This document shows positions 1 through 37,692 of a stretch of DNA of 37,692 nucleotides, one piece after another; the stretch's first letter is position 1, and each line of letters opens with the position of its first letter. The notes below the pieces were generated by a model, which made no database searches, had not been told where the DNA came from, and worked only from the letters and a program-made list of their open reading frames with translations. Location of the stretch: positions 1 to 37,692 of the forward strand of contig WJOY01000020.1 of NCBI GenBank assembly GCA_009619075.1. Reading direction: 5' to 3'. Origin of the DNA: Dehalococcoidia bacterium (lineage in GTDB: Bacteria; Chloroflexota; Dehalococcoidia; GIF9; AB-539-J10). The translations under genes and the position numbers were made by a program.

Positions 1-91
1 TCTCATAGCGCTCAGGACAGGCTCCGCGAAGAATCTAGAGACCCCTTCCCCTTATTCAGGGTGACAGTAAAAACCTACAGACCTAGCTTGC

Positions 92-120
92 TTGACAGCG
101 AAGGGAAGAAAACCTAGAAT
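92..120 (+). promoter_or_regulatory. Sigma70-type promoter for the tRNA cluster
   Basis: TTGACA (92-97), 17 bp spacer, TAGAAT (115-120), about 10 bp before the tRNA-Phe 5' end. Confidence 0.75.
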
Positions 121-130
121 ATTTGAGCCG

Positions 131-203
<73 letters not shown>

Positions 204-212
204 CTTTGAAAT

Positions 213-284
213 GCGGAAGTAGTTCAGCGGTAGAATGCTTCCTTGCCAAGGAAGAGGTCGCGAGTTCGAATCTCGTCTTCCGCT
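213..284 (+). tRNA. tRNA-Gly (GCC)
   Basis: Acceptor GCGGAAG/CTTCCGC, anticodon loop TTGCCAA, T-loop GTTCGAATC. Confidence 0.97.
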
Positions 285-305
285 CCATCTGAAAGGGGTA
301 AACGC

Positions 306-390
306 GCCGAAGTGGCGGAATGGTAGACGCGGCAGTCTCAAAAACTGTTGGGAGGCAACTCCCGTGTCGGTTCGAATCCGACCTTCGGCA
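306..390 (+). tRNA. tRNA-Leu (CAA)
   Basis: Acceptor GCCGAAG/CTTCGGC, long variable arm GGGAGGCAACTCCC, anticodon loop CTCAAAA. Confidence 0.95.
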
Positions 391-398
391 GTAAGTAA

Positions 399-469
399 TG
401 CCGAGTTGTGTAGTGGTAGCACGAAGGACTTTGGATCCTTAAGCCCTGGTTCGAATCCAGGCTCGGCAG
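399..469 (+). tRNA. tRNA-Gln (TTG)
   Basis: Acceptor TGCCGAG/CTCGGCA, anticodon loop CTTTGGA, T-loop GTTCGAATC. Confidence 0.95.
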
Positions 470-475
470 CTTTGT

Positions 476-550
476 TCCCTGGTAGCTCAATGGTAGAGCA
501 GGCGGCTGTTAACTGCAAGGTTGTAGGTTCGAATCCTACCCGGGGAGCCA
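476..550 (+). tRNA. tRNA-Asn (GTT), CCA encoded
   Basis: Acceptor TCCCTGG/CCGGGGA, anticodon loop CTGTTAA, T-loop GTTCGAATCC, encoded CCA at 548-550. Confidence 0.95.
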
Positions 551-593
551 ATTTGGGTTTTCCGAAGCTGAGCAGATACAAAATGACCCGACC
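527..593 (+). repeat. Cassette boundary repeat copy A (attL-like): tRNA-Asn 3' end plus right arm
   Basis: GTTCGAATCCTACCCGGGGAGCCAATTTGGGTTTTCCGAAGCTGAGCAGATACAAAATGACCCGAC; right arm shared with copies B and C. Confidence 0.8.
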
Positions 594-733
594 TTCCTAT
601 GGTCGTTGCAATTGCTAGAACCTGAGTATTTGCCCCAGCTGAAGTATTAAGCAACGACAAACGATACAAAAGTGTTTGCACCGCTACCTGCGTTTCCGCT
701 AGAGTATAATAAAACGCAAATGAGGTGCTTGTA

Positions 734-1450
734 ATGCGTAAGAGCCGCCGGATAGGTCAGAACTGGTTGGTGATAATCATAGCAATGTTCTTGTTAGCGG
801 TAGGACTTGTTGTATTTAGACTTTTGGATTTCTTTACAACTGCTGAAGCCGTCAACATTTTCCTTGTAGCTGCTCTGGTTCTCGTGACTACTGTCTATGC
901 AAAGGAATCAGAGAAGTCAAGGAAAGCTACGGAAGAACAAGCAAAAGCCACTAGGGAGATGGCAGAGGAAATGAAAGAGCAAAGACAAAGCGCTGTTATT
1001 CCAATATTGGTAGCTGAGTGCTTCCCGAAAACCGTAAAGGCTGATGGTGAACACGAACTGTTGGGTGTCTCAGTAATACTTCGGAATATTGGCTTAGGTC
1101 CGGCTCTGGATATAGGAATAAGTCTAGTTGAGGCTCCGCCTCAGCAGATAGAGTACGCATGGAAAGAAGGCAAGACGGCAGGCATTTCTTCCTTCAGGAC
1201 TCAGTTCAATTTGTCTGAATTAGCATCTGGAGAGGATACAGCGGGTAATCCAAAGGATATGCCCGATTTGCACCTTATCAAGAACATGAAATTTACAATT
1301 GTTACCGAGTGTATCGATGGTTATAGAAATGTTATTGGGGCGTACAGGGGTTTTCGCGTGTTGGAGGGCGAGAGAGGCAAATTGCTTATCGAAGTAACTC
1401 GAACTGTTTCTGCACAAAAAGTCGGCCATAGAATCAGAAGCTATCCCTAG
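734..1450 (+). CDS. Cassette 1: small membrane protein, N-terminal TM hairpin, coiled-coil linker, putative beta domain
   Basis: ORF with ATG at 734 after GAGGTG; two hydrophobic stretches, then KATEEQAKATREMAEEMKEQRQ and LRNIGLGPALDIGISL. Confidence 0.75.
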   Translation: MRKSRRIGQNWLVIIIAMFLLAVGLVVFRLLDFFTTAEAVNIFLVAALVLVTTVYAKESEKSRKATEEQAKATREMAEEMKEQRQSAVIPILVAECFPKTVKADGEHELLGVSVILRNIGLGPALDIGISLVEAPPQQIEYAWKEGKTAGISSFRTQFNLSELASGEDTAGNPKDMPDLHLIKNMKFTIVTECIDGYRNVIGAYRGFRVLEGERGKLLIEVTRTVSAQKVGHRIRSYP

Positions 1451-1522
1451 CTTCAACTAGGGGAAAGCCTCCATTCACTGCTAACTCGTGCCAGGCTTAC
1501 GATAAGAGATATTGTAAGGAAA

Positions 1523-1600
1523 GTTCGGATTTCCCCCCACGCGGGGAGCAAATTTGCTCTTTCTGAAGCTAAGCAGATACAAGTCTACCCGAACTCGGGC
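1523..1600 (+). repeat. Cassette boundary repeat copy B (attP-like)
   Basis: GTTCGGATTTCCCCCCACGCGGGGAGCAAATTTGCTCTTTCTGAAGCTAAGCAGATACAAGTCTACCCGAACTCGGGC. Confidence 0.8.
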
Positions 1601-1706
1601 ATATTGCGGTTGTTGGAGTGTAGTTGCCTTTTTGACGGTTGAGCTGTACACTATAAATACTATTGGGTTACCTACAATTCAAATCTTTGCGTCCTTTTAG
1701 CTAACA

Positions 1707-2813
1707 ATGAATGACTTCTGTGCCCTTTATATATCGGATTTTTCCATAAGAGATAAACGCACACTCAACACACTGTGTTTATTCTACGACCGTGTTTTTT
1801 TGCATGATTATTTTGGTATATTTCACTGCGTGCAAAACCAAGATATCTACGATAATTATGAAAAGGCAAGCAAAGGGTTAATTGACCCTAACTGGGCAAT
1901 TGCCGGAGGATTAGATTCAGAAACTAAACGTTACTTAAAATCTGCATTTGAGACGGGTTTTGATAATTTTGTTCTAAAAGGAGTGTCCCAAGGTCTTGGA
2001 TGTGCCACTGGCAAATTTAGCCCAACTTTTGTATTGAACTTTGCTAAGACTTACATCGATTTCTTAAGGGCGAATCGTGTTCTTTTCTTTGAGGACGTTC
2101 TCTGCTTTTGCCAGAGCCTACGCAATCCGTTGCACCCAGCACACAGACTAGAAGGCGGGGTCAAGCTAGATTTAAGCTGTTCACAAAAAGAGAATTTTGA
2201 TAGCCTTTCAAAGGCTCTCTTAAATAATAAGTATGCATGTCTATTCGAACAAGAATACCATAGGCTTCCCTTGGTCTCAGATTCAGAAGAGGATCTTCTT
2301 CGCTGGGATCGAGCTAAAGACTTACTTACCACAGCTTTGTTACTAACAGCAATACCTGCTAGAGTACCCACCATATCTGAGGTCACAGCCGACGAAATTC
2401 TCGAAGCAAGAGAAAAATTAAGAGACCTGCTACCGCCGTTTCGTTCTTCTATTCTGAAGGCAGCTTGGGAGATTGCCAAGGCATCACGCGAAACATCTCA
2501 AAAAGAAGTTATGGGACTGGCTCAACTATATTACGAGACCAATATTGTACCCAGCATTTTCGAAATTGAAAGCAAAATAAAATCTGAGAGCAAAAAACTA
2601 TTTCGGAAGCTGATAGAGCAAGGAGTAGACAAGGCCACTCTTGTTGCAAAAGCTTTAGATCCAACCGAGCCCTTTTCCAAGTGGGATTTGATTGGCTCTG
2701 GCCTTAAGTCTCTATTGGATATCGATTCGTCTTGGCAATCAAAGGTCAAGATTAAAGGTCCTTATGAGTTTCTTATAAGATTGCCAAGCGTTATTCGGAG
2801 AAAGAGGTATTAG
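1707..2813 (+). CDS. Cassette 2: hypothetical protein (368 aa)
   Basis: Single long ORF between repeat copies B and C; no family recognised. Confidence 0.75.
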   Translation: MNDFCALYISDFSIRDKRTLNTLCLFYDRVFLHDYFGIFHCVQNQDIYDNYEKASKGLIDPNWAIAGGLDSETKRYLKSAFETGFDNFVLKGVSQGLGCATGKFSPTFVLNFAKTYIDFLRANRVLFFEDVLCFCQSLRNPLHPAHRLEGGVKLDLSCSQKENFDSLSKALLNNKYACLFEQEYHRLPLVSDSEEDLLRWDRAKDLLTTALLLTAIPARVPTISEVTADEILEAREKLRDLLPPFRSSILKAAWEIAKASRETSQKEVMGLAQLYYETNIVPSIFEIESKIKSESKKLFRKLIEQGVDKATLVAKALDPTEPFSKWDLIGSGLKSLLDIDSSWQSKVKIKGPYEFLIRLPSVIRRKRY

Positions 2814-2928
2814 ATACCAACGGCGGTGGACGCAGGCTTTGTGGTCTCAACAACGTTAGACGCATTGCCAATTGGGTGTTTCCTGTTTGCCCCTCGGTAG
2901 GCTGATGATGAGAGAAACAGTGAACGAA

Positions 2929-3010
2929 GTTCGGATTTTCCGCCCATGCCGGGAGAAAATTTGCGTTTTTCTGAAGCTAAGCAGCTACAAAATCACCCGA
3001 ACTCAGGCAC
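2929..3010 (+). repeat. Cassette boundary repeat copy C (attP-like)
   Basis: GTTCGGATTTTCCGCCCATGCCGGGAGAAAATTTGCGTTTTTCTGAAGCTAAGCAGCTACAAAATCACCCGAACTCAGGCAC. Confidence 0.8.
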
Positions 3011-3067
3011 GTTGATTTGCTTAGGGACACCAGCAAATATTAGTTGTCTAGGAAAGGAGTGAGGTAG

Positions 3068-3748
3068 ATGGACAAAGTGGCTATACGATTCTGGGGGATG
3101 TGGGGGCTGAGTTTGTTAGTGGTGTTAGTTGTAGCAGCTTGCGCTGTAATAGCAGTATGGCTATCGCCTACCCAATACAGTCGGCAAATTGAATCTTCCG
3201 CTCTTGTTCTTGCAGCCATTATGATGGGCTGGTCTGCTTGGCAAAGTAGAAGCATCGCTTACTCAAGCAGGGAACAAATCGAACAAATGAGGCAGCAAAG
3301 GGTGGAAGTGGTGCGCCCGTCGCTGTCTTTGAGACCGGAGCACTATACCGCAGGTGGCGGCTTTATGACTCTGCTCTTGCAAAATACGGGAGGCCTAGCT
3401 AGGGAGGTTAAGATAGACATTGAAGCGACTAATTCACTTGAGAAGAAGTCTCTGTTTATCCCTGCTATTGATACAGAGCACATAGTATATCTCCCGATAG
3501 ACATCCACAAAATTGAGAGAAGTAGTGGCACGGTCAAAGTGAAGGCGTACCTAAAAGATAGCTACAATCGTAACCTTACAGAAGAATTATCTATTGATTT
3601 CGGCATGCTAAGAGCAGAAGACAGGGATTTTGCCTTTCAAGAGGCACCTATGTACAGAGCCTTAGGGAACATCGAGCGAAAGCTAGGAGAAATAGAACGT
3701 AGCTTAAGACAAATAGAAGGTGATTTCAAGCCTATCGGGCGACGTTAG
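3068..3748 (+). CDS. Cassette 3: small membrane protein with the same architecture as cassette 1
   Basis: RBS AAAGGAGTGAGGTAG before ATG; two hydrophobic segments, EQIEQMRQQRVEVVRPSL, LLQNTGGLAREVKIDI. Confidence 0.75.
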   Translation: MDKVAIRFWGMWGLSLLVVLVVAACAVIAVWLSPTQYSRQIESSALVLAAIMMGWSAWQSRSIAYSSREQIEQMRQQRVEVVRPSLSLRPEHYTAGGGFMTLLLQNTGGLAREVKIDIEATNSLEKKSLFIPAIDTEHIVYLPIDIHKIERSSGTVKVKAYLKDSYNRNLTEELSIDFGMLRAEDRDFAFQEAPMYRALGNIERKLGEIERSLRQIEGDFKPIGRR

Positions 3749-3846
3749 CCGTGTGATAAGTTTTTGTGATTGAGCTACGCGGTAAACAAAAGCTATAGCT
3801 AAAGTCACTATGCCCTAAACTTAGCAAGAACCAAACCTCAATAAAA

Positions 3847-3870
3847 GTTCGGATTTTCCCCGGGGAGCCA
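3847..3870 (+). repeat. Cassette boundary repeat copy D (attR-like): left arm plus tRNA-Asn acceptor end
   Basis: GTTCGGATTTTCCCCGGGGAGCCA; CCCGGGGAGCCA is identical to the tRNA-Asn 3' end and the right arm is absent. Confidence 0.75.
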
Positions 3871-3882
3871 CCTTCGAATTAA

Positions 3883-5028
3883 CTAGTAGGAATCTCTATA
3901 AATCTGGGCTACGGCAGGAGCATCGAGCAAATTAGGGTGTTTACTAAGCCACGGAGCCGTCCTTATAGCACAATCGGCTATTTCCTCAATACGCTGAGGT
4001 TCGATACCGAGAGTTCGCAGGTTAAGTTTCATCCCCACCTTATCCAACCACCCTTCGACTGCAGCTATCCCATCTGTCTCACCAAAAACATTTCTGCCCA
4101 GGGAATTAAACCTCTCTTGCCGTACAGGAAAAGTATACCTCATCCAAGCAGGAAGCAGTGCCGCCAGTCCATCACCATGGGCAATATCATAGTACCCACT
4201 TAGAGAAAGCTCAATACCATGAAGAGTCAGATAGCCGGCACCACTTCCCAGATGTCTAACAGGTGAACAGGCAATGGTACTGGCCCAAGAAAGCTTGGTA
4301 CGAAACTCAATATCGTCCAGCTTGCTCAGTGTTCTAGGTAAAGTCTCCACCACCAGCTTCATCACCGTTTCCAAAATTCCATCGGTCAGAGGAGATGTTC
4401 TCTCTGTTGTAATATAGCATTCGCCTACATGGCAAAAAATATCCACTCCTCCCTGCACTGTTGGCTTCTGAGGAAGGGTAAGAGTCAGTTCAGGGTCTAC
4501 AATAGAAACCTTGGAAAAGAAAGCCGGACTAAATAACACCCGCTTCTCATGAGTTTCCCAGTTAGTAATCACGGCAGCATTATCGGCTTCAGAGCCGCTG
4601 GCAGCCACAGTCGGTACCAGCACAAGAGGTAATAAAGGTTCCACTACTTCAATATCCTCAGCTCCAATATAATAATCCCAAATTGGTTTACCGCCACTGC
4701 TAGCTAATGCCATACACTTGGCTGTGTCCATAGCGCTGCCGCCGCCAAGACCAATGATTAAGTCCACTCCCTTTTGGCAAACCAATCTAGCCCCCTCATC
4801 CACGGTAGAGGCACGAGGGTTAGACACTACTTTATCAAAAATGCAGACCTCCAGCCCATTACTCTCCAAGTCTCGGGTTACCTTATCTAGTAACCCTGTT
4901 TGTCTCGCACTGTGGGAACCAGTTACCAGCACAGCCCGCTTGCCCAATCTTCTCACCTCTGCTCCCAACCTCGCCACACACCCTGAGCCAAAGATAATCT
5001 TAGTGGGTAGATAAAAAGTGGTCACCAT
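3883..5028 (-). CDS. Iron-containing alcohol dehydrogenase
   Basis: IIFGSGCVARLGAEVRRLGKRAVLVTGS, GLGGGSAMDTAK; Fe-ADH family. Confidence 0.92.
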   Translation of the reverse strand: MVTTFYLPTKIIFGSGCVARLGAEVRRLGKRAVLVTGSHSARQTGLLDKVTRDLESNGLEVCIFDKVVSNPRASTVDEGARLVCQKGVDLIIGLGGGSAMDTAKCMALASSGGKPIWDYYIGAEDIEVVEPLLPLVLVPTVAASGSEADNAAVITNWETHEKRVLFSPAFFSKVSIVDPELTLTLPQKPTVQGGVDIFCHVGECYITTERTSPLTDGILETVMKLVVETLPRTLSKLDDIEFRTKLSWASTIACSPVRHLGSGAGYLTLHGIELSLSGYYDIAHGDGLAALLPAWMRYTFPVRQERFNSLGRNVFGETDGIAAVEGWLDKVGMKLNLRTLGIEPQRIEEIADCAIRTAPWLSKHPNLLDAPAVAQIYRDSY

Positions 5029-5176
5029 AAGGCACCTCCTGAGAAAGTATCAGATACATAAATAATACTTCAAAAGAGAATTATATCATGTTACCTACAC
5101 CATCGAGTTTGAGAATGAAATAAGCAGTGGAACCAAAGCCCATAATATGGCTTTCCCAGGTTCTCTTTCATGTGTA

Positions 5177-7435
5177 TTACAACTCCTTTCCCTTTATACC
5201 CCGTCTATCTACAATTATCCTGAGCAGAGCAGGCAGGAATACAATGGCGCCAAAGAAGCAAAGGCTCAACCCAATAATGGGGATGAGGCTCAAGGACCTC
5301 ATTGAAGGATGGCTGGAGAAAAGGAACGAGGAAAATGCCAGACAGGTGGTGGCCGTGGTAAGGAATATAGCCTTCCCCGTGAGTTGTATAACTTGAGGCA
5401 GTGAACCCTTACCCTCTTCTAAGTAGCGGTGAACGATGTGAATGCCATCATCTATTCCTATTCCGATGACCAAAGGTATCATGCTAATCGAAGAAACGTT
5501 CAGATTGGCACCAAACCACTGGTAAGTTCCCAGGAGCCCAAGTACGCCAAAGGCAACTGGAACCATGGAAAGCAGGGCGTAGACCGGACTACGCCGCCTG
5601 GTCCCAAAGTAAACGATGAGGACAAGCATCCCGGAAGCCATCAAGGAGACGCGGATTACATCTGTGGTCATCACGGTAAGCAACTTGGTCCAGAGTACAG
5701 CGCTAGCAGTAACATTGGGGTGAATCTCACGCAGATCAGCGAGTAGCTTTCTCTGGTACGATTTATCATACAGGTCACCATCAGGGATTATCCTTATCAA
5801 GAACTCCCCCTCATCGGAAACCCACGAGCGAGAGATTTCCTTTGGTAGCTCCTTATAGCTCATCGGTGTTACGTCTATCCCGGGCATAATAGCAAGTTCA
5901 GGATGAAGCCTAACAGCTTGCTTAATGGCCTCTAGCTTTTGGTCCTGATTTTCGGGTAGGTAATCGAGAATGGATTCTACTTTCAGAACCCCATCCACAT
6001 TCTGAAATTCCTTGACACAGCGGTTGAGTTCCCGCTGCCCTTTAACTACACAGGTAAGCTGCTCAGGGTCATAGTCAAAATTCTCCTTGACCTTCTCAAG
6101 CTGTTGGTAGGTCTCAACCTCGGTCGGCATGAGTTCATACATACTCTCACTCAATTTGGCACTGGGCGCCCTGATACCGAATAAGACAAAGAGGGCAACC
6201 AGGATTACCAGAATTCCCGGAGCAAAGCGCTGTACTTGCACGCCGACCACTCTGAGAATATTGAATCTTGTGCGCTTAAATTTGAACCGGCCAAATTTAA
6301 GCCTCAAGACAACCAGGGCAGGAAGCAGGACGAATACCGCCACCAGGGTCAGGGGCAAACCGATGGCGCCGATGACGCCTAACTGATGTAGTGCTTTGGT
6401 CTCGGCAAAGTAAAAGGAGAAAAATGCTGCTGCCGTGGTGAGACAACCCAGAATAACCGCTCTTCCAGTGTGGACAAAGGTATGCTCAAAGGCAAGGGTG
6501 ACATTATCGTGCTCCTCCATCTCACCCATAAACCTCGTCAGTAAGTGGATACAGAAGTCGATACCAAGGCCCAATAGCAGGACGGCAAACGCAGCAGAGA
6601 GTGCATTGAGAGAGTCATATACGAGGAATATCACCCCCGATGTCCAGATTATCCCGATGAGCAGCGGGATGGCGGACAGAAGCGGTAGAGACAGGCTTCT
6701 GAAAGAGACGAAAAGGAGAATTAAGATGAGTATCAAGGTGATAAACGCTGTGAGGTAAATGTCCTGCATAGCCATTTTGTCACCTTCGTAGTCGATGACC
6801 ATCAGACCGCCAGTAAAGCCTACATTGAGGGCTTCATAGTCTTTATCCTCCCCCCTGGTTTCAGTGATAAGCCTCCCCAGGTCGTCGAGGAGATAATTCC
6901 TCTCCAGAGGATTCTCCATGTCTATGGTGAAACCCATAGTGATGAGGTAAATCCTCTTGTTATCCGAGACGATATATTCTGAGAGGGTTGCCTTTTCCAG
7001 CGTAGCGGTTGGTAAAGCCTCGAGCATTCCTGGTGCGGCACGAGGGTCCATTAGGGCGGCAAATTGCTCCTCCGGCAGGTAGAGAATTCCTTTTTCGGCG
7101 GCAAAGCTGAAGTCTTTTTTATATTGAACATCCTCCCAGCGGCTGTCCTTTTCCAACTTCTTTGCCAATGTCCTGGCATACGCCTTGGCGGTGTAGGCAT
7201 TTGAGTCTGAACAGTCTATGACCACCACTACCATATTAGACCCCCCGAATTGCTCTTCAACTGCCTCGGCCGCGAGGAAGTCGGGGTCATCCGACTCGAA
7301 GTATCCCTCCATGCTGGTATCTATAGTGAAATTTGAGGCTGGAATAGCAGCCAGCACTGTTATGCCAAGCACGATCGCCACCGTCTTCACCGGATGGCGG
7401 GTCGTCGCTTTCACCAGCCTTTCGAGAATATTCAT
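5177..7435 (-). CDS. RND superfamily (MMPL/HpnN-like) exporter
   Basis: 752 aa with duplicated TM bundles, LLGLGIDFCIHLLTRF and GIGIDDGIHIVHRY motifs. Confidence 0.88.
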   Translation of the reverse strand: MNILERLVKATTRHPVKTVAIVLGITVLAAIPASNFTIDTSMEGYFESDDPDFLAAEAVEEQFGGSNMVVVVIDCSDSNAYTAKAYARTLAKKLEKDSRWEDVQYKKDFSFAAEKGILYLPEEQFAALMDPRAAPGMLEALPTATLEKATLSEYIVSDNKRIYLITMGFTIDMENPLERNYLLDDLGRLITETRGEDKDYEALNVGFTGGLMVIDYEGDKMAMQDIYLTAFITLILILILLFVSFRSLSLPLLSAIPLLIGIIWTSGVIFLVYDSLNALSAAFAVLLLGLGIDFCIHLLTRFMGEMEEHDNVTLAFEHTFVHTGRAVILGCLTTAAAFFSFYFAETKALHQLGVIGAIGLPLTLVAVFVLLPALVVLRLKFGRFKFKRTRFNILRVVGVQVQRFAPGILVILVALFVLFGIRAPSAKLSESMYELMPTEVETYQQLEKVKENFDYDPEQLTCVVKGQRELNRCVKEFQNVDGVLKVESILDYLPENQDQKLEAIKQAVRLHPELAIMPGIDVTPMSYKELPKEISRSWVSDEGEFLIRIIPDGDLYDKSYQRKLLADLREIHPNVTASAVLWTKLLTVMTTDVIRVSLMASGMLVLIVYFGTRRRSPVYALLSMVPVAFGVLGLLGTYQWFGANLNVSSISMIPLVIGIGIDDGIHIVHRYLEEGKGSLPQVIQLTGKAIFLTTATTCLAFSSFLFSSHPSMRSLSLIPIIGLSLCFFGAIVFLPALLRIIVDRRGIKGKEL

Positions 7436-7556
7436 CTGTTACCCGTGTCAAGAAATATAGGTGCCTTATCCTCTAAGAGCCACAACCCCCGTGCACCTTG
7501 TTTCCTCTACCTCAATTACGTCATGCTACATAACTATTTCCTACCTTAAAAGGGAA

Positions 7557-8756
7557 TTAAGTCACAGGAAGCACAACTTTTTCTCCCTCTTTTAGCCCGG
7601 ATAAAACCTCGCTATATATGCCATTGCTTAAACCCAGAGTAACTTGTCTTTTCTCAGTCTCATCGTCGGTGACAACTTCCACCCAGGGGTTTTCCAGAGA
7701 CCCCTGAATAGCTCGATTGGGTATCAGCAATACATTATCACGACGGTTAGTGATAATTTCAGCACTGGCACTCATACCATCTTTAAGTTCTTCATCAGGA
7801 TTTCCCAAAGTTATGGTAATTTTGTAAGACACCTCATCTTCCCAAACTTTGCCCGTTGGGGAGATGAAAGTTACCTTCCCTTTTACTTTTTTATCAGGCA
7901 AAGCAATCAAGGTAATAATGGCTTCCTGCCCCAGCTTCACCTTGGAAATGTCTATCTCGTCAATTTCACCACTCATTTCCACGTTACTGGGGTCAACCAG
8001 GTAGATTGCTGGACTGCTGTATGTCATAGCCGAAAGCTGCTGCCCTTCATCTATATAAACATCGGCTATGATGCCATCGAAAGGAGCAATAATTGTTGCT
8101 TTGGCCAGCTCTAGCTCGACCACAGCTAACTCTAGCTTTGCCATATCTAAAGCTGCTCTGGCTTCATCTGTCTCCAGTTCAGCCAATTTAACACTAAAAG
8201 GCAGCGCCCATGTCCTAGCGTGTGATTTCTTTTGCGCCTTGGATGTGTTCTCCTCAACCAGCTCTAGTAAAGCTTGTGCCCCCTCAATTTCCCCTTGCTC
8301 TAAAAGCTCTTGAGCTTCCTCTAAATTATTCTGGATTTCCTCTAGAGCTAGCCAGACCCCGGGCACGTCAATAGCATAAGTGTTGGTATAATGGGGGTAG
8401 ATTGTTTGCATAAGGTTATTTTCAGCCATTTTGTATTCAGCTTGAGCCATTTCATATCCACCTTGAGCCATCCCTACCCCCATTTCTAAGGGGCGAATAT
8501 CGAGCTTGGCTAATACTTGACCCTCGATTACCTTATCTCCCCTTTCCACCAGTATCTCATCTACTGCTCCCATAGTACCAAATGATAGATATTCCTTATG
8601 ACGCATTTTTAAATTGCCTTCTTTAGCAGAGACACTTATTATTAAATCGCCCCGAGTAACTTCAGCTGTTTGCAAGGGCATTTCTTGCTGGACACATCCG
8701 GCTAAAATTGAGCCAACCAAACACATCGCTATTATTGAAATTAACCATTTTTTCAT
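7557..8756 (-). CDS. Efflux RND transporter periplasmic adaptor (HlyD family)
   Basis: Lipoprotein-like signal VGSILAGC, biotinyl-lipoyl-like halves, APFDGIIADVYIDEGQQL. Confidence 0.9.
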   Translation of the reverse strand: MKKWLISIIAMCLVGSILAGCVQQEMPLQTAEVTRGDLIISVSAKEGNLKMRHKEYLSFGTMGAVDEILVERGDKVIEGQVLAKLDIRPLEMGVGMAQGGYEMAQAEYKMAENNLMQTIYPHYTNTYAIDVPGVWLALEEIQNNLEEAQELLEQGEIEGAQALLELVEENTSKAQKKSHARTWALPFSVKLAELETDEARAALDMAKLELAVVELELAKATIIAPFDGIIADVYIDEGQQLSAMTYSSPAIYLVDPSNVEMSGEIDEIDISKVKLGQEAIITLIALPDKKVKGKVTFISPTGKVWEDEVSYKITITLGNPDEELKDGMSASAEIITNRRDNVLLIPNRAIQGSLENPWVEVVTDDETEKRQVTLGLSNGIYSEVLSGLKEGEKVVLPVT

Positions 8757-8878
8757 TTAATCAGCCTCCTCTTTGGAAACGTCTCCATTTTACTACCACC
8801 GCCAAAGCCCGACAAGACTGGTAACCACACCATAAGTAGAGATACTAAAAGAAACACCTCCAAAATAATTATGCTCAT
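8753..8878 (-). CDS. 41-aa single-TM microprotein, translationally coupled to the adaptor gene
   Basis: MSIIILEVFLLVSLLMVWLPVLSGFGGGSKMETFPKRRLIK*; SD AGGAGGG just upstream; stop overlaps the adaptor ATG (ATGA). Not in the ORF track. Confidence 0.65.
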   Translation of the reverse strand: MSIIILEVFLLVSLLMVWLPVLSGFGGGSKMETFPKRRLIK

Positions 8879-9004
8879 TGGCCCTCCTCTTATTATTCAT
8901 TTGGAATAACTTTCCACCACATCATTATCGCGCTGCTTTTTGTTTCATACACGCCATCCTACAACTTCTCTAGGCCAAAAAGAAAACGCTGTAAGCCCCC
9001 TGTT

Positions 9005-10720
9005 TTACAAGATTAAGTTCTGCAGGCTACCCACGATCAGTGCCGCGGCTACCATTATTCCAGTAGCTTTAAGGGTGTCTCTTGTCCGTAGCTCTCGAGC
9101 CAGTATCACAAAGGTAGCCACACAAGGGAAAAACATAGCTAGGACCGTACTGCTGATAACCAGCTGCTTAGCAGTTAATGCTAAGGGAGCTAGCATGCCC
9201 ATAGCCACATCCTTACGCAAAAAGCCAATAACTAGGGCAACAACTGTCTCCTTGGGCAGCCCCAGCAACCCGCTCACAATCGGGGCAGCAATATTAGCAA
9301 TAGCATCGAAAACCCCTAAAGTATAGAGAATATTTACCACCAGCACAGTGCTAAGAACTATGGGCAAAGCTTCTTTGATAAAGCCGGAGACTCGCAGCCA
9401 AAGCTTCTCACCGATGACTCGCCACGGCGGCAAGCGATAGGGCGGAATTTCCACCAGAAGTTCCGGGCTGAAACCCTTGACAATGCGATTAAGGATAAGC
9501 CCTATGATAACCCAAGATGCAAACAGGCTACCGTAGACCATAGCTACGTACTGTCCACCTTGCTGCCCCACCAGTCCTATTATCATAGCTTGCAACGCTG
9601 CGCATGGAACGCCAATAGAAATCAAAGTAGCCGCAATAAACCTTTGTCTACGGCTCTCCAAAATACGGGTTGCCATAACCGCAGGCACATTGCATCCAAA
9701 GCCAAGGATAGTAGGGATGATGGCATAACCGTGTAGCCCCAACCTGTGCATTAGGGTATCCATCAATACTGCTAAACGGGGTAGGTAACCAACATCTTCC
9801 AGTATTCCTAACGCCAGGTAAAAAGAGACGATATACGGTAACACCGCACCAAGAGGGATGTAAAATCCAGTGCTAAGCAAACCAAAGGATTGAAAATAGT
9901 CAATTTCCCCAGCAATAAGGTTGCCTATCAAGACACTGTGCCAGAAACCTCCTGACCCTAAAGCAAGGCTCACTTTCATTAGCAAAGGGGTCCATAGCCA
10001 CTCGAAAAGAGGATCGGTCACGTAACCAATGATACTCTCACCAATAAGGCGGATGACCCAAAAGGTGGCAAGGAGAACCACCAGGGCGATGAAAACTCCG
10101 CCCACCGGATGATCGCTGACATCTTCCAGAACATCACGCCAGGTATGGTGACGATGGCTTAACGATTGCACTTGACTGACGATATTGCCAACTCTTGCCC
10201 ACCGTTCATCGCTACTAGAACCAGAATAAGCAGTTTTAGGCACCTTCGCTTCTGGAAGACGCCTGACTAACCCCTTTATTCCTTGCCCGGTTACCCCTAC
10301 TGTGGGGACAACTGGCACCCCGAGAAGTTCTTCTAGCTTAGCAACATCAATACTTATGCCTCGGTGACGAGTATCGTCCCAAATATTGAGGGCAACTATT
10401 ACCGGTACTTGTCTTTCCAGCAGCTGCAAGGTGAGATTGAGGTTTCTCTCCAAATTGGTGGCATCAACAACGTCGATGACTAAATCCCCGTCTTTAAGCA
10501 TCTCCACGGCTACCTCTTCCGCCTTACTAGTCGGCTCAAGAGTATAGGTGCCAGGCACATCGATAACCTCGGCTTGCTCTTCACCCAGTTTCAAATGACC
10601 CTTGGTGAACTCCACCGTGGTGCCGGGATAATTGGAAGCGATTATGTGTATACCAGTAAGCCGGGAAAACAGGGCGCTTTTGCCCACATTAGGATTACCC
10701 ACAAGTAGGATCCGCATCAT
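9005..10720 (-). CDS. feoB: Ferrous iron transport protein B
   Basis: GNPNVGKSALFSRLTG, NYPGTTVEFTKG, DVPGTYTL G-motifs plus Gate domain (GFGCNVPAVMATRILE). Confidence 0.97.
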   Translation of the reverse strand: MMRILLVGNPNVGKSALFSRLTGIHIIASNYPGTTVEFTKGHLKLGEEQAEVIDVPGTYTLEPTSKAEEVAVEMLKDGDLVIDVVDATNLERNLNLTLQLLERQVPVIVALNIWDDTRHRGISIDVAKLEELLGVPVVPTVGVTGQGIKGLVRRLPEAKVPKTAYSGSSSDERWARVGNIVSQVQSLSHRHHTWRDVLEDVSDHPVGGVFIALVVLLATFWVIRLIGESIIGYVTDPLFEWLWTPLLMKVSLALGSGGFWHSVLIGNLIAGEIDYFQSFGLLSTGFYIPLGAVLPYIVSFYLALGILEDVGYLPRLAVLMDTLMHRLGLHGYAIIPTILGFGCNVPAVMATRILESRRQRFIAATLISIGVPCAALQAMIIGLVGQQGGQYVAMVYGSLFASWVIIGLILNRIVKGFSPELLVEIPPYRLPPWRVIGEKLWLRVSGFIKEALPIVLSTVLVVNILYTLGVFDAIANIAAPIVSGLLGLPKETVVALVIGFLRKDVAMGMLAPLALTAKQLVISSTVLAMFFPCVATFVILARELRTRDTLKATGIMVAAALIVGSLQNLIL

Positions 10721-10747
10721 CTCCTAACAAAGTTCCCAGGCAGATAT

Positions 10748-10996
10748 TTATCCAACCGCGACTATTATTCTGTTAGCCATGCCAAAGCCAATAGCTACTT
10801 GGGCATTATCCACCCTGAGAGTAACCGGCCCGCGAAAGAGAGTAGAACTTATTTTAGTCACCTTCTTCCCCGGCCTGATACCCAAAGCCTCCAGCCGCCG
10901 CATCAAACCTCGCCCCCCTAGAATTCCAATTACAGTGCCAGTCTGTCCAATTTCCATCTGACCCAAGGTCAATTGTCCCCCTTGATGCATAGCCAT
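10748..10996 (-). CDS. feoA: Ferrous iron transport protein A
   Basis: 82-aa SH3-like FeoA: GLMRRLEALGIRPGKKV, next to feoB. Confidence 0.93.
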   Translation of the reverse strand: MAMHQGGQLTLGQMEIGQTGTVIGILGGRGLMRRLEALGIRPGKKVTKISSTLFRGPVTLRVDNAQVAIGFGMANRIIVAVG

Positions 10997-11179
10997 AATT
11001 TATCCCCTATCTCTGAAATGTCTTAACAAGGCTTCCCCAATAGCGGTCTTAATTCTTCTAAATGCAGTCACCTTACTTCGTGATTCTTTCCTGTCTTGAA
11101 TACTATGGTGAAAAACATGTTGGCAACTACTCGATACCCTGAATCACTAATACACTGGATTTGCCAAAACAAAATTTTG

Positions 11180-11198
11180 AGTTAGTCTTGTCTAACAC
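11180..11198. promoter_or_regulatory. Putative DtxR-type operator upstream of feoAB
   Basis: GTTAGTCTTGTCTAAC dyad, matching the site before the regulator gene. Confidence 0.65.
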
Positions 11199-11214
11199 AA
11201 GAGCGTCAAATTTT

Positions 11215-11721
11215 TTACTTTCTCCTCTCTTCCTTCTCCAAACCCCTAGCCAGACACTCTTCAGGAAGCTGTCCATGCTCCAGATAATATTTATACCTTT
11301 TGGGGAAGTTAGGCTCTTCTAAGGGACATGATTGTATAAACTCTATGAACTTAATCATCCTCTCCAGACTTAGCGAGCTAATGACATGCTCAATCTTGCA
11401 AGCATCCTCCTCAGCCGTTTCCCGATCAATGTCCAGCGCCTCAGTAAAAAAGCGGCTCAGTGCTTCATGGCGGTGAACCACACCCTCAGCAACACTTTCA
11501 CCCTCAGGAGTAAGCTCCACGTATCTATATCTCTCGTGCACCACAAGCCCCTTCTCTGAAAGCCTCTCCAAAGCTGAAGTAACACTAGGCATTCTAACTT
11601 TCAGCCTTCGGCTGATCTGACTTACCCTCACTGCCTTATTCGCATCACGAAGCATGGCTATCGCCTCAAGATAGTCTTCCATACTAGGAGTATGTTGTCT
11701 TTCCACTTGCTGTTTTACCAT
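11215..11721 (-). CDS. DtxR/MntR-family metal-dependent transcriptional regulator
   Basis: TPSMEDYLEAIAMLRD, winged helix RVSQISRRLKVRMPSVTSALERL, CKIEHVIS. Confidence 0.93.
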   Translation of the reverse strand: MVKQQVERQHTPSMEDYLEAIAMLRDANKAVRVSQISRRLKVRMPSVTSALERLSEKGLVVHERYRYVELTPEGESVAEGVVHRHEALSRFFTEALDIDRETAEEDACKIEHVISSLSLERMIKFIEFIQSCPLEEPNFPKRYKYYLEHGQLPEECLARGLEKEERRK

Positions 11722-11739
11722 CGCTCATCACTTCAAGAA

Positions 11740-11759
11740 TTGTTAGCCTTGCCTAACAA
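11740..11759. promoter_or_regulatory. Putative DtxR-type operator upstream of the regulator gene
   Basis: TTGTTAGCCTTGCCTAACAA dyad next to the -10 box. Confidence 0.7.
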
Positions 11760-11787
11760 TTATATCGATGCCTAATTTTCTTGTCAA
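11759..11787 (-). promoter_or_regulatory. Consensus sigma70 promoter of the DtxR-type regulator
   Basis: Minus strand TTGACA (11787-11782), 17 bp, TATAAT (11764-11759), abutting the operator. Confidence 0.8.
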
Positions 11788-11856
11788 CCCCCCACCCTAT
11801 CTAACCAAAAAATCTGATATTATAGGCAGTAAAATAAATAGGCTTTAAGTATTATT

Positions 11857-12501
11857 ATGTCAAACAAATCAGTAAGGTGGATAGGCAGCGATGAAGCTGG
11901 CAAAGGGGATTATTTCGGACCGTTGGTGATTGCCGGCGTGTTGGTAGATAACACAATTGTTAAGTCGCTTGAGGAATTGGGGGTAAAGGATAGCAAAAGG
12001 CTTTCCGATAATTCAGTAAAGGCATTAGCAAACAAAATTAAGAAAATGTGCCTGTGCTCAGTAGTAACCATAGGACCGGCAAAATACAATGAACTATATA
12101 ATAAGATAAGAAACCTGAATCGCCTGCTTGCCTGGGGGCACTCTAGAGCCATAGAAAACATTCTAGATAGAGAAGAATGTGACTATGCCCTAGCTGACCA
12201 ATTTGGAGACGAGAAATTTATAATCGCTGCCTTAATGGAAAAAGGTAAAGGGATAAAGGTAAAACAGGAAATTAGAGCTGAAAGCGATATAGGAGTGGCA
12301 GCAGCCTCAATACTAGCCAGGGCAGAGTTTGTTCACCGCCTGGCAATGCAGTCAGTAAAATACGGAATGGATTTTCCCAAAGGCGCTTCGCCAGCAGTAA
12401 TTGAAACCGGAAAGGAATTTGTCAGGAGATACGGAAAGGAAAGGCTAAAGGAAGTGGCTAAAATCCACTTTAAGACGACAAAATCAGTCCTGGCAGAATA
12501 G
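11857..12501 (+). CDS. rnhC: Ribonuclease HIII-like
   Basis: GSDEAGKGDYFGPLVIAG, GVKDSKRLSD, ESDIGVAAASILARAEF. Confidence 0.85.
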   Translation: MSNKSVRWIGSDEAGKGDYFGPLVIAGVLVDNTIVKSLEELGVKDSKRLSDNSVKALANKIKKMCLCSVVTIGPAKYNELYNKIRNLNRLLAWGHSRAIENILDREECDYALADQFGDEKFIIAALMEKGKGIKVKQEIRAESDIGVAAASILARAEFVHRLAMQSVKYGMDFPKGASPAVIETGKEFVRRYGKERLKEVAKIHFKTTKSVLAE

Positions 12502-12515
12502 AGGGTGTTTAAAAA

Positions 12516-12567
12516 TGTAGTTGCCCAATTTATTGGGCGTCTGTGCCTGATAAATCAAGCAACTACA
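12516..12567. repeat. 52-bp MITE-like palindromic element
   Basis: Outer TGTAGTTGC/GCAACTACA inverted repeat enclosing GCCCAATTTATTGGGC hairpin. Confidence 0.7.
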
Positions 12568-12663
12568 AAATTTGGAGGTGAAGAATTTCCGGGATAGTCA
12601 AAACAAATCTGAATCCAAAGCTAGAGCAAAATTAAACAGCCTAAGAATAAGAAAGGAGGGGAA

Positions 12664-13224
12664 ATGGAGGTAATTATCAACAACACAAGGCTATCTATAA
12701 TTCAAGGAGATATCACTAAGCAGACTACTGATGCCATAGTCAATGCTGCCAATCCCAGCTTAATGGGAGGTGGCGGTGTAGACGGTGCCATACATCAAGC
12801 TGGAGGCCTAGCTATTCTGGAAGAATGTAAGCAAATTGTTGCTAAGCAAGGGAGATTACCACCGGGAAAGGCTGTGATTACCACTGGAGGGAATCTTAAG
12901 GCAAAATATGTCATCCATACTGTTGGCCCTGTCTGGCATGGTGGTAGTAGAAATGAAGCCGAGCTTCTAGCTAGCGCTTACTATGAATGCTTAAAAGTGG
13001 CTACAGAGAATAAATTGACTAGTATCTCCTTTCCCTCTATAAGTACAGGAGCTTATGGCTACCCGGTAGCCGAAGCAGCCAGGATAGCCCTGAGAACCGT
13101 GGTTTCATTTCTCAAGGAACAAGCCACTTCTATTAAAGAGGTCGTATTTGTCCTTTTTGATTCCAGAACCTATGAGAGCTACCTCTCCGCCTTGCGAGAA
13201 GCGACAGGCAGTCTTAAGACCTGA
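12664..13224 (+). CDS. Macro domain protein (O-acetyl-ADP-ribose deacetylase-like)
   Basis: GDITKQTTDAIVNAANPSLMGGGGVDGAIH, SISTGAYGYP. Confidence 0.96.
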   Translation: MEVIINNTRLSIIQGDITKQTTDAIVNAANPSLMGGGGVDGAIHQAGGLAILEECKQIVAKQGRLPPGKAVITTGGNLKAKYVIHTVGPVWHGGSRNEAELLASAYYECLKVATENKLTSISFPSISTGAYGYPVAEAARIALRTVVSFLKEQATSIKEVVFVLFDSRTYESYLSALREATGSLKT

Positions 13225-13422
13225 AAGCGGCAAGGGATATCTAAAACCCTCTTGGAATTTGCCCCGCGTGAGACTGCACAAAACGTCAGAAAGTGCAATC
13301 TGTGTGTATTATGAAGAGATAGCTCGCGCAAAGTAAAACAAAGACCGGTATGAATATCAATTGACATCTACCGTAGTAAGAGTAGAATTGGAATTACGAA
13401 TGTGGTTGGAGGTGTAGTTGCC

Positions 13423-14763
13423 ATGTTTGAGTCACTAAGAATAAAAAATTTCCGATCGATAAGAGATTCCGGTGAAATTAAACTATCAGATTTGAATGTG
13501 TTTGTTGGGCCTAATAACTCCGGTAAATCATCGATTCTATATGCACTAATGATGATAAAGATGACTATGGAAAGCAAGAATGAAGATATGGCTCTGATTA
13601 CAAGCACACCTGAGTTAGATCTTGGTAGCTATTTGGATCTAATTCGTGACGGAAATACTGACTATAGATTAATGATTAAGTTCAAGCTTAATGACCCAAG
13701 TGTTCGCGAGCCTTTCGCAGTTTTTGCCGAATATGGTAGGGAAAAGCATAATAGCTATGCTGATCTACAAGCAGAATTTTGTTTTGATAAAGCCAGAAAC
13801 AGAATCGAAGTAGTTTCATTTATTGGGAAGGATCATTTAGGAAATAGTATTATAACTGTCAGAAAAACAGACGATAGCAGCTTGAAAATCAGCGGCCCAT
13901 CTGCAAAACTATTGAAACACATGCGGGTTAAGTTCATGAACTTTATTCCCGGAATTGTACCATCTGGCCCAAAACCAAAGTTTGATATGGTCACCCAAGT
14001 TGTAAGATGGGATGTTGCTTCAACGATAAGGGCAGGAGAATTATCAGAAGTTATCCAAAAACTGAAATATGTAGCACCTATAAGGGAGAGAATACCAAGA
14101 CACGGCATAGTTGGAACCATGGTATATTCCGAATTAACCCCCTCGGGCCAGAATTTGATGCGTGTATTGTCCAGCTCAGACATAATTAGCACTCGGGGAA
14201 AAGCAGCCATAGATGAGTTGAATTATTGGCTTGGCAGCAAGTTCAAGCTTTTAAAGAATATTGAACTCATAGATATCGACAAAGCCGGTACTGTAAAAAT
14301 ACTGATTGCAGACGACCCAAGGGGTTCGAAGAAAATAAACCTTGCATCTATGGGGTGTGGTATCTCTCAGTTAGTTCCTGTGGTAGTACAGACTGTCCTG
14401 TTACCCAAATCGGGCTGTTTGCTTGTTGAGCAGCCTGAAATTCATCTCCATCCATCTGCACAGGCTGACCTTGCAGACCTCTTTATTGGGAATATCAGAG
14501 GAAGACGACAATTTATCATTGAGACTCATAGTGAGCATTTTGTTCTTCGCTTAAGAAGAAGAATAGCAGAAGGGAAAATAAAGCCCGAGAAAATTGGAGT
14601 ATTCTTTGTTGAGAAGAAGAAAGGTTTGACTAGGATACGGAAGCTTAATCTGAAACCAAATGGTCATTTCGAAGAATGGCCTACTGGCTTTTTTGAAGAA
14701 GGCTTTAAGGAGGCGTTAGCGATTGCTGAAGCAGGTGGCGAGGCTAGTAAAGAGGAAGACTAG
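13423..14763 (+). CDS. AAA family ATPase, OLD/DUF3696-like
   Basis: Walker A GPNNSGKSS, LVEQPEIHLHPSAQADLADLF, ETHSEHFVLRLRRRI, C-terminal WPTGFFEEGF; RBS GGAGGT before ATG 13423. Confidence 0.9.
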   Translation: MFESLRIKNFRSIRDSGEIKLSDLNVFVGPNNSGKSSILYALMMIKMTMESKNEDMALITSTPELDLGSYLDLIRDGNTDYRLMIKFKLNDPSVREPFAVFAEYGREKHNSYADLQAEFCFDKARNRIEVVSFIGKDHLGNSIITVRKTDDSSLKISGPSAKLLKHMRVKFMNFIPGIVPSGPKPKFDMVTQVVRWDVASTIRAGELSEVIQKLKYVAPIRERIPRHGIVGTMVYSELTPSGQNLMRVLSSSDIISTRGKAAIDELNYWLGSKFKLLKNIELIDIDKAGTVKILIADDPRGSKKINLASMGCGISQLVPVVVQTVLLPKSGCLLVEQPEIHLHPSAQADLADLFIGNIRGRRQFIIETHSEHFVLRLRRRIAEGKIKPEKIGVFFVEKKKGLTRIRKLNLKPNGHFEEWPTGFFEEGFKEALAIAEAGGEASKEED

Positions 14764-14766
14764 CTT

Positions 14767-15206
14767 GTGGATGACTTAACATTAGATGTATGTGTTCTGA
14801 TGACTGGATCAAGTATTGGTAATCCACGATATCAGAATACATGCCTTGATCTAATGAAGAGAATGCTAGCTATAGATAATTATAAGCTGGCCTTAGATAA
14901 GAAAAGGCAGATTAGACATCAATACCTAAGGAAAAACGGGGAAGGGACTTTTGGGCATCATTTCGTTATTCAAATGGCGCTCAAGGAAAAAACGGTTATA
15001 ATACCGTGGCGTAATTTAAATGATGCAATCCGGGTAAAGCTTGAAGAGGAAGGTTTCACCAGGAACAGTGAAGACTACAAGTATGTTATATGCGCTTCAG
15101 GAACGTGTTGTAATAAGCTAGTCAGCCACACGACCCGCATTTTTTCGGTGTAAAGCGCATATTGGCCAAAATACCCATAAAGGTGTTGTTACCAGGTCAA
15201 ACATAG
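14767..15206 (+). pseudogene. PIN-like domain protein with C-terminal frameshift
   Basis: GTG start 3 nt after the ATPase stop; the open frame ends at 15153, but skipping 2 nt near 15129 gives ...NKLVSHDPHFFGVKRILAKIPIKVLLPGQT* ending at 15206. Confidence 0.6.
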
Positions 15207-15495
15207 ATATCAGTTCCCAACATCAAAACTTTGCACACCCGTGAAGATCCCCTTCTCCTTCTCGACTCTTCTTGGTCACTCCCGACTGTCTGCGATTTAT
15301 GATCTGCCAAAACTTATAAATCGAGGTAGCCAGCGTAAGATATAATAATGGCTGGTCTATAATCTTGTAGTTTATCTAATGTGTGATTAACAATCAGCCA
15401 GTCTGTTCAATTAGCCTTCCGGTTCTCCAACAATTCATCGAAATGTCTTGACTACTTGAAGTGTGCTATAAGGAGCAATTCCTTAGATTTTCAGC

Positions 15496-16380
15496 CTACT
15501 GCAGCATAGCCACATAGCTATTCATAGGCACCCCGAGTGAATCTGCTACAGGTTTACACTTCGCCATAAGGCAATAGAAAAACTTCCCTTGTTCGGGAAG
15601 CTCGCTCAAAGCCTCATAATGCCCCATCCCTTTAGCAAATATGAGGTCCGCCGATGCAAACTCCTGTTTGAACTGAGTTGAGGCCAAAGTAAAAACTATT
15701 CCCGGTGAAGCTACACCTGTAGTTATGACCTTCCCAAAGTCACTTTCCAAGCCAGCATTGCTAATATCCTCCAGAGTAGCATCATTCTGAACAGGTAAGG
15801 GCTTAACTACGTAGATAACATCAGCAAATTGCCTCATCTTCTTGACTAGAGGCAAATCGAAGTAAACTTCACCAGCATTATCAGCCAAATACAGAACTTT
15901 GCTTGCCTTTCTTAGCTTCGCTTCAAATCGTTGTGAGTCATCTATAGTAAAGCTTATGGACTTTCCCATATCCTCCTTGATGATGCCAGACTCCCTGAAG
16001 AAATCTATGGCATTCGCTGCAGCGGCGAGTTTAAGACAACCCTCAAAATCATCCTTATAGAGATTACTTCGCTTCCTGCCACGCCTTCGGCTCGCAGCTT
16101 CGGCTCGCAATGACAGCTCAGGGTATAATTCCCTAGCAATTGCCATCTCCTTCTCTTTCATCCTCCGATAAGGGTCAGGATTGTGGGTTATTTCCTTTAT
16201 CACCTGATGAATCTTAGTAGCAATCACAATAGATATCTGGTCATAGGAAAATTCATCATCCAGAATTCTCAGAGCTTCTTTTATTGCCTTCTGTTTAAGC
16301 AAGTTATTATCAGTTGCTAAAATAGCAGCTTGATGAATTAACCTTTGCAAACACTGATAGCATTCCGGTGAGATTTTCAC
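15496..16380 (-). CDS. DUF89/ARMT1-like family protein
   Basis: MKISPECYQCLQRLI, LYLADNAGEVYFDLPLVKKM, DLIFAKGMGHYEAL. Confidence 0.9.
   Translation of the reverse strand: MKISPECYQCLQRLIHQAAILATDNNLLKQKAIKEALRILDDEFSYDQISIVIATKIHQVIKEITHNPDPYRRMKEKEMAIARELYPELSLRAEAASRRRGRKRSNLYKDDFEGCLKLAAAANAIDFFRESGIIKEDMGKSISFTIDDSQRFEAKLRKASKVLYLADNAGEVYFDLPLVKKMRQFADVIYVVKPLPVQNDATLEDISNAGLESDFGKVITTGVASPGIVFTLASTQFKQEFASADLIFAKGMGHYEALSELPEQGKFFYCLMAKCKPVADSLGVPMNSYVAMLQ
16061..16116 (-). repeat. Dispersed GTCATTGCGAG... repeat inside the DUF89 CDS
   Basis: Minus strand TGTCATTGCGAGCCGAAGCTGCGAGCCGAAGGCGTGGCAGGAAGCGAAGTAATCT. Confidence 0.75.
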
Positions 16381-16442
16381 TTCAACTCCTGGTTCAAAAA
16401 GAGAATCTGAGACCCTTCACCATCATTCAGTCACCTTTTCCT

Positions 16443-16538
16443 TGTCATTCTGGATGAGTGAGCTGGAGCCCTGAACAAAGTGAAGGGAAAGTAGAGTAAA
16501 GAATCTCAGAGATTCTTCGCCTACGGCTCAGAATGACA
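16443..16538. repeat. MITE-like repeat with terminal inverted repeats
   Basis: TGTCATTCTG...CAGAATGACA ends; internal AGAATCTCAGAGATTCT palindrome. Confidence 0.75.
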
Positions 16539-16628
16539 GAGAATAAGGTTATCAAACACTCCCTTTAAATTTGAGTGCCCTGCACTACTATATTATAATA
16601 ACTTAAAAACAACCAGTGGGTGTGGGCT

Positions 16629-17699
16629 ATGCTTGATAAATTGGAATTAATACAGAAGCGCTATGAAAAGCTAACTCGGCTGATAGCTCAACCTGAAATA
16701 GCCACTGAACCAAAGCAAGTACAGGAGCTAACCAGAGAGAGAGCTAGCCTTGAAGGTATCGTTACCATATACCAAAAATACAAGGCAAACTCTAAAGAGT
16801 TAGCTGAAATGGAGGCTTTACTCGACAACACTACAGAGGCGGACCTAATAGCTCTCATTAAGGAGGAAACGAGCAAGCTTAAGCAACACCAGGATGACCT
16901 CCTTCGCCAGCTCAAACTCTCTTTACTGCCCAAAGACCAGCTAGCTAATAAAGATGTCATCATTGAAATAAGAGCTGGTGCCGGTGGTGAAGAGGCAAGC
17001 CTTTTTGCTGCCGACCTATTCCGTATGTATAGCCGCTATGCCCAAAATAAAGGCTGGGAAGTAAACATTATCAATAGCAACCAGAGTGAAATCGGAGGCT
17101 TCAAGGAAGTAATATTTGAGGTTAAAGGTAAAGGCGCCTTTAGTCAATTAAAGTACGAGCGTGGCGTTCACCGAGTGCAAAGAGTGCCTCTCACTGAGGC
17201 TTCTGGACGAATACACACCTCCACAACCACTGTAGCTGTTCTACCTGAAGCAGAAGAAATTGAGCTGAACATCAACCCAGATGACCTCAAAATGCAATTC
17301 TTCCACAGCCACGGCGCTGGAGGACAGAATGTAAACAAAGTAACTACAGCAGTTCGCATTACGCATCTGCCCACCGGCATAGTAGCTACTTGTCAAGATG
17401 AGCGCTCCCAAGTAAGAAACAGAATGAAAGCCATGGCAGTACTCCGAGCCAGGCTATTTGACTTAAGACAGCGCAAGCAATCTGAAGAGATAGATAGACA
17501 ACGAAGAACTCAAGTAGGCAGTGGCCAGCGGGCAGAGAAAATACGCACCTATAACTTCCCACAAGAGCGTGTTACCGACCACCGCATCAATTCAACTTTC
17601 CACAATCTGAACCAGATTTTGGACGGAGAACTCGATGAAATCATCGAAGCTCTGTCTGCTAAAGAGCAAGTTGAACAATTAGAAGCAGTCCTTTCATGA
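16629..17699 (+). CDS. prfA: Peptide chain release factor 1
   Basis: GGQ motif in SHGAGGQNVNKVTTAVRITHLPTG; RGVHRVQRVP. Confidence 0.97.
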   Translation: MLDKLELIQKRYEKLTRLIAQPEIATEPKQVQELTRERASLEGIVTIYQKYKANSKELAEMEALLDNTTEADLIALIKEETSKLKQHQDDLLRQLKLSLLPKDQLANKDVIIEIRAGAGGEEASLFAADLFRMYSRYAQNKGWEVNIINSNQSEIGGFKEVIFEVKGKGAFSQLKYERGVHRVQRVPLTEASGRIHTSTTTVAVLPEAEEIELNINPDDLKMQFFHSHGAGGQNVNKVTTAVRITHLPTGIVATCQDERSQVRNRMKAMAVLRARLFDLRQRKQSEEIDRQRRTQVGSGQRAEKIRTYNFPQERVTDHRINSTFHNLNQILDGELDEIIEALSAKEQVEQLEAVLS

Positions 17700-18547
17700 C
17701 TTCAAGCGAAACTTTATATTTAACTAGCCACATATTATCTATGGCCAGAATTGATGATGCTTCTATCGAGGCTGAACTTCTAGTGTGCCATGCCCTGGGA
17801 ATATCAAAAACACGCTTATACAGTGAACCAGAGCGGCTATTAACTTCAGCAGAAATAAATCACTTATGGCATCTCCTTCGGCGTCGCCTTTTCCACGAGC
17901 CCACCGCTTACATCTTAAAGCGTTGCCAATTCTATGGCATCAACTTTTACATTGACAATCGTGTTTCTATCCCCAGGCCAGAGACAGAGCTTTTAGTGGA
18001 AAAGGCTGTTGAGTTTGCTAAACAACGCTTTCCCCTAGGAAACCCTATCATAGCTGACATTGGCACCGGCAGCGGGAATATCGCTATTAGCCTTGCCCTG
18101 GCACTTCCTAAAGCCAAAATCTATGCTACAGACATCTCAGCTTCAGCTCTCGAGGTAGCTGGTATGAATTGCCAGCATCATAAGCTCGACAGCCAGGTAG
18201 AACTTATCCAAGGCAATTTGCTTGAACCATTACCCCAACCTGTAAATGTCATAGTGGCTAACCTTCCTTACATCAAGGATTCTGAACTGAAGGCACTAAG
18301 TCTAGAAATAATAAATTTCGAGCCAATAATAGCTTTAGCCGGTGGCGAGGATGGCCTAGATAAGATACGCTGCCTCTTAGCTCAAATTCCAGGGAAAATT
18401 TGCCCTGAGGGAAGCCTGTTCCTAGAGGTAGGTCAAGCCCAAGACAAAGTAGTAAGCTCGATTATAAATGATTATTTCCCCCAAGCCAGTATTGAGTTAA
18501 TTCCTGACTTAAGCGGTATTAACAGGGTAGTAAAGGTTATACTATAA
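17696..18547 (+). CDS. prmC: Release factor glutamine N5-methyltransferase
   Basis: IADIGTGSGNIAISLA, NPPY-like NLPY motif (VANLPYIKDSEL); ATGA overlap with prfA. Confidence 0.95.
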   Translation: MTSSETLYLTSHILSMARIDDASIEAELLVCHALGISKTRLYSEPERLLTSAEINHLWHLLRRRLFHEPTAYILKRCQFYGINFYIDNRVSIPRPETELLVEKAVEFAKQRFPLGNPIIADIGTGSGNIAISLALALPKAKIYATDISASALEVAGMNCQHHKLDSQVELIQGNLLEPLPQPVNVIVANLPYIKDSELKALSLEIINFEPIIALAGGEDGLDKIRCLLAQIPGKICPEGSLFLEVGQAQDKVVSSIINDYFPQASIELIPDLSGINRVVKVIL

Positions 18548-18559
18548 AAGACTGAGGAC

Positions 18560-19324
18560 ATGGAGATTGACTTATTATGCGACCTAATTCTGCAGGCTAA
18601 AAAGATTGTAGTTTTCACCGGCGCTGGTGTGAGCACTGAATCAGGGATACCAGATTTCCGCAGTCCGGGAGGAATCTGGGACAAATATGACCCCGATGAG
18701 TTCACCATTCAAAAATTTCTCAGCAGTGCAGAAGCTCGCAGAAAACACTGGAAGATGCTCAGTGAAAGCAGCCTTATTACAGAAACCAAGCCAAATCCCG
18801 CCCATTACGCTATCGCCGAGCTTGATAGATTAGGTAAGCTGGATTGCGTCATCACTCAAAATGTGGATAACCTCCACCAAAAGGCAGGAGTCCCCGAGAA
18901 CAAGGTGTTTGAGCTTCACGGTAATATGAAATGGACGATATGCTTAAGCTGCCACCAACGCTTTCCTACGGAAGAGCTATTACAAAGAATAAAGCAGGAA
19001 ACCGATGTCCTTGCTTGCCCCAACTGTCAGGGCATTTTGAAACCAGATGTCGTTCTATTCGGTGAGGCACTACCCGAGAAAACACTGACAGAGGCCACTC
19101 GCCGCTCACAGAACTGTGACCTTCTAATCATTATAGGCTCTACGCTCGTTATTTATCCCGCGGCTTATATACCAATGTATGCCAAAAATGCCGGAGCTAA
19201 GCTAGCTATTATTAACCTCAGCGCCACTCCCCTTGACCATTATGCTACGTTAGTCATTCACGGCAAAGCTGGCGAAATAATGTCAAGGGTCATAGGAAAG
19301 GTTAAACTTTCCCAGCTAAAGTGA
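18560..19324 (+). CDS. cobB: NAD-dependent protein deacylase (sirtuin)
   Basis: GAGVSTESGIPDFRSPGGIW, TQNVDNLHQKAG, CLSCHQRF...CPNC zinc motif. Confidence 0.95.
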   Translation: MEIDLLCDLILQAKKIVVFTGAGVSTESGIPDFRSPGGIWDKYDPDEFTIQKFLSSAEARRKHWKMLSESSLITETKPNPAHYAIAELDRLGKLDCVITQNVDNLHQKAGVPENKVFELHGNMKWTICLSCHQRFPTEELLQRIKQETDVLACPNCQGILKPDVVLFGEALPEKTLTEATRRSQNCDLLIIIGSTLVIYPAAYIPMYAKNAGAKLAIINLSATPLDHYATLVIHGKAGEIMSRVIGKVKLSQLK

Positions 19325-19406
19325 ATAGGCACCTCACTAGTCTCAAGGCAAAGTTACCGCTAGTAATGTAGTCGTTGTTTCACCCTATGGAGGTCGATTT
19401 CCATGT

Positions 19407-20174
19407 CTAGGTTACTGTTTTTCGAATACGCTTAATGTCCACCGCCTTACCAGTATCTTCATTCACTTCGATCAAGATGGCATTGAAGTCAACAATCCCC
19501 TTCCCCACTGACAAACGTCCAGGTATTTGGGAGAGAAAACGATTAATTACATTGTTAGCATCATCACCAATGATCGAGTCCATAGGACCAACCATGCCTA
19601 TATCAGTAACATAAGCGGTACCTCTGGGCAATATACGAGCATCAATAGTACCTACATGAGTATGTGTGCCGAGCACGGCACTAACTCGACCATCGAGATA
19701 CCAACCCATGGCCACTTTCTCCGAAGTTGCCTCAGCATGAAAGTCAACAATGATAACATTTGTTTTATCTTTAAACTCAGCTAACAATTTGTCCATAGCT
19801 CGAAAGGGGCAATCGAAATTGCCAATGAAAGTGCGCCCCATAAGATTAACAACTAAAACATTGTCCCGGAACCAATAGCCACGGCCGGGACACGCTGGCG
19901 GATAGTTCAATGGGCGGAGAAGGGGAAAGTTACCATCCAGATAAGGCAGGATTTCCTTATGAACCCAGATATGATTGCCTGAAGTTATTGCGTCAATGCC
20001 AGAATCAAAAAGCTCCTGCGCCGTGCTCGGAGTTAGCCCTAAACCACCGGCAGCATTCTCACCATTGCCTACTACCAGATCAACCCCATATTCATGATGC
20101 AAGCCTGGTAACAACTTCTTCACCGCTGCCCTGCCAGGCTTGCCAATAATGTCGCCTATTATTAATATCTTCAG
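19407..20174 (-). CDS. YmdB/TIGR00282-like metallophosphoesterase, probable non-canonical start
   Basis: VGNGENAAGGLGLTP, SGNHIWVHKEI, VDFHAEATSEK, GTHTHVGT; N-terminal KILIIGDIIGKPGRAA lies upstream of the called start, with CTG the likely initiation position. Confidence 0.8.
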   Translation of the reverse strand: MKILIIGDIIGKPGRAAVKKLLPGLHHEYGVDLVVGNGENAAGGLGLTPSTAQELFDSGIDAITSGNHIWVHKEILPYLDGNFPLLRPLNYPPACPGRGYWFRDNVLVVNLMGRTFIGNFDCPFRAMDKLLAEFKDKTNVIIVDFHAEATSEKVAMGWYLDGRVSAVLGTHTHVGTIDARILPRGTAYVTDIGMVGPMDSIIGDDANNVINRFLSQIPGRLSVGKGIVDFNAILIEVNEDTGKAVDIKRIRKTVT

Positions 20175-20201
20175 TTTGCTTCGTCCCCTCGCAATGACAT
20201 T
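20175..20201 (-). repeat. Dispersed GTCATTGCGAG... repeat at the 5' end of the metallophosphoesterase
   Basis: Minus strand AATGTCATTGCGAGGGGACGAAGCAAA. Confidence 0.65.
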
Positions 20202-20218
20202 GCTTTGCCCAAACCATC

Positions 20219-21742
20219 CTACTTAGCATAATCCACAGCTACAGTCTCTCGCATCACTATTACTTTTATTTGACCAGGGTAAGTCAGGCTTTCTTCTATT
20301 TTCTTAGAAATGTCCCGAACCAGTCTAATAGCTGTCAAATCATCAATTTCCTCAGGTTTCACCAAAACACGTACTTCCCGCCCAGCCTGAATAGCAAAGG
20401 CTTTCTCGACCCCAGGGAAACCACTAGCTATATCCTCCAATTCCTCAATCCGCTTTAGATATTGCTGCAAAGACTCACGTCTAGCACCAGGACGTGAACC
20501 ACTTATAGCATCGGCAGCAGCAACAATAAAGCCCATAACACTGGATGTTGAAGCTTCGCCATGATGCTCAGCAACAGCTTGAACTACTTCAGCAGATTTA
20601 TCCCACTGTTTAACCAAATCAGCACCTATCAAGGCGTGAGAACCCCCCACTTCATAATTCACCGCCTTCCCAATATCGTGAAGCAATCCAGCCCTTCTAG
20701 CTACACCGGCATCGGCCCCAATTTCATCAGCCAGCATGCCAGCTAGATGGGAAACTTCAAGGCTATGAAGTAAAACATTCTGCCCATAACTAGTACGGAA
20801 TTTAAGCTGACCAAGTAACTTGATCAACTCCGGATGTAACCCTGGTACTCCGCCCTCATAAGCAGCCCGTTCACCCTCATTGCGGATTATAACTTCAACT
20901 TCAGTCTTAGCTTTTTCCACCACCTCCTCAATCCGAGCCGGATGAATACGCCCATCAAGGATAAGCCTATTCAGAGCAATGCGAGCTATCTCACGCCTTA
21001 CTGGGTCAAAGCTAGAAATGGTAACCGTTTCCGGAGTATCATCAATAATAAGGTCAACGCCAGTAGCTTGCTCCAAAGCTCGGATATTACGCCCCTCTCG
21101 ACCAATAAGCCGCCCCTTCATCTCATCGCTGGGTAAGGAAATGGTAGATACCATGGTCTCAGAAACAACATCGGTGGTGCACCTCTGGATAGCCGTGGCT
21201 AAAACACGTTGAGCTTCTCTATCAGCTTCTTCCTTTACTTGGGCTTCCCATATTCGAACCAGTCGTGAGGCTTCCTCTTTAACTTCCTGCTCTAGAGCCT
21301 GGAGCAGAGAACGCTTTGCTTCATCGCTAGATATGCCAGACAGGGACTCAAGTTTCGCCAGTTGCTCTTTCCTTATCCGCTCGAGCTCAACCTTTGTCCT
21401 TTCGATGCCCTTTGCTCTATTATCTAGGTCGCGCTCACGCCGTTCTAAGGAATCTAATTTTCGCCCTAACGCTTCCTCTTTCTGGTCGAGGCGTCTTTCT
21501 AAGCGCTGTGACTGAAGGCGATGCTCTCTACTCTCCGCCTCAGCAGCATTCCTAACCTTGGTGGCTTCCTCTTTAGCCTCAAGAAGAACTTCCTTATGCT
21601 TAGCTGTTGCTTCATCTAATAATCTCCGCGCTTCCTTTCTGGCACTTCGAATCTGCTGATTGGCTACCATCTGCCTGGCAAGGTAACCAACAAGGCCACC
21701 TAAAACAAGAGCAAGGCCAACTAAGATATATACATAATCCAT
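20219..21742 (-). CDS. rny: Ribonuclease Y
   Basis: N-terminal TM, long coiled coil, KH domain [30 protein letters not shown] domain LLHDIGKA. Confidence 0.97.
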
Positions 21743-21925
21743 CTTCCCTCTTTATTCCATTAAAGCAATGCATATAATTCATTAGGACTTAATATTAATC
21801 TTTTTGCGAATTGGAGTCAACTTCTACGTGATTTCGACTAAGCCATAGAGAGTAGAAGTACAATAGAGATAAACTAGGAAACAAAAAAGATAAAGCGCTA
21901 CAGCAACTTATAATACTAAGAGCAA

Positions 21926-21956
21926 CACTTTTAACAACTGAATAGTGGAAGGAAGG
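21926..21956. repeat. 3' arm of the pre-16S processing stem
   Basis: CACTTTTAACAACTGAATAGTGGAAGGAAGG, near-perfect reverse complement of 23555-23584. Confidence 0.8.
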
Positions 21957-22037
21957 AAATACTTAAAAGCTTACAGTAGACTTTTAGTCTACCAACCGAC
22001 CTAGGAATCATAAGACTATCGCCTTTCGACTCCTTAG

Positions 22038-23552
<1,515 letters not shown>

Positions 23553-23554
23553 AA

Positions 23555-23584
23555 CCTTCCTTCCACTATTCAATTGTTAAAGTG
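23555..23584. repeat. 5' arm of the pre-16S processing stem
   Basis: CCTTCCTTCCACTATTCAATTGTTAAAGTG, complementary to 21926-21956. Confidence 0.8.
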
Positions 23585-23600
23585 CACATTTACTTATTAT

Positions 23601-23628
23601 ATTATAAAGTATCTTGCCAAGTTGTCAA
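23601..23628 (-). promoter_or_regulatory. Consensus sigma70 promoter for 16S rRNA
   Basis: Minus strand TTGACA (23628-23623), 16 bp, TATAAT (23606-23601), just upstream of the processing stem. Confidence 0.85.
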
Positions 23629-23780
23629 GGGCACCAATAACTGCTTTTGTTCTCTTCCTAGTCAAGGACAAGTTTTTGATTCTTAGCCTTATTTCAAAGG
23701 TTCGCTAGCCCGTTTCCTAATCCGGCTTCAGCTATCTTTCTCTCTTTTACCTGGTTATTCTCAACGCTGGATTTAAATTG

Positions 23781-24161
23781 CTATACCAAATCCTTGCCGC
23801 TGGGAACAACCCTATCAGGATGCTCACGATCAAATGGTGGCCCATAAATCGAGAGCCTAACTCCCTTAACAGGCATAAAGAAGCCATGCTGCACTCCCAC
23901 TGGACAGTAAACAAGGTCGCCAGCTTTCACCTCAAATTTCTTGTCTCCAATATAAGCCCAACCCTCCCCTTGAAGTACATAAAGAAACTCGTCGTGCTCC
24001 CTATGCGCATGGATAAAGGGCTCCGTCTGAGGTTGCGCCTGCACCACAAGGGCAGTACAGTACTTGCCATCCACTAAAAAGGTGCGGGTCAGCTTGCGGT
24101 CATCGGGAATAGGGTTGTTCTTTACTACTTCAGCTATGTTCCATACATATTGTTGTTCCAT
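23781..24161 (-). CDS. Cupin domain protein
   Basis: HAHREHDEFLYVLQGEGWAYIGDKKFEVKAGDLVYCPVGVQHGF; likely start MEQQYVW at 24161 after GGAAAGGAG. Confidence 0.9.
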   Translation of the reverse strand: MEQQYVWNIAEVVKNNPIPDDRKLTRTFLVDGKYCTALVVQAQPQTEPFIHAHREHDEFLYVLQGEGWAYIGDKKFEVKAGDLVYCPVGVQHGFFMPVKGVRLSIYGPPFDREHPDRVVPSGKDLV

Positions 24162-24409
24162 CCTCTCGACTCCTTTCCTAAGGCTTAAGCTTAAAACAAC
24201 TTTATACCCTCCCCTAAATGATAACAAGGGCGTCATACCATTGCAAAATATGATTTACCTTGGCGCTATTGTTCTGGTTCTTTTTTATTTTCCACCTCCT
24301 TATGACTTGAAAGAGAATAATGTGCCCCTGCTATATAAACGAGTACATAGGCTAGCCTAGCCAGGAAAATAATGATAGAATATGGGAAATTTTTTAATAG
24401 CAGGTATTT

Positions 24410-25360
24410 ATGTCAGCTATTGAACAAAAAGAGCTAAATATAGATTCAATTAGTGAAGGCAAACTAACCTGGTTCTATATTGAAAAACCTTCCAGCAACG
24501 AGGTTAAATTTCTAGAACAGCATTTTACCTTCCACCCTCTCAACCTAGATGATGTTTTGAGTCGTGTGCAGCGTCCCAAGATCGATGAGTACGAAGACCA
24601 CCTGTTTATAGTCCTCCATTTCCCGGTATTTGACAGGGAAAATCGCATAACGCGGCCCAGTGAAGTAGATATTTTTATTGGGGAGAACTATGTCGTTACT
24701 GCACATTGTTCTGCTGACCTCAAGCCATTAGCTAAATTCTTCCGTGAATGTCAAATTCGCGAGAAAAGTCGCCAGACCTACCTAGGGAGAAGCTCTGCGT
24801 TCCTCTTCTACCATATCCTTGATAGATTGGTCAATTATTGCTTTCCTATCCTTGGTAAGATTACAGAAAGTGTTGACGACATAGAGGATGTTATCTTCAC
24901 TAAAGCTGTCCCTGAAACAGTGCGCCAAATTTCCCTGATTCGGCGTGACCTCATTTCCTTCCGCCGCGTTATTCGCCCCCAGATTGCCGTAATTGAGACA
25001 CTAGAGAGAGAGGAATATCCCTTTTTTAAGGAAGAGCAGGAAATTTATTTCGGCGATATTGCTGACCATACTCGCAAAATTTGGGATGGGCTTGAAGACT
25101 GTAAGGAGGTCGTTGATGGGCTTGCTGAGACTAGCAATTGGCTAACCTCACACCGAATTCAGGAGATAATGCGGGTATTAACTATTATCATGGCAATTCT
25201 GGCACCGCCTACCTTGCTGTCTGGCATTTTCGGTATGAATATCCCCCTACCGGGAGGGATAGAATCTGGCAGGCTCTTACCCCTCGGTATACTGCTTTCA
25301 GTTATGGCACTCGTGGGCGCAGGCATGTTCTTTTACCTACGCCATCGAAAATGGATTTAA
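24410..25360 (+). CDS. corA: Magnesium/cobalt transport protein CorA
   Basis: C-terminal FGMNIPLPGG with two TM segments; N-terminal CorA fold motifs. Confidence 0.95.
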   Translation: MSAIEQKELNIDSISEGKLTWFYIEKPSSNEVKFLEQHFTFHPLNLDDVLSRVQRPKIDEYEDHLFIVLHFPVFDRENRITRPSEVDIFIGENYVVTAHCSADLKPLAKFFRECQIREKSRQTYLGRSSAFLFYHILDRLVNYCFPILGKITESVDDIEDVIFTKAVPETVRQISLIRRDLISFRRVIRPQIAVIETLEREEYPFFKEEQEIYFGDIADHTRKIWDGLEDCKEVVDGLAETSNWLTSHRIQEIMRVLTIIMAILAPPTLLSGIFGMNIPLPGGIESGRLLPLGILLSVMALVGAGMFFYLRHRKWI

Positions 25361-25414
25361 CCTTTACAATAGCCACTGCTAAACTAGACTATTCCCTTTT
25401 TTGCAAGATCAGCC

Positions 25415-25891
25415 ATGCAAATCAAATTCATTGCTGATAGCAATGTTGGCAAGTTAGCCAGATGGCTAAGGATGATTGGCTATGATACTTTGCTGTTTAA
25501 AGAAAAGGACGATAAAAGAATGATCCAAATTGCCCTTAAGGAGGGGAGAGTTATCTTGACCAAAGACACCCAGATTATGAAAAGGCGCCTAATTACAAAT
25601 GGCGAGCTCAAGGCAATATTTATCAAGCACGATGACCCTAAAGCCCAATTACAGCAAACGGTGAAGGCCTTGAATCTAGACTATCATTTCAAACCTTTTT
25701 CTCTTTGTCTTGAATGTAACCAAGCACTCATGCCTCACAGCAAAGACGAGGTGCAAAGCTTAGTTCCATCCTATGTCTTTAAAACGCAAAAACAATATAC
25801 CGAATGCCCTTCATGTCATCGCATCTACTGGCAAGGCACACACTGGCAAGCAATGGTTAAGGAATTAGAGAATCTTGCAAATGGAAGGTGA
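25415..25891 (+). CDS. Mut7-C RNase domain protein with zinc ribbon
   Basis: FIADSNVGKLARWLRMIGYDTL, ILTKDTQIMKRR, CLEC...CPSCHRIYWQGTHW. Confidence 0.92.
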   Translation: MQIKFIADSNVGKLARWLRMIGYDTLLFKEKDDKRMIQIALKEGRVILTKDTQIMKRRLITNGELKAIFIKHDDPKAQLQQTVKALNLDYHFKPFSLCLECNQALMPHSKDEVQSLVPSYVFKTQKQYTECPSCHRIYWQGTHWQAMVKELENLANGR

Positions 25892-25997
25892 TGGCCTCAA
25901 TATATTAACCCGAGTTCCGCAATGGTGGCGGAGGCTAAATCGAAATGGTTGGCAATTCAAGGACTAAGGCTGTAAACTGGTAACTAGCACAGGTGAA

Positions 25998-26777
25998 TTG
26001 GCTATGTTATTAGCTATTGATATTGGAAACACTGCGATCATCGTGGGTATATTTGACGATGATAAGCTAAAGGCAACTTGGCGATTAGCCACCGAAATTC
26101 ACCGCTTGGCAGATGAATATGGTGCTCTACTACTTACCCTTCTCCAACGCCAAAGGCTGCCATCTTCAAAGATCACCGGAGCAGCTTTATGTAGCGTTGT
26201 CCCGCCGCTGGTACCCATCTTTCAAGAAGTATGTCAAAGATATTTCAGCACTTCCCCCCTGATAGTTGAAGCCGGCATAAAAACGGGAATACGTATCTGT
26301 GTAGATAACCCTCGGGAGCTTGGGCCTGATCGTGTGGTGAATGCTGTTGCCGCTCATCACCTTTATGGAGAGCCAGTAATAGTCCTCGACCTCGGCACGG
26401 CAACCACCTTTGATGTCATCTCCAAGGAAGGCAATTATCTTGGCGGAGCTATTGCCCCAGGAATCAGCATAGCCAGTGAGGCATTGTTCACCCGCACTGC
26501 TATGCTTCCCCGAATAAAACTAACTCGCCCCAAGCAAGCTATTGGCAAGAACACTATCTCCGCCATGCAATCAGGCATAATCTTCGGTTACATCGGGCTT
26601 ATTGAAAGCATGATCCAGAGGATAGAGCAGGAACTGGGAAGCAAAGCAAAGGTAGTAGCCACCGGCGGCTATGCCTATCCTTTAGCCAAAGAAATACCAG
26701 CAGTAGAAATAATAAATCCCGATTTGCCCTTAATTGGGTTGCGTCTTGTTTATGAAATGAATAAGATTGAGCAGTAG
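25998..26777 (+). CDS. coaX: Type III pantothenate kinase
   Basis: LLAIDIGNTAIIVGIFD, GPDRVVNAVAA, LDLGTATTFDVI, GGAIAPGI. Confidence 0.96.
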   Translation: MAMLLAIDIGNTAIIVGIFDDDKLKATWRLATEIHRLADEYGALLLTLLQRQRLPSSKITGAALCSVVPPLVPIFQEVCQRYFSTSPLIVEAGIKTGIRICVDNPRELGPDRVVNAVAAHHLYGEPVIVLDLGTATTFDVISKEGNYLGGAIAPGISIASEALFTRTAMLPRIKLTRPKQAIGKNTISAMQSGIIFGYIGLIESMIQRIEQELGSKAKVVATGGYAYPLAKEIPAVEIINPDLPLIGLRLVYEMNKIEQ

Positions 26778-26790
26778 CTGAGGAGACATC

Positions 26791-27978
26791 ATGCTGAAAG
26801 GAAAAACTATCATCTTAGGGGTAACAGGAAGCATTGCTGCTTATAAAACAGTGGACATTGCTAGCCAACTAACCCAGGCGGGGGCAAAGGTGGATGTAAT
26901 CATGACTAAAGCAGCCACTGAGTTTGTCACCCCCCTCACATTTCGAGCCATTACCGGGAGGCCTGTAGTTACTGAAATATTTGCATCAGGTTCAGAGTTC
27001 AACGTTGAGCACGTATCACTGGCAGAAGCTGCTAAGGTGATAGTCATTGCTCCGGCTACAGCTAACATTATTGCTAAGCTGGCCGCTGGCATCGCTGATG
27101 ACATGCTATGCTGTACCGTGCTGGCGAGTAAAGCACCTGTAATCATAGCTCCAGCTATGGATGTCAATATGTATCAAAATCCTATCACCCAAGATAACTT
27201 AACTAAATTGAAAGCACGTAACTTCATTACTGTGGGGCCAGCCTCAGGCAGACTAGCTTCAGGCAAGGAAGGTTTAGGGCGGCTTGCTGACACTATTGAT
27301 ATTATAGGCACCATCCAGCAAGTACTAGGAAAAAATGGCGACTTGGCTGACAAGCATATCGTGGTCACTGCCGGTGGCACTCAAGAGCCTATTGATCCCA
27401 TTCGCTGTATCACCAACCGCTCCTCGGGAAAGATGGGATATGCTCTAGCTGAAGCAGCTCGCGACAGAGGAGCTAAAGTAACGCTCATAACGGCACCCAC
27501 TTCGCTCACCAAGCCCGTTGGCATGGAAATAGTTAATGTCTGCACTGCTCAAGAGACATATCAAGCAGTAAGAGACCTTGTCCCTCAAGCTGATGCTCTA
27601 ATAATGGCCGCTGCTGTGGCTGATTACCGCCCTCTAAGTGTAGCCAGAGACAAGATCAAGAAAGAAGGCAATAGATTGACATTGGAGCTAGAGCACACTG
27701 CAGATATCTTAGGTAGTATAAAAGGAGAGTTCATTAGAGTGGGCTTTGCTGCTGAAAGCAGCAACCTGGTGGAAAACGCTAAACAGAAACTCCACCAAAA
27801 GGAGCTCGACCTCATCGTGGCTAATGACATCAGCAGCTTTGGTGCCGACAATAATCAGGTAACCATAATTGACCGAGAGAGCAAAATTGATAGCTTGCCT
27901 CTTTTACCTAAACGAGAAGTAGCTGACAGGATTTTGGATAAAGTGGTTGCGTTGCTTACCGAAAGGAGCAGAAAGTAG
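26791..27978 (+). CDS. coaBC: Bifunctional phosphopantothenoylcysteine decarboxylase/phosphopantothenate-cysteine ligase
   Basis: GVTGSIAAYKTVDIASQL, PAMDVNMYQNP, TAGGTQEPIDPIRCITNRSSGKMGYALAEAA. Confidence 0.97.
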   Translation: MLKGKTIILGVTGSIAAYKTVDIASQLTQAGAKVDVIMTKAATEFVTPLTFRAITGRPVVTEIFASGSEFNVEHVSLAEAAKVIVIAPATANIIAKLAAGIADDMLCCTVLASKAPVIIAPAMDVNMYQNPITQDNLTKLKARNFITVGPASGRLASGKEGLGRLADTIDIIGTIQQVLGKNGDLADKHIVVTAGGTQEPIDPIRCITNRSSGKMGYALAEAARDRGAKVTLITAPTSLTKPVGMEIVNVCTAQETYQAVRDLVPQADALIMAAAVADYRPLSVARDKIKKEGNRLTLELEHTADILGSIKGEFIRVGFAAESSNLVENAKQKLHQKELDLIVANDISSFGADNNQVTIIDRESKIDSLPLLPKREVADRILDKVVALLTERSRK

Positions 27979-27982
27979 GAAG

Positions 27983-29002
27983 ATGCCAATATTACTGATA
28001 GACGGCGTGACATACGAAGTGTGGACACCCTCAAATGAAGACGAGTTTGAGCAAATAGTCAAGGAACACGCTAAGGATATTTTCGGCGAAGAGTCTATCT
28101 ATCTTGATATAAAACATAAGCTCAAGTCGAAATCAGGAATTGGCTCCATACCTGATGGGTATGTGATCATTTTTGGAGATAAACCACATTGGCATGTCGT
28201 TGAAGTAGAATTATCTTCTCACCCATTATATGAGCACATAGTTCCGCAAGTCAGTAAGTTCATTAACGGTATTAAAAATCCTTCCAGCCAAAAGGAAATA
28301 GTGGATGTTCTTCATGAAGAAATAAGCCGCCACGAAGATCTAATCGCGAAGATAAAGAGCAAAACGGGTCCGGTAGAAATCCATAAATTCCTATCTACCC
28401 TAATTCCCCAGCTACCCAAACTCGCTATAGTCATCGACAAAGAAGCTGAGGAGTTGCGAGAGGCTGTGGAGGGATTAAAGCTGGAAACCGAAATTGTAGA
28501 ATTTGTTACTTTCGTGAGGAAAGACGCTGGTATCTCACAGCATGCCCACCTACTGGAGCCTCTGGAGCCATCATTACCTAACCCAATAGCACGATTTCTT
28601 CAAGAAGTACGGGAGCAATTTGTTGAGAGGAAACCAAGAGTCAAGTGTAGCAAGGTGTATAAACACTATTGCTACATACCAATAAAGGAACATGAAAAAA
28701 TACATGCAGAGTGGCTTTTCTGGGGGGAACACCGATTGGGAGTAGAATTACATTTCCAAAGGGCAAGTCGTGAGGATAATCTTCGCCTTTTAAAAGAGAC
28801 GCAATCGATTAAAGCTGATCTTGAGAGGCGTGTAGGTGAGCCACTTAGCTTTCAGTTCCCCTGGCATAAGAAGTGGGCTCGAATATATACTCTAAAAGAG
28901 CCAATAGAATTAACAAGCGAACTTAAGGAATGGGCTATTAACACCATGGTGAAATTCTATGAAGTGTTTAAACCTATTTTGGATGAGATGGATGTAGAAT
29001 AA
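27983..29002 (+). CDS. Putative PD-(D/E)XK nuclease-like protein with DUF4268-like C-terminus
   Basis: Start MPILLIDGV at 27983; GSIPDGYVIIFGDKPHWHVVEVELSSH resembles D...ExE; C-terminal FWGEHRLGVELHF...WHKKWARIY. Confidence 0.65.
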   Translation: MPILLIDGVTYEVWTPSNEDEFEQIVKEHAKDIFGEESIYLDIKHKLKSKSGIGSIPDGYVIIFGDKPHWHVVEVELSSHPLYEHIVPQVSKFINGIKNPSSQKEIVDVLHEEISRHEDLIAKIKSKTGPVEIHKFLSTLIPQLPKLAIVIDKEAEELREAVEGLKLETEIVEFVTFVRKDAGISQHAHLLEPLEPSLPNPIARFLQEVREQFVERKPRVKCSKVYKHYCYIPIKEHEKIHAEWLFWGEHRLGVELHFQRASREDNLRLLKETQSIKADLERRVGEPLSFQFPWHKKWARIYTLKEPIELTSELKEWAINTMVKFYEVFKPILDEMDVE

Positions 29003-29104
29003 GGCCAGCAGGCAAGGCTAAAACCTCCCGGTAACCGTAAAGGGCAACTCTAATTGGAATATTGAGTATAGTTCAAAATCACCAAGAGCAAGTAAGTATA
29101 AGAG

Positions 29105-31813
29105 ATGTCAAATCAGATCCCCAAAGCCTACGAGCCAGGTAAGATAGAGGAGAAGTGGTATAATTTCTGGCTTGAGCAAGGCTATTTTACCCCTAAAATA
29201 GACCCCAGCAAGAAGCCTTTCGTTGTTATTATGCCGCCACCCAATGTCACCGGCGAGCTCCATTTGGGGCATGCTCTGACTGATACACTAGAGGACATTA
29301 TGGTTAGGTGGCACCGGATGAAGGGAGAGCCTACCCTATGGCTGCCTGGGACTGACCACGCTGGCATTGCCACACAAGTGGTTGTAGAACAGGAGTTAGC
29401 TAAGCAAGGACTAACCAAGAATGATATCGGTAGGGAAAAATTCTTAAGAATAATCTGGGAGTGGGCAAATAAGAGTCGGAGGAATATTAACTCTCAGCAC
29501 CAGATGTTGGGGACTTCCTGTGATTGGACACGAGATTGCTTCACCTTGGACGAAGGTCCAAGCAGAGCCGTCCGCACTGCCTTTGTCCGCCTCTATAACA
29601 AAGGATTAATCTATCGAGGAGAACGAATAATAAACTGGTGCCCAAGGTGCCAGACTGCTCTTTCCGACCTCGAGGTAGATTACAAGAGTATTACTGGACA
29701 CCTCTATTATGTCCGCTACCCTCTGACAGCTGATAGCTCTCAGCTGACAGCTATCAGATTTGTCACCGTAGCTACTACCCGCCCCGAAACGCTTCTTGGT
29801 GACACCGCTGTAGCGGTAAATCCCAAAGATAGGCGCTACGAGAATTTGGTGGGAAAAGACGTCATCCTTCCTCTTGTAAATAAAAAAATACCCGTCATCG
29901 CTGATGATGCTGTTGACCCCTTCTTTGGCACCGGGGTGTTAAAGATAACTCCAGCTCATGACCCTACAGATTTTGAAGTAGCTGAACGGCATAATTTGCC
30001 CTTGGTAAATATTATGAACCTTGACGCTACTATGAACGAAAATGCTGGACCTTATGTAAACCTGGAACGCTTCGTTTGCCGCGACAAAGTAGTGGCTGAC
30101 CTAAAAGATAAAGGATTATTGGAGAAAATCGAGCCCTACCCCCATTCAGTAGGGCACTGTAACCGCTGCCAAACGATGATCGAACCTAAAGCCAGCCGGC
30201 AATGGTTTATTCGCACCAGTCCTCTGGCTGAAGCTGCTATTAAAGCTGTTAAAGAGGGTGATATCACCATAGTTCCCGAGCGCTTCACCAAAGTATACTT
30301 TGACTGGATGGAAAATATCCGGGATTGGTGCATCAGCCGACAACTATGGTGGGGACACCGCATCCCAGTATGGCACTGCCAAGACTGCAGCAAGCTAACC
30401 GCATCGGCAGATGAGCCTTTAGCATGTGAGCATTGCGGCTCAAATCAAATTGTCCAAGACCCCGATGTCCTTGATACCTGGTTTAGCTCAGGGTTATGGA
30501 CGCACTCCACATTAGGCTGGCCAGATGATACCGATGACCTTCGTTATTTCTATCCCACCTCGGTAATGGAAACTGGCTATGACATCCTTTTCTTCTGGGT
30601 CGCTAGAATGATCATGATGGGGCTGGAAGATACTGGTGAAATTCCCTTCCATACTGTTTACCTCCATGGCTTGCTTCGAGACGAAAATGGAGAAAAAATG
30701 AGTAAGCTGCGGGGAAATGTCATTAACCCCACTGAGGCTATAAGTGAATACGGTGTTGATGCTCTTCGCTTCGCCCTGATCATCGGCAGCTCCCCCGGGA
30801 ATGATATAAACTTGGGCCAAGGGAGACTGAAGTCTAGCCGCAATTTCGCCAATAAATTATGGAATGCCACCCGATTCATCTTCCAGAGTATAGATGCTGA
30901 AGCGCTAAAATGCCGCACCTTACAAGTAGATGTCATTGCGAGCGAAGCGAAGCAAACTCAAGGATCACGGAGGGTGGAAGATCGCTGGATTCACAGCCAG
31001 CTCAACCGCCTTATCATCAATGTTACCAAACTGATGGAAGACTTCCAATTTGGCGAAGCAGAGCAGCAAATCCACGATTTCATCTGGTCAGAATTCTGTG
31101 ATTGGTATATTGAATTTGCCAAGATACGCCTTGGCAACCAATCACCTCCCTCACCTTTGCCTTTCTTGGTAAACACCCTGGGAATATCGCTCCGCCTCCT
31201 GCACCCTTCCATGCCTTTCATTACCGAGGAACTATGGCAAAGCTTAAAGCAGCGGCTACCCAATAAAAGCCAAATGCCAGCTTCCATAATGATAGCTCCA
31301 TATCCTACCTCTAATGAGAAAGCCATCGACCCCGAAGCAGAAAAGGCTATGGATGCAGTGATAGAGATTATCCGCTCCATCCGTAATGCTCGCTCCCAAT
31401 ATAAAGTAGCACCGGCTAAATGGATTAAGGCTCAGGTCTATGCAGACAATCACTTGCCTTATATTACCTCTCAAGCCAAAGCTATAGAAACATTGGCTCG
31501 GGCCCGCCCTTTAGCTATTCTCAATCGACAAGAAAGGAAAGCTGGTAAAGAAAAGGCACTCATTCTAGTTCTGAAAGAAGCCGAGGTAGTTTTGCCTTGG
31601 ACAGGCATGATAGATCAGCTTGCTGAAAAGAAGCGCTTAATAAAGGAAAAGGAATTAGCCCAAGCCAGGATTGCTCAACTTAATACACGGTTAAGGGATA
31701 ATGCTTTTCTGACCAAAGCACCACCGCATATCGTGGAAAAGGAAAAACAGAAACTTTACCTGCTTAAAGACAAATTGGAAAGATTAAAATCAGAACTATC
31801 TCAGCTCGATTAA
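29105..31813 (+). CDS. valS: Valyl-tRNA synthetase
   Basis: PPPNVTGELHLGHAL, TTRPETLLGDTAVAV, EKMSKLRGNVINP, C-terminal coiled coil. Confidence 0.98.
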   Translation: MSNQIPKAYEPGKIEEKWYNFWLEQGYFTPKIDPSKKPFVVIMPPPNVTGELHLGHALTDTLEDIMVRWHRMKGEPTLWLPGTDHAGIATQVVVEQELAKQGLTKNDIGREKFLRIIWEWANKSRRNINSQHQMLGTSCDWTRDCFTLDEGPSRAVRTAFVRLYNKGLIYRGERIINWCPRCQTALSDLEVDYKSITGHLYYVRYPLTADSSQLTAIRFVTVATTRPETLLGDTAVAVNPKDRRYENLVGKDVILPLVNKKIPVIADDAVDPFFGTGVLKITPAHDPTDFEVAERHNLPLVNIMNLDATMNENAGPYVNLERFVCRDKVVADLKDKGLLEKIEPYPHSVGHCNRCQTMIEPKASRQWFIRTSPLAEAAIKAVKEGDITIVPERFTKVYFDWMENIRDWCISRQLWWGHRIPVWHCQDCSKLTASADEPLACEHCGSNQIVQDPDVLDTWFSSGLWTHSTLGWPDDTDDLRYFYPTSVMETGYDILFFWVARMIMMGLEDTGEIPFHTVYLHGLLRDENGEKMSKLRGNVINPTEAISEYGVDALRFALIIGSSPGNDINLGQGRLKSSRNFANKLWNATRFIFQSIDAEALKCRTLQVDVIASEAKQTQGSRRVEDRWIHSQLNRLIINVTKLMEDFQFGEAEQQIHDFIWSEFCDWYIEFAKIRLGNQSPPSPLPFLVNTLGISLRLLHPSMPFITEELWQSLKQRLPNKSQMPASIMIAPYPTSNEKAIDPEAEKAMDAVIEIIRSIRNARSQYKVAPAKWIKAQVYADNHLPYITSQAKAIETLARARPLAILNRQERKAGKEKALILVLKEAEVVLPWTGMIDQLAEKKRLIKEKELAQARIAQLNTRLRDNAFLTKAPPHIVEKEKQKLYLLKDKLERLKSELSQLD
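29730..29757. repeat. Palindromic insert in the valS editing-domain region
   Basis: CTGATAGCT-CTCAGCTGAC-AGCTATCAG, perfect 9-bp inverted repeat, read in frame (TADSSQLTAI). Confidence 0.6.
30931..30957 (+). repeat. Dispersed GTCATTGCGAG... repeat inside valS
   Basis: TGTCATTGCGAGCGAAGCGAAGCAAAC, read in frame as VIASEAKQ. Confidence 0.8.
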
Positions 31814-32502
31814 GAAACTTTGTGGTTTTTTAGCCCCATATAATGGTGTAGCTTCACTAAGGCTTTTTGGGTATCACTGGCAACACAGGATTTGTCACTT
31901 CCCTTTAGACGCTGCTTAAATAACCAATAGGTAAATTCATTAACCTCAGTCAAACTCATAGACTTACGCTTAGGATAATGTTTCTCCTTCCTGAAGCGAG
32001 CAATCAACTCCTGTTGAGTGGCACCATAGATGCGTCGATACGCCTCGTCAATTACCCCTCCATCCTTGACCAAGCCCAAAGCCCGCTTTCTTTTGCGGAC
32101 CTCTTCAGCTATAGCTAAAAGCAAAATTTGCTCCACAAGGACACCATAAAGATAGTTGAGATAAGCTTGATACTTGGCCTTACCAACTAATTCTCTAAAT
32201 TCATCTTTAGTCAATTCTATTGGTGGCCGGTCAAAGAAAAGAAGAGCAATTAGTTCATTCTCCGGGATAAGCCCATCAACCTCTTCACATAACCGCTCCG
32301 CCAGAACCAGCCAATCAAAAGCTTCATTGTCAATAAGATACCGATAGTGACGTCCCTTGTAATCTTCCTCAGGACTAGTCCACAATTTGATGGCTTCAAG
32401 TAAGGCTAAATACCAATGCTTACCAGCGGCAATAGCCTCTTTTAGATGTTCAATTGCCTGGGTATCGCCGGCACTGGAGGACATTATACTTACCCCTAAC
32501 AC
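31810..32502 (-). CDS. Hypothetical protein (230 aa)
   Basis: Full-length ORF convergent with valS; no family recognised. Confidence 0.7.
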   Translation of the reverse strand: MLGVSIMSSSAGDTQAIEHLKEAIAAGKHWYLALLEAIKLWTSPEEDYKGRHYRYLIDNEAFDWLVLAERLCEEVDGLIPENELIALLFFDRPPIELTKDEFRELVGKAKYQAYLNYLYGVLVEQILLLAIAEEVRKRKRALGLVKDGGVIDEAYRRIYGATQQELIARFRKEKHYPKRKSMSLTEVNEFTYWLFKQRLKGSDKSCVASDTQKALVKLHHYMGLKNHKVS

Positions 32503-32545
32503 TCCCTAATTTTATATCAATTATATCCCTGTCATCCTTGAGGGC

Positions 32546-33223
32546 TCAAGGCAATATCTGCCAGCCATTATGCTCAGCAAATTGACGCAAATTTCTATCG
32601 GGGTAAGTTGCCACTGGGTTACCTACTAGCTTCAATAATGGAATGTCGAACATGCTATCGGCATAAGCGAAGCTCGATGAACAATCTACTTCCAACCCAT
32701 TTCGTTCAATGAATTCTTTAAGCAACTTAGCTTTATTTTCACCAAAACACAAAGGTTTGATAATCTTGCCAGTATATCTACCATCAATTACCTCGAGCTG
32801 GGTGCCAATGATATTGGGCACCCCTAGCCTTTGCCCAACAATCTCCAAGAGTTCGCTATAGGTAGCAGAAACAATTGCCATTATATGCCCACTTTGTTCA
32901 TGCTGCTTCAGCATCTTGACTACATCGCTGCGCAACGATTTGGATATATGGTTATCAGCAATCCAATAAAAGACTTCTAGCACTTCTTCCTCACTTGCTC
33001 CTTCAAAAATGCCGCTCATATCCTCCATCCACTTCGCCCGGCATTTTTCCCTGTTGAGCAACTTGCACTTGCTTAGTAGCCATAAGGGTAAATGAGTAGC
33101 CCAAAATGCTAATAGCCAAGCTCTCTTCTTTTTATGCTCCAGGCAGTACTTGAGGAAGCCGTCCCAGATATGTCCTGAGCATAAGGTTCCATCCAGGTCA
33201 AAAATAGCCAGAATGCTACTCAT
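32546..33223 (-). CDS. HAD-IB family phosphatase (SerB-like)
   Basis: FDLDGTLCSG, VSATYSELLEIVG, YADSMFDIPLLKLVGNPVATYPD. Confidence 0.9.
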   Translation of the reverse strand: MSSILAIFDLDGTLCSGHIWDGFLKYCLEHKKKRAWLLAFWATHLPLWLLSKCKLLNREKCRAKWMEDMSGIFEGASEEEVLEVFYWIADNHISKSLRSDVVKMLKQHEQSGHIMAIVSATYSELLEIVGQRLGVPNIIGTQLEVIDGRYTGKIIKPLCFGENKAKLLKEFIERNGLEVDCSSSFAYADSMFDIPLLKLVGNPVATYPDRNLRQFAEHNGWQILP

Positions 33224-33229
33224 CTATCT

Positions 33230-34945
33230 TTATTTAAAAAAGGCAAGCAATTCCTCTAGAGGCAGAGCATTTAATATATGTTGATGCTCGCACCAGGCTC
33301 GCCGAGCCACGCTAACTCCAAATCTCATGAAACCCAGGTGAGCAACGCTATGAGCATCAGTCTCGATGGCAAGCTTTACTCCCAGTTCTCTGGCTCGAAA
33401 GGTATGAACATCGTTTAAATCAAGCCGATCAGGCATAGCATTAATCTCCAGGACTTTATTATTTTTAACTGCCGCCTTGAAGATAGCTTCCAAATCTATG
33501 GCGATAGGCTCACGCTCACCTAAGAGACGGCAAGTAGGATGAGCTATAAAGTCAACATCTGGGTTTTCTATGGCACTCAGCACTCTCTTGGTCATTTTTT
33601 CCTCGCTTTGATTCATGGCAGAATGGACAGCAGCGATAACTATGTCCAAATCAGAGAGGACCTCATGTGGTAAATCCAAGCTGCCATCTGCCCGAATATC
33701 AACCTCAATGCCGTTAAACACATGGATTCCAGTTAACCTCTCGTTTAGTGCCCTGATCTCAGCCATTTGTTTCCTCAGCCTCTCCACATCAAGACCATGA
33801 GCAATGCCCCGCCCCACAGAATGCTCAGTAATGGCTATATACCGATAGCCTAACTTCTTAGCAGCCAAAGCCATCTCCTCAATAGAATTATGCCCATCAC
33901 TCCAATCAGTATGCATGTGAAGATCTCCCTTTATGTTAGATAATTCCACAAGCTTCGGCAAAGTTCCTTGCCCCGCCCTTTCCACCTCGCCTTGGGCTTC
34001 TCTAAGCTCAGGCGGAATATATTGAAGCCCTAGCCGATGATAAAACTCCTCCTCAAGAGCAAATTTCTCCAGCTTGTCCGTAGCTAAATCGGTGATGCCA
34101 TATTCGCTCAACTTCAACCTCTGCCTTCGTCCTCTTTCCCTCAAGGAAATATTGTGTTGCTTGCTCCCGGTAAAATACTGGAGTAGGGAACCAAAGGAAT
34201 CATGCTCTACCATCCTTAAGTCAACCTGTAATCCCCCAGAAACAATAGCACTCGCCTTAGTTGACCCTTGAGCTAGCACCTGTCCCATATGAGGCAAAGA
34301 AACAAAAGTATCTATAACCTCCCTGGGATTATCAGCAGTGCCCATAAGGTCAATATCACCCAAAGTTTCCCTGAACCGACGCAAACTGCCAGCGTAAGTC
34401 AAATTCCTCACTCCAGAAACAGAACGAAGAGAGCTAAGGATTTCCTCTACAATAGGTAAAGCCTCTCCAATAGGGATACGTTGGTCCTTGCGGCGCAACG
34501 CTTGAATCTGTTGCAGGATATTATTAGCCGTCTTATCACCAAGACGAAAAAGCTTTGCTACTCGTCCACTATGGATTGCTTGCTCTAAGGCATCAGCCGA
34601 GCTTATCCCTAGCTCACTAGAGAGCTTGTTAGCCGTCTTAGGCCCGATCCCAGGAATAGCCAGGAGATTGGTTATCCCTTCGGGGAACTCAGCCTTCAGA
34701 TTCTCGTAGTAGCCTAGCTTCTCTGTAGTCACTAACTCGGTAGTCTTCTTAGCTATTGCCTCTCCAACACCGGGGATACTCCTCAGGTCCTCCCCTTCAT
34801 CAAGCATAATCCTTATCTCCTTAGGATAATGCTCGATAGCCCGAGCTGCCTTCTGGTAAGCACGAATCTTAAAGGCATTCTCGCCTTTAAGCTCTAAAAG
34901 GTCAGCAATATCACTGAATACCTTAGCAATAGCTGTGTTTTTCAT
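33230..34945 (-). CDS. polX: DNA polymerase/3'-5' exonuclease PolX
   Basis: Pol beta-like N-terminus (PGVGEAIAKK, GSLRRFRETLGDIDLM) plus PHP domain (GDLHMHTDWSDG, VHSAMNQ, EINAMPDRLDL). Confidence 0.96.
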   Translation of the reverse strand: MKNTAIAKVFSDIADLLELKGENAFKIRAYQKAARAIEHYPKEIRIMLDEGEDLRSIPGVGEAIAKKTTELVTTEKLGYYENLKAEFPEGITNLLAIPGIGPKTANKLSSELGISSADALEQAIHSGRVAKLFRLGDKTANNILQQIQALRRKDQRIPIGEALPIVEEILSSLRSVSGVRNLTYAGSLRRFRETLGDIDLMGTADNPREVIDTFVSLPHMGQVLAQGSTKASAIVSGGLQVDLRMVEHDSFGSLLQYFTGSKQHNISLRERGRRQRLKLSEYGITDLATDKLEKFALEEEFYHRLGLQYIPPELREAQGEVERAGQGTLPKLVELSNIKGDLHMHTDWSDGHNSIEEMALAAKKLGYRYIAITEHSVGRGIAHGLDVERLRKQMAEIRALNERLTGIHVFNGIEVDIRADGSLDLPHEVLSDLDIVIAAVHSAMNQSEEKMTKRVLSAIENPDVDFIAHPTCRLLGEREPIAIDLEAIFKAAVKNNKVLEINAMPDRLDLNDVHTFRARELGVKLAIETDAHSVAHLGFMRFGVSVARRAWCEHQHILNALPLEELLAFFK

Positions 34946-34992
34946 TGGCTTTATCTCAGACCCACTGAAAACAGTTTATGTTCAGTTGTACA

Positions 34993-35226
34993 CTATTTGT
35001 GTTCAGGTGCTAAGACCTTAACCTTCTCCCTTATCCACTCCCAATCAGGATTGCCGTGGTTGAAGAAAGACTTGAAATTATCCTTCAGCCACTCGTAATA
35101 ATCATCTTCAACAAATTGACAGAAAGCCTCTACGAGGTCTTCCTTTGAAATGTTCTTGGGAATTTCTAACTCCATATCTTCAAACTCGCAATCAAGGAAT
35201 TCTTTAACTACCGTTCTATCAAGCAT
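34993..35226 (-). CDS. Small acidic hypothetical protein
   Basis: 77-aa ORF, upstream AAGGAGGC before ATG. Confidence 0.6.
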   Translation of the reverse strand: MLDRTVVKEFLDCEFEDMELEIPKNISKEDLVEAFCQFVEDDYYEWLKDNFKSFFNHGNPDWEWIREKVKVLAPEHK

Positions 35227-35266
35227 CTTTTGCCTCCTTCGGCATATTTACTTACCTCCCACAAAA

Positions 35267-36085
35267 CTATATGCCAAGCTCCCTTTCAAAGTCCAAGTAG
35301 GATCTCTTGCGTTTATAAAGTTCATCTACTTTGTCTAACTCAATAAACTTTATGCGCTCGCTAATTTCGTGAAAACTTCCCAAAAGCAACTTTCTCGCCT
35401 TCTCTTGGTTCTCCTGAGACACCACAAGAAAAAGGCGACTATTCCAGAGATCGAAAGCGTGCTTTAGTTTAGCTAAGGCATGATAAAGGTCTCCTCCAAC
35501 TTGAATCTCAAATACATAAGTAGGCACAGAACGTTCTATTCGTCTCCAGACAACATCAAGTTTCCCTATGTCAAAGGGATATTCTGGTTCGGCGATATAA
35601 CTTTGAAGTTTCCCAATCTCAATCAGTTTCTGTTTAAGTTCTTCATGTAAAGACAAAGGCCGCTCTGCTTCCTCAAGCTCAGATATTGGCAAAAATTGCG
35701 AGAGCACTTGGCGAGCCAGCTCATCATCAACTAACTGAAAGCCTCTACCGGCTTTAAGCTTCAATACATCTGCGGTTTTTGCATGTGTTTTCCATTCATT
35801 AGGAGGAAGACAATATTCTACGTTAAATTCGAAACGTAATGGCCATATTACCTTTCCTTGGGTTATTTCGTCAGGCCAAAGTGGTTCACTCTGCCGAAAT
35901 TTAGTTTGAACCGTGCCATATCCAATTACTCCACTAATGGGCTGTGTAGCGTAAAATAGCACAGTATCAGCTTGAACAAGGGATTCCCATAAGTGTTTTT
36001 GTCTCACTGTGAGACCCCAAATATTCTTGTGTTTAAAAGCAGCTTCCCAATTCCCAAGCGGACCTACTGCTAGCCAATAATTCAT
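35267..36085 (-). CDS. EVE-domain-like protein with C-terminal nuclease-like domain
   Basis: NYWLAVGPLGNWEAAFKHKNIWGL...ADTVLFYATQPISGVIGYGTV...VIWPLRFEF resembles EVE/PUA-like; C-terminal KLDVVWRR...YVFEIQVGG resembles D...ExQ. Confidence 0.65.
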   Translation of the reverse strand: MNYWLAVGPLGNWEAAFKHKNIWGLTVRQKHLWESLVQADTVLFYATQPISGVIGYGTVQTKFRQSEPLWPDEITQGKVIWPLRFEFNVEYCLPPNEWKTHAKTADVLKLKAGRGFQLVDDELARQVLSQFLPISELEEAERPLSLHEELKQKLIEIGKLQSYIAEPEYPFDIGKLDVVWRRIERSVPTYVFEIQVGGDLYHALAKLKHAFDLWNSRLFLVVSQENQEKARKLLLGSFHEISERIKFIELDKVDELYKRKRSYLDFERELGI

Positions 36086-36088
36086 CAA

Positions 36089-36196
36089 CTATTCCTCCCT
36101 TTTGTTCTCCTCTTTTAAACCGTGCCTCTGGCGCGATTCTCTAATCAGGGCTGAAATATCAAATTACGTTCCTGTTCTAGCTTTGATTTTCTTCAT
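36089..36196 (-). pseudogene. Stop-interrupted mini-ORF upstream of the EVE-like gene
   Basis: MKKIKARTGT*FDISALIRESRQRHGLKEENKREE*; SD GGGAGGAG; one in-frame TAA at 36164-36166. Confidence 0.4.
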
Positions 36197-36222
36197 AACG
36201 TCTCCTCCCTATCCACAAAATG

Positions 36223-36254
36223 CTGAGATTGCTTCGCTTCGCTCGCAATGACAA
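36223..36254. repeat. Dispersed GTCATTGCGAG... repeat, intergenic
   Basis: CTGAGATTGCTTCGCTTCGCTCGCAATGACAA. Confidence 0.8.
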
Positions 36255-36269
36255 GTGTAAGAACATTCT

Positions 36270-37692
36270 CTACCTCCCACAGCAGTATTTGTACTTCTTG
36301 CCTGAGCCACAGGGGCAGGGGTCATTGCGACCGACTTTTTTGCCCGCTACCACCGCAGCTTTCCTCCGAGGCGGTTCTTTAGTAATGCCAACATGATAAA
36401 TGCTGCGGGCAACATCATGCTGGATATTAGCCAAGAGGCTATCGAAAAGAGCATGTCCTTCCCTCTTATAGACTACCAGCGGTTGTTGTTGACCAGCAGC
36501 ACGTAAACCTATTCCCTGCCGCATGTGCTCCATAGCAGTAAGATGTTCCTTCCATAATCCATCGATGACACGAAGCATCACCAACCTCTCTACCAGGCGC
36601 ATATTATCAGGGCCTAGCTCCTGCTCCCGCTGATTATAAAGCTCGATGGCATAATCATTTAGCTTCTCCGTGATTTGCTTGCCGTTGGACTGAGATTGCT
36701 TCCCCTTCGTTTCACTCAGGGTCGCAATGACGGTCTGGGGTACTGGTAAAATACGAGAAACGTCTTCAAGCAAACCAGGTAAATCCAGCTCGTCCAGATT
36801 ATGGTCAAAGTGAGTGGTTGCCAAGCCTTGGATTTCATCCTGAATCATAGAGATTATGTTCGCCCTTAAGTCGGCGCCACTCAATATCTTTTTTCTCTCG
36901 GCGTAAATCACTTCACGGTGCTTGTTGACCACATCATCATATTCCACAAGATGCTTACGAATATCAAAGTGGTAGCCTTCTGTTTGAACCTGAGCATTTG
37001 TTATGGTCTTAGTGACCAGAGGATGCTCAATAGGAGTGTTCTCATCCATGCCAGCCCATTGCATAAGTCCCTTAACACGGTCGCCGCCAAAACGGCGGAG
37101 AATCTCGTCCTCTAAGGAAGCATAAAAGCGAGAGCTGCCTGGGTCTCCTTGTCTTCCCGCTCGACCGCGAAGCTGATTATCAATGCGCCTGGCTTCATGA
37201 TGCTCCGTGCCAATAATATGAAGCCCAGCAAGCCCAACCACTTTATTATGCTCCGCAAGCCATTCCCCTTGCTCACGCCCCTCAGGGTTGCCACCAAGAA
37301 TGATATCCACACCACGCCCAGCCATATTGGTAGCCACAGTCACCGCTTCTGTACGCCCAGCCTGAGCAATGATGCCAGCTTCCTTTTCGTGATTCTTGGC
37401 ATTTAGCACCTGATGCGGTATGCCTTTCCTTCTTAATAGGTCGCTTAAATATTCCGATTTCTCAATAGAAGTTGTGCCTATGAGGATTGGCCTACCCTGA
37501 TTATGTAATTGGTCAATTTCCCTGGTTACAGCTCCAAATTTGGCTTTCTCATCTTTGTAAACCTGGTCAGGATGCTCAGTGCGAACCAATGGCTTGTTTG
37601 TAGGTATGACTACTACTTCTAATTTATAAATCTTGTAAAATTCCTCAGCTTCAGTGGCGGCAGTGCCAGTCATGCCAGCTAACTTCTGATAC
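36270..37692 (-). CDS. secA: Preprotein translocase subunit SecA (partial; 5' end outside the window)
   Basis: GMTGTAATEAEEF, ATNMAGRGVDIILGGNPE, RGRAGRQGDPGSSRFY, SEC-C motif NDPCPCGSGKKYKYCCG; frame open to the right edge. Confidence 0.97.
   Translation of the reverse strand, partial: YQKLAGMTGTAATEAEEFYKIYKLEVVVIPTNKPLVRTEHPDQVYKDEKAKFGAVTREIDQLHNQGRPILIGTTSIEKSEYLSDLLRRKGIPHQVLNAKNHEKEAGIIAQAGRTEAVTVATNMAGRGVDIILGGNPEGREQGEWLAEHNKVVGLAGLHIIGTEHHEARRIDNQLRGRAGRQGDPGSSRFYASLEDEILRRFGGDRVKGLMQWAGMDENTPIEHPLVTKTITNAQVQTEGYHFDIRKHLVEYDDVVNKHREVIYAERKKILSGADLRANIISMIQDEIQGLATTHFDHNLDELDLPGLLEDVSRILPVPQTVIATLSETKGKQSQSNGKQITEKLNDYAIELYNQREQELGPDNMRLVERLVMLRVIDGLWKEHLTAMEHMRQGIGLRAAGQQQPLVVYKREGHALFDSLLANIQHDVARSIYHVGITKEPPRRKAAVVAGKKVGRNDPCPCGSGKKYKYCCGR
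36689..36733 (-). repeat. Dispersed GTCATTGCGA... repeat inside secA
   Basis: Minus strand CCGTCATTGCGACCCTGAGTGAAACGAAGGGGAAGCAATCTCA, read as TVIATLSETKGKQSQ. Confidence 0.75.

Follow-up and report, generated by a model that had tools for sequence, protein, structure and literature searches.

Downstream of the last gene of a tRNA cluster in a Dehalococcoidia draft genome lie three single-gene units, separated by repeats that resemble the end of that tRNA gene and accompanied by no evident integrase. How could such an array have been assembled, and what moves its units? We addressed these questions using the whole 37.7-kb stretch of DNA that carries the locus (hereafter, the window), together with genomes of the same order, class and phylum.

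Three single-gene units inserted at a tRNA-Asn gene

The window opens with a Phe-Gly-Leu-Gln-Asn tRNA cluster (ARAGORN), and its last member, tRNA-Asn(gtt) (476..550, + strand; also matched by the Rfam tRNA model), serves as the anchor of the array. The 3' end of this gene, CCCGGGGAGCCA (539-550), recurs at 3859-3870, so that the array is bracketed by a 12-bp direct repeat. The original prediction had aligned four boundary copies by eye, and profile searches recovered all four at the expected positions on the + strand, with E-values far beyond chance. Copy A (525..594, E=6e-16) joins the T-arm and 3' end of the tRNA to a right arm (GAAGCTGAGCAGATACAAAATGACCCGACCT). Copy B (1488..1600, E=5e-22) is a complete site consisting of a left arm, the GTTCGGATTT core, CGGGGAGC and a right arm, with AGTTCGG/CCGAACT as its outer inverted repeat; copy C (2894..3008, E=2e-20) is also complete and is 84% identical to copy B. 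Copy D (3817..3870, E=1.5e-8) joins a left arm and core to the backbone copy of CCCGGGGAGCCA. This anatomy supports the proposed assignment of A as attL, B and C as attP-like and D as attR. The repeat itself, put at ~72 bp, is real, but copies B and C are longer, at ~113 bp, with ~35 bp of conserved left arm preceding GTTCGG.

As predicted, each of the three units holds one substantial + strand ORF: 734..1450 (238 aa from ATG 734), 1707..2813 (368 aa) and 3068..3748 (226 aa). The first product combines one or more transmembrane helices, a charged linker and a soluble domain; it has no confident family assignment and is distantly related to the ORF of a cassette in another genome (G019). The second is an orphan, with no homologues in the other 83 genomes of the order and no match in Pfam, NCBIfam, PADLOC, plasmids or IMG/VR. 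The third, with N-terminal transmembrane helices followed by a soluble domain, has a partial 47% match in a Dehalococcoidia MAG (L026). To the right of the array lies a backbone gene on the opposite strand (3883..5028, -), iron-type alcohol dehydrogenase-like by inspection.

Comparison with two congeners showed that the contents of this locus differ among close relatives. In G002 (L107) the same tRNA cluster is present and tRNA-Asn is joined directly to the right flank of the window, with the backbone gene immediately downstream; the junction reads ...GTTCGAATCCTACCCGGGGAGCCA / GCTTCGAATTAACTAGTAGG... and contains a single copy of CCCGGGGAGCCA. Since this empty site shares its right flank with the window (96.6% identity over 1292 bp), the array is a 3320-bp insertion (551-3870) with a 12-bp direct repeat. 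In G001 a different, unrelated cassette precedes the same right junction, and the copy D junction is common to both congeners. An analogous pair was found where tRNA-Asn neighbours hpf: the site is empty in G006 vs a 2.9-kb insert ending in a D-type copy in G003. Insertion at tRNA-Asn, as originally proposed, is thus supported by an empty site and by differing cargo, and the cassettes are not a fixed feature of the locus. Nor is the repeat scattered: in the source genome (G000, a 936-kb draft, 68% complete) we found no copy outside the tRNA-Asn locus.

A class-wide site family and its cassettes

Searching with copy B recovered further copies in relatives, and we then applied a 117-position sequence-only model. 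The model detected the family in 24 of the 84 genomes of the order and in 32 of the 394 genomes of the class, all genomes compared being draft MAGs; outside the class, a phylum draw of 399 genomes gave three matches, each to the left arm and core. An iterated profile collected 87 sites in 39 genomes: 15 complete, 18 with the right arm only, 45 with the left arm only and 9 with the core only. Several internal sites have no recognisable right arm, and some sites are degenerate. The consensus runs from the left arm AAAGCTATAATGAGCCAGACATCGACAAAA through GTTCGGATTTTCCCCTGCTCGGGGAGC to the right arm AATTTTGCTTTTTCCGAATCTGAACAGATACAAAATGGCCCGAACT, GGGAG being its most conserved block. Because junctions A and D require it, we place the exchange point between GTTCGGATTTTCC and the CCA end, in the ~8-bp block CGGGGAGC, which is common to the acceptor 3' strand of the tRNA and to the cassette site.

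Several further properties of the repeat were considered. A direct-repeat similarity between the left and right arms was dropped, being no better than in shuffled sequences (159/500), and an RNA function was set aside as there was no Rfam match. Promoter and terminator scans gave no excess over shuffles, the best matches in a phage collection were tRNA genes, and neither the three site patterns nor the two cargo queries scanned against IMG/VR returned a match.

Taking the intervals between neighbouring sites as cassettes, we catalogued 35, ranging from 207 to 3413 bp with a median of ~600 bp. Most consist of one gene or a toxin-antitoxin pair, and almost all share the orientation of the array: the longest ORF follows the array in 31 cassettes and opposes it in 4 (p=3e-6). 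Of these four exceptions, three are HicB(A) cassettes whose genes do follow the array; in the fourth, no gene is evident. The common orientation suggests, as judged from gene arrangement, that cassettes may be transcribed from upstream. Recognisable cargo includes HicA/HicB, ParE/RelE, Phd, HNH and GIY-YIG nucleases, a NERD protein, a HAD phosphatase and a weak type IV restriction-like match, alongside many orphans.

Cassettes have also changed places. At the hisB locus, two congeners, G042 and G033, have a HicBA cassette in common (92% identity over 505 bp), but its neighbours differ on both sides. The DNA homology begins at AAGTTCGG and does not extend beyond the core/right arm of the following site, which implies that a left arm moves together with the gene before it. 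HicAB cassettes in G040, G052 and G119, members of three families, are 75-76% DNA-identical and occupy three different loci, and at polA three genomes (G007, G020 and G037) each carry different cassettes. These cases support a class-wide family with cassette exchange.

The anchoring on tRNA genes holds at tRNA-Asn but not as a general rule. Full tRNA-Asn anchors are present in the window and in G003, G052, G090, G100 and G165; other arrays open with a T-arm-like sequence of the GTTCGAATCCTGCTCGGGGAGC type just after hisB, polA, aroE or hpf. In the same genus, hisB loci that hold no array also lack the T-arm-like sequence that accompanies the arrays, and a simple attB therefore does not explain these loci. 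In G002, G019 and G031 the 3' end of hisB is duplicated beside arrays, the duplications spanning 81-321 bp. Such duplications indicate that other recombination also shapes these loci, as would be expected if the repeats were mere patches of homology and the units were gained or swapped by RecA-type recombination after DNA uptake. We consider this explanation very improbable, given the precise junctions at a short core, the empty site in a congener, the three distinct site forms and the recurrence of one site family throughout the class at many unrelated loci.

Candidate recombinases and the proposed mechanism

The absence of a recombinase noted at the outset was borne out: the 37.7-kb window encodes neither a tyrosine nor a large serine recombinase, no tyrosine or serine recombinase was found inside the arrays, and no serine recombinase was detected in G000. 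A tyrosine recombinase beside the same repeat, which the original prediction suggested looking for, did not turn up in any of the array loci fetched. Elsewhere in the carrier genomes the repertoire can be small. The array-bearing G031, which is 93% complete, has only two Xer-like tyrosine recombinases, one of them with visibly altered catalytic motifs; this meagre set implies that no recombinase family is common to all carriers. G001 has one Xer-like tyrosine recombinase genome-wide. Adjacent pairs of ~311- and ~329-aa tyrosine recombinases were rejected as candidates, as they look like conserved Xer-type genes and have no site nearby. Close homologues of a 309-aa recombinase of G119 occur in G016, in G035 (on the same contig as an array), in G073 and, as a pseudogene, in G052; no array was found in G073, and G031 and G100 yielded no close homologue. 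This distribution is suggestive, but it was traced starting from array-bearing genomes.

A large serine recombinase could act as the helper instead, as DsiB does for the ssrA islands. The 3' ends of serine recombinase genes run antisense into tRNA-Asn in G117, tRNA-Ile in G042 and tRNA-Gln in G031, all of them array-bearing genomes, and in G190 such a gene overlaps a D-type copy. However, PF00239 serine recombinases occur in only five of the 22 genomes searched, nearly all of which bear arrays. The G117 element, moreover, ends at tRNA-Asn with TTCTGTATAAAAGGTAAAACTC, which differs from the cassette right arm and led us to reject these tRNA-adjacent enzymes as helpers, and the G190 overlap is accounted for by the insertion of a cassette between tRNA-Asn and a serine element. 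A serine helper is therefore improbable. Across the array loci and genomes searched, no enzyme was recognised as the helper, and this, like the small repertoire of G031, counts against the mechanism proposed below.

The units might also be remnants of the CIME type, that is, deletion derivatives of larger integrative elements that lost their integrase, kept their att sites, were accreted in tandem by the integrases of incoming relatives and are now mostly immobile. Both tandem accretion and islands that keep attL and attR but have no integrase are established (PMC5704250), 15 of 31 Dehalococcoides ssrA islands have no integration module (PMC3146451), and the degeneracy of some sites in our collection points the same way. 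Yet no parent element with an integrase beside the site was found in the array loci of the 39 genomes or in three IMG/VR pattern scans, and the units are consistently very small and have their genes pointing the same way, unlike the products of random deletion. On balance we judge this origin rather unlikely.

Taken together, the anatomy of the locus, its precise insertion, the differing contents in relatives, a swap bounded by the core, the class-wide site family and arrays free of tyrosine and serine recombinases are best explained by site-specific insertion of mobile cassettes. We assign a probability of roughly 70% to the reading that 551-3870 is a tandem array of three mobile cassettes inserted at the 3' end of tRNA-Asn and mobilised in trans. 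Under this scheme, a cassette would consist of a single gene preceded on its 5' side by a right arm and followed on its 3' side by a left arm. Circularisation would assemble one complete site, with the core between the left and the right arm, and recombination of this putative circular intermediate with the tRNA gene would yield attL and attR. Circles arriving later would recombine at a site already present, extending the array in tandem, with a complete site remaining between neighbouring units. The recombinase would act in trans and would most likely be of the tyrosine type, either a host Xer-like protein or one carried on a transient element; we infer this type because it would fit the core-plus-arms anatomy and the tRNA 3'-end target. 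Extended to the class, the proposal becomes a gene-capture system independent of integrons, in which gene-sized cassettes carry their own ~100-bp site, with a core mimicking the T-arm and acceptor 3' strand of tRNA-Asn, form oriented tandem arrays and depend for their movement on an unlinked recombinase acting in trans, perhaps an Xer homologue of the host. This broader proposal is tentative, and we consider it somewhat less likely than not.

Relation to known systems

Integrons are the best-known bacterial means of stockpiling single-gene cassettes, and their attC sites are conserved in the fold of the bottom strand rather than in sequence and have terminal boxes of the form RYYYAAC ... GTTRRRY, with exchange at the outer box. 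The original prediction likened the array to an integron in its logic, and this comparison is apt; its view of one-gene units without an integrase as unusual has to be tempered, since precedents for single-gene, tRNA-anchored cassettes exist. The locus could in principle be an integron cassette array without an integrase (CALIN), its repeats being attC sites: single-gene cassettes in a common orientation, toxin-antitoxin cargo, a site at the 3' end of each gene and the missing integrase are all shared with integrons and CALINs (PMC9024848). There is, however, no IntI or attI here, with no tyrosine recombinase in the window or in the fetched array loci, and the array is anchored at a tRNA 3' end. 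The sites are not attC-like either. Their sequence is strongly conserved and their structure is not supported by covariation: the covariation term is positive (unfavourable), only one pair of the consensus fold shows change on both sides, and single-strand fold z-scores range from -0.1 to -3.8. The boxes read GTTCGGA ... YCCGAAC, so that the outer inverted repeat is ordered GTT...AAC, opposite to attC, and exchange takes place in CGGGGAGC, ~25 bp inside the site. A CALIN is barely credible on these grounds: the array is integron-like in logic, yet it is not an integron cassette array, its site being conserved in sequence without covariation, with the opposite box order and an internal exchange point.

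The nearest precedents are CIMEs and tandem accretion, the ssrA islands and additive tRNA islands. CIMEs (PMC5704250) likewise retain attL and attR without an integrase and build arrays by accretion, and the array in the window has both flanks and no integration or transfer genes; but CIMEs are decayed ICEs or IMEs, whereas here the units are gene-sized and no related complete ICE/IME parent was found among the class genomes, the array loci or the IMG/VR pattern scans. The ssrA islands of Dehalococcoides (PMC3146451), probably members of the same class, are also tandem at the 3' end of a short RNA gene, and about half have no integration module. They differ in targeting ssrA rather than tRNA-Asn, in their 20-bp direct repeat, in the DsiB of complete islands and in their much larger cargo. 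Tycheposons (described in PMC10872708) share tRNA-bounded cargo, but are 4-200 kb long and encode a tyrosine recombinase, as compared with 3.3 kb and no recombinase here.

Additive flexible genomic islands have been described in Ca. Actinomarinales (PMC7771536), in Ca. Methylopumilus at tRNA-Lys (PMC10872708) and in Alteromonas (PMC5217437). They share with our locus small cassettes added by insertion and fast turnover among close relatives, as between the empty site in G002, the other cassette in G001 and the three cassettes in G000. Those of Ca. Actinomarinales and Ca. Methylopumilus also lie at tRNA genes and are marked by tRNA-end repeats, and thus share the tRNA-cassette principle. Unlike them, the arrays described here have a conserved ~100-bp armed site at every junction and mostly one gene per unit in one orientation, and the same site family recurs class-wide, also at non-tRNA anchors. 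The new elements here are therefore the class-wide occurrence of a defined, armed cassette site, the oriented units of gene size and the anchors other than tRNA genes. If our reading is correct, small-genome, largely uncultured bacteria would possess a second system, unrelated in sequence to integrons, and single-gene cassette arrays would have evolved more than once; the ~100-bp site would then mark accessory genes, among them toxin-antitoxin pairs, nucleases and orphan membrane proteins, as exchangeable units.

Duplicated hisB ends and further tRNA loci

Direct-orientation duplicates of hisB 3' ends, 81-321 bp in length, adjoin the cassette arrays of the congener G002 as well as those of G031 and G019 (stretches L029, L030, L077 and L183). 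Judging by these duplicated 3' ends, it looks as if hisB may be a second attachment target.

The assembly from which the window derives (G000) contains a further tRNA cluster, Phe-Leu-Gln-Asn (L108, i.e. G000:C11:1-9000, 517-862), with no array there. This cluster is followed by hpf-like sequence, the same arrangement as in G006 and G003, the pair with empty and occupied tRNA-Asn/hpf sites, and is either paralogous or a contaminating contig. Outside the class, genome G502 carries two complete tRNA-Asn genes with one island behind each (L196 9882-19991); both islands are ~3.8-4 kb and terminate in a D-type, attR-like copy.

Nuclease, transposase and transporter genes

Small GIY-YIG nuclease genes are found immediately after tRNA-Asn or as cassettes in G031 (L126 4202 onward), G100 (L134 9769-10005) and G179 (L138 8659-9063); they could be cargo or participants in mobilisation. 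IS3-type transposase genes on the opposite strand interrupt a cassette array of G117 (L132 9822-11094). Elsewhere in G000, an Xer/integron-integrase-like gene has an apparent internal deletion (L105 7958-8566), and about 3.8 kb of the window (5111-8951), encoding an MMPL-type transporter and a HlyD-like protein as assigned by inspection, is missing at the corresponding place in the congener G001.

Serine recombinases at tRNA genes

In G190 (L198), a D-type cassette junction (17122-17177) lies inside the end of a serine recombinase gene (15684-17294), apparently through insertion of a cassette between a tRNA 3' end and a serine element. Large serine recombinase genes also run with their 3' ends antisense into tRNA-Asn, tRNA-Ile and tRNA-Gln genes (L204 6599-8218, L202 5323-6966 and L201 ~6700-8397), and in this they resemble the arrangement of DsiB, the serine recombinase of the Dehalococcoides ssrA islands.
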